A stretch of DNA of 64,000 nt from Streptomyces sp. NBC_01264 (GTDB taxonomy: Bacteria; Actinomycetota; Actinomycetes; Streptomycetales; Streptomycetaceae). Both the position numbers and the translations under genes were made by a program. Of this stretch, positions 1 through 64,000 are shown in pieces. Where the stretch lies: contig NZ_JAPEOX010000001.1 in assembly GCF_026340675.1 (NCBI RefSeq), positions 6,510,001 to 6,574,000 on the forward strand. Reading direction: 5' to 3'. Below the pieces are notes generated by a model. It was given only the letters and a program-made list of their open reading frames with translations. It was not told where the DNA came from and searched no databases. How positions within the stretch are numbered: the stretch's first letter is position 1; each line of letters starts with the position of its first letter.

Positions 1-186
1 GGTCACGCCCAGATCGCGGCTGACCGCAAGGCTGCCTCTTCCGCCCTCCGTCAGGACGTCGGCAAGCTGGCGACCGACCTGGCCGGAAAGCTTGTCGGCG
101 AGTCCCTCGAGGACCACGCCCGGCAGAGCCGCACGATCGACCGCTTCCTCAGCGAGCTTGAGGAGAAGGCCGAGGCCGCCCGATGA
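1..186 (+). CDS. atpF: ATP synthase Fo subunit b, C-terminal part (partial)
   Basis: This is the last 61 codons of the b subunit; the gene begins before the window. Subunit b is the membrane-anchored peripheral stalk that ties F1 to Fo. What remains is an alanine- and charge-rich amphipathic helix ending in EEKAEAAR, as expected for the stalk end that meets delta. The membrane anchor lies upstream of the window. The stop overlaps the atpH start (ATGA), which suggests translational coupling in the atp operon. The identity rests mainly on this position and the helix composition. Confidence 0.85.
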   Translation, partial: GHAQIAADRKAASSALRQDVGKLATDLAGKLVGESLEDHARQSRTIDRFLSELEEKAEAAR

Positions 187-998
187 ACGGAGCGAGCCGC
201 GACGCGCTGGCCACCGCCCGCGAGCGTCTCGACGCGCTGACGGACAACACGTCCGTCGACGCGGCGAAGCTCGCCGGCGAGCTGGCGTCCGTCACCGCGC
301 TGCTCGACCGTGAGGTCTCGCTGCGTCGGGTCATCACGGACCCGGCGCAGTCCGGCGAGGCCAAGGCCGAGCTGGCAAACCGCCTGCTGGGCGGCCAGGT
401 GGGCGGGGAAACCCTCGACCTGGTGTCCGGAATGGTCCGGTCCCGCTGGTCGCAGTCCCGTGACCTGGTGGACTCGCTCGAGGTTCTGGCGGCCACCGCC
501 GACCTCACGGCGGCCCAGGCCGCCGGTGGCCTCGACGACGTCGAGGACGAGCTGTTCCGCTTCGGCCGGATCGTCACCTCGAACACCGAGCTGCGCGCAG
601 CACTGACCGACCGGTCGGCGACCGCCGCCGCCAAGAGCCAGCTGCTCCGCAGCCTGCTCGGCGGCAAGGCGAACGCCGTCACCGAGCGGCTGGTCACGCG
701 TCTCGTCACGCACCCGCGTGGACGTAGCCTGGAAGCGGGCCTCGAGTCCCTTTCGAAGGTCGCCGCCGAGCGTCGTGGCCGCATGGTCGCCACCGTGACC
801 ACCGCGGTTCCGCTCAGCGATGTCCAGAAGCAGCGTCTCGGCGCGGTGCTGGCCAAGCTGTACGGCCGCCCGATGCACCTGAACCTCGACGTGGACCCCA
901 CGGTCCTCGGCGGGATCTCGGTGCGGGTCGGCGACGAGGTCATCGACGGCACCATCGCGGACCGCATCGCCGAGGCGTCGCGCCGCATGGCCGGCTGA
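183..998 (+). CDS. atpH: ATP synthase F1 subunit delta
   Basis: Delta connects the top of the F1 alpha3beta3 head to the peripheral stalk made by subunit b. The 271-residue length is typical of actinobacterial delta, which is longer than the roughly 180-residue E. coli protein. The C-terminal part carries the family pattern around [23 protein letters not shown], with GG and RVG conserved. The start overlaps the atpF stop by four bases, so no separate ribosome binding site is needed. The gene order atpF-H-A-G-D-C is the standard one. Confidence 0.95.
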
Positions 999-1128
999 CC
1001 AGCCACACATTAGAAAAAAGTATTGCCAGCGGCCCGGTTGGGCCGTGCAGAACTTGCAGAAGATTCCTGGGGGTCGCCCCCAGACCCCTAAGAAGCTTCA
1101 GGCCCAACAAGGAGAGCAGGGAACCCAG

Positions 1129-2724
1129 ATGGCGGAGCTCACGATCCGGCCGGAGGAGATCCGGGACGCACTGGAGAACTTTGTCCAGTCGTACCAGCCG
1201 GACGCGGCCTCGCGCGAGGAGGTCGGAACGGTCAGCGTTGCCGGCGACGGCATCGCGAAGGTGGAGGGCCTGCCCTCCGCCATGGCGAACGAACTGCTGA
1301 AGTTCGAGGACGGAACCCTCGGTCTCGCCCTGAACCTCGACGAGCGCGAGATCGGTGCGGTCGTCCTCGGCGAGTTCAGCGGTATCGAGGAGGGCCAGCC
1401 GGTGCAGCGCACCGGTGAGGTGCTCTCCGTCGGCGTCGGCGAGGGCTACCTCGGCCGCGTCGTCGACCCGCTCGGCAACCCGATCGACGGTCTCGGCGAG
1501 ATCGCGACGGAGGGCCGCCGCGCCCTCGAGCTGCAGGCCCCCGGCGTCATGGTCCGCAAGTCGGTCCACGAGCCGATGCAGACCGGCTACAAGGCCATCG
1601 ACGCGATGGTGCCGGTCGGCCGTGGTCAGCGTCAGCTGATCATCGGTGACCGTCAGACCGGCAAGACCGCTCTTGCCGTCGACACGATCATCAACCAGCG
1701 CGACAACTGGCGCTCTGGCGACGTGAACAAGCAGGTCCGCTGCATCTACGTCGCCATCGGCCAGAAGGGCTCGACCATCGCGTCCGTTCGCGGCGCCCTG
1801 GAAGACGCCGGTGCGCTCGAGTACACGACGATCGTCGCCGCCCCGGCGTCCGACCCGGCCGGCTTCAAGTACCTGGCGCCGTACACCGGTTCGGCCATCG
1901 GCCAGCACTGGATGTACGCCGGCAAGCACGTCCTGATCATCTTCGACGACCTGTCGAAGCAGGCCGACGCCTACCGCGCCGTGTCGCTGCTGCTGCGCCG
2001 TCCGCCGGGCCGCGAGGCCTACCCGGGCGACGTCTTCTACTTGCACTCCCGTCTGCTGGAGCGTTGCGCCAAGCTCTCCGACGACATGGGTGCCGGTTCG
2101 ATGACCGGTCTGCCGATCGTCGAGACCAAGGCGAACGACGTGTCGGCGTTCATCCCGACCAACGTCATCTCCATCACCGACGGCCAGTGCTTCCTCGAGT
2201 CCGACCTGTTCAACGCGGGCCAGCGCCCGGCGCTGAACGTCGGTATCTCGGTCTCCCGCGTCGGTGGCTCGGCCCAGCACAAGGCCATGAAGCAGGTTTC
2301 CGGCCGTCTGCGCCTGGACCTCGCCCAGTACCGTGAGCTGGAGGCGTTCGCCGCCTTCGGTTCCGACCTGGACGCCGCGTCGAAGGCCTCGCTGGAGCGC
2401 GGCAAGCGTCTGGTGGAGCTGCTGAAGCAGGGCCAGTACCAGCCGATGCCCGTCGAGGAGCAGGTCATCTCCGTCTGGGCCGGTACCACCGGCAAGATGG
2501 ACGAGGTCCCGGTCAACGACATCCGTCGCTTCGAGTCGGAGCTGCTGGAGCACCTGCGCGTCTCGCGCAAGGACCTCCTCACCTCCATCGCGGACGGCGG
2601 CAAGATGTCGGACGACACCCTCACCTCCATCGCTGACGCCATCGCTGACTTCAAGCGTGGGTTCGAGACCTCGGACGGCAAGCTCCTGGGCGAGGACGCG
2701 CCGGCCGTCAACGTCTCCAAGTGA
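1129..2724 (+). CDS. atpA: ATP synthase F1 subunit alpha
   Basis: Alpha is the non-catalytic nucleotide-binding subunit of the F1 head. The protein is 531 residues and contains the Walker A motif GDRQTGKT in the sequence [14 protein letters not shown]. The ATG at 1129 follows an AAGGAG-type ribosome binding site and starts [15 protein letters not shown], the usual family start. The reading frame is open further upstream from a GTG at 1045, but that stretch is encoded by a dispersed GC-rich intergenic repeat (CCTGGGGGTCGCCCCCAGAC region) and is not protein-like. The 130-base gap after atpH is the largest break before atpG. Confidence 0.97.
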
Positions 2725-2744
2725 CGACGGAAGGAAGCTGACTC

Positions 2745-5101
<2,357 letters not shown>

Positions 5102-5135
5102 AGCCGCGCTCATCCGTGAGCACAGCTGATCGACG

Positions 5136-5164
5136 GAGAGGGGCGGGTGTGTCCCGTCCCTCTC
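5136..5164 (+). promoter_or_regulatory. Hairpin between atpD and atpC
   Basis: Arms GAGAGGGGCGGG and CCCGTCCCTCTC pair over 12 positions with one G-T wobble around a 5-base TGTGT loop. There is no long T-tract after it. It lies inside an operon whose other genes overlap or nearly touch, so it is more likely an attenuator or mRNA-processing element lowering epsilon expression than a full terminator. This function is inferred. Confidence 0.55.
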
Positions 5165-5230
5165 CTCACGCCCATTAGAATTTGACCCAACACCCGGCCA
5201 TTGGGCCGGGTGGTGACCCGAGGAGCCACC

Positions 5231-5605
5231 ATGGCTGCTGAGCTGCACGTCGAGCTGGTCGCGGCGGACCGGAATGTCTGGTCCGGCGAGGCCACCCTGG
5301 TTGTCGCCCGCACCACGTCCGGCGACATCGGCGTCATGCCCGGTCACCAGCCGCTTCTCGGTGTGCTGGAATCGGGCCCGGTGACCATCCGTACCGTCGG
5401 CGGCAACACTGTCGTCGCCGCGGTGCACGGCGGATTCATCTCGTTCGCGGACAACAAGCTGTCCCTGCTGGCCGAGATCGCCGAGCTTGCCGACGAGATC
5501 GATGTCGAGCGGGCGGAGCGGGCACTGGAGCGCGCGAAGGCGGAGACCGATTCGGTCTCCGAGCGTCGCGCCGATGTCCGGCTGCGCGCGGTTTCGGGGC
5601 GCTGA
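5231..5605 (+). CDS. atpC: ATP synthase F1 subunit epsilon
   Basis: Epsilon binds gamma at the base of the central stalk and modulates ATP hydrolysis. The 124-residue protein starts MAAELHVELVAADRNVWSG and has the beta-sandwich family pattern TTSGDIGVMPGHQPLLGVL, followed by a two-helix C-terminal domain rich in Glu and Arg. The ATG at 5231 has AGGAG five bases upstream; an in-frame GTG further up is rejected because the extra residues are not conserved-looking. It is the last gene of the atp operon and is followed by a terminator. Confidence 0.95.
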   Translation: MAAELHVELVAADRNVWSGEATLVVARTTSGDIGVMPGHQPLLGVLESGPVTIRTVGGNTVVAAVHGGFISFADNKLSLLAEIAELADEIDVERAERALERAKAETDSVSERRADVRLRAVSGR

Positions 5606-5631
5606 GCCCCGGTACCGGTAAGAGCTTTAAA

Positions 5632-5681
5632 CCTCAGCCGCGGCCTGTTCCGGAATTTTCCGGACCGGGTCGCGGCTGAGG
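5632..5681 (+). terminator. Terminator of the atp operon
   Basis: A perfect 11-bp stem, CCTCAGCCGCG / CGCGGCTGAGG, encloses a second short dyad (TCCGGAA..TTCCGGA). It begins 27 bases after the atpC stop and sits before the next gene, as expected of a rho-independent-like terminator in Streptomyces, where U-tracts are often weak. Confidence 0.75.
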
Positions 5682-5738
5682 CGATGCGGGTGCGTTTTTG
5701 GATGTGCGTCATTCGATGAGCGAGGAGGTCGGTGAAAG

Positions 5739-6188
5739 ATGCTCCTCGCTCTGCTTGTGAGCGGCCTGGTCGTCGTAGCCCTGGTGGTGATCGGGCTGTT
5801 TGTGTTCGGGCTGCGCCGCAGGCTGATCCAGCGCTCCGGCGGCACCTTCGACTGCAGCATGCGCTGGGGGGTGTCCGAGGAACCGGACGTCTCCGGCAAG
5901 GGCTGGGTGTACGGGGTCGCGCGCTACAGCGGTGACCGCATCGACTGGTTCCGTGTCTTCAGCTACTCCCCGCGGCCGCGCCGGCTGCTGGAGCGGTCCT
6001 CCATCGAGGTCGTGGCCCGCCGTGCGCCCGAGGGCGAGGAGGAGCTGGCCCTGCTCTCCGACGCCGTCGTACTCTGCTGCGCGCATCGCGGCACCCGCCT
6101 GGAGCTGGCGATGAGCGATGACGCGCTGACCGGTTTCCTGGCCTGGCTGGAGGCCGCGCCGCCCGGGCAACGGGTGAACGTGGCCTGA
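5739..6188 (+). CDS. DUF2550 family membrane protein
   Basis: This is a 149-residue protein with one N-terminal membrane helix (about residues 3-26, LLALLVSGLVVVALVVIGLF) followed by a cytoplasmic Arg-rich segment and a compact beta-rich domain. It matches the DUF2550 family, found directly downstream of the atp operon in actinomycetes; the biochemical role is unknown. The ATG at 5739 has GAGGAGG about 10 bases upstream. It ends just before a strong bidirectional hairpin shared with the convergent chitinase gene. Confidence 0.8.
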   Translation: MLLALLVSGLVVVALVVIGLFVFGLRRRLIQRSGGTFDCSMRWGVSEEPDVSGKGWVYGVARYSGDRIDWFRVFSYSPRPRRLLERSSIEVVARRAPEGEEELALLSDAVVLCCAHRGTRLELAMSDDALTGFLAWLEAAPPGQRVNVA

Positions 6189-6238
6189 GGCCGGCAGCGG
6201 TCGTCCCCGCCGGACGGAGTCCCGCGCGTAAAAAGGGA

Positions 6239-6280
6239 GAAGCCGGGGAGACGGGGGGCGGACCCCGTCTCCCCGGCTTC
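6239..6280. terminator. Bidirectional terminator between DUF2550 gene and chitinase
   Basis: A perfect 18-bp stem (arms from GAAGCCGGGGAG... to ...CTCCCCGGCTTC) closes a 6-base loop, GGCGGA. It lies between two convergent genes and can stop transcripts from both sides. Confidence 0.85.
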
Positions 6281-6308
6281 GTCTCTCACCGGGCCGTGCG
6301 CTCAGGGG

Positions 6309-8168
<1,860 letters not shown>

Positions 8169-8289
8169 GGGTGCTCCTCCGAGGTCCGCAGCGGCCGTGG
8201 GGACGGCCGCTGCATGGGGGTGGGACCTGCGCCGCCCGTGAGCGGGGCCGTGACGTCTTGTCATGGCACGCTCACCACAGTTGTGCGTG

Positions 8290-8331
8290 AGAGTAGAAAG
8301 GTCTGGACCAACCGTCAAGGGGTCCAGACCT
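8290..8331 (-). promoter_or_regulatory. Chitinase promoter with two dre-like (DasR) sites
   Basis: On the minus strand a -35 box TTGACG (8313-8318) is separated by exactly 17 bases from a -10 box TACTCT (8290-8295). Two near-palindromic 12-mers, TGGTCCAGACCT (8299-8310) and the AGGTCTGGACCC form (8320-8331), lie in the spacer and just upstream of -35, 21 bp apart centre to centre. They match the direct repeats known from Streptomyces chitinase promoters and the DasR-responsive element core TGGTCTAGACCA. Binding there would occlude RNA polymerase until GlcN-6-P or GlcNAc-6-P relieves DasR. Confidence 0.8.
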
Positions 8332-8369
8332 CCCGTAGCAGCCTCGGATTCATTTCCGGCCGGATCCGG

Positions 8370-9011
8370 CTAGATCCCCAACTCCTGTGCCAGAACGGCG
8401 GCTTGGACCCGGCTGCGCAGCTCCAGTTTGGCCAGCACCCGGCTGACGTGGGTCTTCGCCGTGGCCTCCGCCATCTCCAGGCGCACCGCGATCTCCGCGT
8501 TCGACAGCCCCTCGCCCAGACACCCCAGCACCTCCCGTTCGCGCGGTGTCAGCGATTCCACCGTCGCCGGTACGGGGACCCGTACGGGCCGCGGGTCCGC
8601 GAACTCCGCGATCAGCCGCCGGGTCACCGCCGGGGCGATCAGGCCCTCCCCGCGCGCGACGGTCCGTACCGCCGCGATCAGCTCCGCCGCGTCCGCGTCC
8701 TTCAGCAGGAAGCCCGCCGCGCCCGCGCGCAGGGCGCCGAAGACGTACTCATCGTGGTCGAAGGTGGTGAGCACGAGGACGTCGGCCAGGCCCTCCGCGA
8801 CCACCTGGCGGGTCGCCGACACCCCGTCCAGGCGCGGCATCTGCACGTCCATGAGCACGAGGTCCGGCCGCAGCTCGCGGGCCAGGCGCACGGCCTCCTC
8901 CCCGTCCGCCGCCTCGCCCGCCACCTCGATGTCGCCGGCGCTGCGCAGGATCAGGACCAGCCCGGCCCGTACCGCGCTCTGGTCCTCCGCCACCACGACC
9001 CTGATCGTCAC
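8370..9011 (-). CDS. NarL/LuxR-family response regulator
   Basis: This 213-residue protein has an N-terminal receiver domain (acidic pocket ED at 9-10, phospho-acceptor Asp55 in LVLMDVQMP, conserved Lys in GFLLKDA) and a C-terminal LuxR-type helix-turn-helix (LTPREREVLGCLGEG, then SNAEIA and AKTHVSRVLAKL). It is the output partner of the histidine kinase encoded just upstream; the two genes overlap by four bases (ATGA). The target genes are not evident. The chitinase promoter lies on the other side but shows DasR-like sites instead. Confidence 0.93.
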   Translation of the reverse strand: MTIRVVVAEDQSAVRAGLVLILRSAGDIEVAGEAADGEEAVRLARELRPDLVLMDVQMPRLDGVSATRQVVAEGLADVLVLTTFDHDEYVFGALRAGAAGFLLKDADAAELIAAVRTVARGEGLIAPAVTRRLIAEFADPRPVRVPVPATVESLTPREREVLGCLGEGLSNAEIAVRLEMAEATAKTHVSRVLAKLELRSRVQAAVLAQELGI

Positions 9012-10231
9012 GTCCGTACCGCCTCTTCCTCCACGGGCAGCGTCGCCCGGACCTGCCAGACCGCGTCCGCGCGGCCCGCTTCGAATGCTCCGCCGAGCAG
9101 CTCCGTCCGCTCGCGCATGCCGATCAGACCGGCGCCGGAGCCGGGTGCGCGGGGGCCGGGGCGGTCCCCGTAGGGGGAGACGACCGTCACCCGCAGCGCG
9201 CCGGCCCCGCCCCTGGCCGCGCCCCTGGTCCCGGCCGCGAGGTCTTCGCGGGCCAGCCGGACGGTGACCGTGCCGGGGGCGGCGTGCTTGAGGGCGTTGG
9301 TCACCGACTCCTGGACGATCCGGTACGCCGCCAGCTCTACGGGGGCGGGCAGGGGCTCCCCGGACGGCCGGTCGTCACGGAGTACGAAGTCCAGCCCGCT
9401 CGCGGCCCCGTTCGTACGGGCCTGCTCCAGCAGGGCGTCCAGCCCGTCCAGCGAGGGCGTGGCGACGGCCTCCTGCCCGGCGCCCGCGTCCCGCAGCAGG
9501 CCGATCAGACGGCGCATCTCGGCCAGTCCCTGGACGCTGTTCTCGCGGATCACCCCGAGCGCCTCGCGGCTGGTGGCGGGGGAGTCGATGGAGAGCGCCG
9601 CGGTGGAGTGGATGGCGATGGCGGAGAGGTGGTTGGCCACCATGTCGTGCAGCTCGCGGGCCATCCGGGCGCGCTCGGCGACAATCGCCTGAGACCGGTC
9701 CATCTCGGCCAGCAGCGCGGTCTGCTCCGCGCGCAGCCGGGCGGCGATGGCGGCCTCGCGGTGGTTGCGCAGGGTGGCGCCGGTCAGCGCCGGACCGAAG
9801 CTGACGATGCCGGTGATCACGCCGATGAGCAGGGCCTGAGGGGTCCGCAGCCAGGCCACGGAGGCGATGGTGACGGCGATGGTGATCAGGCCGGTCTGGA
9901 CCGGGAGGCGGCGGGCCATGGCGGGTTTGCCGTAGACCACGGCCGCGTACATCAGATCGGTGAAGATCAGGACGGTGGCCAGGTTCCCCACGGTGAACTG
10001 GTCGGCGATCAGCCCCGCGGTGCCGACCGCCAGGGTCACCCGGGGCATGCTGCGGCGCAGCAGCTCCATCGGGCCGAGGGCCAGGAGCGGGACCAGGGCC
10101 GCCCAGGCGGGAAACAGCTCCCGGGTGGGGGAGCTGTACACCCCGAGCCACCACAGGAGCAGGCCGGCGGCCACGCTGCCCACGGCGAGCAGCACGTCGT
10201 CGCGGTGCGGTGGCGGGATCTTGAGGGTCAC
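9008..10231 (-). CDS. Sensor histidine kinase (HisKA_3 type)
   Basis: This is a 407-residue membrane sensor kinase. It has about four to five N-terminal hydrophobic segments (residues 13-150), a coiled linker, then the dimerisation/phospho-acceptor helix MARELHDMVANHLSAI (His about 195) typical of NarX/DesK-type kinases, the N-box YRIVQESVTNALKHA and a C-terminal G-box GSGAGLIGMRERTELLGG. The frame is open far upstream, but the GTG at 10231 is the best start since it begins VTLKIPPPHRDDVLL right before the first membrane segment. An ATG 20 codons further upstream is an alternative. The signal is unknown. Confidence 0.88.
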   Translation of the reverse strand: MTLKIPPPHRDDVLLAVGSVAAGLLLWWLGVYSSPTRELFPAWAALVPLLALGPMELLRRSMPRVTLAVGTAGLIADQFTVGNLATVLIFTDLMYAAVVYGKPAMARRLPVQTGLITIAVTIASVAWLRTPQALLIGVITGIVSFGPALTGATLRNHREAAIAARLRAEQTALLAEMDRSQAIVAERARMARELHDMVANHLSAIAIHSTAALSIDSPATSREALGVIRENSVQGLAEMRRLIGLLRDAGAGQEAVATPSLDGLDALLEQARTNGAASGLDFVLRDDRPSGEPLPAPVELAAYRIVQESVTNALKHAAPGTVTVRLAREDLAAGTRGAARGGAGALRVTVVSPYGDRPGPRAPGSGAGLIGMRERTELLGGAFEAGRADAVWQVRATLPVEEEAVRT

Positions 10232-10459
10232 GGGCCCATCCAAACAGGCTGCGGCGGGGGCGGGCGTCGCCATCGCGGCTGCTTTTCGGGCGGGCCCGTA
10301 CATCGAAGGATGCAGACGGCCGCCCCGGCATTCGTCATCGGCGACGAGGAATCCGCGCGAAGCGGGCGGGAAGCTGGAGGCATCCCCTCCCCGCATCCCC
10401 ACCCCGCAACCCCTCCCCGTATCCCCACCCCGCATCCCACCGCAGGAACGGAGACTCCC

Positions 10460-11035
10460 GTGCTCGTCACCCTGATCATCGCCTGTGAAGTCGGCTTCTG
10501 GGTCCTGCTGGCCGGTGGTCTGGCCCTGCGCTACCTCGCGAAGATGCCGAGGACCGGCGCGGCCGTCCTGCTGTGCGAGCCGCTCCTGGAGCTGGCGCTG
10601 CTGGCGGCCACCGCCGTGGACCTGCGCGGCGGCGCCGAGCCGGACTGGAAGCACGGGCTCGCCGCGCTGTACCTCGGCTACACCGCCGCCTACGGGCACT
10701 ACACCGTGCGCTGGCTCGACGGCCACGCCGCGTACCGGCTGGCCGGGGGTCCGAAGCCGGCCGGCGCCGGTCACGGCACGGCGCGGGCCGTCCACGAGTG
10801 GAAGCTCGTCGCCCGGACCCTCCTCGCGGCGGCCGTCGCGGCCGCTCTGCTGCAGGCGGCGATCTGGTACGTCGGCGCCTCGGGCGATACCACCGTGCTG
10901 CGCGGGTGGCAGCTCACGGCGCTGCGGGTGGCCGGCATCCACGCCCTGATCGCCGTCGCCTACACGGTGTGGCCGAAGCCGGCACCGGCGAAAGCCGCCC
11001 TGCGCGACTCGGTGGACGCGCCCGACAGGCTCTAG
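10460..11035 (+). CDS. Four-helix integral membrane protein of unknown function
   Basis: This is a 191-residue hydrophobic protein with membrane segments near residues 3-22, 30-48, 108-128 and 142-165 and a basic/charged loop between the second and third. I do not recognise a family with certainty. The GTG at 10460 is chosen because GGAG lies 6 bases upstream and the first membrane helix begins at residue 2 (VLVTLIIACEVGFWVLL); the frame upstream is Pro/His-rich and not protein-like. It is divergent from the histidine kinase gene, so the two may share a regulatory region. Confidence 0.75.
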   Translation: MLVTLIIACEVGFWVLLAGGLALRYLAKMPRTGAAVLLCEPLLELALLAATAVDLRGGAEPDWKHGLAALYLGYTAAYGHYTVRWLDGHAAYRLAGGPKPAGAGHGTARAVHEWKLVARTLLAAAVAAALLQAAIWYVGASGDTTVLRGWQLTALRVAGIHALIAVAYTVWPKPAPAKAALRDSVDAPDRL

Positions 11036-11171
11036 GTTCGGGCGGACGGCCCGCGCTACGGCAGTCGGCTGGTTCGCGGTCGACTCGGTGGCGGCGGCCG
11101 GGCGGGCGCGGGCGTGAGCTGGTAGGCCATCACCTGTCACTCTCCCGCCGCTCACCCAGAGGGGCTGGTCC

Positions 11172-12001
11172 ATGCCGGGCACGCCGACGATCCGCCGACG
11201 AATCGACCGCATGCTCACCGCTTCCCTGGGCGCGCTGCTCGCGGTCGCGGTACAAGCCGCTCCCGCCCGTGCCGACGTGGGGGACGTGACGGAGTATCCG
11301 GTCACGACCCCCGCGAGCTCCCCCACGGGGATCACGGCGGGACCGGACCGGGCGCTGTGGTTCACCGAGAGCGGTACGAACAAGATCGGGCGGATGCGGC
11401 TCGACGGAACCGTCACCGAGTACGCCGTCCCCACACCGGACGCCTTCCCGTACCACCTCGCGGCCGGCACCGGCGGTGTGTGGTTCACGGAGCTGTTCGC
11501 GGGAAAGATCGGCCGTGTCGACCACTCCGGCAACGTGACCGAGTACCCGCTGCCCGCCGGCTTCGAGTTCCCGTCCGACATCGCGGCCGGCCCGGGCGGA
11601 TCACCCCGTCGGGCACCGTCACGCTCTTCCCCCGGCCGAACCCGGGCGGCAGCGCCGACGGCATCACCCGCGGCCCCGACGGGAACATGTGGTACTCCGA
11701 CCAGCTCGGTGTCATCGGGCGGATCACCCCGAAGGGGGAGGTCGCCGAGTTCCCGGTGCCGGACGGCGCGGAGAAGGTGCCCTTCAACATCGCGACGGGG
11801 CCGGACCGGAACGTCTGGTTCACCGAACTCTTCGGCAACGCCATCGGCCGCGTCGACGCCCTCCCGGGCCGGGGCCACGGCCCGCACGCCGCCGCCCCGC
11901 AGCCGGGTCCGCGCCACGGGCACCCGCGTCACGAACGCCCGCGCCCGGTGCTGCCCTGCCGCGCCGGGGCACTTGCCGGCGCGGCCTCGTTCTGCCGCTG
12001 A
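11172..12001 (+). pseudogene. Virginiamycin B lyase-like protein, disrupted by an internal deletion
   Basis: The first part (from ATG 11172 after AGAGGGG) encodes a signal peptide and beta-propeller blades with the Vgb repeat pattern (WFTE..NKIGR, TEY). At about 11591-11600 the reading frame changes by one base. The rest, in the other frame, continues with GRITPSGTVTLF, MWYSDQLGVIGRITPKG and VWFTELFGNAIGRV. Aligning the blades shows that the lost stretch is the W-F-T-E....K-I half-blade of blade 3. The gap is therefore about 40 bases (3n+1), not a single-base error. The C-terminus after the last blade is also not family-like. Intact Vgb linearises type B streptogramins, but many propellers of this type have other roles. 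Confidence 0.7.
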
Positions 12002-12010
12002 CGACCGGTC

Positions 12011-12583
12011 CTAGCGGTCCCCGCCCGGGACCCACAGGACGTCGCCGACCTCCTTGTTGGCCGTGCGGGCCAGGATGAAGAGGAGGTCGGAGAGGCGGTT
12101 GAGGTAGGTGGCCGTGAGCGGGTTCATGACCTCGCCGTGCGCCTCCAGGGCCGCCCAGGTGGAGCGCTCGGCGCGCCGGACCACCGTGCAGGCCTGGTGC
12201 AGGAGGGCCGCACCGGGAGTGCCGCCGGGGAGGATGAAGCTGCGGAGCTTCTCCAGCTCGCCGTTGAAGAGGTCGCAGTCGGCCTCCAGCTTGTCCACGT
12301 AGAACTGCTCGACGCGCAGCGGCGGGTACTCGGGGTTCTCGGCGACCGGGGTGCAGAGGTCGGCGCCCACGTCGAACAGGTCGTTCTGCACACGGACCAG
12401 GACCTTCACGACATCGGCGGGCAGCGAGCCGAGCGCGATGGCCGTTCCGATGGCCGCGTTGGCCTCGTTGGCGTCGGCGTACGCCGAGATCCGCAGATCG
12501 GTCTTGGCCGTGCGGCTCATGTCGCCGAGTGCGGTCGTGCCCTTGTCGCCGGTACGGGTGTAGATGCGCGTGAGGTTCACCAT
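12011..12583 (-). CDS. Cob(I)yrinic acid a,c-diamide adenosyltransferase, PduO type
   Basis: The enzyme transfers the adenosyl group of ATP to cob(I)alamin, making coenzyme B12. The 190-residue protein starts MVNLTRIYTRTGDKGTTALG, the N-terminal ATP-binding motif of the PduO family, and has the conserved RRAERSTWAAL and NRLSDLLFILARTANKE segments of the five-helix bundle. Adenosylcobalamin is the cofactor of the IcmA mutase encoded 43 kb away and of the mutase that MeaB protects, so this gene fits the acyl-CoA theme of the region. It converges with the disrupted propeller gene, with only 9 bases between them. Confidence 0.93.
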   Translation of the reverse strand: MVNLTRIYTRTGDKGTTALGDMSRTAKTDLRISAYADANEANAAIGTAIALGSLPADVVKVLVRVQNDLFDVGADLCTPVAENPEYPPLRVEQFYVDKLEADCDLFNGELEKLRSFILPGGTPGAALLHQACTVVRRAERSTWAALEAHGEVMNPLTATYLNRLSDLLFILARTANKEVGDVLWVPGGDR

Positions 12584-12778
12584 GCCGCCACCCTAGACCG
12601 GGTCAACTACGGCCCCCTGCCGCACTGCTGGGCCGTCCCGGTGTGATGTCCGTCATCTGAGACGTGACGCGTGTTACTTCGCGGTCACTGGGCCCCTCGC
12701 GGACGCTAGTCTCCGCCGGAGAACGAACGAGGCTGTGCCGTATCTGAGGCCGTGTCCTAGAAGAACGTGGGGTGTGCA

Positions 12779-13627
12779 GTGGCTGGGAAGCTCGCCGTCA
12801 TCGGTGCCGGACTGATGGGTTCCGGAATCGCGCAGGTCTCCGCTCAGGCGGGTTGGGACGTCGTGCTGCGCGATGTCACCGACGCCGCTCTGACGCGCGG
12901 TACCGACGGGATCAAGGCCTCGTACGACCGGTTCGTGTCCAAGGGCAAGCTGACGGCCGAGGACGCCGGGGCGGCGCTCGCCCGCATCACCACGACCACC
13001 GAGCTGGAAGCGGTCGCCGACGCCGACATCGTCGTCGAGGCCGTCTTCGAGAAGCTCGAGGTCAAGCACGAGATCTTCCGCGCGCTCGACAAGCTCGTGC
13101 GCGAGGACGCGATCCTCGCCTCCAACACCTCCGCCATCCCGATCACCAAGATCGCGGCCGTGACGGAGCGTCCGGAGCGGGTCGTCGGCGCGCACTTCTT
13201 CTCGCCGGTCCCGATGATGCAGCTGTGCGAGCTGGTGCGCGGCTACAAGACGAGCGACGAAACCCTCGCCACCACCCGGGCGTTCGCCGAGTCCGTCGGC
13301 AAGACCTGCATCGTCGTCAACCGCGACGTCGCCGGATTCGTGACGACCCGTCTCATCTCCGCGCTGGTCGTCGAAGCCGCGAAGCTGTACGAATCGGGCG
13401 TCGCCTCGGCCGAGGACATCGACATCGCCTGCAAGCTCGGCTTCGGGCACGCCATGGGCCCGCTGGCCACCGCGGACCTCACCGGCGTCGACATCCTGCT
13501 GCACGCCACCAGCAACATCTACACGGAGTCCCAGGACGAGAAGTTCGCTCCGCCGGAGCTGATGCGCCGCATGGTGGACGCGGGCGACATCGGCCGCAAG
13601 AGCGGTCAGGGCTTCTACAAGCACTGA
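12779..13627 (+). CDS. 3-hydroxybutyryl-CoA dehydrogenase
   Basis: This NAD(P)-dependent enzyme interconverts acetoacetyl-CoA and 3-hydroxybutyryl-CoA. The 282-residue protein has the Rossmann motif VIGAGLMGSGIAQ at its start, the active-site segment ERVVGAHFFSPVPMMQL with the catalytic His, and the C-terminal dimerisation domain ending RKSGQGFYKH. The GTG at 12779 is preferred (VAGKLAVIGAG); another GTG four codons upstream is possible. It would feed the thiolase at 31305 in polyhydroxybutyrate, butyryl-CoA or ethylmalonyl-CoA metabolism, though it is not in an operon with it. Confidence 0.92.
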   Translation: MAGKLAVIGAGLMGSGIAQVSAQAGWDVVLRDVTDAALTRGTDGIKASYDRFVSKGKLTAEDAGAALARITTTTELEAVADADIVVEAVFEKLEVKHEIFRALDKLVREDAILASNTSAIPITKIAAVTERPERVVGAHFFSPVPMMQLCELVRGYKTSDETLATTRAFAESVGKTCIVVNRDVAGFVTTRLISALVVEAAKLYESGVASAEDIDIACKLGFGHAMGPLATADLTGVDILLHATSNIYTESQDEKFAPPELMRRMVDAGDIGRKSGQGFYKH

Positions 13628-13671
13628 GCATCCGTTCGAATACCTGCACCCCACAGGGTGAATTAGGTATC

Positions 13672-13744
13672 GGTTCGCTCACGGTCGGCAACTTCCCTGC
13701 CCCTGAGGCAGTCAGTTGCAGTGAGAGTTGCCGACCAACGAACC
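13672..13744 (+). promoter_or_regulatory. Large nested inverted repeat between dehydrogenase and STAS genes
   Basis: Outer arms GGTTCG/CGAACC and inner perfect 11-bp arms GGTCGGCAACT / AGTTGCCGACC (13683-13693, 13726-13736) enclose a third small stem, CTGCC/GGCAG. It ends 43 bases before the STAS gene start. It could be the dehydrogenase terminator, a cruciform, or a leader structure controlling the STAS gene; the sequence alone does not decide. Confidence 0.5.
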
Positions 13745-13787
13745 AGTCGGACCATACGCAATCAGTACCGCGCTGCCGGGAGTACAC

Positions 13788-14111
13788 ATGCACATCAGGG
13801 GCGACCACGCCGAACTCGCAGTCGGGGGTCGCCTCGACGTGCGCAGCGCGGCGGACGCCCGTACGGTCCTGCACACCGCCCTCGACGACGGTCACGGCGA
13901 CCTCGTGCTGGACCTCACCGGGCTCGACTCCTGGGACGCGACGGGCCTCGGCGTGATCATGGGCGCCCACCGCCGGGCCGGCCGGACCGGCCGGCGGCTC
14001 GTCCTGCGCGGGGTCCCGCCCCAGATGCAGCGGCTGCTCGTGGCCACCCGGCTGCACCGGATCCTCGCGATCGAGGGCGGGCTGGAAGCGGAGTCGCTGC
14101 CGCGCGCGTGA
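13788..14111 (+). CDS. STAS-domain protein (anti-sigma factor antagonist type)
   Basis: This is a 107-residue single STAS domain protein, as in SpoIIAA/RsbV-like anti-anti-sigma factors that bind anti-sigma kinases. The core LDLTGLDSWDATGLGVIMGAHRR corresponds to the phosphorylation loop, but the position usually occupied by the phosphorylated Ser or Thr reads W-D-A-T-G, so Thr would be the acceptor. ATG 13788 has GGGAG 5 bases upstream; an in-frame ATG 20 codons earlier is less likely. No partner kinase or sigma gene is adjacent. Confidence 0.85.
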   Translation: MHIRGDHAELAVGGRLDVRSAADARTVLHTALDDGHGDLVLDLTGLDSWDATGLGVIMGAHRRAGRTGRRLVLRGVPPQMQRLLVATRLHRILAIEGGLEAESLPRA

Positions 14112-14365
14112 CCTCCGCACGCGGTCCGAACACGGTCAGTACGCGGTCCGGACGCGATCCCGATGCGGGATCCGGATGCGGAGGACGTGAGCCCGGCTCC
14201 ACGCGGCCCACGCAAACGTAACGGTCCGGTGGTGAAGGCACCCCTGCGGTTCACGCCCCACCGGGCACGGTCTAGGGTTCGGGCGGAAACCGGACCACTA
14301 GCGACAGCGGCGTGAGCGAAGGCCGGGCGAGACGAGGGCGCACGGCGCGATCGGGGGACTTGGTC

Positions 14366-17300
14366 ATGGACCGCAGCAGCACACAGGGGCAGCCCGATCG
14401 GGTGGAGCCACCGGCGCGCGTGGTGACGCTGACCTCCGGGGACTTCACCCTCACGGTGAACCCCGTCGACGGCAGCGAGATCGTCCGCACGCACCGCCCC
14501 GGCGGCGTGCCCGCCCCCGCCCCGGTCAAGCGCGCCCCCGCCGCCCGCACCTCCGCGGCGGCCGCCGCGCGTCCGCCCGTACCGCCGGGCGCCCCGGCCG
14601 GGGCGCGGACCCTGCTGGGCCGGGCGGAGGAGCGCGAGCGCCTCGTACGCCTCCTCGCGCGCGGCCGCTCCGTACGGCTGACCGGTCCGGCCGGATCCGG
14701 TCGCACGGTGCTGCTCGACGCGGTCGCCGAGGCCTGTGCCGACCTCGCCCCCGACGGGGTCGTACGGCTCAGCGGGCAGGGCCACCAGCAGCCCGGCGAA
14801 CTGCTCCAGGCGCTGTACGCCACCGTGTACGAGGCTCCGGCCGAACGCCCCGACCGGGCCGGCCTCCTCGCCCGGGTGGCGGAGATAGGCGCCGTCGTCC
14901 TGGTGGACGACCTCGAGATGGGCGGCACCGCCCTCGACGACCTGCTGCGGGCCACGCCCGAGTGCGCGTACCTGCTGGCCGCCACCCCCGACACCCGGGC
15001 CCCCTCCGACGACTCGCACCTCGAAGAGGTCTTCCTCGGCGGGCTGGCCCGCGCCGACTGCGTGACCCTGCTCGAAGCAGGCGCCGGACGGCCGCTCACC
15101 GACGAGGAGAAGGCCTGGGCGGGGGACCTGAGCTTCGCCTCCGAGGGCCTGCCCCTGCGCTTCGTCCAGGCGGCCGCGCTGCTGCGACAGCGCGACGAAC
15201 TCAACCGCACCGACCGGGACGACGAGACCGCCGAGTACGACGAGCCCGGCGTCTTCGAGGAGAAGCCGCGCGACACCGTCTTCGTGCCGCTGCCGACGCT
15301 GGCCGAGGGCGCGGCCCCGGCGGAACTGCTCGCCTCGCGGGTCAGCGAGTCCGCGCGGGCCGCGCTGCGGATCGCCTGCGCGCTGGGCGGGGAGCTGCCG
15401 CACCACGCGCACCTGCCCGCGCTGGTCGGCGACACGCACGCCGACACGGCCGTCGCGGAACTGCTCGACTGCGGGCTGCTGACCCCCGTCGGGACCCGCT
15501 ACCAGCTGGCCGCCGGGGTCGCGCGGCAGCTGGAGGACATCGGCTACGGGGACACCGCGGCCGAGGAGGCCCGTACGGCCGCCCGGCACTACGCCTGGTG
15601 GACCGGGAGCACCTCGGTCAGCCCCGGGCGGGTCGCCGCGGAGGCCGACGCGGTGCTCGCGGCGCTGGCCGGGGCCGATGTGGTGGCCGCGGTACTGCTG
15701 GCGCGGACGGCGGCCCCGGCGTTCGCCGCCTCGCTGCACTGGGAGGCCTGGGAGCGGGTGCTGCGCGCGGGCGCGGAGGCCGCGCGGAAGGCCGGCGAGG
15801 TCGCGGAGCAGGCGTACTTCCACCACGAGCTGGGCGTACTGGCCCTGTGCGAGGGCCGGCTCGACCGGGCACGGGCCGAGCTGGAGGCCTCGACCGGGCT
15901 GCGCGGAGCGCTGGCCGACAAGCGGGGGACCGTCGCGGGACGCCGGGCGCTGGCCCTGGTCACCGACCGGGAGGCGGCGGAGACCCCGGTCTCGCCGCCC
16001 CTGCGACTGGCTCCGCCGGATGCGGCTCCGGTTTCGGCCGTGGCTTCGGCGCCGGCCGGGCCTGGGCTGCCGGGTGCGGGGGCGCCGGGAGCGCCGGGTG
16101 TTCCGGGCGGCCTGCCGGTTCCCGGTGTTCCGGGTCTTCCGGCGGTGCCGGGGCTTGCCGGGCTCGCCGGGCCTCCCGGGCTTCCCGCGACCGGCGCGAA
16201 GCCGCAGGTCCCCGCGGTTCGCGGTGCTGCGGGGGCGCCGGCTGTGCCCGGTGTTCCCGGGACCGGCGTGAAGCCGCAGTTCCCGGCGGTTCGCGTACCT
16301 GAGGGGTCCCCGTTCGCGCCCGCGGCTGCGCGGTCTCCTGAGGTTCCGGGTGCTGCCGGTATGGCGGGGAGCGCGTTGGCCGCTGGTGCCGCTGCTGGTG
16401 TTTCCGGTGGCGCAGGGGGCTCGTTGGCGGCTGGTGCGGCTGGTGCGGCTGGTGCGGCTGGTGCGGCTGGTGTTCCCGGTGCTGCGGGGATGCTCTCGGC
16501 TCCCGGTGCTGCGGGGACGCCCTTGGCTGCCGGTGCTGCCGGGATGCCCTCGGCTCCCGGTGCAGCCGGTGTTGCGGGGATGCCCTCGGCTCCCGGTGCA
16601 GCCGGTGTTGCGGGGATGCCCTTGGCTGCCGGTGCTGCCGGTGCTGCCGGTGCTGCCGGTGCTGCCGGTGCTCCCGGTGCTGCCGGTGCTGCCGGTGCTG
16701 CGGGGATGCCCTTGGCTCCCGGTGCTCCCGGGGTTCGTGGTGCTGTCGGCTTGGGGTCCGCTCCGGTGGTGCCCTCGGCTCCCGTGACTCCGGCGACCCT
16801 GTCGAAGGCCCTCGCCGCCCTGCCCGCGGCGGGCCCCGGGGCCGCCCCCGCCGCCCCCGTACCCGAGCGTGCGGCCGTGCGGGCTGCGGACGGCTTCACG
16901 ACGGTCGTGCCCGCGGTGGCGCCGGCCGGCGCCGTCGCGCCCGCGACCCTGGCCGAGGTGTTCGAGGACGCCTTCCCCCTCGCCCCCGAGCCGGCCCCGG
17001 CGCCCAGGACACTGCCCGAGCCGAAGGCGAAGCCCGACCGCAAGCCGCTGCTGCTGGCCGCGGCCGGGGCGCTGAGCGTCGTGGTGCTGGGCACGGTGGC
17101 CGCACTGGCGATGACCACCGACGAGAAGAGGCCTCCGGTGCAGGCGCCGGCCGTCTCCACGGCCCCGAGCTCGGACGAGGCACAGCCGAGTGCGTCGGAC
17201 GCGAGCGGAAACGGTCCCTCGCCGGAGCCGGAGGCCTCGTCGCCCACCGCGCAGGCCTCGGGTACGACCCCGCCGCCGCGCAAGTCCCCCTCGGCGACCT

Positions 17301-17512
17301 CGACTCCGTCGCCGACCCCGTCGTCGTCGAGCCCGGTCACACCGCCTTCGCCGCCGGTGACGAGCTCGTCCCCGCCGGTGAGCAGCCCGCCGGCCTCCCC
17401 GAGCCCGACCGTGTCGACGTCCGCATCGCCCAGCCCCACCAACACGGTGCCGACGGACAAGCCGAAGCCTCCGACGGAGGAGACGGGCGAGACGGAGACC
17501 GCGGCCCCCTGA
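14366..17512 (+). CDS. Large P-loop membrane protein with collagen/elastin-like repeats
   Basis: This 1048-residue protein has an unusual layout. A short beta-rich N-terminus is followed by a Pro/Ala linker, then a P-loop ATPase region (Walker A GPAGSGRT, residues 107-114; Walker B-like VVLVDDLEM) resembling the STAND/AfsR class, and helical repeats to about 550. Next comes a long low-complexity stretch (about 560-810) of G-A-P, V-P-G and A-A-G triplets, a single membrane helix (about 893-917) and an extracellular Ser/Pro/Thr-rich tail. ATG 14366 follows a GGGGGA site. The predicted topology puts the ATPase inside and the tail in the wall. No specific function is claimed. The encoding DNA has perfect tandem repeats that could change length. 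Confidence 0.75.
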   Translation: MDRSSTQGQPDRVEPPARVVTLTSGDFTLTVNPVDGSEIVRTHRPGGVPAPAPVKRAPAARTSAAAAARPPVPPGAPAGARTLLGRAEERERLVRLLARGRSVRLTGPAGSGRTVLLDAVAEACADLAPDGVVRLSGQGHQQPGELLQALYATVYEAPAERPDRAGLLARVAEIGAVVLVDDLEMGGTALDDLLRATPECAYLLAATPDTRAPSDDSHLEEVFLGGLARADCVTLLEAGAGRPLTDEEKAWAGDLSFASEGLPLRFVQAAALLRQRDELNRTDRDDETAEYDEPGVFEEKPRDTVFVPLPTLAEGAAPAELLASRVSESARAALRIACALGGELPHHAHLPALVGDTHADTAVAELLDCGLLTPVGTRYQLAAGVARQLEDIGYGDTAAEEARTAARHYAWWTGSTSVSPGRVAAEADAVLAALAGADVVAAVLLARTAAPAFAASLHWEAWERVLRAGAEAARKAGEVAEQAYFHHELGVLALCEGRLDRARAELEASTGLRGALADKRGTVAGRRALALVTDREAAETPVSPPLRLAPPDAAPVSAVASAPAGPGLPGAGAPGAPGVPGGLPVPGVPGLPAVPGLAGLAGPPGLPATGAKPQVPAVRGAAGAPAVPGVPGTGVKPQFPAVRVPEGSPFAPAAARSPEVPGAAGMAGSALAAGAAAGVSGGAGGSLAAGAAGAAGAAGAAGVPGAAGMLSAPGAAGTPLAAGAAGMPSAPGAAGVAGMPSAPGAAGVAGMPLAAGAAGAAGAAGAAGAPGAAGAAGAAGMPLAPGAPGVRGAVGLGSAPVVPSAPVTPATLSKALAALPAAGPGAAPAAPVPERAAVRAADGFTTVVPAVAPAGAVAPATLAEVFEDAFPLAPEPAPAPRTLPEPKAKPDRKPLLLAAAGALSVVVLGTVAALAMTTDEKRPPVQAPAVSTAPSSDEAQPSASDASGNGPSPEPEASSPTAQASGTTPPPRKSPSATSTPSPTPSSSSPVTPPSPPVTSSSPPVSSPPASPSPTVSTSASPSPTNTVPTDKPKPPTEETGETETAAP
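16433..16702 (+). repeat. Tandem coding repeats (9-bp and 36-bp units)
   Basis: Within the gene, GGTGCGGCT is repeated 4 times at 16433-16468. A 36-bp unit is duplicated perfectly at 16544-16579 and 16580-16615. GGTGCTGCC or one-base variants occur 8 times at 16631-16702. All units are multiples of three, so copy number changes would keep the frame and lengthen or shorten the Gly-Ala-rich region of the protein. Confidence 0.9.
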
Positions 17513-17519
17513 CAGCCCG

Positions 17520-17552
17520 TACGGGGCGGTCGGCCGTTGCCGCCGCCCCGTA
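17520..17552. terminator. Terminator between the repeat protein gene and nucS
   Basis: Arms TACGGGGCGG and CCGCCCCGTA form a perfect 10-bp stem between two convergent genes, so it can serve both. Confidence 0.75.
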
Positions 17553-17570
17553 GGACTGGAACAGCGGGTC

Positions 17571-18242
17571 CTAGAACAGGCGGAGCTTGTCGTCCTCGAT
17601 GCCGCGCATCGCGTTGTAGTCGAGGACGACGCAGTCCATGCCGCGGTCGTTCGCCAGGACGCGGGCCTGGGGCTTGATCTCCTGGGCCGCGAACACGCCC
17701 TTGACCGGCGCCAGGTGGGGATCGCGGTTCAGCAGCTCCAGGTAGCGCGTGAGCTGCTCCACGCCGTCGATCTCGCCGCGGCGCTTGATCTCCACCGCCA
17801 CCGTCGCGCCGGAGGCGTCCCGGCACAGGATGTCGACCGGTCCGATCGCGGTCATGTACTCGCGGCGGATCAGCGTGTAGCCCTCGCCGAGGGTCTCGAT
17901 CCGGTCGGCCAGGAGCTCCTGCAGGTGGGCCTCGACCCCGTCCTTGATCAGACCCGGGTCGATGCCCAGCTCGTGCGAGGAGTCGTGGAGGACTTCCTCC
18001 ATGGTGATGATGAGCTTCTCGCCCGCCTTGTTGACGACGGTCCAGACGCCGGCGTCGTCACCGCTCCCCTCCTTGAGGGTGCAGGGCGGGGACATCCAGT
18101 TGAGCGGTTTGTACGCTCGGTCGTCCGCGTGGATCGAGACACTGCCGTCGGCCTTCACGAGGATCAGACGGGGTGCCGAGGGCAGATGGGCGGTGAGCCG
18201 GCCCGCGTAATCGACGGAGCAGCGGGCAATGACGAGACGCAT
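17571..18242 (-). CDS. nucS: Mismatch-specific endonuclease NucS/EndoMS
   Basis: NucS cuts both strands at mismatched bases and provides the non-canonical mismatch repair of actinobacteria, which lack MutS/MutL. The 223-residue length is standard. The N-terminal DNA-binding domain begins [16 protein letters not shown]. The C-terminal RecB-like nuclease domain shows GPVDILCRD and [22 protein letters not shown] with the catalytic D...E-x-K. The ATG at 18242 matches the family start; an upstream extension in the same frame is not conserved-looking. In actinobacteria it acts with the DNA sliding clamp. Confidence 0.95.
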
Positions 18243-18462
18243 GGTCGGCAACGCTACTCGACGACAAGGCCTGCACGCGATTCGCCCCCGAAAGCCCCGT
18301 TCGCGGATGGCGCGTTGTATGCGCATTCTCCTGGTGCGGTCCCCACCGGGCGCCTACCGTGGTGAGCGGGAGGTTGCGAAGCGTGCACGCTGCGTCGCGA
18401 TCTCCTTCCCTGCCCGTAAGGCTCCGGCAACCCAATCGGCCGGAGTCGCGAGAGGAGAACCC

Positions 18463-18855
18463 ATGTCGCTCGACGTCTCACCGGCCCTACTCGAACAGGC
18501 CGAGCGAGGCGAGGTCGACGAAGCCGCTTTCGTCGACTGCGTCCGGACCTCCCTGCCCTACGCATGGGAGATGATCAGCTCGCTGGTGGCCCAGCTCAAG
18601 GTGGACGGTGGACAGTTCGCCGACAACCAGACGCCGCCGCCGGACGAGCAGGCGCGTGGCCAGCTGCTGCGCGCTCTCGCGAGTGACGCGATACGGGGTG
18701 CGCTGCAGCGCCACTTCGGAGTGCGCCTGGCATTCCAGAACTGCCACCGGGTAGCGGTCTTCCCGCTGGACTCCTCGGTGGACGACCGGCTGGCCAAGTT
18801 CACTTCGATCCGTGGTCAGCTGCTCAACCAGTCGCCCGAAATGCGCGACTGTTAG
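18463..18855 (+). CDS. SCO5389 family protein, unknown function
   Basis: This is a 130-residue soluble, acidic protein of a family conserved in Streptomyces next to nucS. It begins MSLDVSPALLEQAERGEVDEAAF and has no membrane segment or obvious catalytic motif. AGAGGAGAA precedes the ATG by about 5 bases. It is transcribed divergently from nucS. The family name rests on recognition of the conserved sequence and place; nothing here defines a function. Confidence 0.8.
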   Translation: MSLDVSPALLEQAERGEVDEAAFVDCVRTSLPYAWEMISSLVAQLKVDGGQFADNQTPPPDEQARGQLLRALASDAIRGALQRHFGVRLAFQNCHRVAVFPLDSSVDDRLAKFTSIRGQLLNQSPEMRDC

Positions 18856-18939
18856 CAGAGAAGACCGCACCGACAGCACGACCGCACGACCGCATTCCGC
18901 ACTGCCGAACGACCGCACCGCCGCACGACCGGTACCTCG

Positions 18940-18968
18940 CTGCCGCTCCGGTGCCAACGGAGCGGCAG
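18940..18968. terminator. Terminator between SCO5389-family gene and LLM oxidoreductase
   Basis: A perfect 11-bp stem CTGCCGCTCCG / CGGAGCGGCAG with a 7-base loop lies between convergent genes. Confidence 0.75.
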
Positions 18969-18976
18969 CCCTGGTC

Positions 18977-20023
18977 TCAGCCGAGCCGGGGCAGCACCTC
19001 GCCGCCGAGGCGCCGGACGTTCTCCTCGGTCGAGGCGAGATCCCCCGATCCTTCCGTCAGCAGGGCGAACCGCGTGATGCCCGTCCGCTCCGACGTGGCC
19101 GCCAGCCGGTCCGCCGCCAGCTCCGGTGTGCCCACGGGATGCAGATCGCACAGGAGCTCGGTGTACGCGACCGGGTCCCGCATCGCCCGCTGCCGTCCGT
19201 CCACCGTGACGTGCGCGTCCAGGCCCTGCTTGAGCCAGCCCGGCATCGCCTTCAGCAGTGTTTCGCGGGCGTCCGCCGTCCGGTCCGCCAGCTGGCAGAC
19301 CCCGGCCGACACGTGGCCCGCCTCGGGCGAATGCCCCGCGGCCCGCGCCGTACGCCGCCACAGTTCGACCATGGCCGCCTTGTCCTCGTCGCCGCAGTGC
19401 ATGCCCAGCAGCATCGGCAGTCCGCGCTCCGCGGCCATCCGTACCGAGCCGGGGGAGGTGCAGGCGACGATCAGTTCCGGCCCCGTCCCGTCCCCGTGCA
19501 GCGCTTCCGCAGCGCGCGGTACGACGGCCACTTCACGGAAGCCGTACCGGCCGCCGGCCGTGTCCCCGGCCCCCGGTGCCGCCGGTGTCCCCACGCGCGG
19601 TTCGGTCAGCCAGCGCCGCAGCAGGTCCAGGTCCTCCGGGAAGCGGTTCTCGTACGCGTCGAGCCCGCCGCCGAAGACCTCCAGGTCCACCCAGGGACCG
19701 CCCCTGCCCACCCCCAGGGTGAACCGTCCCTCCGAGGTCAGGTGCAGCAGGGCCGCCTGCTCGCCCAGGGCCACCGGGTGGGTGCTCGGCAGCACGCTCA
19801 CCGCCGTGCCCACGCGCAGCCGCCGGGTGCGGCCCAGCATCAGGGCCGCCAGGGTCACCGCGGACGGACAGACCCCGTACGGGACGAAGTGGTGCTCGGC
19901 GACCCAGACAGAGTCGAGCCCGGCCTCCTCGGCCACCTCGGCGGTCCGCACCGCCCGGAGCAGTGCCTCGCCCTGTCCCTGGCCCGGGAACTGGGCGGCC
20001 AGTACAAATGCTCCTACGCGCAT
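18977..20023 (-). CDS. Luciferase-like (LLM) flavin-dependent oxidoreductase
   Basis: This is a 348-residue protein of the bacterial luciferase/F420 or FMN oxidoreductase superfamily. It has the TIM-barrel start MRVGAFVLAAQFPGQGQGEAL, the WVAEHHF signature after strand 2, and the LGVGRGG phosphate-binding segment after strand 4. The ATG at 20023 has a full AGGAGG 9 bases upstream. The substrate is not predictable. It may use FMNH2 or F420, as is common in actinobacteria. Confidence 0.9.
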   Translation of the reverse strand: MRVGAFVLAAQFPGQGQGEALLRAVRTAEVAEEAGLDSVWVAEHHFVPYGVCPSAVTLAALMLGRTRRLRVGTAVSVLPSTHPVALGEQAALLHLTSEGRFTLGVGRGGPWVDLEVFGGGLDAYENRFPEDLDLLRRWLTEPRVGTPAAPGAGDTAGGRYGFREVAVVPRAAEALHGDGTGPELIVACTSPGSVRMAAERGLPMLLGMHCGDEDKAAMVELWRRTARAAGHSPEAGHVSAGVCQLADRTADARETLLKAMPGWLKQGLDAHVTVDGRQRAMRDPVAYTELLCDLHPVGTPELAADRLAATSERTGITRFALLTEGSGDLASTEENVRRLGGEVLPRLG

Positions 20024-20265
20024 CGCCTTTAGCCTCCTCGCGGCTGACGCGGCCTCCCCCAGGCGGACCGTTTTCCTCACTGGCAACAACGTCTGACACG
20101 TGCCAAAGGCACGGCCTCACCGGAAAGTTATTGGGATTGTCAGGCCAGTCGCGCCGACCGGCCGCCCCGTACGGTGGTCGTCCTTCGGCCACCCTGCGGG
20201 TACCCCGGTTCGCTGCGCGTAGTCTGGGAGAAAGTCACTGCCGTCCGCCCATCCGTGAGGTATAC

Positions 20266-20607
20266 GTGTCACCGCGCCACAACCGCCCCAGGGGCGGCGA
20301 GAATCCAGCCGATCGTTCGGACCAGGGCTCGGGCCCGGGCAGTCTGGACCGGTACGGCCTGGAGCGCACGGAGGAGTACCAGGGCGAGGACTGGAAGGTC
20401 CGGCACGTCGCGGGCGCCAGCGCCGCGGGCAAGCGCTACCGCTGCCCCGGCTGCGACCAGGAGATCCCTTCCGGTACCCCGCACCTCGTGGCCTGGCCCG
20501 AGTACGGCGGGGTCGACGACCGCCGGCACTGGCACAAGGCCTGCTGGAACGCGAAGGACCGCCGCACCTCCAAGGTGCAGCGGTCCCGCAACGCTCCCAA
20601 GTATTGA
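20266..20607 (+). CDS. Small zinc-finger-like protein
   Basis: This is a 113-residue, basic protein. The N-terminal half is disordered and charged. The C-terminal half has a probable zinc site: CPGC, then PHLVAW, HWHKAC with two His and one Cys, a layout seen in short treble-clef or HNH-like proteins. It ends in a basic tail, KVQRSRNAPKY. The GTG at 20266 follows GAGG by 5 bases. It is conserved in Streptomyces, where it has sometimes been called ATP/GTP-binding; I see no nucleotide-binding motif. Confidence 0.75.
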   Translation: MSPRHNRPRGGENPADRSDQGSGPGSLDRYGLERTEEYQGEDWKVRHVAGASAAGKRYRCPGCDQEIPSGTPHLVAWPEYGGVDDRRHWHKACWNAKDRRTSKVQRSRNAPKY

Positions 20608-20663
20608 GTCGGAGGCGCTTGAGTCGGAGGCGCTTGAGTCCGAGCGCCTGAGTCCGAGCGCCT
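20604..20663 (+). repeat. 15-bp tandem repeat overlapping a stop codon
   Basis: TTGAGTCGGAGGCGC occurs twice exactly, followed by two diverged copies (TTGAGTCCGAGCGCC type). The array begins in the last codon of the zinc-finger gene and runs to the end of the convergent ABC permease gene. It may be a simple slippage product in a gene-end spacer. Confidence 0.8.
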
Positions 20664-20680
20664 GGGCCGGAGCGCCCGAG

Positions 20681-21547
20681 TCAGACGTCCCGGCGGCCGG
20701 ACACCAGGTACGAGGCGGCGACCGCGGTGCCCGTCACCAGCAGGATCAGCACCAGGTGGCTCAGGCTGCTCGGGTACGGCGCGCTCCCGTCGGCCGGGGC
20801 TTCGGTGCTGTCCAGCGGCATGCCGAACAGCGTGATCAGCGCCACCGGCGCGTTGTTCTGGAGCAGGGCCCGGCCCACCGGGGCGAGGGCCTCCCAGATG
20901 CTGAGCACCGCCCCTATCACCGGCGGCAGCGTGACGACCCCGAGCATCACGGCGATCGCCCCGGCGGAGTGCCGCACCAGCGCCCCGACCGCCAGCGCCA
21001 GCACGCCGAGCAGGGTGACGTAGAGGCTGCCCAGGAGTCCGGTGGCCCACTCGACGCTCGCGTGCGTCCCGGAGCCCCGGCCGTCGTGCAGGATCGACGC
21101 GGTCAGCCCGACCAGGCAGACGGACCCGGCCGTGACGAAGAAGGCGGTGCCGGCGAAGACGAGGTACTTCGCGGTGAGCACCCGGTACCGGTCGGGGGCG
21201 GCCGTGAGCGTGGTGCGGATCAGGCCGGTGCCGTACTCGGAGCTGATCGTCAGCACCCCGAGCACCATCACCGCCAGCTGCCCGACCAGCAGGCCGAACA
21301 GGGCCGGGGCGATGAACGGCATCTGCTCGTAGTCGGGGGAGGAGGTCTGCAGGATGACCGCGCCGCCGATGCCGACGACGAGCAGGACCAGGGCGCCGAG
21401 CGTCCACATCGTGGAGCGCACCGAGGTCAGCTTGGTCCACTCCGAGGCCAGCGCGTGTCCCAGGTGCGGCCGGGGGGTCGGCAGGGGCGAGGAGTAGCCG
21501 GCCGGGCCCTGGTCCCCAGAGGGCGGGGCGGTCGTCGGGGCGGTCAT
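20681..21547 (-). CDS. ABC transporter permease, exporter type (first cassette)
   Basis: This is a 288-residue ABC-2-type permease with six membrane segments after a cytoplasmic N-terminus containing HALASEWTKLTSVRSTMWT, a signature of Streptomyces ABC-2 permeases. It overlaps the ATPase gene upstream by four bases (ATGA), so the two form a cassette. The substrate is unknown. The sequence is clearly related to the permease at 22901. Confidence 0.88.
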   Translation of the reverse strand: MTAPTTAPPSGDQGPAGYSSPLPTPRPHLGHALASEWTKLTSVRSTMWTLGALVLLVVGIGGAVILQTSSPDYEQMPFIAPALFGLLVGQLAVMVLGVLTISSEYGTGLIRTTLTAAPDRYRVLTAKYLVFAGTAFFVTAGSVCLVGLTASILHDGRGSGTHASVEWATGLLGSLYVTLLGVLALAVGALVRHSAGAIAVMLGVVTLPPVIGAVLSIWEALAPVGRALLQNNAPVALITLFGMPLDSTEAPADGSAPYPSSLSHLVLILLVTGTAVAASYLVSGRRDV

Positions 21548-22764
21548 CGGGTGTCCTCGGGCTTCTGCGCGGGGGTGCGCACGGGGTCGGGGGAGCGCTC
21601 GGTCACGGCTTCGGCTCCACGCCCGGGACCGCGCTCGGCTCCGCGATCGGGACCGCGCTCGGGCTCGGGACCGGCGAGCTCGCCGGGGCTGGTGGGCATC
21701 AGGAACGGCCGGCCGCCGGTTCCGGGCGGCGGGGGCGCGAAGAAGCTCGCCGCAGGGACCTGGAGGGACTCGGCGTCCTCCTCGGCCTCCTCCTCCCACT
21801 TCGGGACGCTCAGCGGTTCGGGCTCCCACAGCTCGTTGCGCGGGTCCTCGGTGGAGGTGTACTCGACGGAGGACTGGGTCATCCGCATGTACGCCTCCTC
21901 CAGCGAGGCCCGGTGCGGCGACAGCTCCCAGAGCCGTACGCCGGCCGCGTGCGCGAGGTCGGAGATCTGCGGCAGCTCCAGCCCGGTCACCCGCAGCGCC
22001 CCGTCGGGCTCCCGCAGGACCCGGCCGCCCGCCCTGGTGAGGACGGAGCCGAGGGTGTCCCAGCCGCCGGGGTCGGTGTCGGCCGTGCGGACCCGGGCGA
22101 ATCCGGCCGAATTATGGGTGATGAAGTCCTGGGTGCTCATGTCGGCGAGCAGCCGGCCCCGGCCGATCACGATCAGGTGGTCGGCGGTCAGTGCCATCTC
22201 GCTCATGAGGTGCGAGGAGACGAAGACGGTGCGGCCCTCGGAGGCGAGCCGGCGCATCAGATTGCGGACCCAGAGGATGCCCTCGGGGTCGAGTCCGTTG
22301 ATCGGCTCGTCGAAGAGGAGCACCTGGGGGTCGCCGAGCAGGGCCGTCGCGATGCCGAGCCGCTGGCCCATGCCGAGCGAGAAGCCCTTGGCGCGCTGCC
22401 GGGCCACGTCCTGGAGGCCCACGACGCCCAGGACCTCGTCGACCCGCTTCTCGGGGATCCCGGAGAGCTGGGCGATCGACAGCAGGTGGGTGCGGGCCCG
22501 GCGGCCGCCGTGGACGGCCTTGGCGTCGAGCAGGGCCCCCACGTGCCGCTGGGCGTTCGGGAGCTCGCGGAAGGGCAGGCCGTTGATCGTGACCCGGCCG
22601 GACGTGGGCCGGTCCAGGCCGACGATCATGCGCATCGTGGTGGATTTCCCGGAGCCGTTGGGTCCCAGGAATCCCGTCACGTGACCGGGCTTGACCTGGA
22701 AGGACAGGTCGTCGACAGCGGTCTTCGCGCCGAAGCGCTTGGTCAGGCCGACTGCCTCGATCAT
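21544..22764 (-). CDS. ABC transporter ATP-binding protein with long C-terminal tail
   Basis: This is a 406-residue ATPase with Walker A GPNGSGKST, signature LGMGQRLG (replacing the usual LSGGQ) and Walker B VLLFDEPINGLDP, typical of the drug-export DrrA-like group. After about residue 300 there is an unusual acidic then Pro/Arg/Gly-rich tail (about 100 residues) that the paralogue at 23680 has only in short form. It partners with the permease it overlaps. Confidence 0.9.
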   Translation of the reverse strand: MIEAVGLTKRFGAKTAVDDLSFQVKPGHVTGFLGPNGSGKSTTMRMIVGLDRPTSGRVTINGLPFRELPNAQRHVGALLDAKAVHGGRRARTHLLSIAQLSGIPEKRVDEVLGVVGLQDVARQRAKGFSLGMGQRLGIATALLGDPQVLLFDEPINGLDPEGILWVRNLMRRLASEGRTVFVSSHLMSEMALTADHLIVIGRGRLLADMSTQDFITHNSAGFARVRTADTDPGGWDTLGSVLTRAGGRVLREPDGALRVTGLELPQISDLAHAAGVRLWELSPHRASLEEAYMRMTQSSVEYTSTEDPRNELWEPEPLSVPKWEEEAEEDAESLQVPAASFFAPPPPGTGGRPFLMPTSPGELAGPEPERGPDRGAERGPGRGAEAVTERSPDPVRTPAQKPEDTR

Positions 22765-22900
22765 CTTTGCTGCCCCTTGCCAGGCCGGGACGACTCTCGC
22801 CCGCGTAAGGGTTAAGAGGATATCCAGTCCCTTGCGGTTCCACGTCGTCCCGGACCCTGAGCTACCCCTGAGAACCGACCCGGGGATCCCCCGTAGTACG

Positions 22901-23677
22901 TCAGGCGTCCCTCTTCTTGAGGACGAGGTAGCCGCCGATGGCCGAGGCGGCCACCCACAGCAGCATGATCCCGAGGCCGCCCCAGGGGCCGTAAGGGGTC
23001 TCGGGGCTGCCCATGGCGTCCGGAATGACCTGCATGATCTTGGAGCCGGCCTTGTCGGGCAGGTACTGGCCGTACTTGCGGGTCACCTCGAAACCGCTGA
23101 GGAGGTTCGAGACGATCAGGAAGAACGGGATCAGGATGCTGATCGAGGCGACCGAGCTGCGCAGCATGGTGGCCACGCCCATGGAGAACAGGGCGAGCAG
23201 CGCCATGTACAGGCCGGCGCCGACGACCGCCCGCAGGACGTGCTCCTCGCCGATGCCGATGCCGCGGTCGCCCAGGATCGCCTGGCCGAGGAAGAACGAC
23301 ACGAAGCTGGTCAGTACCCCGACCAGCAGGGCCAGTGCCGTGGCCACGGCGAACTTGCCCGCCAGGAAGCTGCCGCGCCCGGGCACGGCGGCCAGCGAGG
23401 TGCGGATCATGCCCGAGCTGTACTCGGTACTGACGACCATCACACCGAAGACGATCATGGCCAGCTGGCCGAACTGCATACCGCTGAAGCTCAGCAGGGT
23501 GGGGTCGAAGGTGGCCTGTTCGACCTCGCTCAGATCGCCGAAGGTCGCGTTGACCAGGGCGGAGAATCCGGCGCCGAAGCCGACGGTGACGAGGAAGGCG
23601 AGGGCGAGGGTCCAGCTGGTGGAGGCGACCGTGCGGATCTTGGTCCACTCGGACTGGAGGACGGCGGAGAAAGCCAT
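22901..23677 (-). CDS. ABC transporter permease (second cassette)
   Basis: This is a 258-residue ABC-2-type permease with six membrane segments, beginning MAFSAVLQSEWTKIRTVAST. It is paralogous to the permease at 20681. The ATG at 23677 lies 2 bases after the stop of the ATPase gene, so they are translated together. The substrate is unknown. Confidence 0.88.
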   Translation of the reverse strand: MAFSAVLQSEWTKIRTVASTSWTLALAFLVTVGFGAGFSALVNATFGDLSEVEQATFDPTLLSFSGMQFGQLAMIVFGVMVVSTEYSSGMIRTSLAAVPGRGSFLAGKFAVATALALLVGVLTSFVSFFLGQAILGDRGIGIGEEHVLRAVVGAGLYMALLALFSMGVATMLRSSVASISILIPFFLIVSNLLSGFEVTRKYGQYLPDKAGSKIMQVIPDAMGSPETPYGPWGGLGIMLLWVAASAIGGYLVLKKRDA

Positions 23678-23679
23678 GA

Positions 23680-24702
23680 TCACTCGCCGCCCTTGTGCTT
23701 CGCCTCGAAGCCGGCGCCCCACGCGGGTACGTCGGCCGGCCGGGCCGGGTTGTCGGACGCCATGCCGGGTCCCGGCGGGAAGCCGGCCGCCCCCGGTGCG
23801 TGGGCGTGGTACTCGACGGAGTCCGCCGTCATGCGCATGAACGCTTCCTCCAGTGAAGCCCGCTGCGGGCTGAGTTCGTGCAGCACGATCTGGTGCTGGG
23901 CGGCCAGCTCGCCGAGCCGCTCCGACTCCACGCCGTCGATCTCCAGGGCGCCGGTGGCCGGGACGCTGATCGCGTCGATCCCGGCCTCGTGCAGGACGTC
24001 CTTCAGCCGTTCATGCTGCGGTGTGCGCACGCGGACGTAACTGCGGGAGTTCTGCTGGATGAAATCGGCCATGGACAGGTCGGCTAGCAGCTTTCCCTGT
24101 CCGATGACGACCAAATGCTCCGCGGTCAGTGCCATTTCGCTCATCAAGTGAGAAGAAACGAAGATCGTTCTTCCCTCCGCCGCGAGCCCCTTCATCAGAT
24201 TGCGGATCCAGAGAATTCCCTCCGGGTCCAGACCATTGACGGGCTCGTCGAACATCAGGATCTCCGGGTCGCCGAGCAGCGCGGAGGCGATACCGAGCCG
24301 CTGGCCCATACCCAGCGAAAAACCTTTCGACTTCTTCTTCGCCACGGCCGTCAGGCCGACCAGGTCCAGCACCTCGGAGACCCGGCTGCGCGGGATCCGG
24401 TTCGACTGGGCGAGGCAGAGCAGGTTGTTGTACGCGCTGCGGCCCCCGTGCATCGCCTTCGCGTCCAGCAGCGCCCCGATGTACTTCAGTGGCTCCGGCA
24501 GGTCCCGGTAGTGCTTCCCGTCGATCCGGACCGTACCGCTGGTCGGGTTGTCGAGGTCGAGCATCATGCGCATGGTCGTGGACTTGCCCGCCCCGTTGGG
24601 GCCGAGGAAGCCGGTCACCACCCCCGGTCTGACCTGGAAGCTGAGGTTGTCCACGGCGGTCTTCGCGCCGAATCGTTTCGTAAGGCCCTCAAGCTCGATC
24701 AT
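23680..24702 (-). CDS. ABC transporter ATP-binding protein (second cassette)
   Basis: This is a 340-residue DrrA-like ATPase. It begins MIELEGLTKRFGAKTAVDNLSFQV, with Walker A GPNGAGKST, signature SLGMGQRLG and Walker B ILMFDEPVNGLDP. The sequence up to about residue 300 is very similar to the ATPase at 21544, showing duplication of an entire ATPase-permease cassette. It lies downstream of filP, separated by a hairpin and a short tandem repeat. Confidence 0.9.
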   Translation of the reverse strand: MIELEGLTKRFGAKTAVDNLSFQVRPGVVTGFLGPNGAGKSTTMRMMLDLDNPTSGTVRIDGKHYRDLPEPLKYIGALLDAKAMHGGRSAYNNLLCLAQSNRIPRSRVSEVLDLVGLTAVAKKKSKGFSLGMGQRLGIASALLGDPEILMFDEPVNGLDPEGILWIRNLMKGLAAEGRTIFVSSHLMSEMALTAEHLVVIGQGKLLADLSMADFIQQNSRSYVRVRTPQHERLKDVLHEAGIDAISVPATGALEIDGVESERLGELAAQHQIVLHELSPQRASLEEAFMRMTADSVEYHAHAPGAAGFPPGPGMASDNPARPADVPAWGAGFEAKHKGGE

Positions 24703-24721
24703 TCCGCCACGCTAGAACGCC

Positions 24722-24764
24722 CGAGGGCCCTACGCCACCTCTTACAGGTGACGAAGGGCCTTCG
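24722..24764 (-). terminator. Hairpin downstream of filP
   Basis: Arms CGAGGGCCCT / AGGGCCTTCG (one G-T wobble) enclose CACCT/AGGTG. It lies between filP and the ABC cassette genes on the same strand and probably ends or attenuates the filP transcript. Confidence 0.55.
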
Positions 24765-24798
24765 GTGTCGAAGCGGATTGTCGCCTTCCGGCAACCCT

Positions 24799-24826
24799 CT
24801 GACGACTGACGACTGACGACTGACGA
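24799..24826 (-). repeat. 7-bp tandem repeat next to the filP stop
   Basis: CTGACGA is repeated four times exactly and abuts the filP stop codon. Its length is not a codon multiple and it is outside the gene. It is likely a slippage product. Confidence 0.85.
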
Positions 24827-25765
24827 CTAGCGGCTCTGCTGCGCCGGAACGCCGCGGGTGACCGGCTCGTCGTCGATCGGCGCGGACGCGGCGGCGACCG
24901 CGGCACCCGTCAGCGTCGCCAGCATCTCGCGGACGTTGGTGAGCTGCGCGTTGATCGAGTCGCGGCGGTTGGTGAGCGCCGCCAGCTCGCGCTCGGACTC
25001 GCTGCGGATCCGGTCGGCCTTGGCGTTGGCGTCGGCGACGATGTCCTCGGCCTGGCGCTGCGCGGTCTCCACGGTCTGGCGGGCGCGGCGCTCGGCGTCC
25101 GTACGGAGCTTCTCGGCCTCCAGGCGCAGCTGCTCCGCGCGGTGCTCGATCTCCGCGAGACGCTTCTCGGCCTTGGCCTGACGGCCCGCCAGGTCACGCT
25201 CGGACTGCTCGCGGCGCTTGGCCAGGTTGGTCTCGAAGTCCGCGGCGGCCTGGGCGGCCTTGGCGCGGGTCTCCTCGAAGAGCGCGTCGGCCTCCTCGCG
25301 CTTGGAGGCCGCGTCCTTCTGGGCCTCGGTGCGCAGCGAGGCGGCGTCGCCCTTGGCCTTCTCGACGATCCGGACGCCCTCGTCCTCGGCGGTGGACTTC
25401 CGGTCGGCGGCGAACGACTCGGCGTCGTTGCGCACCTGCTGGGCGGCCGACTCGGCGAGCTCGCGGTGCTGCTCGGCCGCGCGACGGGCCTCCTCACGGA
25501 GGTCCTTCGCCTCCTCCTCGGCCAGGCGCAGGATCTTCTCGACGCGGGCGCCGAGGCCGGCGTACGACGGCTCGGCGTCGTTCACCTGAGCCTGGGCGTT
25601 CTGCGTCTCGAGGTGCAACTCCTCGATCCGCTTTTCCAGAGAGTTGATACGTCCGAGGGCGCTGTCACGGTCGGAGACCAGCTTGGTGATGCGGTCGTCC
25701 ACCTGACCGCGGTCGTAACCACGCCGCACGAGCTCGAAGCCGAAGGGGGAGGATGTGTCGCTCAT
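24827..25765 (-). CDS. filP: FilP, intermediate filament-like coiled-coil cytoskeletal protein
   Basis: FilP forms filaments near growing hyphal tips, interacts with DivIVA and Scy and contributes to cell stiffness. The 312-residue protein, close to the known length (about 310), begins MSDTSSPFGFELVRRGYDRGQVDD, a short non-coil head related to DivIVA-like N-termini. It then has a nearly continuous Ala/Glu/Arg-rich coiled coil with mixed heptad and hendecad spacing, and a short non-helical tail. The next gene upstream is scy, the same neighbour as in S. coelicolor. Confidence 0.92.
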   Translation of the reverse strand: MSDTSSPFGFELVRRGYDRGQVDDRITKLVSDRDSALGRINSLEKRIEELHLETQNAQAQVNDAEPSYAGLGARVEKILRLAEEEAKDLREEARRAAEQHRELAESAAQQVRNDAESFAADRKSTAEDEGVRIVEKAKGDAASLRTEAQKDAASKREEADALFEETRAKAAQAAADFETNLAKRREQSERDLAGRQAKAEKRLAEIEHRAEQLRLEAEKLRTDAERRARQTVETAQRQAEDIVADANAKADRIRSESERELAALTNRRDSINAQLTNVREMLATLTGAAVAAASAPIDDEPVTRGVPAQQSR

Positions 25766-25967
25766 GGGGTTCCTGTCGAATGAGACCGATGAGGTGCTAC
25801 GCGGGGTGTTAGGTGTTAAGGGGAATCCTAGGCGCCAAGACGGCGTGTCATCGAGTCAATCCGCGTTTGATCTGGACAATGACACCCCTTTTGAGTGGCA
25901 AGGCGACAGAATGCTTGTCACTCGTTCGCCTGAACCTCCATCAGGAGCACAGAGTCGAGTGCGCTGA

Positions 25968-28900
25968 CTAGCCCTCTGACGTCTTGCCACCCGATCGAGT
26001 GGAACCCGCTGTCGCACCGGCCTTCACGCCCCCCGCGCCCTGGCCGCCGACCCCGGGCTTTCCGCCGCCCGAAGGCGCCTCGAATGATTCCAACGCCTCA
26101 AGAACGTCCTGGACACGGGAGATCTCCGCCTGAATGTCCTCGCGCCTGCGCACGAGGACTTCCAGCTCGCGCCGGCCCTCGTCGACGAGCCGCTCGGCCT
26201 CCGCCGTCGCCTCCGCGAGCTTGCCCTCGGCGGCCCGGACCAGCTCGGCCTTCTTCTGCTCGGCCTCCTTGAGCAGCGCCTCCGCCTTGCGCACCGCGGC
26301 GATGCGGACCTTGCTCGCCTCGCTGCTCGCGTCCGACACCAGCTCCTTGGCCTTCGCGTCGGCCTCGACGCTCTGCTCGGTCGCCGCCCGCACCAGCTTG
26401 TCCACGCGCTCGCCGGCCGACTTCATCTGCTCGGCCGACTCGCGACGGGCCCGCTCGTGCAGCTCCTCGACCTCCGCCTCGACGCGGCCGCGCAGCTCCT
26501 CCGCACGATCCCTTATGGCCGACGCGTCGCTGCGCGCCCCGACCAGCAGCTCGTCGGCGTCCGTACGGGCCTTCTCCACGAGGGAGTTGCCCTCCACGGT
26601 CGCCTCCGAGGTGATCCGCGCGGCTTCCTTGCGCGCCGCGTCGACCATCGCGTCCGCCTGCTCCTCGGCCGCCGTCGTGGCGGCCAGCGCCTGCTTCTGC
26701 GCGTCCCCGGTGAGCTTCTCGGCCTCCGAGGAGGCCTCCGTGATGAGCCGGTCGACCTGGGTCGCGGCCTCGCTGCGGCGCTTGTTGGCCTCCTCGCGGG
26801 CCTCGTCCAGCACCCGCTCCGACGCGGTGCGCGCCTCGGTGCGGATCCGCTCCGCCTCCGTGGCGGCCTCGGCCTTGACCCGCTCGGCCTCCGACCGGGT
26901 GCGGGTCGCGTGCTCCTGCGCCGAGGACAGTGCCTCGGACGCCTCGGCGCGCAGCCGCTCGGCCTCGTTCGCCGCTTCGCCGACCGTGCGCTCGGTGTCC
27001 TTGCGGGTCTGCTCGGTGAGCCGGTCCGCCTCGGCGACGGCCTCGCCGATCAGGTGGTCCGCCTGCTCGGCGGCCTCGGTACGGATCCGGCCCGCCTCGG
27101 AGCGGGCCTCGTCCAGGATCCGCTCGGACTCCCGCTCGGCACCCGCCAGCGTCTCGTTGGCCGCGACCGTGACCCGGTCCGCCTCGGCGGTGGCCTCGCC
27201 GATGATCCGGCCGCCCTCCGCGCGGGCGTCGTCCAGCGTGCGCGCCGCCTCGGCGCGCTGCCGGTCGGCCTCCGCGGCGGCTTCGCCGACGGTGGCCTCG
27301 TTGGCCGTGCGCGTCTCCTCGACGAGCCGGTCGCCCTCGGCGCGCGCGTCGATGAGGATCCCCGTCGCGTCCCGCTCGGCCCCGGCCAGCGTCTGCGCGG
27401 CCTGCTCCGTGAGCCGCTCGGCCTGCGCCTTCGCCCCGTCCAGGGTGGCGGCCGCCTCGGCCCGCAGCGCCTCGGCCGCGGCCTCGGCCTCGCCGACGGT
27501 CAGCGCGTTGGCCGCGCGGGTCTCCTCGGTGAGCCGATCGGCTTCCGACGCCGCCTCGGTGATCAGGCGGTCCGCCTGCTCGGCCGCCTCCGTGCGCAGC
27601 CGGTTCGCCTCGGAGCGGGCCTCGTCCAGCGTGCCCGCGGCCTCGGTACGGGTCGCCTCGGCGGCGGCCTCGGCCTCGGCCGTGAGCCGCGCCGCCTCCG
27701 CCGCGGCCGCGGTGACCGTGGCCTCGTTGGCTGCGCGGGTCTCCTCGGTGCGGCGCTCCGCCTCGGCCGTGGCCTCCGCCACGATCCGGCCGCCCTCGGT
27801 GCGGGCGGCCTCCAGGGCTTCCGCGGCCTCGCCGCGGATCCGGTTGGCGTCGTCCCGGGCGTCGGCCTTCGTACGGGCCGCGTCGCGCTCGGAGGCGGCC
27901 AGCGCGTCGGTGGCCTCCGTACGCACCCGCTGCGCGTACTCCGCCGTGTCCGTGCGCAGCTGCTCGGCCTCGGCGATCGCGTCGCCGACCGTCCGCTCGG
28001 CCAGCGCCTTCGCCGCGTCCGTCTCGGTGCGCGCCTCGCTGCGGACCCGGTTGGCGTCCTCGGTGGCCCGCTCCCGCTCCGCGTACGCGTCGGCGCGGAC
28101 CCGGCCGGCCTCTTCCTCGGCCTCCGTCTTCGTGCGCTCCGCGGAATGCTCCGCCGCGCTGCGCAGTCCCGCGACCTCTTCCTCGGCCTGCTCGTGCAGT
28201 CCGGCCACGGCTTCGCGCACCTGCTGGGCGGTGGCCTCGGCCGCCGCGACCACCTCGGACGCGCGCCGCTCGGCCTCCTCGGTGAGCCAGACGGCCTCGG
28301 CCGTGGCCTCCTCGGAACGCTTGCGGGCCTGGGCGAGGAGCTCCTCGCTCTCCTCCCGGGCCTGCGCCCGCTCGCTCTCCGCGTCCGTACGCGCCGAAGC
28401 CAGCGTCTCCTCGGACTCCCGGCGGCGCCGGGCGGCCTCCTCCTGGGCGGCGGCCAGCGCCTCCGCGGCCTCCTGCGCGACCCGCTCGGCGGCGGCCTTG
28501 GCCTCCGCGCGCAGCCGGTCCGCGGTCTCCTGCGCCTCGGAGCGCAGCCGCTCCGCCTCGGCCTCGGCCTCGCCGGTCAGCCGTACGGCGGCCTGCTCGG
28601 CCTCCGCGCGGACCCGGCCGGCGTCCTCGGCGGCGTCGGTGCGCAGCTGCTCCGCCTCCGCCTCCGACTGCGTCTGCAGCGTGCGGATCCGCTCGGCCGA
28701 CTCCGCGCGGAGCCGGTCGTTCTCCTCGGTGGTCTCCTTGCGGATGTTCTCGGCGGCAGCCCGGGCGTCGCGCAGCGTCTGCTCGGCGGTCGTCAGGCGT
28801 CCCTCGGCGTCGGTGTGCAGCCGGACGAGCTCCTCGTCGGCCTCCTCCCGCTTCGCCGACAGCGCCCGCTCGGTCTCCTCGCGCCGCACGGCGGCCGCGG

Positions 28901-30557
28901 CGTCCGCCTCGGCCCGTACCGACTCGGCCTGCTCCTCGGCCTCCGCGCGCAGCCGGTCGGCCTCGGCGCGGGTCCGCTCCAGGGTCTCCTCGGCCTGCTT
29001 GCGCAGGGTGGTGGCCCGCTCGACGGCCTCGCCGCGGACCCGCTCGCTCTCGGTGTTCGCCGCCGAGCGCACCTCGTCGGCGTCGGCCCGGGACTTGCCC
29101 AGCAGCTCCTCGGCGGTGCGGGCCGCCTCCTCGATCTGCTGGACCGCCTCGCGGCGGGCCTCGCCACGGATCCGCTCGCCCTCGGCGACGGCCTCCGCGC
29201 GCAGCTGCTCGGCCTCGCCGCGCAGCCGGCGGGCCTCCTCCTGGAGTTCGACCGTACGGGCCCGGTACTCCTCCGTGTCGTCCTTCGCGGCGCCCTTGAG
29301 CTCATCGGCCGTGGCCGCGGCCTGGGCGCGCAGCCGCTCGGCCTCCGCCTCGGCCTCGCCGCGGATCCGCTCGGCCTCCTCGGACGCCGCGCGGGTGGTG
29401 GCGCGGGCGTCCTCCGAGGCCTTGTTCAGGACCTCCTCGGCGGTGCGGGCCGCCTTCGCGAGCTGGGCCGCCGTGTCCTCGGCCGCCGCGGTACGGGCCT
29501 GCTCGCCGGCCTCCTTGCGCAGCCGCTCGGTCTGCGCGCGGGCATCGGCGAGCGCCTGCTCGGCCTCGGCCTTGAGGGTCTCGGCCTCCTTGTTGGCCTC
29601 GCCGACCAGGCGGGCCACCTGCTCCTTGGCCGTACGGGTGCGCTGCTCGTTGACGGACTCCGCCGAGGCGAGCTGCCGTGCGGCGCTCTCCTTGGCCTCC
29701 GCGAGCAGCTTCTCCGCGGCCGCGCGTGCCTCGCGCAGGGCACCCTCGGCCTCCTGGGTGCGCTGTTCGGCGACCCGGCCCAGGTCCATCGTCTGGCGAC
29801 GGGTCTGCTCGGCCTCGGCGGAGGTGGTGGAGCGCAGCCGCTCGGCGTGCTCGGTGGCCTCCTGGGCCTGCGCGGAGGCGGCGGTCAGCAGCCGCTCGGC
29901 CTCCTTGCGGGCGCGCAGCAGCGTCGACTCGGCCTCGGCGCGGGCGGATTCGTTCTCGGAGGCGAGCCGGCGGGTGGCCTCGGAGGCGACCCGGGCGGCC
30001 TCGGCGCGCGCGGTGTTCAGGGTCTGCTCGGCCTCGACGCGGGACTCGTCCATGAGCCGGCGGGCCTGCGCCTCGGTGCGGGCGCGCAACTGCTCGGCCC
30101 AGGCCACGTTCTCGTTGACGTGGGCTTCCACCGTCTGGCGGCGCTCGCTGAGCTCCTGGTCCAGGCGCTGGCGGCGGTTGACGGCCTCGGCGTGCAGCTC
30201 GGCCTGGAGCCGCGCCTGGTGCTCGGCGTGCTCCTGGAGGATGCGCTGGGTCTGCGCCCGTACGTCGCGCAGTTCGCGCTCGGCGTCGGAACGCATCTGA
30301 TCGGCCTGGATCTGGGCATTACGGAGCAGCTGCTCCGCCTGATACCCCATGTCCGCGCCGTCGTAGGCGGGGCGGGACGCCAGGTTGCGGCGTACCTCGT
30401 GGAGCTTGGCGCGCAGCACCTCGACCTGGTACCCCAGGTCATCGGCGTGCTGGACGGCCTTCCCGCGTTCCTTCTTCAGCCGCTCCATCTCGGCTTCGAA
30501 GCGCGAGAGATGGTCGGCCTCGGCCTGATGGCTCTCCTGGCTTTCGTAGCCCCGCAC
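25968..30557 (-). CDS. scy: Scy, giant coiled-coil polarity scaffold
   Basis: Scy is a tip-organising scaffold that recruits DivIVA, FilP and ParA in Streptomyces hyphae. The GTG at 30557 gives 1529 residues, longer than the roughly 1326 I recall for S. coelicolor. The start VRGYESQE and the following SRFEAEMERLKKERGKAVQHA resemble the known N-terminus; the frame continues upstream without family-like sequence. Almost all the protein is coiled coil in about 51-residue periods (repeated ADRL..EA, EETRAANEATVGEA and RTEAAEQAD blocks) ending in a Gly-rich tail. The strict codon bias makes large antisense frames that are not genes. Confidence 0.92.
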   Translation of the reverse strand: MRGYESQESHQAEADHLSRFEAEMERLKKERGKAVQHADDLGYQVEVLRAKLHEVRRNLASRPAYDGADMGYQAEQLLRNAQIQADQMRSDAERELRDVRAQTQRILQEHAEHQARLQAELHAEAVNRRQRLDQELSERRQTVEAHVNENVAWAEQLRARTEAQARRLMDESRVEAEQTLNTARAEAARVASEATRRLASENESARAEAESTLLRARKEAERLLTAASAQAQEATEHAERLRSTTSAEAEQTRRQTMDLGRVAEQRTQEAEGALREARAAAEKLLAEAKESAARQLASAESVNEQRTRTAKEQVARLVGEANKEAETLKAEAEQALADARAQTERLRKEAGEQARTAAAEDTAAQLAKAARTAEEVLNKASEDARATTRAASEEAERIRGEAEAEAERLRAQAAATADELKGAAKDDTEEYRARTVELQEEARRLRGEAEQLRAEAVAEGERIRGEARREAVQQIEEAARTAEELLGKSRADADEVRSAANTESERVRGEAVERATTLRKQAEETLERTRAEADRLRAEAEEQAESVRAEADAAAAVRREETERALSAKREEADEELVRLHTDAEGRLTTAEQTLRDARAAAENIRKETTEENDRLRAESAERIRTLQTQSEAEAEQLRTDAAEDAGRVRAEAEQAAVRLTGEAEAEAERLRSEAQETADRLRAEAKAAAERVAQEAAEALAAAQEEAARRRRESEETLASARTDAESERAQAREESEELLAQARKRSEEATAEAVWLTEEAERRASEVVAAAEATAQQVREAVAGLHEQAEEEVAGLRSAAEHSAERTKTEAEEEAGRVRADAYAERERATEDANRVRSEARTETDAAKALAERTVGDAIAEAEQLRTDTAEYAQRVRTEATDALAASERDAARTKADARDDANRIRGEAAEALEAARTEGGRIVAEATAEAERRTEETRAANEATVTAAAAEAARLTAEAEAAAEATRTEAAGTLDEARSEANRLRTEAAEQADRLITEAASEADRLTEETRAANALTVGEAEAAAEALRAEAAATLDGAKAQAERLTEQAAQTLAGAERDATGILIDARAEGDRLVEETRTANEATVGEAAAEADRQRAEAARTLDDARAEGGRIIGEATAEADRVTVAANETLAGAERESERILDEARSEAGRIRTEAAEQADHLIGEAVAEADRLTEQTRKDTERTVGEAANEAERLRAEASEALSSAQEHATRTRSEAERVKAEAATEAERIRTEARTASERVLDEAREEANKRRSEAATQVDRLITEASSEAEKLTGDAQKQALAATTAAEEQADAMVDAARKEAARITSEATVEGNSLVEKARTDADELLVGARSDASAIRDRAEELRGRVEAEVEELHERARRESAEQMKSAGERVDKLVRAATEQSVEADAKAKELVSDASSEASKVRIAAVRKAEALLKEAEQKKAELVRAAEGKLAEATAEAERLVDEGRRELEVLVRRREDIQAEISRVQDVLEALESFEAPSGGGKPGVGGQGAGGVKAGATAGSTRSGGKTSEG

Positions 30558-30738
30558 AGCGCGGTCCCATCCGTCCCCTGGTCGCAAGCCCGATCCCAAA
30601 CGAGCGCCGTCCGCCCGCTGAACGACGCCCCCGGGGAATGGTGTCAGATCCCGGGTCGGGCGATACAGGCCCCGACCCCGTCCCCGCACCGAACCCCGGC
30701 CGAGCCAAAGCCACTCTACCGGCCGGGGAAACGGGACA

Positions 30739-31167
30739 TCAGTGCTCGGGGTTGCTCGTGACCAGTTCGGTGAGAACGCCGTGGCAGTCCTTGGGGTGCA
30801 GGAAGGTGATCGAGGAGCCCATCGAGCCGGTGCGGGGCTGGTCGTAGAGGACGCGGACGCCCTTGCCGCGGATGGCCTCCGAGTCGCCCTGGACGTCCTC
30901 GGTGCCGAAGGCGATGTGGTGGACGCCCTCGCCGTTCTTGGCCAGCCACTTGCCGACCGCGGAGTCCTCGCGGGTGGGCTCCAGGAGCTGGAGGTACGAG
31001 GCTCCGCCGTCGGAGGTCTCGTTGATCTTCAGCATGGCTTCGCGGACGCCCTGCTCCTCGTTGACCTCGGAGTGGAACACCTCGAAGCCGTACGTGGCAC
31101 GGTAGAACTCAACCGTCTTGTCCAGGTCGAAGCAGGCGATCCCGATGTGGTCGATTCTTGTCAGCAT
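30739..31167 (-). CDS. mce: Methylmalonyl-CoA epimerase
   Basis: The enzyme interconverts (R)- and (S)-methylmalonyl-CoA between propionyl-CoA carboxylase and methylmalonyl-CoA mutase. The 142-residue protein is a vicinal-oxygen-chelate fold with metal ligands in TRIDHIGIACFDL (His), HHIAFGTEDV (His) and a C-terminal Glu (VLTELV). The ATG at 31167 begins MLTRIDHIG; a GTG two codons upstream is possible. It is divergent from the thiolase gene, with 137 bases between. Confidence 0.93.
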   Translation of the reverse strand: MLTRIDHIGIACFDLDKTVEFYRATYGFEVFHSEVNEEQGVREAMLKINETSDGGASYLQLLEPTREDSAVGKWLAKNGEGVHHIAFGTEDVQGDSEAIRGKGVRVLYDQPRTGSMGSSITFLHPKDCHGVLTELVTSNPEH

Positions 31168-31304
31168 GGACACAGTGCAGCGCTACCGGGGGCGGTTACG
31201 CAACGTGCGCGCGATCACACTGACGCGCCGGTGACGCCACGGGTACCGCTCAGTACATTCGGGTAAACCCTCGTTCACTCCTCATCTTCAAGGGGCTGTG
31301 CTCC

Positions 31305-32501
31305 ATGTCCGGAACGAACAACACCACGTCAGTGATCGTCGCCGGGGCCCGCACGCCCATGGGGCGACTGCTCGGCTCGCTGAAGTCCTTCTCGGGTGCC
31401 GATCTCGGCGGCTTCGCCATCAAGTCCGCGCTGGAGCGGGCCGGGATCTCCGGTGACCAGGTCCAGTACGTGATCATGGGCCAGGTGCTCCAGGCCGGCG
31501 CGGGCCAGATCCCCGCCCGCCAGGCCGCCGTCAAGGCCGGGATCCCCATGAACGTGCCCGCGCTCACCATCAACAAGGTGTGCCTGTCGGGTCTCGACGC
31601 CATCGCCCTGGCGGACCAGCTCATCCGCGCCGGGGAGTTCGACATCGTGGTCGCGGGCGGTCAGGAGTCCATGACCAACGCCCCGCACCTGCTGCCGAAG
31701 TCCCGCGAGGGCTTCAAGTACGGCGCCGTCGAGATGCTCGACGCGATGGCCTACGACGGTCTCACCGACGCCTTCGAGGGCATTCCGATGGGTCTGTCCA
31801 CCGAGACGCACAACACCCGCCTGGGCATCGAGCGGGCCCCGCAGGACGCGTTCGCGGCCACCTCCCACCAGCGCGCCGCCGCCGCGCAGAAGAACGGCGT
31901 CTTCGAGGCCGAGATCACCCCGGTCGAGATCCCGCAGCGCAAGGGCGAGCCGGTGGTGTTCTCGCAGGACGAGGGCATCCGGCCCGAGACCACCGTCGAG
32001 TCCCTCGGCAAGCTGCGTCCGGCCTTCACCAAGGACGGCACCATCACGGCCGGCACCTCCTCGCAGATCTCGGACGGTGCGGCGGCCGTGGTCGTGATGA
32101 GCAAGGCCAAGGCCGAGGAACTGGGCCTGGAGTGGCTCGCCGAGATCTGCGCCCACGGCAATGTGGCGGGCCCGGACAACTCGCTCCAGTCGCAGCCCTC
32201 CAATGCGATCCTGCACGCGCTGAAGAAGGAGGGCCTCGGCGTCGAGGACCTCGACCTCATCGAGATCAACGAGGCCTTCGCGGCGGTCGCCGTGCAGTCG
32301 ATGAAGGACCTCGGAGTGACCCCGGAAAAGGTGAACGTCAACGGCGGCGCCATCGCCCTGGGTCACCCGATCGGCATGTCCGGCGCCCGCGTGGTGCTGC
32401 ACCTGGCGCTGGAGCTCAAGCGCCGCGGCGGCGGGGTCGGCGCGGCCGCCCTGTGCGGTGGCGGCGGGCAGGGCGACGCCCTGATCGTCCGCGTCCCGTA
32501 G
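31305..32501 (+). CDS. Acetyl-CoA acetyltransferase (thiolase)
   Basis: This biosynthetic or degradative thiolase condenses two acetyl-CoA to acetoacetyl-CoA or performs the reverse. The 398-residue protein has the nucleophilic Cys93 in [10 protein letters not shown], the catalytic His in [10 protein letters not shown] and the second Cys in [14 protein letters not shown] 31305 follows AAGGGG. meaB begins 72 bases downstream. It would complement the hydroxybutyryl-CoA dehydrogenase at 12779. Confidence 0.95.
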
Positions 32502-32573
32502 GGGAGGGGCGGCCGGCCGCCCGCACCCGTAGCCGTACCCGTATCCGTACGAGAACCGAGGAGCGCAGCACGT

Positions 32574-33569
32574 ATGACGGCGGTGGACGTCCCCCAGCTG
32601 GTGGCCCAGGCCCGTGAGGGCAGGCCGCGAGCGGTCGCCCGGCTGATCTCGCTGGTCGAGGGGGCGTCCCCGCAGCTGCGCGAGGTGATGGCGGCGCTGG
32701 CGCCGCTGACGGGCAACGCGTACGTGGTGGGCCTCACCGGCTCCCCGGGCGTCGGCAAGTCGACCACGACCTCGGCGCTGGTCTCCGCGTACCGGCAGGC
32801 GGGCAAGCGGGTCGGCGTCCTGGCCGTCGACCCGTCCTCGCCCTTCAGCGGGGGCGCGCTGCTCGGCGACCGGGTGCGGATGTCGGACCACGCCTCCGAC
32901 CCGGGGGTGTACATCCGCTCCATGGCCACCCGCGGCCACCTGGGCGGGCTCGCTTGGGCCGCCCCGCAGGCGATCCGGGTGCTGGACGCGGCCGGCTGCG
33001 AGGTGATCCTGGTCGAGACCGTCGGGGTCGGGCAGTCGGAGGTGGAGATCGCGGCGCAGGCGGACACCTCGGTGGTGCTGCTGGCCCCCGGGATGGGCGA
33101 CGGGATCCAGGCCGCGAAGGCGGGCATCCTGGAGATCGGTGACGTCTACGTGGTGAACAAGGCCGACCGGGACGGCGCGGACGCCACCGCCCGGGAGCTG
33201 AACCACATGCTGAGCCTGGGGGAGTCCCGGGGCAAGGGCGACTGGCGCCCGCCGATCGTGAAGACGGTCGCGGCGCGCGGTACGGGCATCGACGAGCTGG
33301 TCGAGGCCTTGGAGAAGCACCGGGCGTGGATGGACGAGCGCGGGGTGCTGGCGCAGCGGCGTACGGCCCGGGCCGCCCGGGAAGTGGAGACCATCGCGAT
33401 CACCGCCCTGCGGGCCCGGCTGGCCGACGTGCGCGGCGACGCCCACCTGGAGGCGCTGGCCGCGCGGGTCGCGCGGGGCGAGCTGGATCCGTACGCGGCT
33501 TCGGACGCGCTGCTCGCGACCCTGACGGAAGCGGCGGAATCGGATGCGGAGCCCGCGGGCCGGTCATAG
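32574..33569 (+). CDS. meaB: Methylmalonyl-CoA mutase-associated GTPase MeaB
   Basis: MeaB is a G3E-family P-loop GTPase that gates cofactor loading and protects B12-dependent acyl-CoA mutases from inactivation. The 331-residue protein has the Walker A motif GLTGSPGVGKSTTTSAL, the switch region VDPSSPFSGGALLGDRVRM and VNKADRDGAD as the base-specificity motif. ATG 32574 follows GAGGAGCGCAGCACGT. It could serve both a methylmalonyl-CoA mutase elsewhere and the IcmA mutase encoded at 55742. Confidence 0.94.
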   Translation: MTAVDVPQLVAQAREGRPRAVARLISLVEGASPQLREVMAALAPLTGNAYVVGLTGSPGVGKSTTTSALVSAYRQAGKRVGVLAVDPSSPFSGGALLGDRVRMSDHASDPGVYIRSMATRGHLGGLAWAAPQAIRVLDAAGCEVILVETVGVGQSEVEIAAQADTSVVLLAPGMGDGIQAAKAGILEIGDVYVVNKADRDGADATARELNHMLSLGESRGKGDWRPPIVKTVAARGTGIDELVEALEKHRAWMDERGVLAQRRTARAAREVETIAITALRARLADVRGDAHLEALAARVARGELDPYAASDALLATLTEAAESDAEPAGRS

Positions 33570-33609
33570 ACTGGCGAACGCCCGGAATGCCCCGACGCAG
33601 GGAGGTTTC

Positions 33610-33684
33610 ATGGCGAAGCGCGGCAACAAGAAGCGAGCCCGCAAGAAGAAGAAGGCCAACCACGGAAAGCGTCCCAACGCCTGA
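33610..33684 (+). CDS. 24-residue basic protein, probable ribosomal protein bL37
   Basis: A perfect GGAGG lies 4 bases before the ATG, and the peptide is MAKRGNKKRARKKKKANHG followed by KRPNA. The MAKRG-x-KKR start, basic middle and ANHGKRPN end match, from memory, the 24-residue protein bL37 found in mycobacterial 50S cryo-EM structures. Such proteins are missed by most length cut-offs. It lies 40 bases after meaB and is followed by a strong bidirectional terminator. The identification is by pattern and has not been confirmed by alignment here. Confidence 0.75.
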   Translation: MAKRGNKKRARKKKKANHGKRPNA

Positions 33685-33700
33685 CCGTGAGCAGTGACCA

Positions 33701-33748
33701 CGCACGGAAGCCGCACCCCGTCCACGGGGTGCGGCTTCCGTACGTGCG
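33701..33748. terminator. Bidirectional terminator after bL37-like gene
   Basis: A perfect 16-bp stem, CGGAAGCCGCACCCCG / CGGGGTGCGGCTTCCG, has a 4-base loop TCCA. Flanking CGCACG/CGTGCG extends it. It lies between convergent genes. Confidence 0.88.
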
Positions 33749-33762
33749 GGCCGGGCGGGGTG

Positions 33763-34347
33763 CTAGCCGTTGTCGTTGCTGTCGTTCTCGTCGTTGTCGT
33801 TGTCGTTGTCCGAGTGGGAGACGGTGGCCTTGCCGGACGTGGGGTCCACGTGGACGTTCGTCGTGCTGTCGCCGGACTTGACCTCCACGTCCCAGTAGGT
33901 CGTGTTGTTGTCGCCATCGTCGTCCCACTGCACCGACCTGACCTGGCCGGGATGGGCCGCGACCGCGGCCTTCATGGCCTCCTGGGCGGTGACCTTCGCG
34001 GCGACCAGGGCGGCGTCCTCGTCCCTGTCGTCGCTGTCCTGGTTCGAGTGCCTGACGGTGACCGTGGCTCCGGTGACGAGCAGCTCCTTGTTGCTGCCGT
34101 CCTCGCCGATCACGTTCACGTGCCAGACCGAGCCGTTCTCGTCGCGGGACCCGAGGGACTCGATGACTCCGGGGTGCCTCTCGAGGGCCGCCGCGGCGGC
34201 CCCCTCGGCATCGTCCGCGGCGCGCAGCGGTGCGGAAAGGCTGCCGGTGGCCGCTTCGGCCGTGGACGCGGCGGCGGCCGCCACCGGTCCTGCGACCAGC
34301 AGGACCGCGGCGGCCGCGGCCGACGAGATGTACAGGGTGCGCTTCAT
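33763..34347 (-). CDS. Secreted PepSY-domain protein
   Basis: This is a 194-residue protein with a Sec signal peptide (KRTLYISSAAAAAVLLVAG..AAAAAS). Two PepSY-like repeats follow (ALERHPGVIESLGS..VWHVNVIGEDGS and AVAAHPGQVRSVQWDDDG..YWDVEVKSGD), with a repetitive acidic Asp/Asn-rich C-terminus. PepSY domains often inhibit peptidases or act in metal or redox contexts; no partner is encoded alongside. The DN-rich tail is a low-complexity addition. Confidence 0.85.
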   Translation of the reverse strand: MKRTLYISSAAAAAVLLVAGPVAAAAASTAEAATGSLSAPLRAADDAEGAAAAALERHPGVIESLGSRDENGSVWHVNVIGEDGSNKELLVTGATVTVRHSNQDSDDRDEDAALVAAKVTAQEAMKAAVAAHPGQVRSVQWDDDGDNNTTYWDVEVKSGDSTTNVHVDPTSGKATVSHSDNDNDNDENDSNDNG

Positions 34348-34468
34348 GGCGTGACCTCCTCAGGCCGGCCATGGCGCTTACGGTTGCTCGGCGGCGGCCG
34401 GCGAGCGAGCGTTACCACCCATTCTCCGGCCTGCGGCCGAGGACCGCCGCTCGGGGACCGGCCGGGGC

Positions 34469-34954
34469 TCAGGCCTTGCCGCGGCCCGCGCGCAGGTGGT
34501 CGGCGACCGGTCCCAGCGCGGCGCGCAGCGCGGCGAGGGCGTCCGGCGGGAGCAGGTCGATGAAGTGCCGGCGGACGGACGCCACGTGGTGCGGGGCGAC
34601 CTTGCGCATCGTCTCCATGCCCTCGGGCGTGAGGACGGCGTAGAGCCCGCGGCGGTCGGACTCGCAGTTCACGCGGCGGACCAGGCCCGCCGATTCCATG
34701 CGGGTGATCTGATGGGAGAGCCGGCTCTTGGACTGCAGCGTCGACGTCGCGAGGTCGCTCATCCGCATCCGGTGTTCCTCGGATTCGGAGAGGTTCACGA
34801 GGATCTCGTAGTCGTTGTTGGTGAGCCCGAACGGCTGGAGGTCCCTTTCCAGCTGGTGGGACAGCAGTCTGCTGACGTCCAGGTGGGTGCGCCAGGCGCA
34901 CTGCTCGGCGTCGGTCAGCCAGGGGGTGGCCGTCTCGGTCTCGATGGTCTCCAT
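34469..34954 (-). CDS. MarR-family transcriptional regulator
   Basis: This is a 161-residue winged-helix regulator with the family core LTNNDYEILVNLSESEEHRMRMSDLA and ESDRRGLYAVLTPEG (DxR wing motif). It is in the same orientation as the AIM24 genes that lie upstream of it and close to the PepSY gene. Its ligand and operator are not identified, and it has no Cys-based redox motif. Confidence 0.9.
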   Translation of the reverse strand: METIETETATPWLTDAEQCAWRTHLDVSRLLSHQLERDLQPFGLTNNDYEILVNLSESEEHRMRMSDLATSTLQSKSRLSHQITRMESAGLVRRVNCESDRRGLYAVLTPEGMETMRKVAPHHVASVRRHFIDLLPPDALAALRAALGPVADHLRAGRGKA

Positions 34955-35014
34955 GAAAGAACTCTACCTAAGAAGTTGAATTACGTACAAAAATGCGGCG
35001 AGGTGAGAGGTTTC

Positions 35015-35833
35015 CTACAGCCCGAAGCGCCTCTGGATGTCACCCAGCTGCCCCGGCATGCGCGGTACGCCGAGCTGCCCCAGCGGGCCCTGTCCCTGGC
35101 CGGGAACGCCCTGGGCCTGGCCCGTGGCCGCCCCGGGCCCCACGGCCCCGATCGCCTGCTCCGGCATCAGCATCTCCGAGGACTGGAGCAGAACCGTACC
35201 CGCGCCCACGAACTCGAACTGGTGCTCCTCGCCCGAGGAGCCCCCGATGCCCGTCAGCGAGCGCAGGCCGCCGATCACGCCCGACATGTACCCGTGGTCG
35301 TAGTGGTGGCAGGGCGAGGGGCAGTCCGCCCACCCCACCAGCGCCTGCGGGTCCACCCGCAGCGGCGGCTCCATGAACACCACCGGACCGCTGGAGGCCG
35401 CCACGAACTTCCCGGTCCCGATCAGGGTGAGGAAGCCGGGGACGATCGACTGCTTCAGCGCGAGGGAGGGCTGGTAGGCGAGCAGGTTCCCCGACCGGAT
35501 GGTCAGGTTGCCGTTGTCCAGGTCGTACGAGTTCACGTCGAAGGCCCGGTCGGCGAGCAGCATCTTGCCCTGGCCCTCGGCCACCACCCAGTCGCTCGCG
35601 TGCAGCGGCGAGTGGAAGCTGGTGCGCAGCAGCCGGTCGAACCGGCCGTGGCCGATGCCGTTGAACTCGATGCGCCCGTAGTAGGCGATCATCTTGCCCT
35701 TCTGCAGGAACCACTGGCTCCCCTTGAGCTCCACGCAGAAGGTGTAGGCGTTGACGTTGTCGTCCGACGGCAGGGTGTACGGGTCGAAGACCGTCGGTCC
35801 ACCCGGGCCGCCGGTCACGGGACCAAAGTTCAC
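35015..35833 (-). CDS. AIM24 family protein (third of three)
   Basis: This is a 272-residue AIM24/TIGR00266-like beta-roll protein with repeating G-K-M and short beta strands (KGKMIAYYGRIEF, GQGKMLLADRAF). The C-terminus is Gly/Gln/Pro-rich. Its start overlaps the preceding AIM24 gene stop by four bases. The family may be associated with membranes or stress; the function is unknown in Streptomyces. Confidence 0.88.
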   Translation of the reverse strand: MNFGPVTGGPGGPTVFDPYTLPSDDNVNAYTFCVELKGSQWFLQKGKMIAYYGRIEFNGIGHGRFDRLLRTSFHSPLHASDWVVAEGQGKMLLADRAFDVNSYDLDNGNLTIRSGNLLAYQPSLALKQSIVPGFLTLIGTGKFVAASSGPVVFMEPPLRVDPQALVGWADCPSPCHHYDHGYMSGVIGGLRSLTGIGGSSGEEHQFEFVGAGTVLLQSSEMLMPEQAIGAVGPGAATGQAQGVPGQGQGPLGQLGVPRMPGQLGDIQRRFGL

Positions 35834-36480
35834 AGCTTCTCCTCGGAGGCCTGTACGTACACCGCGCCCTGACCGGACAGCTCCAGCTGGAACGCCTCGC
35901 CCGAGCCGCGCCCGACCATGTCGCGCCAGCCCAGCGCCGTGGACAGCTTGTTGCGGACCTCGCCGTGATGGGCGACGTAGGCCTGCGGGTCCACGTGGAT
36001 CGGGCGGCTCGGGGTGATCGGCAGCTCGATGACCCCGCCGTGGGCCATCACCGCCACCGAGCCGTGGCCCTTGAGGGTGGTGGTGAACAGGCCCTGGCCG
36101 GTCACCTGGCCGCGCACCATGCCCATGACCCCGCCCTGCGCGCCCATGAACATCGTGCCCTGCTGGAGGGTGCCGTCGAAGGCGAGCAGCCGGTCGGACT
36201 CCACGTAGAGCGTCTCGCCGGTGAGGCTGATGACCTGGATGTGGTGGCCGCCGTGGCCGAACATCACGGTGCCGCTGCCCTCGACCTCCATCAGCGGGAC
36301 CTGCTCGTTCGCCACCCGGCGCCCGATCATGCCCATCACGCCGCCCTGGCCGCCGGTCAGGCTCGGGGTGAAGGAGACCTCGCCGCGGTACGCGAGCATC
36401 GCGCCGCGCTGGCTGTACATCTTCTGCCCCGGTACGACCTGGGCCTCGACCATCTTCGAGTTGATCTCGCGGAACGGCAT
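35830..36480 (-). CDS. AIM24 family protein (second of three)
   Basis: This is a 216-residue AIM24-like protein, MPFREINSKMVEAQVVPGQKMYSQRGAML..., with Gly-rich strand repeats such as GGVMGMIGRRV and GQGLFTTTLKGHGSV. ATG 36480 is adjoined by the stop of the upstream gene (TGATG). The frame extends upstream in sequence overlapping the first AIM24 gene, but that extension is a shadow. It is probably translated from one mRNA with its neighbours. Confidence 0.88.
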   Translation of the reverse strand: MPFREINSKMVEAQVVPGQKMYSQRGAMLAYRGEVSFTPSLTGGQGGVMGMIGRRVANEQVPLMEVEGSGTVMFGHGGHHIQVISLTGETLYVESDRLLAFDGTLQQGTMFMGAQGGVMGMVRGQVTGQGLFTTTLKGHGSVAVMAHGGVIELPITPSRPIHVDPQAYVAHHGEVRNKLSTALGWRDMVGRGSGEAFQLELSGQGAVYVQASEEKL

Positions 36481-37118
36481 CAGACGTCGCCCCCGATGGT
36501 GTTGCGCTCGCTGGGCTGCACGTACACCAGGCCCTCGCCCTCGAAGCGGATCTGGAACGCCTCGCCCGAGCCCTCGCCGATCAGCGTGCGGAAGGTCACG
36601 CCGGACTGGAAGGACTGCTGGAGGTTGCCGGTGTGCGCGATGTACGCGCCCGGGTCGACGGAGAGCGGGTACTGGGAGCTGACGCGCAGCACCACCGCCG
36701 GACCGTCGGAGGTGATCGCCGCCTGCCCGTTGCCCTCGACGGTGGTGGTGAACAGGCCGTTGCCCGTGCTCGCACCGCGCAGGCCGGTGAAGGTGGTGCC
36801 GGTGCGCAGGCCGGCATCGGTGCACAGCAGGTTGCTGGACTCGACGTACAGCTTCTCGCCGCGCAGATTGACCAGATTGATCTCACTCGCCCGGTCGGCG
36901 AAGAAGCAGGTGCCGTGACCCTGCACTTCCATCACGGTCATCTGCTCGCCGGTGAGCCGCCGGGTCACCATTCCGCGGAGGCCTTCGCCGCCGCCGGTCA
37001 TCTTCTTGAAGGCCATCTGGCCGTCGTACGCGACCATGGCGCCGTTCTTCGCTTTCACGGCGTCCCCGGTCAGGTCGACGGCGAGCACCTTGCTGCCTTG
37101 GAGTCGGAACTGAGCCAC
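36480..37118 (-). CDS. AIM24 family protein (first of three)
   Basis: This is a 212-residue AIM24 protein. It begins MAQFRLQGSKVLAVDLTGDAVKAKNGAMVAYDG and has the same strand repeats (GLFTTTVEGNGQAAI; GSGEAFQIRFEGEGLVYVQPSE). It is the promoter-proximal member of the three-gene operon. It is divergent from the DUF3817 gene at 37322, leaving a 203-base GC-rich intergenic stretch. Confidence 0.88.
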   Translation of the reverse strand: MAQFRLQGSKVLAVDLTGDAVKAKNGAMVAYDGQMAFKKMTGGGEGLRGMVTRRLTGEQMTVMEVQGHGTCFFADRASEINLVNLRGEKLYVESSNLLCTDAGLRTGTTFTGLRGASTGNGLFTTTVEGNGQAAITSDGPAVVLRVSSQYPLSVDPGAYIAHTGNLQQSFQSGVTFRTLIGEGSGEAFQIRFEGEGLVYVQPSERNTIGGDV

Positions 37119-37321
37119 GGGAAGACGTTATCCGCAGTGGGCGGCACCGAACAGGGCCCGTTGGCCGATATACGTCACGGTCCGGCACGATCGGGCACGG
37201 TCCGGCTCGGTCCGGTCGGGGTCCCGGCCCGGTCCGCCGGGACCCCGGGCCCCGCGCCAAGATCGCCCGGGGCGGCTGAGACACTGGGACGGACCCCCGG
37301 CATCCATCCCGAAGGTTCCAC

Positions 37322-37666
37322 GTGGACATCAAGACCGCTTCCGCCCTGCACCGGCTGCGCCTCATCTCCGTACCGGAGGCGCTCTCGTTCCCGGCGCTGC
37401 TGCTCTTCGGCTCGGTGCTGAGCCGGATCTCGGACATCGACTACCTGATGATGCCGCTCGGCGTCATCCACGGGATCCTGTTCGTCATCTACGGCGTCTT
37501 CCTGCTGGACGTCTGGTTCAAGGCGAAGTGGCCCCTGAAGAAGGTCGCGCTGTTCTTCCTGCTGGCGCTGGTCCCCTTCGGCGGGCTCTACGGCGACCGC
37601 CTGCTCAAGCGCGACGAGACGGCCGGCGTGCTCGCCGCCCGCGCCCGTGAGGCGGCCCGCGCATGA
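37322..37666 (+). CDS. DUF3817 family membrane protein
   Basis: This is a 114-residue protein with three membrane segments (about 19-37, 44-64, 73-90), a basic loop (KAKWPLKK) and a charged C-terminus. Its GTG start is at 37322. The stop overlaps the next gene start by four bases (ATGA), pairing it with the thiamine-binding-protein gene that the element interrupts. A second DUF3817 gene lies at 55243. Confidence 0.85.
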
Positions 37667-37815
37667 TGATCGCGTTCTCGGTGACCCCGCTGGGCGTCGG
37701 CGAAGAGGTGGGCGAGTACGTGGCGGACGCGGTCCGCGTCGTCCGCGCGTCGGGGCTCCCGAACCACACGGACGCCATGTTCACCACCATCGAGGGCGAA
37801 AGAGTACAGCTCTGA
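37663..37815 (+). pseudogene. MTH1187-family thiamine-binding protein gene, 5' half (interrupted)
   Basis: The ATG at 37663 overlaps the DUF3817 stop. The first 46 residues, [20 protein letters not shown]...[13 protein letters not shown], are the N-terminal half of a MTH1187/YkoF-like thiamine-binding protein. Four foreign residues (RVQL) and a stop follow, because a mobile element is inserted at the GEGE codons. The other half ([12 protein letters not shown]...) begins at about 44047. An intact protein would be about 100 residues with a ferredoxin-like fold. The truncated product is probably non-functional. Confidence 0.9.
37790..37805. other. Left attachment junction (attL)
   Basis: Host sequence reads to ATCGAGGGCGA, then changes to element sequence AAGAGTACAGC. 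The candidate crossover is the GA dinucleotide at 37798-37799, or the GG at 37795-37796. The exact core cannot be fixed without the empty site. Confidence 0.7.
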
Positions 37816-37918
37816 GGTCATGACGGAAGCCCCGGCCAGCACAGGGGGAGAGTGCCGACCGGGGCAAGCCCGACCACGCCGAACTGTCCTGCTCGCCGTC
37901 GCTCGGCGGGGCGGGAGC

Positions 37919-38299
37919 CTAGTACCTGCGATAGACGCGGATGGTCCGCTCAGCGACGCACACGGCCCCGTTGCGGAGGATCATCGTTCGGGTTGCTCCG
38001 GCCCGGTAGCGGAGATCGGCAATCGGGATCAGGTGCCCACCGGCTAAGACGTGATCACCGACTTTGAGTTCATGCGGCGGACAGTCCACGGGGGCCGTAC
38101 CCGGCGGGATGCGGACCGGGGGCTTCTCCCGTGGCGCGCGCCGTCTAAGGGGCACACAGCATGCTGTACGGGCGATCCACTGAAACCCTCCCGAGTCCAT
38201 CAGCCGCACCACTGTGGGGGCCGGGTAGAGCTTGACGATCTCGCCCCGGCTCTGCTGCTGCCGGTCGAACACCTTCTCACCCAGCTTGAAGCCGGTCAC
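37919..38299 (-). CDS. Hypothetical protein of the integrated element
   Basis: This is a 126-residue basic protein. It begins with a beta-rich KOW/SH3-like segment (FKLGEKVFDRQQQSRGEIVKLYPAP, then RLMDSGGFQWIAR) and has a second similar segment (ELKVGDHVLAGGHLIPIADL). The GTG start at 38299 overlaps the next gene's stop by four bases. No family assigned. It is the last gene before the left junction. Confidence 0.65.
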   Translation of the reverse strand: MTGFKLGEKVFDRQQQSRGEIVKLYPAPTVVRLMDSGGFQWIARTACCVPLRRRAPREKPPVRIPPGTAPVDCPPHELKVGDHVLAGGHLIPIADLRYRAGATRTMILRNGAVCVAERTIRVYRRY

Positions 38300-38508
38300 C
38301 GGGTCCGCCTCCGCTTGAGCCCCTGCGGGTCGGCACAGTCGATATGGCGGTACACCACCACGTCCGGCCCGTCAGGCTTCTCAAGGCTCCCCCGTCGGCA
38401 ACGTTCAAGCGTCTTGATCGGCCTCATGCAGGCGGGGCACATCTCACCCGCCGGAGCGAAGGTCTCGTATTCGAACCGGGTTGCGTCGGTCTCGCTGCTG
38501 GTCGGCAT
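38296..38508 (-). CDS. Small zinc-ribbon-like protein of the element
   Basis: This is a 70-residue protein starting MPTSSETDATRFEYETFAPAG. It has CPAC and a later H-x2-C pair (YRHIDCAD), a possible zinc-binding pattern, and a basic RRRTR end. ATG 38508 follows GAAGGG by 7 bases. The longer open frame begins upstream but lacks a good site. The function is unknown. Confidence 0.65.
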   Translation of the reverse strand: MPTSSETDATRFEYETFAPAGEMCPACMRPIKTLERCRRGSLEKPDGPDVVVYRHIDCADPQGLKRRRTR

Positions 38509-38598
38509 CGCTGCGCCCTTCGGTCGTCTGCCCGTGCCGGAGATCGTCCCGCCAGTCAGCGCGAGCACACAGGGACGCAACGTCCTACTTTTCCGCCC

Positions 38599-39810
38599 TT
38601 AGGCGACCCCCAGGAACGTCGCCAGTTTCCGCAGCCCCGGGGGCCTTGCCGAGCCTGCCCAGAGATCAGACACGATCGCTACGGCCAAGGTGTGGTGCCG
38701 CATCCACCCTGGGGCCACCTGCCGCAACTTCTCAAGCGCCTTCACGGCTCCGGCTGCGTCCCCGATGTCGGTGTGCGCACGGGCTACGTCCAGCAGAAGC
38801 CACGTCCGCCACGACGGGGGAGTGTCCGGGCTGAGCCGCATTCCCTTGGCCAGGGAAAGGGCTTCCTCCGGCCGTTCGTGCTGGACGGCCAGGCGAACCC
38901 GCTCGATACGCACTGACGACCGGCTGAACACGGACACCAGTTTGCCGTCAACGGGAGGCGGGAGCGTCGCCAGACGGCCGGCTGCCTTCTCGGCCGTCAC
39001 CATCATGTCGTTGGCGGTCTCGTAGTCGTCGCTGCGGGCGTACGACGTAGCCGCAGACATCAGCAGGCCGCCCCACACGCGGACACCCTCCGACGTGCCC
39101 GTGTGCTCCCGCTCCACCCCGTCCGCAGCGTGTACGGCCAGACTTCGGGCATCGTCCAGCCGGGCCTGGCGCTGGTAGGCCCACGCCACGGAGTTGGAGA
39201 CCATCGGCGCTAGCAATGGGTCCGACGAATCCCCGGCGGCAGCGTAGGCACGCTCCAGTGCGGACAGTGCCAGGTCGGTCTTACCGAGCCGGATTGCGAG
39301 GTGCCCGCCGAGCTGGAGTGCCTTGCCCAGTGCTGCTTGACCGGCTGCGCGTTGTTCGGGATTTCCCACCGCAGCGAGTAGGCGCGCGTCAGCGATGATG
39401 CCCGGCAGAACGTCCATGAGCCGGCCGAACTCCGCCGAGTGGTACAGCGTCCACCCCTCCGCCAGTTCGGCCCGCAGAAGGGGCAGTGAGAGCTGTTCAA
39501 CCCCCGCTGGCTCAACAGGCGAAGCGAACAAGGGCGGCATGATCGCACGTCGCACGGCTACGAGCTGAGGCGGTTCGGCATCGCCGCTGGACGGTACGCC
39601 GGGCGGATCCCCCAGCAGGCCCGTCAGCTCCACACCGAGCCCCTTGGCGAGTGAATGCAGCGTGGGTAGGCGGGCGCTGTGCTTCCGGTGCTGCTCAAGT
39701 TTCCGGATCACGTCCACGGACACGCCGGAACGCTCGGCAAGCCCCTCTTGAGTGAGGTCAGCGAGTCGGCGCAGTCTGGCCATGCGGTCGCCCAGGTGCT
39801 CAGTAGCCAT
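38599..39810 (-). CDS. XRE-family regulator with TPR-like helical region
   Basis: This is a 403-residue protein with an N-terminal Cro/C1 helix-turn-helix (MARLRRLADLTQEGLAERS then GVSVDVIRKLEQH) and a long alpha-helical C-terminal region with TPR-like repeats (ALSALERAYAAAGDS, AVKALEKLRQVAP). Proteins of this size and architecture are common Streptomyces regulators and occur on mobile elements. It may control excision or maintenance of the element. It has its own upstream intergenic region. Confidence 0.85.
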   Translation of the reverse strand: MATEHLGDRMARLRRLADLTQEGLAERSGVSVDVIRKLEQHRKHSARLPTLHSLAKGLGVELTGLLGDPPGVPSSGDAEPPQLVAVRRAIMPPLFASPVEPAGVEQLSLPLLRAELAEGWTLYHSAEFGRLMDVLPGIIADARLLAAVGNPEQRAAGQAALGKALQLGGHLAIRLGKTDLALSALERAYAAAGDSSDPLLAPMVSNSVAWAYQRQARLDDARSLAVHAADGVEREHTGTSEGVRVWGGLLMSAATSYARSDDYETANDMMVTAEKAAGRLATLPPPVDGKLVSVFSRSSVRIERVRLAVQHERPEEALSLAKGMRLSPDTPPSWRTWLLLDVARAHTDIGDAAGAVKALEKLRQVAPGWMRHHTLAVAIVSDLWAGSARPPGLRKLATFLGVA

Positions 39811-40137
39811 GAATCAGAAGCTACGCCCGAGTGGTGCGTCTGTGTGATCGACGCCAAAACCCGTACAGGGAGCGGCCCGCCATCACGTTGCGGTCCCTGA
39901 TCTGCCCCTTACGGACCCCCTCCCCACCCCTTAACAGGGTCGTTCTCGGGTGCCTTGCGGGGCATTCCCACTGATCAAGTGGCCAATGGCACCGGGGAAA
40001 AGGGCTTGCACCTAGCGCGCGCATCCCGAGCTTGGGCCGGGATCGCCGGAGGGCACTTCGGCTGAACTTTGAAGGCACCCTCCTCTCGGTGGCCTCAACG
40101 CCTTGTTTCGGCCCCGGGTTCCGGCCAGCCGCCGGCC
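39811..40137. other. Intergenic region upstream of the XRE gene (327 bases)
   Basis: I see no convincing gene here. It probably holds the promoter of the XRE gene (transcribed leftward) and the 3' end region of the zinc-ribbon gene. No clear inverted repeat was noted. Confidence 0.4.
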
Positions 40138-40335
40138 CTAACCTCTGCCGCCTCGGGCCTGGCGGTCCAGGAACTCGATCACTCGCGTTTCCGAACGTAG
40201 AAGTCGCTCTCGCTGCTCAGGAGGGAGAGAAGCCAGTAGGTCGACCAGGACTCGCTTTCGGGTGACGTACACCATGTTGCCGGAGTAGATCCGGCAGCTA
40301 GAACACCAGGTGAGTCCGATGCAGCGCTCGAACAT
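40138..40335 (-). CDS. Zinc-ribbon protein, N-terminus uncertain or decayed
   Basis: From the ATG at 40335 the product is 65 residues (MFERCIGLTWCSSCRIYSG, then RKRVLVDLLASLPPEQRERLLRSE). Protein-like sequence continues upstream in the same frame to about 40473 (SWDTIPDGDRRVCAACRTPVC..FHPPESS), giving CAAC and CSSC pairs that would make a full zinc ribbon. It lacks any ATG, GTG or TTG before the in-frame TGA at 40474-40476. Either the start codon has been lost or a truncated form is made. Similar short actinomycete proteins begin near the SWDT motif, as far as I recall. Confidence 0.6.
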   Translation of the reverse strand: MFERCIGLTWCSSCRIYSGNMVYVTRKRVLVDLLASLPPEQRERLLRSETRVIEFLDRQARGGRG

Positions 40336-40603
40336 GGAGGACTCGGGCGGATGGAACCGATACTGGTACGAGCAGACGGGCGTTCGGCAGGCGGCGCAGA
40401 CTCGTCGATCGCCATCGGGAATCGTGTCCCAGCTCCCGACCTTTCGCCAACGCTGTCGCCCGACCGATGCTCTTCAAGTCGTCATGCCGAGCATTCTCCC
40501 TCACATTGATTCGCCCAGCACAGCCGTCCGAGGAAGACCGATAGCCCCAGATAGCAGGAAGACCGTCCACCACAGCGGGCAGACGGTCTCTCGGAGGTAC
40601 GGG

Positions 40604-41182
40604 CTACTTGCTCTCGTCCAGCGCCCGGTACAGCGTTGCGCGGGACACCCCGAGGGCCTTGGCAATGGCCGTGACGCTCTCTCCCTTGGCCTTCCTGGCC
40701 TTAGCCGCAGCGAGCTTGTCCGCGTCCATCACGGCCGGACGGCCGCCCACGCGTCCCTGAGCCCTGGCAGCGTCCAGACCCGCCCGGGTCCGGTCCTTGA
40801 TCAGGCTCCGCTCAAACTCCGCCATGGCGCCCACCACCTGAAGCATGAGCCGCCCGTCCGGGGTGTTCGGGTCGATGCTCGCCAGCGCACCCGTCAGCAC
40901 CTTGAAGCCGATCCCACGCGCAGCGAGCGAGTCCACCAGGGTCACGAGGTCGATCAGCGAGCGAGCGAACCGGTCCAGCTTCCACACGCACAGGGTGTCC
41001 CCGGGGCGGGCGTAGTCCAGCGCGGCCGTCAACTCCGGGCGGTCCGTGTTCTTGCCGCTCGCCTTGTCCGTGAAGATCCGGGCGCAGCCTGCCTCAGTCA
41101 GCGCGTCGTGTTGCAACTGTGCTTCCTGGTCATCGGTGGAGACTCGGGCGTATCCGATCAGGTGTCCTGTGGTCGTCGTCAT
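40604..41182 (-). CDS. Small serine recombinase (resolvase/invertase)
   Basis: This is a 192-residue serine recombinase with catalytic Ser15 in GYARVSTDDQ, the active-site Arg region VWKLDRFARSL, MLQVVGAMAEFERSLI and a C-terminal helix-turn-helix (VTAIAKALGVSRATLYRAL). It resembles Tn3-type resolvases and DNA invertases. ATG 41182 is chosen; a TTG 6 codons upstream is an alternative. A set of inverted repeats immediately upstream looks like its binding site. Confidence 0.92.
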   Translation of the reverse strand: MTTTTGHLIGYARVSTDDQEAQLQHDALTEAGCARIFTDKASGKNTDRPELTAALDYARPGDTLCVWKLDRFARSLIDLVTLVDSLAARGIGFKVLTGALASIDPNTPDGRLMLQVVGAMAEFERSLIKDRTRAGLDAARAQGRVGGRPAVMDADKLAAAKARKAKGESVTAIAKALGVSRATLYRALDESK

Positions 41183-41198
41183 GCAGAGATCGTCGCAC

Positions 41199-41313
41199 AA
41201 CCCGTCTCAAAACCTCAAGGGTTTTCGAGGGGTTCTGAGACGGGTTTTGAAACACGGATCGGGTGCCCTCGGGGTGCTGTCGCAGGTGTCTCATAAACCA
41301 TCGTTTGAGAGAC
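41199..41313. promoter_or_regulatory. Candidate res site of the resolvase
   Basis: A 16-bp inverted repeat with one mismatch (AACCCGTCTCAAAACC at 41199-41214; GGTTCTGAGACGGGTT at 41231-41246) is followed by a second dyad at 41288-41313 (GTCTCATAAAC, 4-base spacer, GTTTGAGAGAC). Read in one orientation, all four arms contain GTCTCA-like half-sites (GTCTCA-N-AAC). Arrays of this type directly upstream of a serine resolvase gene are typical of res sites with crossover and accessory subsites. Confidence 0.7.
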
Positions 41314-41409
41314 GGGCGTCAGTGGTCACGCGCTGCAACCGTCCTCCCCAGACCCGTACGCACCGAGCGGGTGAGCACCTAACCGGTGCTGCGGGTGGTG
41401 CTCCAGGGG

Positions 41410-42135
41410 TCATCCCCTGGGGTCCGCCTCAGGTGCCACGGCCCCGCGCCATCCCTCGTAGCCGGCCAGCTTCCGGCGTGCACCGAAGCGCTTGTCCATC
41501 GCTGTGAACAAAGCGCGCTTGCCCGCCGTCGTCCCCATGTTCCGAGCGAGTACCGGTTCCGCCGCACAGAATGCCTCCCACACGACCGACGTGCGGACGT
41601 GCGCGCTGTGCGGTGCCGTCCCCAGCATCCGGACCCATGCGGCCGGATCATTCAGCGGGGCGCGGAAGGCGTCGAACTGGGAAGCCAGCGAGAGGAGCTG
41701 AGTGGCGCGGGCGTCGGACGCGGACTCCACCTCAGATGCCACGGTGGCGATATCGCGGACGACGGAGGGTGCAACTTCGGCCGGTGCGGGGAGGGAGTCC
41801 AGCTCTTGGCGCAGCCTGCCCACCTCGGCGTAGTGGTGTTCCTGCTCCTCGTCGCTCTGTGCATCCTCCGCCCTGTTCCGTGCCTCGTCCAGGGATTCCC
41901 GCAGTGCTCTCTGACGTTCCTTGTTGGACGCATCCGCCTCCACCCCCTCCACCAGGGAGCGCAGCCAACCGCCCATATCTCGGCGGATCAGCGGCCAGTC
42001 CCGCCACTCACCGGCCGGAGTGGTCCACTGAGCCCCGTTCCAAACGAACGGCATGGGCGTTGCGGCCCTGTCGGCGTACTCGCTAGCTGCTTCGAGTGCC
42101 TTGCGTGCTGTCGTGTCAGCTATGTACTTACTCAA
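41410..42135 (-). CDS. Hypothetical protein of the element
   Basis: This is a 241-residue acidic, mainly helical protein. The central region is a coiled coil (ESLDEARNRAEDAQSDEEQ). The C-terminal third is better ordered (WVRMLGTAPHSAHVRTSVVW, then MDKRFGARRKLAGYEGWRG) and looks like a nucleic-acid- or protein-binding domain that I cannot name. TTG 42135 is preferred because GAGGGGG lies 10 bases upstream. It could be a partner in replication or transfer, but no motif supports this. Confidence 0.7.
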   Translation of the reverse strand: MSKYIADTTARKALEAASEYADRAATPMPFVWNGAQWTTPAGEWRDWPLIRRDMGGWLRSLVEGVEADASNKERQRALRESLDEARNRAEDAQSDEEQEHHYAEVGRLRQELDSLPAPAEVAPSVVRDIATVASEVESASDARATQLLSLASQFDAFRAPLNDPAAWVRMLGTAPHSAHVRTSVVWEAFCAAEPVLARNMGTTAGKRALFTAMDKRFGARRKLAGYEGWRGAVAPEADPRG

Positions 42136-42191
42136 ATGTGCCAAACCCCCTCAATAGCAACTTGCAACACCTTCTCTCCCCGCTGTCCGCA

Positions 42192-42236
42192 GATCGCGAA
42201 GCGATCGAGGACCCCCACAGGTGACCAAAGGTGACC
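42192..42236. promoter_or_regulatory. Dyad and direct repeats in the lower-GC intergenic region of the element
   Basis: The 373-base gap 42136-42508 has no gene and is visibly AT-richer than its surroundings. It contains GATCGC-GAA-GCGATC (42192-42206) and two AGGTGACC direct repeats spaced by 2 bases (42219-42226, 42229-42236). These could be operator sites for the XRE regulator or an origin-like element; which of these is open. Confidence 0.5.
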
Positions 42237-42508
42237 CGAGAACCATTCAAAGAGTGATCCCAGCTGTCTATGAAACCCCTGGTCAAACCTCGTTTAGGTG
42301 AAGAGAGAGAAGTGAACAACAAAACCACATAGAAGAGAAGTTGGAACGGTGCCCAACACCGTCATTCGTCACACCGTCACACTCTCCCTCCGACGACCGT
42401 AGGGGTATCGGCTGACAGCGCCCCGGCGCCTCACGCGCTCACAGGAGCGCCAGACGGCCCGCCACCGGGTTTCCCCAGCGACGGGTCGTGACGGAAGCTC
42501 AGGCGGGC

Positions 42509-43981
42509 TTATGAGGCCTCTTGTCGCGCTACGTCAGCCAACAGGTCCCGTCGGATCTCCTCATGCTGTTCCGGCGTCAGCAGGTCGACCCTGCGGGCCG
42601 GTGCTTCGCCTTCGATCCTGGCGATGGCGGCAAGCTCTGCTTCCGCGACGTCCTCCGGCTCCGGACCCCATTCGACCGTCAGGCGATCCGCCGCTTCACG
42701 CGGGTGCAGGGTCACCCGAAGATTGGCGAGCGTGAGGAGGCGCCGACGCCCGGCCATGTCCTCGGCCTCCCACGCCTGGCCCATCGTGCGCCCCGTCGGT
42801 ACGGCCACCTCTCGGGTCTCCGGATCGTGTGCGGCCAGCAGACGCGTGTACGCGTCCTCCAACTCCTTCGCCTTGCGCTCAAGGGTCGGCAGCATCAGCA
42901 TGCCCGCCGTCGCCATGCGTTCGGCGACTCGATCGGCTTGCTCCTGGATCTCCTCCATGTCCGCCGACAAATCGTTGCCGCCCTCAAGGTGGATTAGGAC
43001 TTCCCTCATACCGCCGAACACCTTCAGGAACTCGTCCCGTACCCGCTGGTCGAGAGTTTCCGCATAGATGGTGGTGTGGCCCGCCTTGCAGCGGTAGAGC
43101 GGTACGCCCTTATCCGACGTTCCTCCGTTCAGCTTGCAGCCCCGGTAACACACGGACATGTCGGAGCACATGGGTGTGGCACGTCGCGGGGCGCGGTTCT
43201 TGCCCGTGGCCAGTGCCTCCATGCGGTCGCGTGCCGCCTTCAACTCCGCAGCGGAGAGGATCGGGTCCGCGAACTGGACGGGGGTGACACCATCGGCGGC
43301 CGTAATCAGCTCACCCTTGTGCGCCCGCTGGCCACGCAGGGTCGGGGCTTTCAGCAGTCGTCGCCACTGGGGCTCGCTGACACCGACGATCCGGGCTGTG
43401 CCGGCTACCGTCCCAGCGTTCACCAGGGCGGTCATGGCTTCACGGATGGCCGAAGCCTCCTCCGGGTGCACCTCAAGGTAGGCGGCGTCGTCACGTCGTA
43501 CGATCCGGTAACCGCGAGGAGCGCGCCCCGATGCCCAGCGCCCTTGCTGACGACGTGTGGCGTGGCCTTCCGTGATGCGGTCTTTGATCATCTCGCGTTC
43601 CCACTCCGCCAGCGCCGCGAGCACCACGGCAACCATGCGGCCGGTCGGGGTCAGCGTGTTGATCGTGCCGTCAGTGGTCGCGATCTTCACGCCGTAGTGC
43701 TCGCCCCACGCGACGAGCCGGAGGAACTCGGACACGCTGCGGGCGTACCGGTCCAGCTTCCACGCGATGACGAGATCAGGGCGAGAGGCCATGAGCGCAC
43801 CCATCTGCTCTCGCGCCTCAAGTGGCTTGGCGCCGGACACCCCGGCGTCCGGGTACTCCACGGCGTCAGCGGGGTCGTACCCGTTCGCCAGCAGCCACCG
43901 CTGGGCCGCCTGGCGTTGCGTTTCCAGAGATGCGGAGTCGTCCGACTCTCGCGACAACCGCAGGTAAATGGCAATGCGCAT
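42509..43981 (-). CDS. Large serine integrase
   Basis: This is a 490-residue large serine recombinase. The N-terminal catalytic domain has Ser10 in [12 protein letters not shown] and [16 protein letters not shown]. The recombinase domain ([17 protein letters not shown]...) and zinc-ribbon domain ([11 protein letters not shown]...YRCKAGH) follow, and a coiled-coil segment ends the protein. The size is close to Bxb1-type integrases. ATG 43981 follows GGGAGGGGG. It lies about 50 bases from the right junction, as usual for int-attP order. It would integrate the element into the thiamine-binding-protein gene. Confidence 0.95.
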
Positions 43982-44039
43982 GCCTGAATCCCCCTCCCAC
44001 CCCAAACACAGGGGTCCTATGTTGTCAGACCTACCTGCT

Positions 44040-44055
44040 TTCCGGGGAGTGGGAC
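44040..44055. other. Right attachment junction (attR)
   Basis: Element sequence CCTGCTTTCCGGG changes to host sequence GAGTGGGACGAGG. The G-E-W-D-E-V codons of the thiamine-binding protein resume here. The candidate core is GA at 44047-44048. Confidence 0.7.
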
Positions 44056-44208
44056 GAGGTGATGGACGTGGTCAAGCGCGCGGTGGCCGCCGTGGAGGAG
44101 CGCGCCCCGCGGGTCTCCTTCATCCTCAAGGCCGACATCCGCCCCGGCGTCACGGACGGCATGACGTCCAAGATGGAAACGGTGGAACGCCACCTCGCCG
44201 GGGGCTGA
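44047..44208 (+). pseudogene. MTH1187-family thiamine-binding protein gene, 3' half (interrupted)
   Basis: The sequence from the right junction encodes [21 protein letters not shown] and [27 protein letters not shown], the C-terminal half of the protein whose start is at 37663. It has no start codon of its own that would make a normal protein. Joined to the left half it would give a product of about 100 residues. It is followed closely by the convergent PIN toxin gene. Confidence 0.9.
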
Positions 44209-44247
44209 CCGGATCACACGGTCCCCCGGCGTGCACGGTCCGTCGGC

Positions 44248-44736
44248 TCACACGGCCTGGACGTGCACGTCGGGCGGATCGAGCACCGACAGGTACGCGG
44301 TGATGTCCTCGGGGTCGCTGGTGAAGATCACCGCACTGCCGTGCTTCGCGGCGGCCAGGGCCACGAGGGCGTCCACTGCGTCCGGCCGCTTCTTCGGCGG
44401 GAGTTCCGCCTCCCCGAGGGCGGTGCCGATGCGGCGCCAGTCCGGCAGGTCGAATCCCGTCGCGCAGGCGATGCACTCGGGACGGCCCGCCCCGGTCTCG
44501 CGCATCGGCGGGGCCGAAGTCCGTGCCTGCGGCACGGAGCAGTCCCTGAGCGTCGTGGCCAGGGCATGGACCAGTGCGGGGTTGGGCCGCCACACCTGTG
44601 CCAGTACGGGCCCGAGGACGAGGGCCCGGTGCGGGGTCTCCTTCAGGGCCTCGTGCAGGTGGACCGCCTTGGCCTTGCGGTCGGCGAGAGCGATGAGCAT
44701 CCCGGTGTCGTAGACGGGGACCCTCGCCGGGCTCAC
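44248..44736 (-). CDS. PIN-domain toxin (VapC-like)
   Basis: This is a 162-residue PIN-domain protein of the kind that cleaves RNA as a toxin. The N-terminal acidic Asp lies in VPVYDTGMLIALADRK (Asp10), with further acidic residues in KRPDAVDALVALAAA and FTSDPEDITAYL. The GTG start at 44736 overlaps the antitoxin stop (GTGA), giving coupled translation. A longer open frame upstream is a shadow. The pair lies beside the integration site but outside the element. Confidence 0.85.
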   Translation of the reverse strand: MSPARVPVYDTGMLIALADRKAKAVHLHEALKETPHRALVLGPVLAQVWRPNPALVHALATTLRDCSVPQARTSAPPMRETGAGRPECIACATGFDLPDWRRIGTALGEAELPPKKRPDAVDALVALAAAKHGSAVIFTSDPEDITAYLSVLDPPDVHVQAV

Positions 44737-45056
44737 GCGGCTTCGCCGGAACGCGCACCGGATCGATCCGCCCCGTAGACGAGATCGAGGGCGGCTTCGA
44801 CCTCCTGCCGCTCCCGCTCCGTCAGTTCCGGGACGGCCGCGTCCGCGTGGCGTGCGTTCGGGGCCTCGGCTTCGGCCGCCGCGATCAGGGCGTCCACGGC
44901 CGCGAACTGCGCCTCTACGGCCTCGGTCTCGGCCATCTGCCGGGTCGCGGCGTGCACGAGGTACGCGGAGACGTCCAGGCCGGCTCGCTCGGCATGCTGC
45001 CGGATGCGCTCGGCCTGTTCCCGCTCGAGGCTGATGCTGATCCTGGTCTTGGCCAC
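44733..45056 (-). CDS. Ribbon-helix-helix antitoxin (VapB-like)
   Basis: This is a 107-residue protein. The N-terminal KTRISISLEREQAERIRQHAERAGLDVSAYL is the ribbon-helix-helix DNA-binding form of many antitoxins. The acidic C-terminal half would wrap the toxin. It is directly upstream of the PIN toxin and overlaps it by four bases. Such antitoxins usually repress their own promoter; no operator is identified in the short gap to the divergent gene. Confidence 0.85.
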   Translation of the reverse strand: MAKTRISISLEREQAERIRQHAERAGLDVSAYLVHAATRQMAETEAVEAQFAAVDALIAAAEAEAPNARHADAAVPELTERERQEVEAALDLVYGADRSGARSGEAA

Positions 45057-45112
45057 AGCCGTAGTGTATGACGCGTATTACGCTCCGGCCAGGCCTGGCA
45101 GACTCTGGACCC

Positions 45113-45739
45113 ATGGCCACCTCCACGATCAAGCACGCCGTCCCGTACCACTCCCAGTGGGAGTCCGCCGCGCTCGTGCCCGAGTTCGTCGCGGGCGGCG
45201 ATGCGGCGCGGGATCCGCTATGGGGCGGGTCCGGGGCGGACTCGGCCGAGGAGTACGCCTTCTGGGCGCCCCGCATGTGCGGCGTGGCCTGTCTGCGGAT
45301 GGTGCTCGGGCGGCTGGGGCTGACGGTGCCGCCCTCGGTGGAGCTGGTGAAGGAGGCCTGCGGGGCCGGGGCGTACGTGCGGGACGGGGACTCCGTGCAG
45401 GGGCTGATCTACCGGCCCTTCGCCGAGTACGTGAACGCCCGCTGGGGCCTGGACGCCCGCTCGGTGCCCGTACTGGACCACCAGACCGTCCGGGACACGC
45501 TCGCCGCGGGCGGTCTGGCGATGCTGTCGGTCCATTGGTCGATCCGTACCCTGGCCCCCGCCGTCGAGGCCCGGGGCGGTCATCTGGTGCTCGCCGTCGG
45601 GGCCACCGAGGACTCCGTCCTGGTGCACAATCCCTCCGGCTTCCCCGGTGCTTCGCAGCAGTACGCGCCCGTCCCCTGGGCCGACCTGGACCGGTTCTAC
45701 GCCGGACGCGGCATCCTGATCGGCGGCCGGGCCGGCTGA
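45113..45739 (+). CDS. C39-like peptidase-fold protein
   Basis: This is a 208-residue protein with the papain-like C39 features: the Cys in APRMCGVACLRMVL, the His in GGHLVLAVGA and the Asn/Asp position in VHNPSGFPG. It starts at ATG 45113 (MATSTIKHAVPYHSQWES); the Q for the oxyanion hole is in YHSQWES. It lacks a signal peptide. Possible roles include cleavage of a peptide or an isopeptide-type reaction; the neighbourhood gives no substrate. Confidence 0.82.
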   Translation: MATSTIKHAVPYHSQWESAALVPEFVAGGDAARDPLWGGSGADSAEEYAFWAPRMCGVACLRMVLGRLGLTVPPSVELVKEACGAGAYVRDGDSVQGLIYRPFAEYVNARWGLDARSVPVLDHQTVRDTLAAGGLAMLSVHWSIRTLAPAVEARGGHLVLAVGATEDSVLVHNPSGFPGASQQYAPVPWADLDRFYAGRGILIGGRAG

Positions 45740-45862
45740 GGGCGCGGCCGGCGCCCCGCGCCCGGTGCGGTGACCCGTTCGGCCCTGGCCGCCAGGGCAC
45801 GGAACGGAACCGCCCGGTCGGGTGCATCCCGTTCGACTGGCTGAGGTATCTCCCCTTTCGTT

Positions 45863-45876
45863 GGGGTACGTACCCC
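45863..45876. promoter_or_regulatory. 14-bp perfect palindrome before the glycosyltransferase gene
   Basis: GGGGTACGTACCCC lies 23 bases before the GTG start. Its position suggests an operator for the cslA-glxA pair, or a ribosome-site-proximal hairpin. No regulator is identified. Confidence 0.55.
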
Positions 45877-45899
45877 GGTTTCGAGCGCTGGAGGAAACC

Positions 45900-47651
45900 G
45901 TGCGGCAGGAAGCCTTCGACTACGGGACCCACAGCAGGCTGGCCGGCCCCTGTGAGGAGCCGGATCCCGCCGTCGCCTACCGCGTGAGGTACCGCTCCCT
46001 GCTCGCCCGCGAGGACCTCCGGACCCGAATACGGGCCGTCGCGCTCATGACCCTCGCCCCCGCCGCCGCCACCGGGCTGCTGCTCTACCTCGTCTGGCCC
46101 ACGCACCGGACCGTCCGGGAGGGCGGCGAGGGCTGGCTCGTGCGGCTCGACACCGTGATGCTCGGATCCGTCGCCCTGATCATGCTCTTCATGGTGGTCA
46201 ACGTGGTCTCCGTCGCCCACGCCACGATGGTCGCCCGGGACCCCGTCCCGGCCCCCGCCGAGCCCGGCACCCGCGTCGCCTTCCTCACCACCTACGTCCC
46301 CGGCAAGGAACCGCTCTCCATGGCGGCCGCCACCCTGCGCGGGGCCGTGGCCGTCCGCCACGACGGGCCGCTCGACGTCTGGCTGCTCGACGAGGGCGAC
46401 GACCCCGGGGCCAGGGAGCTGTGCGCGGAGCTCGGCGTACGCCACTTCACCCGCAAGGGCGTCCCCGGGTGGAACACGGCGAAGGGGGCGCACCGGGCGC
46501 GGACCAAGCACGGCAACTACAACTCCTGGCTGGCCCGGCACGGCGCGGAGTACGACTACTTCGCCTCCGTGGACACCGACCACGTGCCGCTTCCCCAGTA
46601 CCTGGAGCGGATGCTCGGCTTCTTCCGCGACCCCGACATCGCCTTCGTCGTCGGCCCGCAGGTCTACGGCAACTACACCGCCTCGGTCACCAAGGCCGCC
46701 GAATCCCAGCAGTACCTCTTCCACGCCCTGATCCAGCGCGCGGGCAACCGCTACGGCGCCCCCATGTTCGTCGGCACCAACAACGCGGTCCGGATCAGCG
46801 CCCTGCGCCAGGTCGGCGGGCTCTACGACTCCCTCACCGAGGACATGGCCACCGGCTTCGAGCTGCACCGGAGCAGGAACCCCGGCACCGGGCGGTTCTG
46901 GCGGTCCGTCTACACCCCCGACGTGCTCGCCGTGGGAGAGGGGCCGAGCACCTGGACCGACTTCTTCACGCAGCAGCTGCGCTGGTCGAGAGGGACGTAC
47001 GAGACCCTCCTGCGGCAGTACTGGCGCGGCTGCTTCCGGATGCCCCCCGGCCGCTGGCTCAACTACACCCTGATGCTCGTCTACTACCCGATGACCGCCG
47101 TCAACTGGCTCCTCGGCGTCCTCAGCTGCGTGCTGTTCCTGTGGTTCGGCGCCTCCGGCACCCAGGTCTCCTCCGAGGTCTGGCTGATGCTCTACACCGA
47201 CGCCGCCGCCCTCCAGGTCGGCCTGTACCTGTGGAACCGCCGCCACAACGTCTCGCCCCACGAGCCGGAGGGTTCCGGCGGGCTCGCCGGCATGGCCATG
47301 TCGGCCGTCTGCGCGCCCGTCTACCTGAGGTCGCTCGGCTCGGCGGTGCTGCGCACCCGCGGCCGTTTCGTCGTCACCCCCAAGGGCGGCACCGCCAGCC
47401 CCGACCGGCCCGCGACCTTCCGCATCCACCTCTTCTGGGCCGCCGTCCTGCTCGTCTCCCTCGCGGCCTCCGTGCGCTACGAGCACACCCACGCGGCCAT
47501 GCGCGTCTGGGCGGTGCTCGCCCTGGCCGTCACCCTCGCCCCGCCGGCCGTATGGGCCGTGACGGAGCTGCGCGCCCGGACGGCCCGGGGTGCGCCCGGC
47601 GCGGGCCCCGAGCCGGAGCAGGCGTTCGCGACGACCGCGGGAGGGAACTGA
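45900..47651 (+). CDS. cslA: Cellulose synthase-like family 2 glycosyltransferase
   Basis: This is a 583-residue membrane GT2 enzyme with the processive-synthase motifs LLDEGDD, SVDTDH, TEDMATGFEL and QQLRWSRG. It has two N-terminal and four to five C-terminal membrane segments. The GTG at 45900 has GGAGG 5 bases upstream. It pairs with the following GlxA-like gene, as CslA-GlxA do in Streptomyces, where they make a beta-glucan-type polysaccharide at the hyphal tip. The symbol is by similarity; S. coelicolor has a cslA elsewhere, so this could be a second copy. Confidence 0.88.
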   Translation: MRQEAFDYGTHSRLAGPCEEPDPAVAYRVRYRSLLAREDLRTRIRAVALMTLAPAAATGLLLYLVWPTHRTVREGGEGWLVRLDTVMLGSVALIMLFMVVNVVSVAHATMVARDPVPAPAEPGTRVAFLTTYVPGKEPLSMAAATLRGAVAVRHDGPLDVWLLDEGDDPGARELCAELGVRHFTRKGVPGWNTAKGAHRARTKHGNYNSWLARHGAEYDYFASVDTDHVPLPQYLERMLGFFRDPDIAFVVGPQVYGNYTASVTKAAESQQYLFHALIQRAGNRYGAPMFVGTNNAVRISALRQVGGLYDSLTEDMATGFELHRSRNPGTGRFWRSVYTPDVLAVGEGPSTWTDFFTQQLRWSRGTYETLLRQYWRGCFRMPPGRWLNYTLMLVYYPMTAVNWLLGVLSCVLFLWFGASGTQVSSEVWLMLYTDAAALQVGLYLWNRRHNVSPHEPEGSGGLAGMAMSAVCAPVYLRSLGSAVLRTRGRFVVTPKGGTASPDRPATFRIHLFWAAVLLVSLAASVRYEHTHAAMRVWAVLALAVTLAPPAVWAVTELRARTARGAPGAGPEPEQAFATTAGGN

Positions 47652-47654
47652 GCC

Positions 47655-49667
47655 ATGGACTACCGGCCTTCGAAACGGTTCAAGAAGACGGCCCTGGGCG
47701 CCTCGGCCGCCGCCCTGCTGCTCGCGCTCAACGCACCCGCCGCGCTCTCCTTCGCCGGGGACCGCTACCACTCGTACAAGATCGGACAGGCCGGCTACCG
47801 CGCCCAGTACGGCTCCTGGGGGCTGACCACCCTCCCCGAGGAGTACCGGATCAACGCGATGCACGCGGCGCTGCTGCGCACCGGCAAGGTGCTGCTGATC
47901 GCCGGCTCCGGCAACGACCAGCGCAACTTCGACAAGGGCACCTTCTCCACCGTCCTGTGGAACCCGCAGGACGACAGCTTCAAGAAGATCCCGACCCCGG
48001 AGGACTTCTTCTGCTCGGGCCACAGCCAACTCCCCGACGGACAGCTCCTGGTCGCCGGCGGGACCGCGCGCTACGAGGTGCTCGGCGGGAAGGTCACCCG
48101 GGCCGGCGGCGGCATGCGGGTCAAGAACGAGAGCCCCGACAAGGCGGTCACCCTGGCGAAGGGGACCGTCTTCCGGTCCCCCTCCGGCGTCGAGTACGTG
48201 TCGAAGTTCGCCGTCACCGTCCCGAAGGCCATCCGGCGGTTCGAGGTCGCCTACGGGCGCGGCGGGCAGATGATGCCGTGGAAGACCGAGGTGGTCGCCG
48301 CGGAGGCGCGCGTCTTCGTGGAGGCGGTCCGCGAGGGCGCCGCGGGGCTGACCACCCAGGCCGCCCAGTACGAGGTGGCCGGGCTCACCGCCAAGGACGC
48401 CCGCAACGTCTACGGGCTCGCGGAGCGGCTCAGCGCCGACAAGCAGGACTTCCAGGGCATCAAGTCCGCCTACGAGTTCGACCCGGTGGCGGAGAAGTAC
48501 GTACCGGTCGACCCGATGCGGGACGCCCGCTGGTACCCGACCCTGGTCGGCCTCCAGGACGGGCGGGTCCTCGCCGTGTCCGGGCTCAACGACGTGGGCG
48601 ACGTGGTCCCCGGCGACAACGAGTACTACGACCCGAAGACGAAGAAGTGGTCCAAGGGCCCCTTCCGCTACTTCCCGACCTACCCCGCCCTCTTCCTCAC
48701 CCAGGGCGGCAAACTGCTCTACACCGGCTCCAACGCGGGCTACGGGCCCAAGGGCAAGGGGCGCGAGCCCGGCGTGTGGGACCTGGCGACGAACCAGTAC
48801 CGCACGGTCGGCGGACTGGCCGACGCCGACCAGCTGGAGACCTCCTCGTCGGTCCTGCTCCCGCCGGCCCAGGACCAGAAGGTGATGGTGCTCGGCGGCG
48901 GCGGAGTCGGCGAGTCCCGGCTGTCCACCGACCGGACGGCGGTCGTGGACCTCAAGGCCGAGGTGCCGGTCTTCCGGTCGACGGCCCGGCTGCCGCAGGG
49001 CGTGCGCTACCTCAGCAGCGTGCTGCTGCCCGACGACTCCGTCTTCACCACGGGCGGCTCCGCCGACTACCGGGGCCGCGGCGCCAGCGACATCCGCAAG
49101 GCGCAGTTCTACTACCCGCGCACGGACACCTTCGTGGCCGCCGCGGCCCCCAAGGTCGGGCGCAACTACCACTCCGAGGCGTTGCTGCTGCCGGACGGCC
49201 GGGTGGCGACCTTCGGCTCCGACCCGCTCTTCGCGGACAAGGACAACACCAGACTGGGCCGGTTCGAACACCGGCTGGAGGTCTACAGCCCGCCGTACCT
49301 GTACCGGGCCCCGGCGCTGCGGCCGGTCCTGGGGGAGGGGCCCGAGGAGGTCGGGCCCGGCGGCCGCGCCACCTTCCCGGCACCGGAGGCGGAGCGGATC
49401 CAGCGGGCCCGGCTGATGCGGCCGAGCGCGGTCACGCACACCACCGACGTGGAGCAGCGCTCGATCGAGCTCGGACTGGAGAAGACGGCCGGAACGGTGA
49501 CGGTCGCCGTGCCGGCGGACCCGACGCTGGTGCCGCCCGGCTGGTACATGCTGTTCGTGACGGACGCGGACGGCACCCCGTCGGTGGCGAAGTGGATCCG
49601 GGTCCGGCCGGCCCCGGAGCCGGCGCCGCCGAAGCCACCGACGTCCAGGGACGGTTGGCTGAGCTAG
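47655..49667 (+). CDS. glxA: GlxA-like copper radical oxidase
   Basis: This is a 670-residue membrane-anchored protein (helix at about residues 12-33) of the galactose oxidase/GlxA group. The Cys120 in PEDFFCSGHSQLPDGQLL matches the thioether-forming Cys of GlxA. Later His residues (GRNYHSEALLLPDGRV, SAVTHTTDVEQRS) fit copper ligands, in a kelch-like propeller with a DUF1929-type C-terminus. It starts 3 bases after cslA, so it is co-translated. It is thought to oxidise the CslA glycan and mature it at the surface. Confidence 0.88.
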   Translation: MDYRPSKRFKKTALGASAAALLLALNAPAALSFAGDRYHSYKIGQAGYRAQYGSWGLTTLPEEYRINAMHAALLRTGKVLLIAGSGNDQRNFDKGTFSTVLWNPQDDSFKKIPTPEDFFCSGHSQLPDGQLLVAGGTARYEVLGGKVTRAGGGMRVKNESPDKAVTLAKGTVFRSPSGVEYVSKFAVTVPKAIRRFEVAYGRGGQMMPWKTEVVAAEARVFVEAVREGAAGLTTQAAQYEVAGLTAKDARNVYGLAERLSADKQDFQGIKSAYEFDPVAEKYVPVDPMRDARWYPTLVGLQDGRVLAVSGLNDVGDVVPGDNEYYDPKTKKWSKGPFRYFPTYPALFLTQGGKLLYTGSNAGYGPKGKGREPGVWDLATNQYRTVGGLADADQLETSSSVLLPPAQDQKVMVLGGGGVGESRLSTDRTAVVDLKAEVPVFRSTARLPQGVRYLSSVLLPDDSVFTTGGSADYRGRGASDIRKAQFYYPRTDTFVAAAAPKVGRNYHSEALLLPDGRVATFGSDPLFADKDNTRLGRFEHRLEVYSPPYLYRAPALRPVLGEGPEEVGPGGRATFPAPEAERIQRARLMRPSAVTHTTDVEQRSIELGLEKTAGTVTVAVPADPTLVPPGWYMLFVTDADGTPSVAKWIRVRPAPEPAPPKPPTSRDGWLS

Positions 49668-49701
49668 CCCGGATCCGGGGCGCCCTCAGTCCGCGGCGCC
49701 C

Positions 49702-50733
49702 TCAGTCCGTGGCGCGGCGGGCCAGGCCCAGGGCGTAGTCCGGCCACCACGTGCCCGCCGGGGGGCCGCCGCGGCAGGTGCCGTCCGATTCGCCGGGGCG
49801 CTTGACCCAGAGGTACGCGTCCACGAGCGGGTCGCCCGTACCGTCGGTCGGGGGCGTACCGAGGGCCCGGCCGGGCGGATTGCACCAGGCCTGGGCGCGG
49901 TCGCCCTGGAGCGGGCCGTCGCCGTTGCGGCTGGTGTCGATGACGAAGTGCTTGCCCTTGGTCGCCTTGGAGAGGGCGGCGCCGTACTCCCGGCCGGCCG
50001 CGCTGGGCTGGAAGTTGGAGACGTTGAGGGCGAAGCCGTCGGCACGGTCGAGTCCGGCCTCGTAGAGGGGATCGACCAGCTTCCGCTGGTCCGGGATCCA
50101 GGCCGGATTGCCGGCGTCCAGGTAGACCTTGGTGTTCTTGTTGCGCTTGAGCCGGTCGACGGCCTCGGAGAGCAGCCGCAGCCGCTCGTCGCGGTGGCCG
50201 GCCTGGGTGCAGCCGTCCACGAGGTGCGGGATCGCGTCCGGCTCCAGGACGACCAGGGCCTTGGTGTCGGCGATGTTGTCGGCGAAGGCCCCGATCCAGC
50301 TCCGGTACGCGGCGGCGTCCTTGGCTCCGCCCGCCGAGTGCTGGCCGCAGTCGCGGTGCGGGATGTTGTACGCGACGAGGACCAGGGTGCGGCCGGCCGT
50401 ACGGGCACTCGCCCGGGCCCGTCGGATCTCCGGGCCGGGGTCGCCGGCCGGGCCCCACAGGGCCATCGGCCGGTCGGCGATGCGGCGCAGCACCTGGGCG
50501 TCGCTGTTGCGGCCCTGCGCCTCCCAGGCGGCGACCTGGCGGGCGGCGTCGCTCTGCGGGTCCACCCAGAACGGGGACTCGTCGACGAGGCCGATCCCTG
50601 CCGGGTGGTGGGGCGGGGCGGATTCCGGCTGGGCGGTGGGGGTGGGTGAGCAGGCGGCTGCCGCCGTGAGGGCGAGGGCCAGGGTGAGGAGGGTCACGGG
50701 GCGGCTGCGCGGGGCTCTGCGGGGGGCTGGCAT
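49702..50733 (-). CDS. Secreted GH6 lipoprotein (CslZ-like endoglucanase)
   Basis: This is a 343-residue GH6 protein with a lipobox TAAAACSP (Cys28), so it is a lipid-anchored surface enzyme. The catalytic Asp region LVVLEPDAIPHL and the upstream LVAYNIPHRDCGQHSAGG are typical of family 6, followed by FVIDTSRNGDGP and the C-terminal WVKRPGESDGTC. It cleaves beta-1,4-glucans. It converges with cslA-glxA, and a GH6 enzyme (CslZ) is encoded next to glxA in S. lividans/coelicolor as well, which supports the set. Confidence 0.9.
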   Translation of the reverse strand: MPAPRRAPRSRPVTLLTLALALTAAAACSPTPTAQPESAPPHHPAGIGLVDESPFWVDPQSDAARQVAAWEAQGRNSDAQVLRRIADRPMALWGPAGDPGPEIRRARASARTAGRTLVLVAYNIPHRDCGQHSAGGAKDAAAYRSWIGAFADNIADTKALVVLEPDAIPHLVDGCTQAGHRDERLRLLSEAVDRLKRNKNTKVYLDAGNPAWIPDQRKLVDPLYEAGLDRADGFALNVSNFQPSAAGREYGAALSKATKGKHFVIDTSRNGDGPLQGDRAQAWCNPPGRALGTPPTDGTGDPLVDAYLWVKRPGESDGTCRGGPPAGTWWPDYALGLARRATD

Positions 50734-50867
50734 CCGGCTTCCTCGGGGCGAAGGGGCGGGCGGCTGCGGGCCGGGTCATCGTGACATAACGGGCAGTCAG
50801 GGCAGAGCGCGACACTGCCGAGTGCGGCCGGGCGGGGGGAGGGCGTGGGGCTGCGCGGGGCCGTCCC

Positions 50868-51932
50868 CTACCCGCCCTTCCTCCGTTCCCCGGGCTGCGC
50901 CCGGACCGCCTCGGGGGCTCCGCCCCCGGACCCCCGCGCCTCAAGCGCCGGCGGGGCTGGATTGGTCAGGGCGATCGCCAGCGGGGTGCGTTCGTAGAGG
51001 ATCTGGTGGCCGTGGCGGGAGGGGATGAGGAGGCCGGCCTGCTGGAGGGTTTTCAGGTGGGCGGAGACCGTGGAGGGGGCCAGGGACAGGCGGTGGGCCA
51101 GGGTGGTGGTCGAGGCCGGTTCGGTGAGCGCGCACAGGACGTCCGCGCGGGCGCGGCCCAGGAGGCGGGCCAGGGCCTGGGGGGCCGGGCCCGCGGGGGC
51201 CGTCCACAGGGCGCCGATGCCCCGGGCCGGGTACACGAGGGTCGGCTGCCACGGCGGGTCGTAGCCGCCCACCACCTCCGGCCAGACGAAGGCGCTCGGC
51301 ATGAGGAGCAGCCCCTGGCCGTCGAGGGAGCGGTCGTGGTGGCCCGCGCGGGCGATGGTGAGGGTCTTCCCCGACCAGCGCAGATCCGGGTGGAGCCCGT
51401 CGAAGAGGGCCTCCAGCCCGCCCGCGGCCAGCCGCCGGGAGTGGAACAGGATGTCCGCCTCCAGCAGGGCGCGCAGCCGGGGCCAGTGCGGGGCGACCAG
51501 CGTCCGCCAGGCCTGCTCGTAGAGGTCGGCCAGTTCCCGGACCGCCCGCTCCGGATCCGCGAGCATCCGCTGCCCGGCCGCGCTCTCCAGGGCGCCCGGG
51601 GTGCAGACCAGGGAGCGCCTCAGGTCGTCCCGGGCCGCCTGCGGATCGGCGGCCCGGACCCGCGCGAGCTCCTCCTCGAAGGTGACCGATGGGCCCGTCG
51701 GCGGCGGGCTGAGGAAGTCCGGATTGTGCCCCGCGCGCGGCATCAGCAGCCACAGCGGCCGCAGGTCCAGCCCGCCGGCCGCGTCGCGGATCCCGCGCAG
51801 CCAGGGCAGGTGGTAGGCGTGGCGGCGCTGGTCCAGGAGGACCCGTACCGCCTCCTGGGTCTCCCAGCGGGGCGAGATCGAGAACCGGCAGCGCAGCAGG
51901 TCGGCGGCGCCGAAGCGGAAGTGGAAGGGCAC
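50868..51932 (-). CDS. Winged-helix regulator, DUF5937/ArsR-like C-terminus
   Basis: This is a 354-residue protein with a long N-terminal domain (FHFRFGAADLLRCRFSISPRWE) and a C-terminal winged helix (TTTLAHRLSLAPSTVSAHL then KTLQQAGLL) of ArsR type. It is divergent from the MFS gene, so it probably controls it. The last 20 or so residues (RGSGGGAPEAVRAQPGERRKGG) are encoded by a dispersed GC-rich repeat, and the true functional end is near ALTNPAPPALE. Confidence 0.82.
   Translation of the reverse strand: MPFHFRFGAADLLRCRFSISPRWETQEAVRVLLDQRRHAYHLPWLRGIRDAAGGLDLRPLWLLMPRAGHNPDFLSPPPTGPSVTFEEELARVRAADPQAARDDLRRSLVCTPGALESAAGQRMLADPERAVRELADLYEQAWRTLVAPHWPRLRALLEADILFHSRRLAAGGLEALFDGLHPDLRWSGKTLTIARAGHHDRSLDGQGLLLMPSAFVWPEVVGGYDPPWQPTLVYPARGIGALWTAPAGPAPQALARLLGRARADVLCALTEPASTTTLAHRLSLAPSTVSAHLKTLQQAGLLIPSRHGHQILYERTPLAIALTNPAPPALEARGSGGGAPEAVRAQPGERRKGG
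50878..50960. repeat. Dispersed Streptomyces intergenic repeat overlapping a gene end
   Basis: The sequence includes CGGGCTGCGCCCGGACCGCC, GGGGGCTCCGCCCCCGG and CGCCTCAAGCGCCGGCGG, a familiar composite repeat found in many Streptomyces intergenic regions. A similar fragment (CTGGGGGTCGCCCCCAGACC) precedes atpA. It forms strong hairpins and may act as a terminator. Confidence 0.65.
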
Positions 51933-52078
51933 GGGTCCCTCCGGGGGCGGGTGGGGTGAGGTGGGGCGGGGCTGCCCGGCTGCCGTGGCGGCAGGCCCGG
52001 CCGTCCGGCCAGCGGTGGGTGATTCGGGTGGGGGCGAATGTCTGGCACCCCAGCCTAGGCGCCGCCAGGGTGCACCGT

Positions 52079-53434
52079 ATGACCACCGCAGACCCGTCCC
52101 CGACCTCGGCGACCACCGCCCCCGGCCCGGGCGCGCCGGGCCGGGCCCCGTCCCGCGCCACCGCTCCCGGGTCCGCTCCCGGACCCGGAGGGCCGCCCGG
52201 TCCGGGATCTCCGCCGGAGTCCGCCGGATACCGGGCCGTCTTCCGGGTCGGGGAGTTCCGGCCGGTGTTCGCCGCGCACCTGCTGTCCGTGCTCGGCGTC
52301 GTCATCGCCGAGATCTCCCTCACCGTCCTCGTCTACCGCGCCACCGGCTCCCCCCTGATGAGCGCGCTCACCTTCGCCCTCGGCTTCCTCCCCTACGCCC
52401 TCGGCGGCACCCTCCTCGCGCCGCTCGCCGACCGGCTCCCCGCCCGCCGGGTGCTCGTCGGCTGCGACCTCGTCTGCGCGGCCTGCGCCGCCGCCATGGC
52501 CGCGCCCGGCACCCCGGTCGCGCTCCTGCTCGTACTGCGCTGCGCGATGGCCTTCGTCGCGCCGCTGTTCCAGGGCACTCGCAGCGCCTCCCTCGCCGAC
52601 GTCCTCGGCGCCGGCGAGGCCTACGTACTGGGCCGCTCGCTGCTGCGCATGGTGGCGCAGAGCGCCCAGCTCATCGGCTTCGGGCTCGGCGGCCTGCTGC
52701 TCACCGTGGTGGCCCCGCGCGGGGCCATCCTCCTGACGGCCGCCGGTTTCCTCGGCTCCGCGGTCCTGCTGCGCCTGGGCACCCGGGCCCGGCCCGCCCG
52801 GTCCGCGGGTGCCGGTGCGCGGGTCTCCCCGCTCGCGGGGGTGCGCGCCGTCCTGGGCCACCGCCGGCTGCGGGCCCTGACCCTGCTGGCCTGGCTGCCC
52901 CCGCTCTTCGTGGTCGTACCCGAGGCCCTGCTGACCCCGTACGCCTCCGGCCTCGGCATCTCCACCGCCGGGCTGGGGCTGCTGATGTGCGCGATGCCCG
53001 TCGGAGCCATCGCCGGGGAGGTGTGGGCGGGTTCGGCGCTCACCGCCCGAACGCGTTCGCGGATCACGGCCCCGCTCGCGGCGCTCTCGCTGCTGCCGCT
53101 GCTCGCGTACGCCGTCCGGCCCGGCCTCCCGGTCCTGTGGGGCGCGCTCGTCCTGGCCGGGCTGGCCCACGCGTACACCCTGGGGCTCGACCAGTGGTAC
53201 GTCGAGGCCGCGCCCGACGAGCTGCGCGGCCGGGCGATGACCCTGCTCAGCACCGGGCTGATGACCCTTCAGGGCGTCGGCATGGCGCTCGCCGGGGTCG
53301 CGGCGGAGTTCCTGCCCGTGCACGTGGTCGTCACCTCGGCCGCGGTGCTGGGCACCGGGGTCGTCCTGCTGCTGCTCGCCGAGGTGCGCCGGACGGACGG
53401 GCCGAGGCGTGAGACGGATCCCGCCGCCAAATGA
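52079..53434 (+). CDS. MFS transporter
   Basis: This is a 451-residue major facilitator with about 12 membrane segments after a Pro/Thr/Gly-rich N-terminus of some 60 residues. The conserved loop LAPLADRLPARRVLVGCDL after helix 2 identifies it. It could export a drug or metabolite. The ATG at 52079 follows CAGGGTG. It is divergent from the DUF5937 regulator (146-base gap with a GGCACCC...GGGTGC dyad). Confidence 0.9.
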   Translation: MTTADPSPTSATTAPGPGAPGRAPSRATAPGSAPGPGGPPGPGSPPESAGYRAVFRVGEFRPVFAAHLLSVLGVVIAEISLTVLVYRATGSPLMSALTFALGFLPYALGGTLLAPLADRLPARRVLVGCDLVCAACAAAMAAPGTPVALLLVLRCAMAFVAPLFQGTRSASLADVLGAGEAYVLGRSLLRMVAQSAQLIGFGLGGLLLTVVAPRGAILLTAAGFLGSAVLLRLGTRARPARSAGAGARVSPLAGVRAVLGHRRLRALTLLAWLPPLFVVVPEALLTPYASGLGISTAGLGLLMCAMPVGAIAGEVWAGSALTARTRSRITAPLAALSLLPLLAYAVRPGLPVLWGALVLAGLAHAYTLGLDQWYVEAAPDELRGRAMTLLSTGLMTLQGVGMALAGVAAEFLPVHVVVTSAAVLGTGVVLLLLAEVRRTDGPRRETDPAAK

Positions 53435-53455
53435 CCGCCCGGTAGGGTCTGGTGC

Positions 53456-53965
53456 GTGCCCAAGCCGCTCAGCCTTCCCTTCGACCCCATCGCCCGCGCC
53501 GACGAACTCTGGCAGCAGCGCTGGGGTCCGGTGCCCTCGATGGCCGCGATCACCTCGATCATGAGGGCGCACCAGATCCTGCTCGGCGAGGTCGACGCGG
53601 TCGTCAAGCCGTACGGTCTGACCTTCGCGCGCTACGAGGCGCTCGTGCTGCTGACCTTCTCCAAGGCCGGGGAACTGCCGATGTCGAAGATCGGCGAGCG
53701 GCTGATGGTGCACCCGACGTCGGTGACGAACACCGTGGACCGGCTGGTGAAGTCCGGCCTCGTCGCCCGGCGTCCGAACCCGAACGACGGGCGCGGCACG
53801 CTCGCGTCGATCACGGACAAGGGCCGCGAGGTGGTCGAGGCGGCCACGAAGGCGCTGATGGAGATCGACTTCGGGCTGGGCGCCTACGACGCCGAGGAGT
53901 GCGGGGAGATCTTCGCGCTGCTGCGCCCGCTCCGGGTGGCGGCGTCCGACTTCGAGGAGAAGTGA
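53456..53965 (+). CDS. MarR-family transcriptional regulator
   Basis: This is a 169-residue winged-helix protein with LTFARYEALVLLTFSKAGELPMSKIGERL and DRLVKSGLVARRPNPNDGRGT (DxR wing). It starts at GTG 53456, 21 bases after the MFS stop. From memory, it is the conserved neighbour upstream of the icmA locus. Its targets are unknown; the icmA palindrome is a candidate. Confidence 0.9.
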   Translation: MPKPLSLPFDPIARADELWQQRWGPVPSMAAITSIMRAHQILLGEVDAVVKPYGLTFARYEALVLLTFSKAGELPMSKIGERLMVHPTSVTNTVDRLVKSGLVARRPNPNDGRGTLASITDKGREVVEAATKALMEIDFGLGAYDAEECGEIFALLRPLRVAASDFEEK

Positions 53966-54130
53966 CCGCGGTCGCCTGACGCGCGGGCGCCGTGGGGGCC
54001 TCGTGCTTCCGGGGGCCGCCGCGGCCGCCGCGACGTACGCTCGGCAGGGGACCCCATGGCCGGCAGGCACGGCCCGGGCGGCGGGCCGGTGGTCCGGACC
54101 CGGCCCGGCCCGGACCGCGCGGGAGGACCG

Positions 54131-55246
54131 ATGACCGCACTCGGCGACCTGATCGAGATCGACGACCGGACCCTGCTGGTCGTCGGACAGGAACTGGACC
54201 TCACCCGGGACCGGCCGGACGTCGCCAACGCCCTCGTGCACAGGGCGGGGGACACCCTCGTGATCGTCGACACCGGTGTCACCACGGCCTTCCGCGCGGC
54301 GCTGCGGGAGGCCGCCGGGCGGGTCCGGCCCTGGTCGCGGGCGCTGGTGCTCACCACGCACGGCCACCTCGACCACGTCGGCAACAACGACCTGGCCGAC
54401 GCGCTGGGCGTACCGGCCGAGCACTGGGTCCCCGCCCCGGACCTCGACCAGATGCGGGACCCGGTGGACTACTGGGCGCGGGCCTTCGAGCGCGTCGCCG
54501 GAGCCGCGGTGCTGACCGACCCCGCGGGGACCGCGGCCCGGGTGGTCGCGCTCTTCCAGCCGATGCGCCCCTTCGGAGAGACGACCCGGACCTACGAGGA
54601 ACGGCCGCTGGAGCTGATCAGGACCGGCCCGCTCCGCTCCACCGGGTGGACCTTCGCCGACGGCGCGGTCCGCGTGCTGCGCAGCCAGGGCCACTGCGCC
54701 GGGCACGTGATCGTGCACCTGCGCGACCCGGGGGTCCTGCACCTGTCCGACGAGGGCAACGGCCCCTGCGGCCCGATGGCCGACGCCGACCAGCTCAAGA
54801 TCCAGAGCGTGCTGGGCGCCGCGGCCCTGCTCCTCGAGGAGGGCGAGGTGGTGTTCCTCACCGACGGGCACACCTTCGCCGTGCGCCGCGGCGCCGAGGC
54901 GGTGTCCCACCTCGACGGGCTGCTGGAGCAGGCCACCGCCCTGGGGGAGGCCTCGCTGGGGCTGGTCGGGGAGGGGGAGGAGGTCGCCCCGGGAGCGTTC
55001 ACCGCCCGGTACGCGCAGGTCATGGCCGACCTGGGCGTCGGCGGAGCCAACCCGAACACGCTGTTCACCGCCATGTCGGCGGTCAACCAGCTCCGTGAGC
55101 TGGGTCTGCGCCCGGAGTCCGGAGCCGCCGACGCGCCCTGGTCCCGGCCCCCGCTGCGCGACCCGGAGCCGGCCGCCCCGCCCCCCCCGGCTGACCCGGC
55201 CCGCGTCAAGATCGTGCAAACCGGACGGCTAGGCTCGACCGCATGA
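54131..55246 (+). CDS. Metallo-beta-lactamase fold hydrolase
   Basis: This is a 371-residue protein with the metal-binding motif THGHLDHVG, the fold's second His region (SQGHCAGHVIVHL) and DEGNGPCGPM. It resembles the larger MBL-fold enzymes acting on esters or sulfates. ATG 54131 has GGAGG upstream. A preceding in-frame ATG 25 codons up lacks conserved-looking sequence. Its stop overlaps the DUF3817 gene start (ATGA). Confidence 0.88.
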   Translation: MTALGDLIEIDDRTLLVVGQELDLTRDRPDVANALVHRAGDTLVIVDTGVTTAFRAALREAAGRVRPWSRALVLTTHGHLDHVGNNDLADALGVPAEHWVPAPDLDQMRDPVDYWARAFERVAGAAVLTDPAGTAARVVALFQPMRPFGETTRTYEERPLELIRTGPLRSTGWTFADGAVRVLRSQGHCAGHVIVHLRDPGVLHLSDEGNGPCGPMADADQLKIQSVLGAAALLLEEGEVVFLTDGHTFAVRRGAEAVSHLDGLLEQATALGEASLGLVGEGEEVAPGAFTARYAQVMADLGVGGANPNTLFTAMSAVNQLRELGLRPESGAADAPWSRPPLRDPEPAAPPPPADPARVKIVQTGRLGSTA

Positions 55247-55572
55247 AACGAAGCGTGCTGACCCGCTACCGCGTCATGGCCTACGTGACCGCGGTCATGC
55301 TCCTGATCCTCTGCGCCTGCATGGTGGCGAAGTACGGCTTCGACACCGGCGCCGACCTGACCTTCGCGGTCTCGCAGGCGCACGGTGTGCTGTTCATGAT
55401 CTACCTGGTGTTCGCCTTCGACCTGGGCTCCAAGGCCAAGTGGTCCTTCGGCAAGCTCCTGTGGGTCCTGGTCTCCGGCACCATCCCGTTGGCCGCGTTC
55501 TTCGTCGAGCGCAAGGTCCGCGCCGAGGTCGAGCCTCTCGTCGTCGGCGACCCGGCCGCGGCCCGCGCCTGA
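55243..55572 (+). CDS. DUF3817 family membrane protein (second copy)
   Basis: This is a 109-residue protein with three membrane segments (about 9-28, 39-60, 70-88) and the KAKWSFGK loop as in the copy at 37322. It overlaps the MBL-fold gene by four bases. It is paralogous to the DUF3817 gene beside the thiamine-binding gene; roles are unknown. Confidence 0.85.
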   Translation: MKRSVLTRYRVMAYVTAVMLLILCACMVAKYGFDTGADLTFAVSQAHGVLFMIYLVFAFDLGSKAKWSFGKLLWVLVSGTIPLAAFFVERKVRAEVEPLVVGDPAAARA

Positions 55573-55586
55573 CCTCGGGCGATCAG

Positions 55587-55670
55587 CCCGCGTGGATCCA
55601 CCCGCGTGGATCCACCCGCGTGGATCCACCCGCGTTGATCCACTCGCGTTGATCCACCCGCGTTGATCCA
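55587..55670. repeat. Six-copy 14-bp tandem repeat upstream of icmA
   Basis: CCCGCGTGGATCCA is present three times, then CCCGCGTTGATCCA-type units three times (one with CTCGCG). It occupies most of the gap before icmA. There are no spacers, so it is not a CRISPR array. The TGGATCCA palindrome recurs in the first three units. Confidence 0.92.
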
Positions 55671-55710
55671 TCCACCCCCGGGACGACTCCCCGGGGGTTG
55701 GCCATCGACA

Positions 55711-55732
55711 TTTACTAGGACGTCCTAGTAAA
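55711..55732. promoter_or_regulatory. 22-bp perfect palindrome before icmA, candidate operator
   Basis: The arms TTTACTAGGAC and GTCCTAGTAAA form a perfect 22-bp dyad ending 9 bases before the icmA start. Its size and symmetry suit a homodimeric repressor such as a TetR- or MarR-family protein; both types are encoded nearby. Its position over the translation start region means binding would block transcription or initiation. TetR-type control of short-chain acyl-CoA genes (AccR) is known in Streptomyces. Confidence 0.75.
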
Positions 55733-55741
55733 TTCAGGGGT

Positions 55742-57442
55742 ATGGACGCTGACGCCATTGAGGAAGGCCGCCGTCGCTGGCAGGCCCGGTACGACAAGGC
55801 CCGCAAGCGCGAGGCCGATTTCACCACGCTCTCCGGCGATCCCGTCGACCCCGTCTACGGGCCCCGGCCCGGCGACTCCTACGAGGGCTTCGAGCGCATC
55901 GGCTGGCCGGGGGAGTACCCGTACACCCGCGGCCTGCACGCCACCGGATACCGGGGGCGGACCTGGACCATCCGGCAGTTCGCCGGTTTCGGCAACGCCG
56001 AGCAGACCAACGAGCGCTACAAGATGATCCTGGCCGCCGGCGGCGGCGGGCTCTCCGTCGCCTTCGACATGCCCACCCTGATGGGGCGCGACTCCGACGA
56101 CCCCCGCGCGCTCGGCGAGGTCGGCCACTGCGGGGTCGCCATCGACTCCGCCGCCGACATGGAGATCCTCTTCAAGGACATCCCGCTCGGCGACGTGACC
56201 ACCTCCATGACGATCAGCGGCCCCGCCGTCCCCGCCTTCTGCATGTACCTGGTGGCCGCCGAGCGCCAGGGCGTCGACCCGGCCGTCCTGAACGGGACGC
56301 TCCAGACCGACATCTTCAAGGAGTACATCGCCCAGAAGGAGTGGCTCTTCGAACCCGAGCCGCACCTGCGCCTCATCGGCGACCTCATGGAGTACTGCGC
56401 GAACGGCATCCCCGCCTACAAGCCGCTCTCCGTCTCCGGCTACCACATCCGCGAGGCCGGGGCCACGGCCGCGCAGGAGCTCGCGTACACCCTCGCCGAC
56501 GGCTTCGGGTACGTGGAGCTGGGCCTCTCGCGGGGGCTGGACGTGGACCATTTCGCGTCCGGGCTCTCCTTCTTCTTCGACGCGCACCTCGACTTCTTCG
56601 AGGAGATCGCCAAGTTCCGCGCCGCCCGCCGCATCTGGGCCCGCTGGATGAAGGAGGTGTACGGGGCCAAGTCCGAGAAGACGATGTGGCTGCGCTTCCA
56701 CACCCAGACGGCCGGGGTCTCCCTCACCGCCCAGCAGCCCTACAACAACGTCGTGCGCACCGCCGTGGAGGCCCTCGCGGCCGTCCTCGGCGGTACGAAC
56801 TCCCTCCACACCAACGCCCTCGACGAGACCCTCGCGCTGCCGAGCGAGCAGGCCGCCGAGATCGCCCTGCGCACGCAGCAGGTGCTGATGGAGGAGACGG
56901 GCGTGGCCAACGTGGCCGACCCGCTGGGCGGCTCCTGGTTCGTCGAGCAGCTCACCGACCGCATCGAGGCCGACGCCGAGAAGATCTTCGAGCAGATCAA
57001 GGAGCGCGGGCTGCGCGCCCACCCGAACGGGCAGCACCCGATCGGCCCGATCACCTCGGGCATCCTGCGGGGCATCGAGGACGGCTGGTTCACCGGGGAG
57101 ATCGCCGAGTCGGCCTTCCAGTACCAGCGCTCGGTGGAGAAGGGCGACAAGCGGGTCGTGGGCGTCAACGTGCACCACGGCTCGGTCACCGGGGACCTGG
57201 AGATCCTGCGGGTCAGCCACGAGGTGGAGAAGGTCCAGGTCCGCGAGCTCGCGGAGCGCAAGGCCCGCCGGGACGACGCGAAGGTGAAGGCGGCGCTGGA
57301 CGCCATGCTGGCCGCCGCCCGCGACGGCTCGAACATGATCCCGGCGATGCTGGACGCGGTGCGCGCCGAGGCCACCATGGGCGAGATCTGCAACCTGCTG
57401 CGGGACGAGTGGGGCACCTACACGGAGCCGCCGGGCTTCTGA
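55742..57442 (+). CDS. icmA: Isobutyryl-CoA mutase large subunit IcmA
   Basis: IcmA, with the separate B12-binding subunit IcmB, interconverts isobutyryl-CoA and n-butyryl-CoA using adenosylcobalamin. The 566-residue length equals known IcmA. The two residues that separate it from methylmalonyl-CoA mutase are both present: Phe80 (TIRQFAGF, Tyr in the other enzyme) and Gln198 (KEYIAQKE, Arg in the other). No B12-binding domain is fused. IcmB is not in this window. The start at ATG 55742 is directly behind a 22-bp palindrome. Confidence 0.95.
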   Translation: MDADAIEEGRRRWQARYDKARKREADFTTLSGDPVDPVYGPRPGDSYEGFERIGWPGEYPYTRGLHATGYRGRTWTIRQFAGFGNAEQTNERYKMILAAGGGGLSVAFDMPTLMGRDSDDPRALGEVGHCGVAIDSAADMEILFKDIPLGDVTTSMTISGPAVPAFCMYLVAAERQGVDPAVLNGTLQTDIFKEYIAQKEWLFEPEPHLRLIGDLMEYCANGIPAYKPLSVSGYHIREAGATAAQELAYTLADGFGYVELGLSRGLDVDHFASGLSFFFDAHLDFFEEIAKFRAARRIWARWMKEVYGAKSEKTMWLRFHTQTAGVSLTAQQPYNNVVRTAVEALAAVLGGTNSLHTNALDETLALPSEQAAEIALRTQQVLMEETGVANVADPLGGSWFVEQLTDRIEADAEKIFEQIKERGLRAHPNGQHPIGPITSGILRGIEDGWFTGEIAESAFQYQRSVEKGDKRVVGVNVHHGSVTGDLEILRVSHEVEKVQVRELAERKARRDDAKVKAALDAMLAAARDGSNMIPAMLDAVRAEATMGEICNLLRDEWGTYTEPPGF

Positions 57443-57489
57443 CGGCCCGTCGCCCGTGACACCGCGGGACGGGCCCTAAGGTGGCGGCC

Positions 57490-58041
57490 ATGACCGGCCG
57501 CCACCTTCCCGTCCCCGTGTACGGGGTGACCGTCCGCGTGCTCATGCAGACCAACTGCGGGCCGTACGCGTACATCGCCGCCGACTTCGAGCCGCCCGGC
57601 CCGGGCGGGCCGACGGAAGTGCTGAACGCCGTACCGGCCGAGCGCCGGCTGCCCGAGGTGTACGCGGCCTGCGTGCGGGCGGGCATCGTGCGCGGCCTCG
57701 ACGGGGTGGCGGCCTCGGTGCTGCTCACCGACGCCCACGTCCACGAGGTGGACGCCTCCGAGTACGGCTACCGGCTCGCCGGGCTCGAAGCCGGCCGGGC
57801 GGCCCTGGTGGCCTCCGGGCTGCTGCCCCCGGAGGAGGCCGACAGCCTGCGCTGGGCCGACTGGCCGGGGCGCCCGCGGCCCTGGCCGGGCCACAACCCG
57901 CGCTCGGACGCGCTGACGGCCGCGGCTCCGGCCTGGTGCGCGGACTTCCTGCCCCTGTCGGACGGGGGCAGGCCCGCGGTGCTCACACCATCGGTGCGGG
58001 GCCGGAAGGGCCGCCGGCGGGACCCTGGAGGCCGTACATGA
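57490..58041 (+). CDS. Stand-alone EF-G domain IV-like protein
   Basis: This is a 183-residue protein. The pattern YAYIAADFEPPGPGGP, VLNAVPAERRLPEVYAACV, AGIVRGLDGVAASVLLTDA and HVHEVDASEYGYRL follows elongation factor G domain IV (FEP..., ...A.. GI..GL.G.....H.VDSSE.AF) but there is no GTPase domain. ATG 57490 follows TAAGGTGG. It may act in translation or be a relic; the function is unknown. Its C-terminal tail overlaps the convergent TetR gene by 59 bases. Confidence 0.72.
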   Translation: MTGRHLPVPVYGVTVRVLMQTNCGPYAYIAADFEPPGPGGPTEVLNAVPAERRLPEVYAACVRAGIVRGLDGVAASVLLTDAHVHEVDASEYGYRLAGLEAGRAALVASGLLPPEEADSLRWADWPGRPRPWPGHNPRSDALTAAAPAWCADFLPLSDGGRPAVLTPSVRGRKGRRRDPGGRT

Positions 58042-58657
58042 GCAGCGCCGTGAAGGTGGCCACCCACAGCTCGTCCACCGGCTCGGAGCTGACCAGCGCA
58101 CGGTGCACCACCGTGCCCGCGATCACGTCGAAGATCAGGTCCGTGGTGTGGGAGGCGAGGGACTCGTCCTCCTCGTAGGGGAGTTCGCCCCGGGCCTGCG
58201 CGCGTTCGCGCCCCAGTACGACGAGACGTTTCTGCCGGTCCACGATCGCCGACCGGATCCGGTCCCGCAGGGCCTCGTCCCGGGTGGACTCGGCGACGAC
58301 CGCCATCAGGGCGGTACGGGCCTCCGGGCGCCGCAGCAGCGCCGCGAACTGGAGCACCACGTACTCGATGTCGGCCTCGAGCGAGCCCCGGTCGGGCAGT
58401 TCGAGGGAGTCGAAGAGCTCCGCGACGGCGTCCACGACCAGCTCGCTCTTGCCCGACCAGCGCCGGTAGAGGGTGGTCTTCGCGACCCCGGCCCGCGCCG
58501 AGACGTCCCCCATCGTCAGCTTCGACCAGCCCAGCTCCACCAGCGCGTCCCGGGTCGCGGCGAGGATCGCGGCGTCCGCGGCGGCGCTGCGCGGGCGTCC
58601 GGTGCGGCCGGGCGGGCAGGTGGTGTCCGAACTGGGGTTGCGCATGGCCGAGACCAT
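57983..58657 (-). CDS. TetR/AcrR-family regulator
   Basis: This is a 224-residue regulator with the N-terminal helix-turn-helix (LTMGDVSARAGVAKTTLYRRW). The ligand-binding region is helical with no strong family mark. It starts at ATG 58657; a second ATG four codons in is possible. It converges with the EF-G-like gene and is divergent from the CnoX-like gene, with a perfect dyad at 58732 in the gap. It may also bind the icmA palindrome. Confidence 0.9.
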   Translation of the reverse strand: MVSAMRNPSSDTTCPPGRTGRPRSAAADAAILAATRDALVELGWSKLTMGDVSARAGVAKTTLYRRWSGKSELVVDAVAELFDSLELPDRGSLEADIEYVVLQFAALLRRPEARTALMAVVAESTRDEALRDRIRSAIVDRQKRLVVLGRERAQARGELPYEEDESLASHTTDLIFDVIAGTVVHRALVSSEPVDELWVATFTALLMYGLQGPAGGPSGPAPMV

Positions 58658-58731
58658 ACCCGCCGGTAGCAGGACCGCTCGGCCCCCCGGACATGTGGTT
58701 CAGATCACCGCCCGCGGGGGGGCGAGGCGAG

Positions 58732-58754
58732 TTACGCTACGGGTCGTAGCGTAA
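58732..58754. promoter_or_regulatory. Perfect dyad in TetR/CnoX-like divergent promoter
   Basis: TTACGCTAC, GGGTC spacer, GTAGCGTAA: 9-bp perfect arms. It lies about 75 bases from the TetR start. This is the typical kind of operator for TetR autoregulation. Confidence 0.7.
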
Positions 58755-58914
58755 GAGCGACAACCACGCGAAGAGCTACCGGCGCCAGGTGGGGACCCGG
58801 CGCCACAGCAGTAAGTGGACCGCACGGCAGCAGTGCGGTGCGCAGAGGTACCGCGATCGGTCCGTTTCGGCCGATCTTTTTCGTCGGCGCGCGCACTCGG
58901 GGGAGGATGTACGC

Positions 58915-59922
58915 ATGCAGCCCAGAAACATGTCCATGAGCGGCGTCGTCGACCTCGCCGCGGTGAAGGCGGCCGGTGAGGCCAAGGCCAAGGCCGAGCA
59001 GGCCCGCGCCGAGGCGGCCCGGAAGGCCGCTCAGGGCGGTGCGCCCGCGCCCGCCGGGGCCGTCCCGCCGTCCGCGCTCGTCTTCGACACCGACGAGACC
59101 CGCTTCGAGAGCCACGTCGTCCCGCTCTCGGGCGAGGTTCCGGTCATCCTCGACTTCCGTGCCGAGGGCTTCGAGCAGGGGCGGGAGCTCAGCCTGCTGC
59201 TGGAGCGGCTCACCATCGAGGCGAACGGCCGCCTGGCGCTGGCCGCCCTCGACGTCGCGGCCAACCAGAACCTGATCCGCGAGTTCCGCATCCAGGCCCT
59301 CCCGGCCGTCTTCGCCGTGGTCGCCGGCCAGGCGATGCCGCTGTTCCAGGACTTCGTGTCCGAGGGCGAGGTCCGCGGGGTCCTGGCCCAGCTGGTCCAG
59401 ATCGCCGAGGAGCGCTTCGGGGTCATCGGCGTCGAGGTGGACCCCGCGGCCGAGGGCGCCGCCGCCCCGGGCGCGGGCGCGGAGGAGGCCGAGGAGCCGG
59501 CCGGTCCGTACGACGCACTGCTCGACGAGGCGATCGAGGCGCTGGACGCCGACGACCTGGACGGGGCGGTGCGCGCCTACCAGAACGTACTGGCGGCCGA
59601 CCCGTCCAACTCCGACGCCAAGCTGGGCCTCGCCCAGGCGGAGCTGTTCGTCCGGGTCAAGGACATGAACCCGCAGGCGGTGCGCACCGCGGCGGCCGAG
59701 AACCCGAAGGACCCGGCGGCGCAGATCGCCGCCGCCGACCTGGATCTGGCCGGCGGTCACGTGGCGGACGCCTTCGGGCGGCTGGTCGACACCGTGAAGG
59801 TGACGTTCGGTGAGGACCGGGACGCGGTGCGCTTGCGGCTGCTGGAGATGTTCGAAGTGGTCGGCGCGGACAACCCCCTCGTCACCTCGGCCCGTACGGC
59901 CCTCGCGCGGGTGCTGTTCTAG
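58915..59922 (+). CDS. Thioredoxin-fold/TPR protein (CnoX/YbbN-like)
   Basis: This is a 335-residue protein with an Ala/Lys-rich N-terminus, a thioredoxin-like domain (about 55-165) without the CxxC active site (RIQALPAVFAVV), an acidic linker and TPR-type helices (AVRAYQNVLAADPSNSDAK). The architecture is that of YbbN/CnoX, a chaperone-like holdase. ATG 58915 follows GGGGGAGG. The gene is separate from pyruvate kinase but conserved near it in Streptomyces. Confidence 0.88.
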   Translation: MQPRNMSMSGVVDLAAVKAAGEAKAKAEQARAEAARKAAQGGAPAPAGAVPPSALVFDTDETRFESHVVPLSGEVPVILDFRAEGFEQGRELSLLLERLTIEANGRLALAALDVAANQNLIREFRIQALPAVFAVVAGQAMPLFQDFVSEGEVRGVLAQLVQIAEERFGVIGVEVDPAAEGAAAPGAGAEEAEEPAGPYDALLDEAIEALDADDLDGAVRAYQNVLAADPSNSDAKLGLAQAELFVRVKDMNPQAVRTAAAENPKDPAAQIAAADLDLAGGHVADAFGRLVDTVKVTFGEDRDAVRLRLLEMFEVVGADNPLVTSARTALARVLF

Positions 59923-60526
59923 CACCGGCACGGGATCCGCACGAGACGGACACGGCACCGGCACACCACCGGTGATTTGTTGACACGGAGATAAACAGCG
60001 GCCGCACTTTGCCAAAACTTGGTAATCGCGGCCGCTGTTACTCGCAGTAAATCGAACCCCGTGAACTGTCCGGTGTGTTCACTCTTCCCCCCTTCTGTCG
60101 TGGCCCTTGGTGACACCCTGCGTTGCGTCCCGACAGGGGCGGGACTCCTTCGGGTTATCTGGCCGTTACCCGCCAGTAACGAACCCCCTTGTGCCCCGGC
60201 CGTGAATGGACCACGATCGGCGACGCTCGGTCCTTCCCGCAGAGCCGCTCATCCGGAGCCGCGGTGGAGGGTCCCCACCGGGCCGGCCGGTGGCAGTGGC
60301 ACCGGCCGTGGGACAGGGGGGTCTCCGTCACACGACGGGGCCTGTCCCCCCAGGTTGCGCGAACGCGTGGCCAAGTGGTTGTCGCTCGGGGGTGAACGCC
60401 GGTGTACGGACGCGGCAATGCCGCGGCTCGGCCGCTCGCGCTCCTTCCCGAGGACGTAGCACTTCTCCCATCCCAGGACGGGCACCGCCCGGACCGGAGA
60501 TGTACGTCCGAGAAGGAGGAACGAAC
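59923..60526. promoter_or_regulatory. 604-base gene-free region with hairpin and TTAC/GTAA dyads
   Basis: It holds an imperfect hairpin with perfect 12-bp outer arms (AACAGCGGCCGC 59994-60005 / GCGGCCGCTGTT 60028-60039), probably the terminator of the upstream gene. Two related dyads follow: TTACT-CGC-AGTAA (60038-60050) and CGTTAC-CCGCCA-GTAACG (60164-60181). The second half appears to be leader sequence for the DUF6230 gene. I see no supported gene. Confidence 0.65.
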
Positions 60527-61168
60527 ATGATTTCCCAGATTCGTGGCGGGACCAGATGGAAGCGCTTCGCGCTCGTCATGGTGCCGAGCATCGCCGCCAC
60601 GGCGGCGGTCGGTGTCGGCCTGGCGCAGGGTGCCCTCGCGGCGTCCTTCAGCGTCTCCGGCCAGGACTTCAAGGTCAGTGCCGACTCGCTCGAAGGCACT
60701 GACATGATCCAGTACGGCAGCGTGGCCGTGGGCGCGACCCTGGAGTCGGACAAGAAGTCCTACCACCCGGTGATCATCTCTGGCTTCAAGGAAGCCAAGA
60801 TCACCAACATGTGCCAGTCGCTGGTGACGAAGACGCCGCTCGGCAACATCACCATGCAGCTCAAGACGGGCCACAAGGGCACTGCGGCCGTCGCGAAGAA
60901 CATCTACCTCGACGTCGCCGAGCTCGACGCGGACGCCGTCCTGGGCGACCTCGACATCGGTGTCGCGGCTGGTGACGGCACGCACGCCACCAAGCCGAAG
61001 GAGGGCACCCTGGCGGACGGCGCCCTGTTCTCGCAGCGCGCCAAGACGGCGACGCTGACGAACGTGCGCCAGAAGGCCTGGGCGACGACGGCGGGTACCT
61101 TCACCCTGCCCGACCTCAACCTGCGCCTCTACAGCGGCGACAAGCCGTGCTACCAGGACGGGAAGTAG
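60527..61168 (+). CDS. DUF6230 family secreted/surface protein
   Basis: This is a 213-residue protein with a signal peptide (RFALVMVPSIAATAAVGVGLAQGALAAS region) and a beta-rich domain of repeated hydrophobic turns. It fits DUF6230, an actinomycete family. AAGGAGGA lies just before ATG 60527. It is the first gene of a likely three-gene unit with DUF6114 and a large secreted protein. The function is unknown; the sequence suggests a membrane or lipid association. Confidence 0.8.
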   Translation: MISQIRGGTRWKRFALVMVPSIAATAAVGVGLAQGALAASFSVSGQDFKVSADSLEGTDMIQYGSVAVGATLESDKKSYHPVIISGFKEAKITNMCQSLVTKTPLGNITMQLKTGHKGTAAVAKNIYLDVAELDADAVLGDLDIGVAAGDGTHATKPKEGTLADGALFSQRAKTATLTNVRQKAWATTAGTFTLPDLNLRLYSGDKPCYQDGK

Positions 61169-61279
61169 TCCGCCCGGACTCCTGACCGGACGGGCCGGCG
61201 GCGACGGCCACCGTCGTCGCCGGCCCGTCCGGGCTCCACATCGTTCTCCGTACCACCCGTTTTCAGGGAGCTGTTGTCC

Positions 61280-61867
61280 ATGAACCCCCAGGCCCCGGTT
61301 TACGTGCGCGCCGAAGACGACGCCTGGCTCACGGTGGCGTACTACCACTTCCACGCCTGGAGCGGTCGCCGACCCTTCTGGGCGGGTCTGGTCACCCTCC
61401 TCGGTGGCGTTCCGATCGGCTACATCCCGTACGCGGACGTCCGCCTCGGCAACGTCACCTTCGCGATGGCGACGACGGCCGGCGCCGGCTCACTGATCAT
61501 CGGCGTCCTGCTGGTCACCCTGGGCCTCGCGCTCTGGTTCCAGCAGGGCATCCGGATCTTCGCCGGAGTCGCCGCGATCCTGCTGGCGCTGGTGTCCCTG
61601 CCGGTCTCGAACCTCGGTGGCTTCGGCGTCGGGTTCATCCTCGCGCTGGTCGGCGGCGGGCTCGCGCTGGCGTGGGTGCCGGGCGGGCCGGTCGAGGCCG
61701 TGCCGGCACAGGCCGTGGACCTCGGCAAGGACGCGGGGGGTTCGCTGCCGCACGAGACGCAGCAGACGGTCCCCCAGGCCCTCCCGGGACAGCGCGGGAC
61801 GGAAACGACGGCATACGCGAGCGAGACGACTGCCCACGCCGATGGCGGGAGGAACAGTGCGGGGTGA
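61280..61867 (+). CDS. DUF6114 family membrane protein
   Basis: This is a 195-residue protein with four membrane segments (about 28-47, 55-75, 82-100, 106-125) and a hydrophilic C-terminal tail. It matches DUF6114, typically encoded next to DUF6230. ATG 61280 is preceded by GGGAG; a TTG two codons earlier is possible. Its stop overlaps the start of the next gene, so the set is co-translated. Confidence 0.78.
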   Translation: MNPQAPVYVRAEDDAWLTVAYYHFHAWSGRRPFWAGLVTLLGGVPIGYIPYADVRLGNVTFAMATTAGAGSLIIGVLLVTLGLALWFQQGIRIFAGVAAILLALVSLPVSNLGGFGVGFILALVGGGLALAWVPGGPVEAVPAQAVDLGKDAGGSLPHETQQTVPQALPGQRGTETTAYASETTAHADGGRNSAG

Positions 61868-63122
61868 CGAAACGCAACGGGGCGAGGCTCCGGGTGCGGA
61901 GTCCCGTGAGAGGAAGGGCCCGCGTCACGCGGCGCCCAGGAAGTCGCTGCTGACCAAGATCCAGATACCCGTCGGCAAGACGATGGCGCTGGCCGCCATG
62001 CCGACCGCGGTGTTCGTCGGCATGAGCATGGCGCCGAAGCTGGCCGTGGCCGACGACAAGGAGATCCCCTTCGCGCCCGGACCGTGCGTGACGCGGTCCG
62101 ACGAGCCCGCGGAATCGGCCTCCCCGTCGGCGAAGACGCCTTCCAAGACGCCTTCGAAGACTCCGCGGACGACGCCCGCACCGGGCAAGTCGCCCAGCGC
62201 GGTGCCTTCGCCGGGCGCCAGCCCCTCGGCCACCAAGCCGGTGGCGAGAACCGCCGAGAAGCCCGCCGAGCAGCCGGGCCTCATGCCGGTGGCGGGCTCC
62301 GCGGCCAAGCAGACGAACCCGCTGGACCCGCTCGGCGTCGGTGATGCCGTCAAGGGACTGGTCGACGCCCTCGGCAGGCCGCTCACGGGAACCCCGGCCG
62401 CGCCGGCCCCGGCCCCGGCCAAGACCACCGGGCCGGACCCGGCCGCGGACGCGATCCGTGACGCCGCCAAGCAGGCCGGCGTCACCGTCTCGGAGCTCTC
62501 CGAGGAGGTCAAGGGCACCAAGGCCACCCCGAAGGACGAGACGGGCAAGACGGCCAAGCCGAAGCCGAAGCCGGAGCCGGAAACGGCGACGGAGGGCCCG
62601 AAGGACAAGGGCAAGGGCAAGAACGGGAAGGAACCCTTCCCCTGCCCGACCTACGACGCCAAGGCCCTGGCCGAGGCCGACCTGGAGCCGGGCATCCCGC
62701 TGCTCCCGGACGAGCCCTGGTACCTGGACAGCTCGCTGCTGACCCTCTACGGCCTCGACTACGAGGGCATCGTCGAGGTGAAGACGGCGGGCGGCAAGAT
62801 CAAGCCCGTCCTGAAGTTCACCGCGGACTCGCTGGACATCAAGGACCTCTACCAGACGGTCGGCAAGGGCAAGAACATCGCCCACCTGAAGTCCCGTCCA
62901 GGGTCCACCTCGAAGATCCGGGGGGCCAAGGTGACGATGTACACCGAGAGCCTCAAGGGCAACCTCTTCGGGCTGATCCCGATCGAGTTCACCCCGAAGA
63001 GCCCGCCGCCCCTGAACGTCCCCTTCGCGTTCTTCACGAACGTCAAGGTCGTCCAGGCCGGCCAGTTCGGCGGCACCCTGACCGTCCCGGGCCTCAAGAA
63101 CTACATCGGCCCGGCGGAGTAG
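61857..63122 (+). CDS. Secreted surface protein of the DUF6230/DUF6114 set
   Basis: This is a 421-residue protein with a membrane segment or long signal sequence at about residues 28-55 and a long disordered Pro/Ser/Thr/Lys-rich region. The C-terminal domain of about 150 residues (YDAKALAEADLEPGIP..LKFTADSLDIKDLY) is beta-rich. The GTG at 61857 has GGGAGGA about 4 bases upstream and overlaps the DUF6114 stop. An ATG 5 codons upstream is an alternative. The C-terminal domain is similar in style to DUF6230. The function is unknown. Confidence 0.75.
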   Translation: MRGDETQRGEAPGAESRERKGPRHAAPRKSLLTKIQIPVGKTMALAAMPTAVFVGMSMAPKLAVADDKEIPFAPGPCVTRSDEPAESASPSAKTPSKTPSKTPRTTPAPGKSPSAVPSPGASPSATKPVARTAEKPAEQPGLMPVAGSAAKQTNPLDPLGVGDAVKGLVDALGRPLTGTPAAPAPAPAKTTGPDPAADAIRDAAKQAGVTVSELSEEVKGTKATPKDETGKTAKPKPKPEPETATEGPKDKGKGKNGKEPFPCPTYDAKALAEADLEPGIPLLPDEPWYLDSSLLTLYGLDYEGIVEVKTAGGKIKPVLKFTADSLDIKDLYQTVGKGKNIAHLKSRPGSTSKIRGAKVTMYTESLKGNLFGLIPIEFTPKSPPPLNVPFAFFTNVKVVQAGQFGGTLTVPGLKNYIGPAE

Positions 63123-63150
63123 GCACCTACGGCCCCGCGCGGCCGGACGC

Positions 63151-63200
63151 ACCGAGGGCGGCACCCCGGATCCTCATCGGATCGGGGTGCCGCCCTCGGT
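63151..63200. terminator. Bidirectional terminator between the surface protein gene and pyruvate kinase
   Basis: A long hairpin has arms ACCGAGGGCGGCACCCCG and CGGGGTGCCGCCCTCGGT with an inner GATCC/GGATC stem. It lies between convergent genes. Confidence 0.88.
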
Positions 63201-63238
63201 CTCTGTGCGGCAGAGTTCTTCGAACGGCGGGTGCGGGA

Positions 63239-64000
63239 TCAGTCGCGGGAGCCGCTGCCCAGGTGGTGGACCCGGACCATGTTCGTGGTGCCGGGGACGC
63301 CGGGGGGCGAGCCGGCGGTGATGACCATGGTGTCGCCCTTGTTGTACCGCTTGAGCTTGAGCATCTCCACGTCCACCAGGTCGACCATGGAGTCGGTGTT
63401 GTCCACGTGCGGGACCACGTAGGACTCGACGCCCCAGCTCAGCGTGAGCTGGTTGCGGGTGCCGGCGTCGGTGGTGAAGGCCAGGATCGGCTGGTTCGCG
63501 CGGTAGCGCGACAGGCGGCGGGCGGTGTCACCGGAGTGGGTGAAGGCGACCAGGGCCTTGCCGTCCAGGAAGTCCGCGATCTCGCAGGCCGCACGGGCGA
63601 CGGAGCCGCCCTGCGTACGGGGCTTCTTGCCCGGGACCAGCGGCTGCAGGCCCTTGGACAGGAGCTCTTCCTCGGCCGCCTCGACGATCTTCGACATCGT
63701 CTTGACGGTCTCGATCGGGTAGGCGCCGACCGAGGACTCGGCCGACAGCATGACCGCGTCCGCGCCGTCGAGGATCGCGTTGGCCACGTCGGAGGCCTCC
63801 GCGCGCGTCGGACGCGAGTTGGTGATCATCGACTCCATCATCTGGGTCGCGACGATCACCGGCTTGGCGTTGCGGCGGCACATCTCCACGAGGCGCTTCT
63901 GCACCATCGGGACCTTCTCGAGCGGGTACTCGACGGCGAGGTCGCCACGGGCGACCATGACCGCGTCGAAGGCGTCGACGACGCCCTCCATGTTGGCGAC
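63239..64000 (-). CDS. pyk: Pyruvate kinase, C-terminal part (partial)
   Basis: Pyruvate kinase makes pyruvate and ATP from phosphoenolpyruvate and ADP in glycolysis. The 253 residues present include [11 protein letters not shown], the catalytic region [39 protein letters not shown] and the C-terminal regulatory domain, ending HHLGSGSRD. The 5' part of the gene lies beyond the window. A strong bidirectional terminator follows it. Confidence 0.95.

Follow-up and report, generated by a model that had tools for sequence, protein, structure and literature searches.

A putative mobile element with a large serine integrase divides a thiamine-binding protein gene in Streptomyces

Introduction

What has separated the two halves of a thiamine-binding protein gene in a Streptomyces genome, and has the same event happened elsewhere? 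The question arises from a 64-kb stretch of DNA, called the window here in its full length, for which an earlier note had proposed that an element with a serine integrase splits the gene. We suggest that the interruption is very probably a small mobile element with site-specific integration, which entered by recombination of attP with attB through its own large serine integrase.

The interrupted gene

The target gene and its left flank comprise the following features.

37322..37666, plus strand: DUF3817 membrane protein gene (PF12823, 7.4e-20), left flank, directly upstream of the target
37663..37815, plus strand: 5' half of the thiamine-binding gene (MTH1187 family), ORF of 50 aa (PF01910, 4.3e-14, profile positions 2-45 of 92)
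44046..44207, plus strand: 3' half of the thiamine-binding gene (PF01910 profile positions 42-92, 42.4 bits)

The start of the thiamine-binding gene (37663) overlaps the end of the DUF3817 gene, and the gene stays in register to codon 45. This Gly codon holds the proposed crossover and is followed by E-R-V-Q-L and a stop codon from element sequence. In a whole-genome PF01910 search, the halves scored 49.5 bits (profile 2-46) and 42.4 bits (42-92). They are the only matches over the cut-off in the source genome, where a weak paralogue stays below it at 22.8 bits. Strong full-length copies occur in 34 of the 36 other genomes of the genus searched, while G002 and G021 have the weak paralogue only. 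The comparison with empty homologous loci that the earlier note had recommended found the gene unbroken, with attB and the core readable, in G074, the nearest relative found. The joined window flanks align to G074 at 96.6% over 1,060 bp, uninterrupted across the junction. The two halves are thus one gene and not two families as judged from sequence, since both exceed the PF01910 cut-off, full-length copies exist elsewhere and the G074 flank alignment is unbroken. The source genome has 10.67 Mb. G+C content is about 0.64-0.69 in the element (1-kb steps), 0.72-0.74 in the right flank and 0.69 in the left flank.

No thiamine-binding gene was found beside DUF3817 in G188, G309, G090 and G021, four genomes picked because their flank alignment or family match was short; the gene therefore seems dispensable. 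In G309 and G090, weak matches to the integrase next to DUF3817 were considered as further occupants and judged by eye to be due to chance.

The integrase

One gene of the insert encodes the likely recombinase.

42509..43981, minus strand: large serine integrase, 490 aa from ATG (PF00239, phrog_95, Bxb1 fold match)

An alternative TTG start extends the ORF to 44005 (498 aa). The 5' end of this minus-strand ORF lies beside the right junction, where the earlier note had placed the integrase. The N-terminus carries a resolvase catalytic domain (PF00239, 1.4e-29), and the catalytic residues S10, R8, R78 and R81 are invariant across 49 sequences. The phrog_95 match spans residues 7-453 of the 498-aa form. 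The predicted fold aligns with Bxb1 integrase over model residues 1-439, which is nearly the full length, and Pfam gave no match to PF07508 (Recombinase) in this protein. These features fit a large serine recombinase with a catalytic domain and a large predicted C-terminal DNA-binding region, and the enzyme is presumably active. The search against known serine integrases proposed at the outset was also carried out. It matched 887 phage records, all below 60% identity, and the 30 listed stand at 29-31%. Identity to phiJoe integrase is 26.5% over residues 53-277 only, and the match to phiC31 integrase is weak (21%, E 0.003).

Empty sites and repeated occupation

The site is empty in most of the related loci examined. 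A motif search over 30 loci of the family found the gene uninterrupted at the site in 28; 27 of these read E-G-(E/D)-W and one (L036) reads E-G-D-S-W, and the other two loci (L013 and L015) had no match to the site motif. Among the 11 loci nearest to the window's left flank (L070-L080), ten are uninterrupted and L071 is the occupied locus of G257.

Integrase relatives at E <= 1e-40 occur in seven genomes among 392 of the genus, and the thiamine-binding gene is occupied in six of them: the source genome, G257 (L004), G258 (L005), G057, G277 (L010) and G108 (L011). The integrases of the five other occupants share 65-85% identity with that of the window. The seventh genome, G206, carries a 41% relative outside the thiamine-binding gene, which is intact there. 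A family-wide set of 297 genomes, overlapping with the 392, adds G630 (65-66% identity), likewise in the thiamine-binding gene, and a further search of 362 genomes of the genus returned the same six carriers besides the source genome. All seven integrase copies of at least 65% identity with surroundings seen lie inside the thiamine-binding gene, a count that is not a census because further listed proteins at this identity exist beyond the loci seen.

The elements measure 6,249 bp (window), 4,371 bp (L004), 6,910 bp (G108), 2,209 bp (G057) and 2,480 bp (G630), and by eye from coordinates about 1.8 kb (L005) and about 1.9 kb (L010). L005 and L010 were placed by their flanks and the C-terminal half because little of the N-terminal half remains, about 9 codons in L005 (by eye) and 29 codons in L010. 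Among the ORFs scanned, L004 carries NUDIX and HATPase genes, and G108 carries methyltransferase, HNH and DDE transposase genes. A full prophage was considered at the G108 site and rejected because the C-terminal half lies only 6.9 kb from the N-terminal half (tblastn, composition statistics off).

Proposed crossover and attachment sites

According to PMC4111918, serine integrases exchange strands at the central dinucleotide of short dyad sites. The corresponding features in the window are as follows.

37795..37796, plus strand: attL crossover dinucleotide GG, dyad centre of the rebuilt attP, at the same position in L004, G108 and G057
37797..37822, plus strand: putative attP right half-site (P'), now in attL, from element ends compared with arms of other elements and phages
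44018..44043, plus strand: putative attP left half-site (P), now in attR, from the same comparison
44044..44045, plus strand: attR crossover dinucleotide GG, from the rebuilt attP dyad

The crossover is placed at the GG of Gly codon 45, within E-G-E-W. This placement delimits an element of 6,249 bp (37795-44043), close to the insert of about 6.25 kb between junctions at 37797 and about 44047 that had been read before. The arms of the rebuilt attP pair at 15 of 25 positions around GG, with 11 at the next best centre, and 15 was reached in one of 10,000 shuffles. The same GG centre is found in three other elements that keep both ends, at 15 (L004), 19 (G108) and 16 (G057) of 25. In G630, attR is decayed with core AG, and pairing is 11 of 25 at the GG position with the best centre elsewhere (14). 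Dyads were scored in these five elements without L005 and L010, whose left end is lost; a dyad centred on GG with both ends kept is thus present in four of the seven. GG is also present in attB of the empty loci, and attP forms an imperfect dyad around this shared dinucleotide, as is characteristic of the class. Directly after the core, attR has G, where C or T is found in many attBs; several empty sites share the G. A crossover at GA (37798-99/44047-48), suggested by the longest overlap, was dropped because the dyad is centred on GG in four elements and two phages.

We propose that the integrase brings attP together with a conserved segment of the thiamine-binding gene, which serves as attB (...TTCACCACCATCGA(G/A)-GG-NGAGTGGGACGAGG). 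Both sites would be cut at the central GG and the strands exchanged. The products would be attL (B-GG-P') at 37795 and attR (P-GG-B') at 44044, with the gene broken at codon 45. The initial reading of a serine-integrase element splitting the gene is borne out by the empty loci, the attP dyad and the repeated related insertions.

Related phages

The integrase clade is found on siphophage-like viral contigs of up to 39.5 kb as well as on the chromosomal elements of 1.8-6.9 kb. In the viral contig L052 (39.5 kb, of which 16.9 kb were examined), the integrase gene is followed by ORFs in temperate siphophage order. Its large terminase shares 75% identity with the terminases of the Streptomyces phages Dubu and phiSASD1, and the other structural genes are putative assignments made by eye. 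The attP of L052 does not resemble an integrated end because it is flanked by ORFs taken for phage genes.

Native phage attPs of L048 and L052, just upstream of the integrase gene, pair at 20 and 19 of 25 with core GG. L051 pairs at 20 of 25 with core TG; scoring covered L048, L051 and L052, and L049 and L050 share the match values of L051. The P' arm of G108 shares 24 of 26 bases with that of L052, a level that none of 10,000 shuffles reached, and 23 with that of L048; for the P arms, 19 of 26 bases match. The arms of L051 agree nearly as well (18 and 21), so that similar arms are a mark of the clade, whereas the site is indicated by the core. Because L052 has the GG core and shares its arms with G108, we infer that this phage would integrate in the thiamine-binding gene. 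Related phages apparently use the same site as the small elements, and no prophage of the L052 kind was seen among the occupied loci.

Integration polarity

The integrase gene is antisense to the target gene in the window, L004, L005 and L010 and sense to it in G057, G108 and G630; in L005, L010 and G630 the polarity is taken from gene position alone, as the site is lost or changed. Read in the direction of the integrase gene, the core is CC in the window and L004 and GG in G057, G108 and the phages L048 and L052. A core of GG in this direction would lead to sense insertion and a core of CC to antisense insertion, with a single attB. For Bxb1, the central dinucleotide is reportedly the sole determinant of integration orientation (Ghosh 2003, cited in PMC4111918), so both polarities are expected from a change of the core. 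Laboratory switching of integration polarity by such a change was reportedly achieved by Smith 2004 (cited in the same paper), in work on phiC31. To our knowledge, polarity reversal by serine integrases is known as a laboratory result only.

Antisense copies stand in two places of a 70-row tree. A single origin was not rejected when the neighbours of L010 were included (p-AU 0.247). A one-clade test without the unlabelled close relatives of L010 (p-AU 0.0005) was set aside as ill-posed. The clade of phages and elements probably uses a single attB, the Gly codon, both ways, and nature would then have reversed the polarity, maybe repeatedly.

Other contents of the element

Besides the integrase gene, the element holds the following features.

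37919..38299, minus strand: left-end ORF of 126 aa without a family match
38296..38580, minus strand: 94-aa cysteine-rich ORF, partly like phiBT1 gp25.2 (46% over 54% of the query)
38599..39810, minus strand: 403-aa XRE-TPR regulator (phrog_5823, 1.7e-115), 78% identical to a phiHau3 transcriptional regulator
40298-40573: 91-aa ORF without any match
40604..41200, minus strand: 198-aa small serine recombinase of resolvase/invertase type (PF00239, 8.1e-46; HTH_7)
41196..41249, no strand: inverted repeat upstream of the small recombinase, 19-nt arms, 89% complementary
41410..42144, minus strand: 244-aa protein, function not assigned, conserved in Streptomyces and Kitasatospora (58 homologues)

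The genes for the integrase, the 244-aa protein, the small recombinase and the XRE-TPR regulator and the two left-end ORFs all lie on the minus strand. The XRE-TPR gene of phiHau3 sits near the phage integrase, and a partial relative of the cysteine-rich ORF remains in L005 (37 aa, 54%). The small recombinase recurs in four of the seven elements. It is open in G108 (66%) and damaged in G630 (two pieces, 82-85%) and in L004 (the C-terminal 65 residues, 91%). The inverted repeat is a possible res-like site. The 244-aa protein could be assigned to neither a Pfam nor a PHROG family; a PDB fold search gave nothing convincing, and PADLOC gave one DrmD match (0.007). Its size had suggested a directionality factor like phiC31 gp3. 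This role was not supported by PHROG, PDB fold or tblastn, the last of which, run at E 0.1 against 50,697 phage records, matched none of them.

No candidate for a directionality factor was established. PADLOC otherwise gave nothing useful, its matches to the XRE-TPR protein being weak helix-turn-helix ones (best 1.1e-05). Between 36000 and 46000 no Rfam family reached its gathering score, and the 64-kb window contains no tRNA or tmRNA gene. Excision would proceed with a directionality factor. Pfam and PHROG scans of seven window ORFs recognised no capsid, terminase or tail gene, and scans of the same ORFs likewise revealed no relaxase, conjugation ATPase or transfer gene of the FtsK type. Spread between cells would therefore need outside help.

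Discussion

Alternative origins of the interruption differ in how well they account for these observations. Separate gene families, or an assembly error, might be suspected from the C-terminal half, which as a stand-alone 54-aa piece has no Pfam match. This explanation is extremely improbable: the halves match adjacent parts of PF01910 over the cut-off, the flanks align unbroken to the empty site of G074, and six other genomes have related elements inserted in this gene. The earlier note had named separate families as one outcome that would overturn its reading, and the PF01910 scores of both halves together with the G074 alignment contradict them. A more serious possibility, though one we hold to be somewhat doubtful, is that a phage of the L052 type, about 40 kb long, integrated and then decayed to the integrase, the regulator and a few early genes. 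Phage contigs carry integrases of the clade, and among the 120 listed of 132 integrase homologues found, at least nine have a longest contig of 39-42 kb. The likeness of the XRE-TPR regulator to its phiHau3 counterpart and the visible decay of L005, L010 and G630 point the same way. However, all seven elements are small, the small recombinase recurs in four of them and the cargo differs between elements. Nor were capsid, terminase or tail genes recognised in the scanned ORFs of the window, L004 and G108, the remaining four elements, none above 2.5 kb, having been compared with the window's proteins only. Seven separate decays without one full prophage sampled are possible but less simple.

The small elements might alternatively be phage satellites, which use the attB of phages because phages mobilise or package them. 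The GG core, the attP arms and related integrases are common to elements and phage contigs, as such a relationship would predict. Yet scans of the window element revealed no gene for packaging, capsid size or terminase, and common descent of the integrases explains the common attB as well. We consider satellites unlikely and favour a small mobile element that carries its own integrase.

The earlier note had also suggested that the integration site may be new. This stands as far as the full-text literature goes, survey supplements aside: no paper was found that pairs names of the thiamine-binding gene with an integrase or prophage (full text; DUF77 by title). Thiamine was not found in the main text of PMC12924846 (Samy), PMC10083194 and PMC12884075, whose supplements may hold a row. 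The kind of element is already known, and as far as searched the novelty lies in the target gene, in the clade of the integrase and in the occurrence of both polarities. The earlier note had recognised neither this known kind nor the repeated use of the site in both orientations. The natural reversal of polarity at one attB is the most unusual trait. The element adds a Streptomyces attB in a gene that is widespread but absent from some species. With about 490 aa, and with attP and attB proposed to the base, the compact integrase could be a ready basis for orthogonal integration vectors. Having sense and antisense copies at one site would allow a direct test of polarity change in evolution.

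Comparison with known systems

The phiJoe/SCO2603 elements of Streptomyces provide the closest parallel. According to PMC5311408, an integrase type is common to a temperate phage and small chromosomal elements. SCO2603-type elements occupy the phiJoe attB, measure 3.9 kb in S. coelicolor with some up to 40 kb, and vary in cargo, some having recombination genes only (PMC5311408). In phiJoe, as in the window element, the predicted crossover is GG and attP adjoins the integrase gene. In contrast, the phiJoe attB is given as lying in an SCO2606-like radical SAM gene, 74 bp from its end, whereas the target here is a PF01910 gene interrupted mid-gene and in both polarities. The window integrase is not orthologous to that of phiJoe, with which, rather than with SCO2603, the sequence comparison was made. 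The window element extends the phiJoe/SCO2603 picture, in that small integrase elements on phage attachment sites recur in Streptomyces.

Bxb1 and phiC31 integrases share the fold over nearly the full length and the catalytic residues. They use other attB, and the window integrase differs in forming its own clade of about 490 aa and in the missing PF07508 match. Dubu and phiSASD1 are linked to this clade through the terminase of L052, whose attP has the same GG core, but neither phage is among the 30 listed of the 887 records matching this integrase; the annotated integrase of Dubu has 542 aa. The laboratory switching attributed to Smith 2004 and Ghosh 2003 reportedly follows the same orientation rule, whereas here natural genomes show both polarities at one attB.

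Cargo and flanking genes

Three features of the window, two inside the element and one beyond its target gene, are considered here:

40604-41249, small resolvase-type recombinase with an upstream inverted repeat
41410-42144, 244-aa protein conserved in Streptomyces and Kitasatospora, without known family or fold
44733-45056, ribbon-helix-helix protein (NikA-like, PF21983; Pfam match barely above the cut-off)

The small recombinase, intact or damaged, is present in four of the seven elements found in the thiamine-binding gene; the inverted repeat was examined in the window. The recombinase might perhaps serve in dimer resolution or mark an element nested inside another. The AlphaFold model of the 244-aa protein has a mean pLDDT of 91. 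Two of its homologues, P0125 (70%) and P0140 (62%), are probably encoded on the same contigs as the integrase relatives P0003 and P0008, respectively, since the longest contigs are equal in size within each pair (5802 and 9857535 bases).

The ribbon-helix-helix gene lies to the right of the thiamine-binding gene and is followed by a reading frame judged by eye to be PIN-like; the ORF tested there had no Pfam match. In four other genomes (G188, G309, G090 and G021; loci L081-L084), the flank is kept and no thiamine-binding gene was found beside the DUF3817 gene. In the nearest relative found (G074, locus L070), a tandem pseudogene lies directly after the intact gene, a decayed partial second copy at about 1100-1295 on the minus strand (about 84% over 37 aa).

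Related recombinases

Three more serine recombinases with PF07508 (L001-L003) are encoded elsewhere in the window's genome and are 26-28% identical to the large serine integrase of the window. The phage on viral contig L051 encodes a related integrase (59%), and its attP at about 9920-9970 has an equally good dyad with TG as the core. Given this core, the phage integrase should use an attB other than the site in the thiamine-binding gene.
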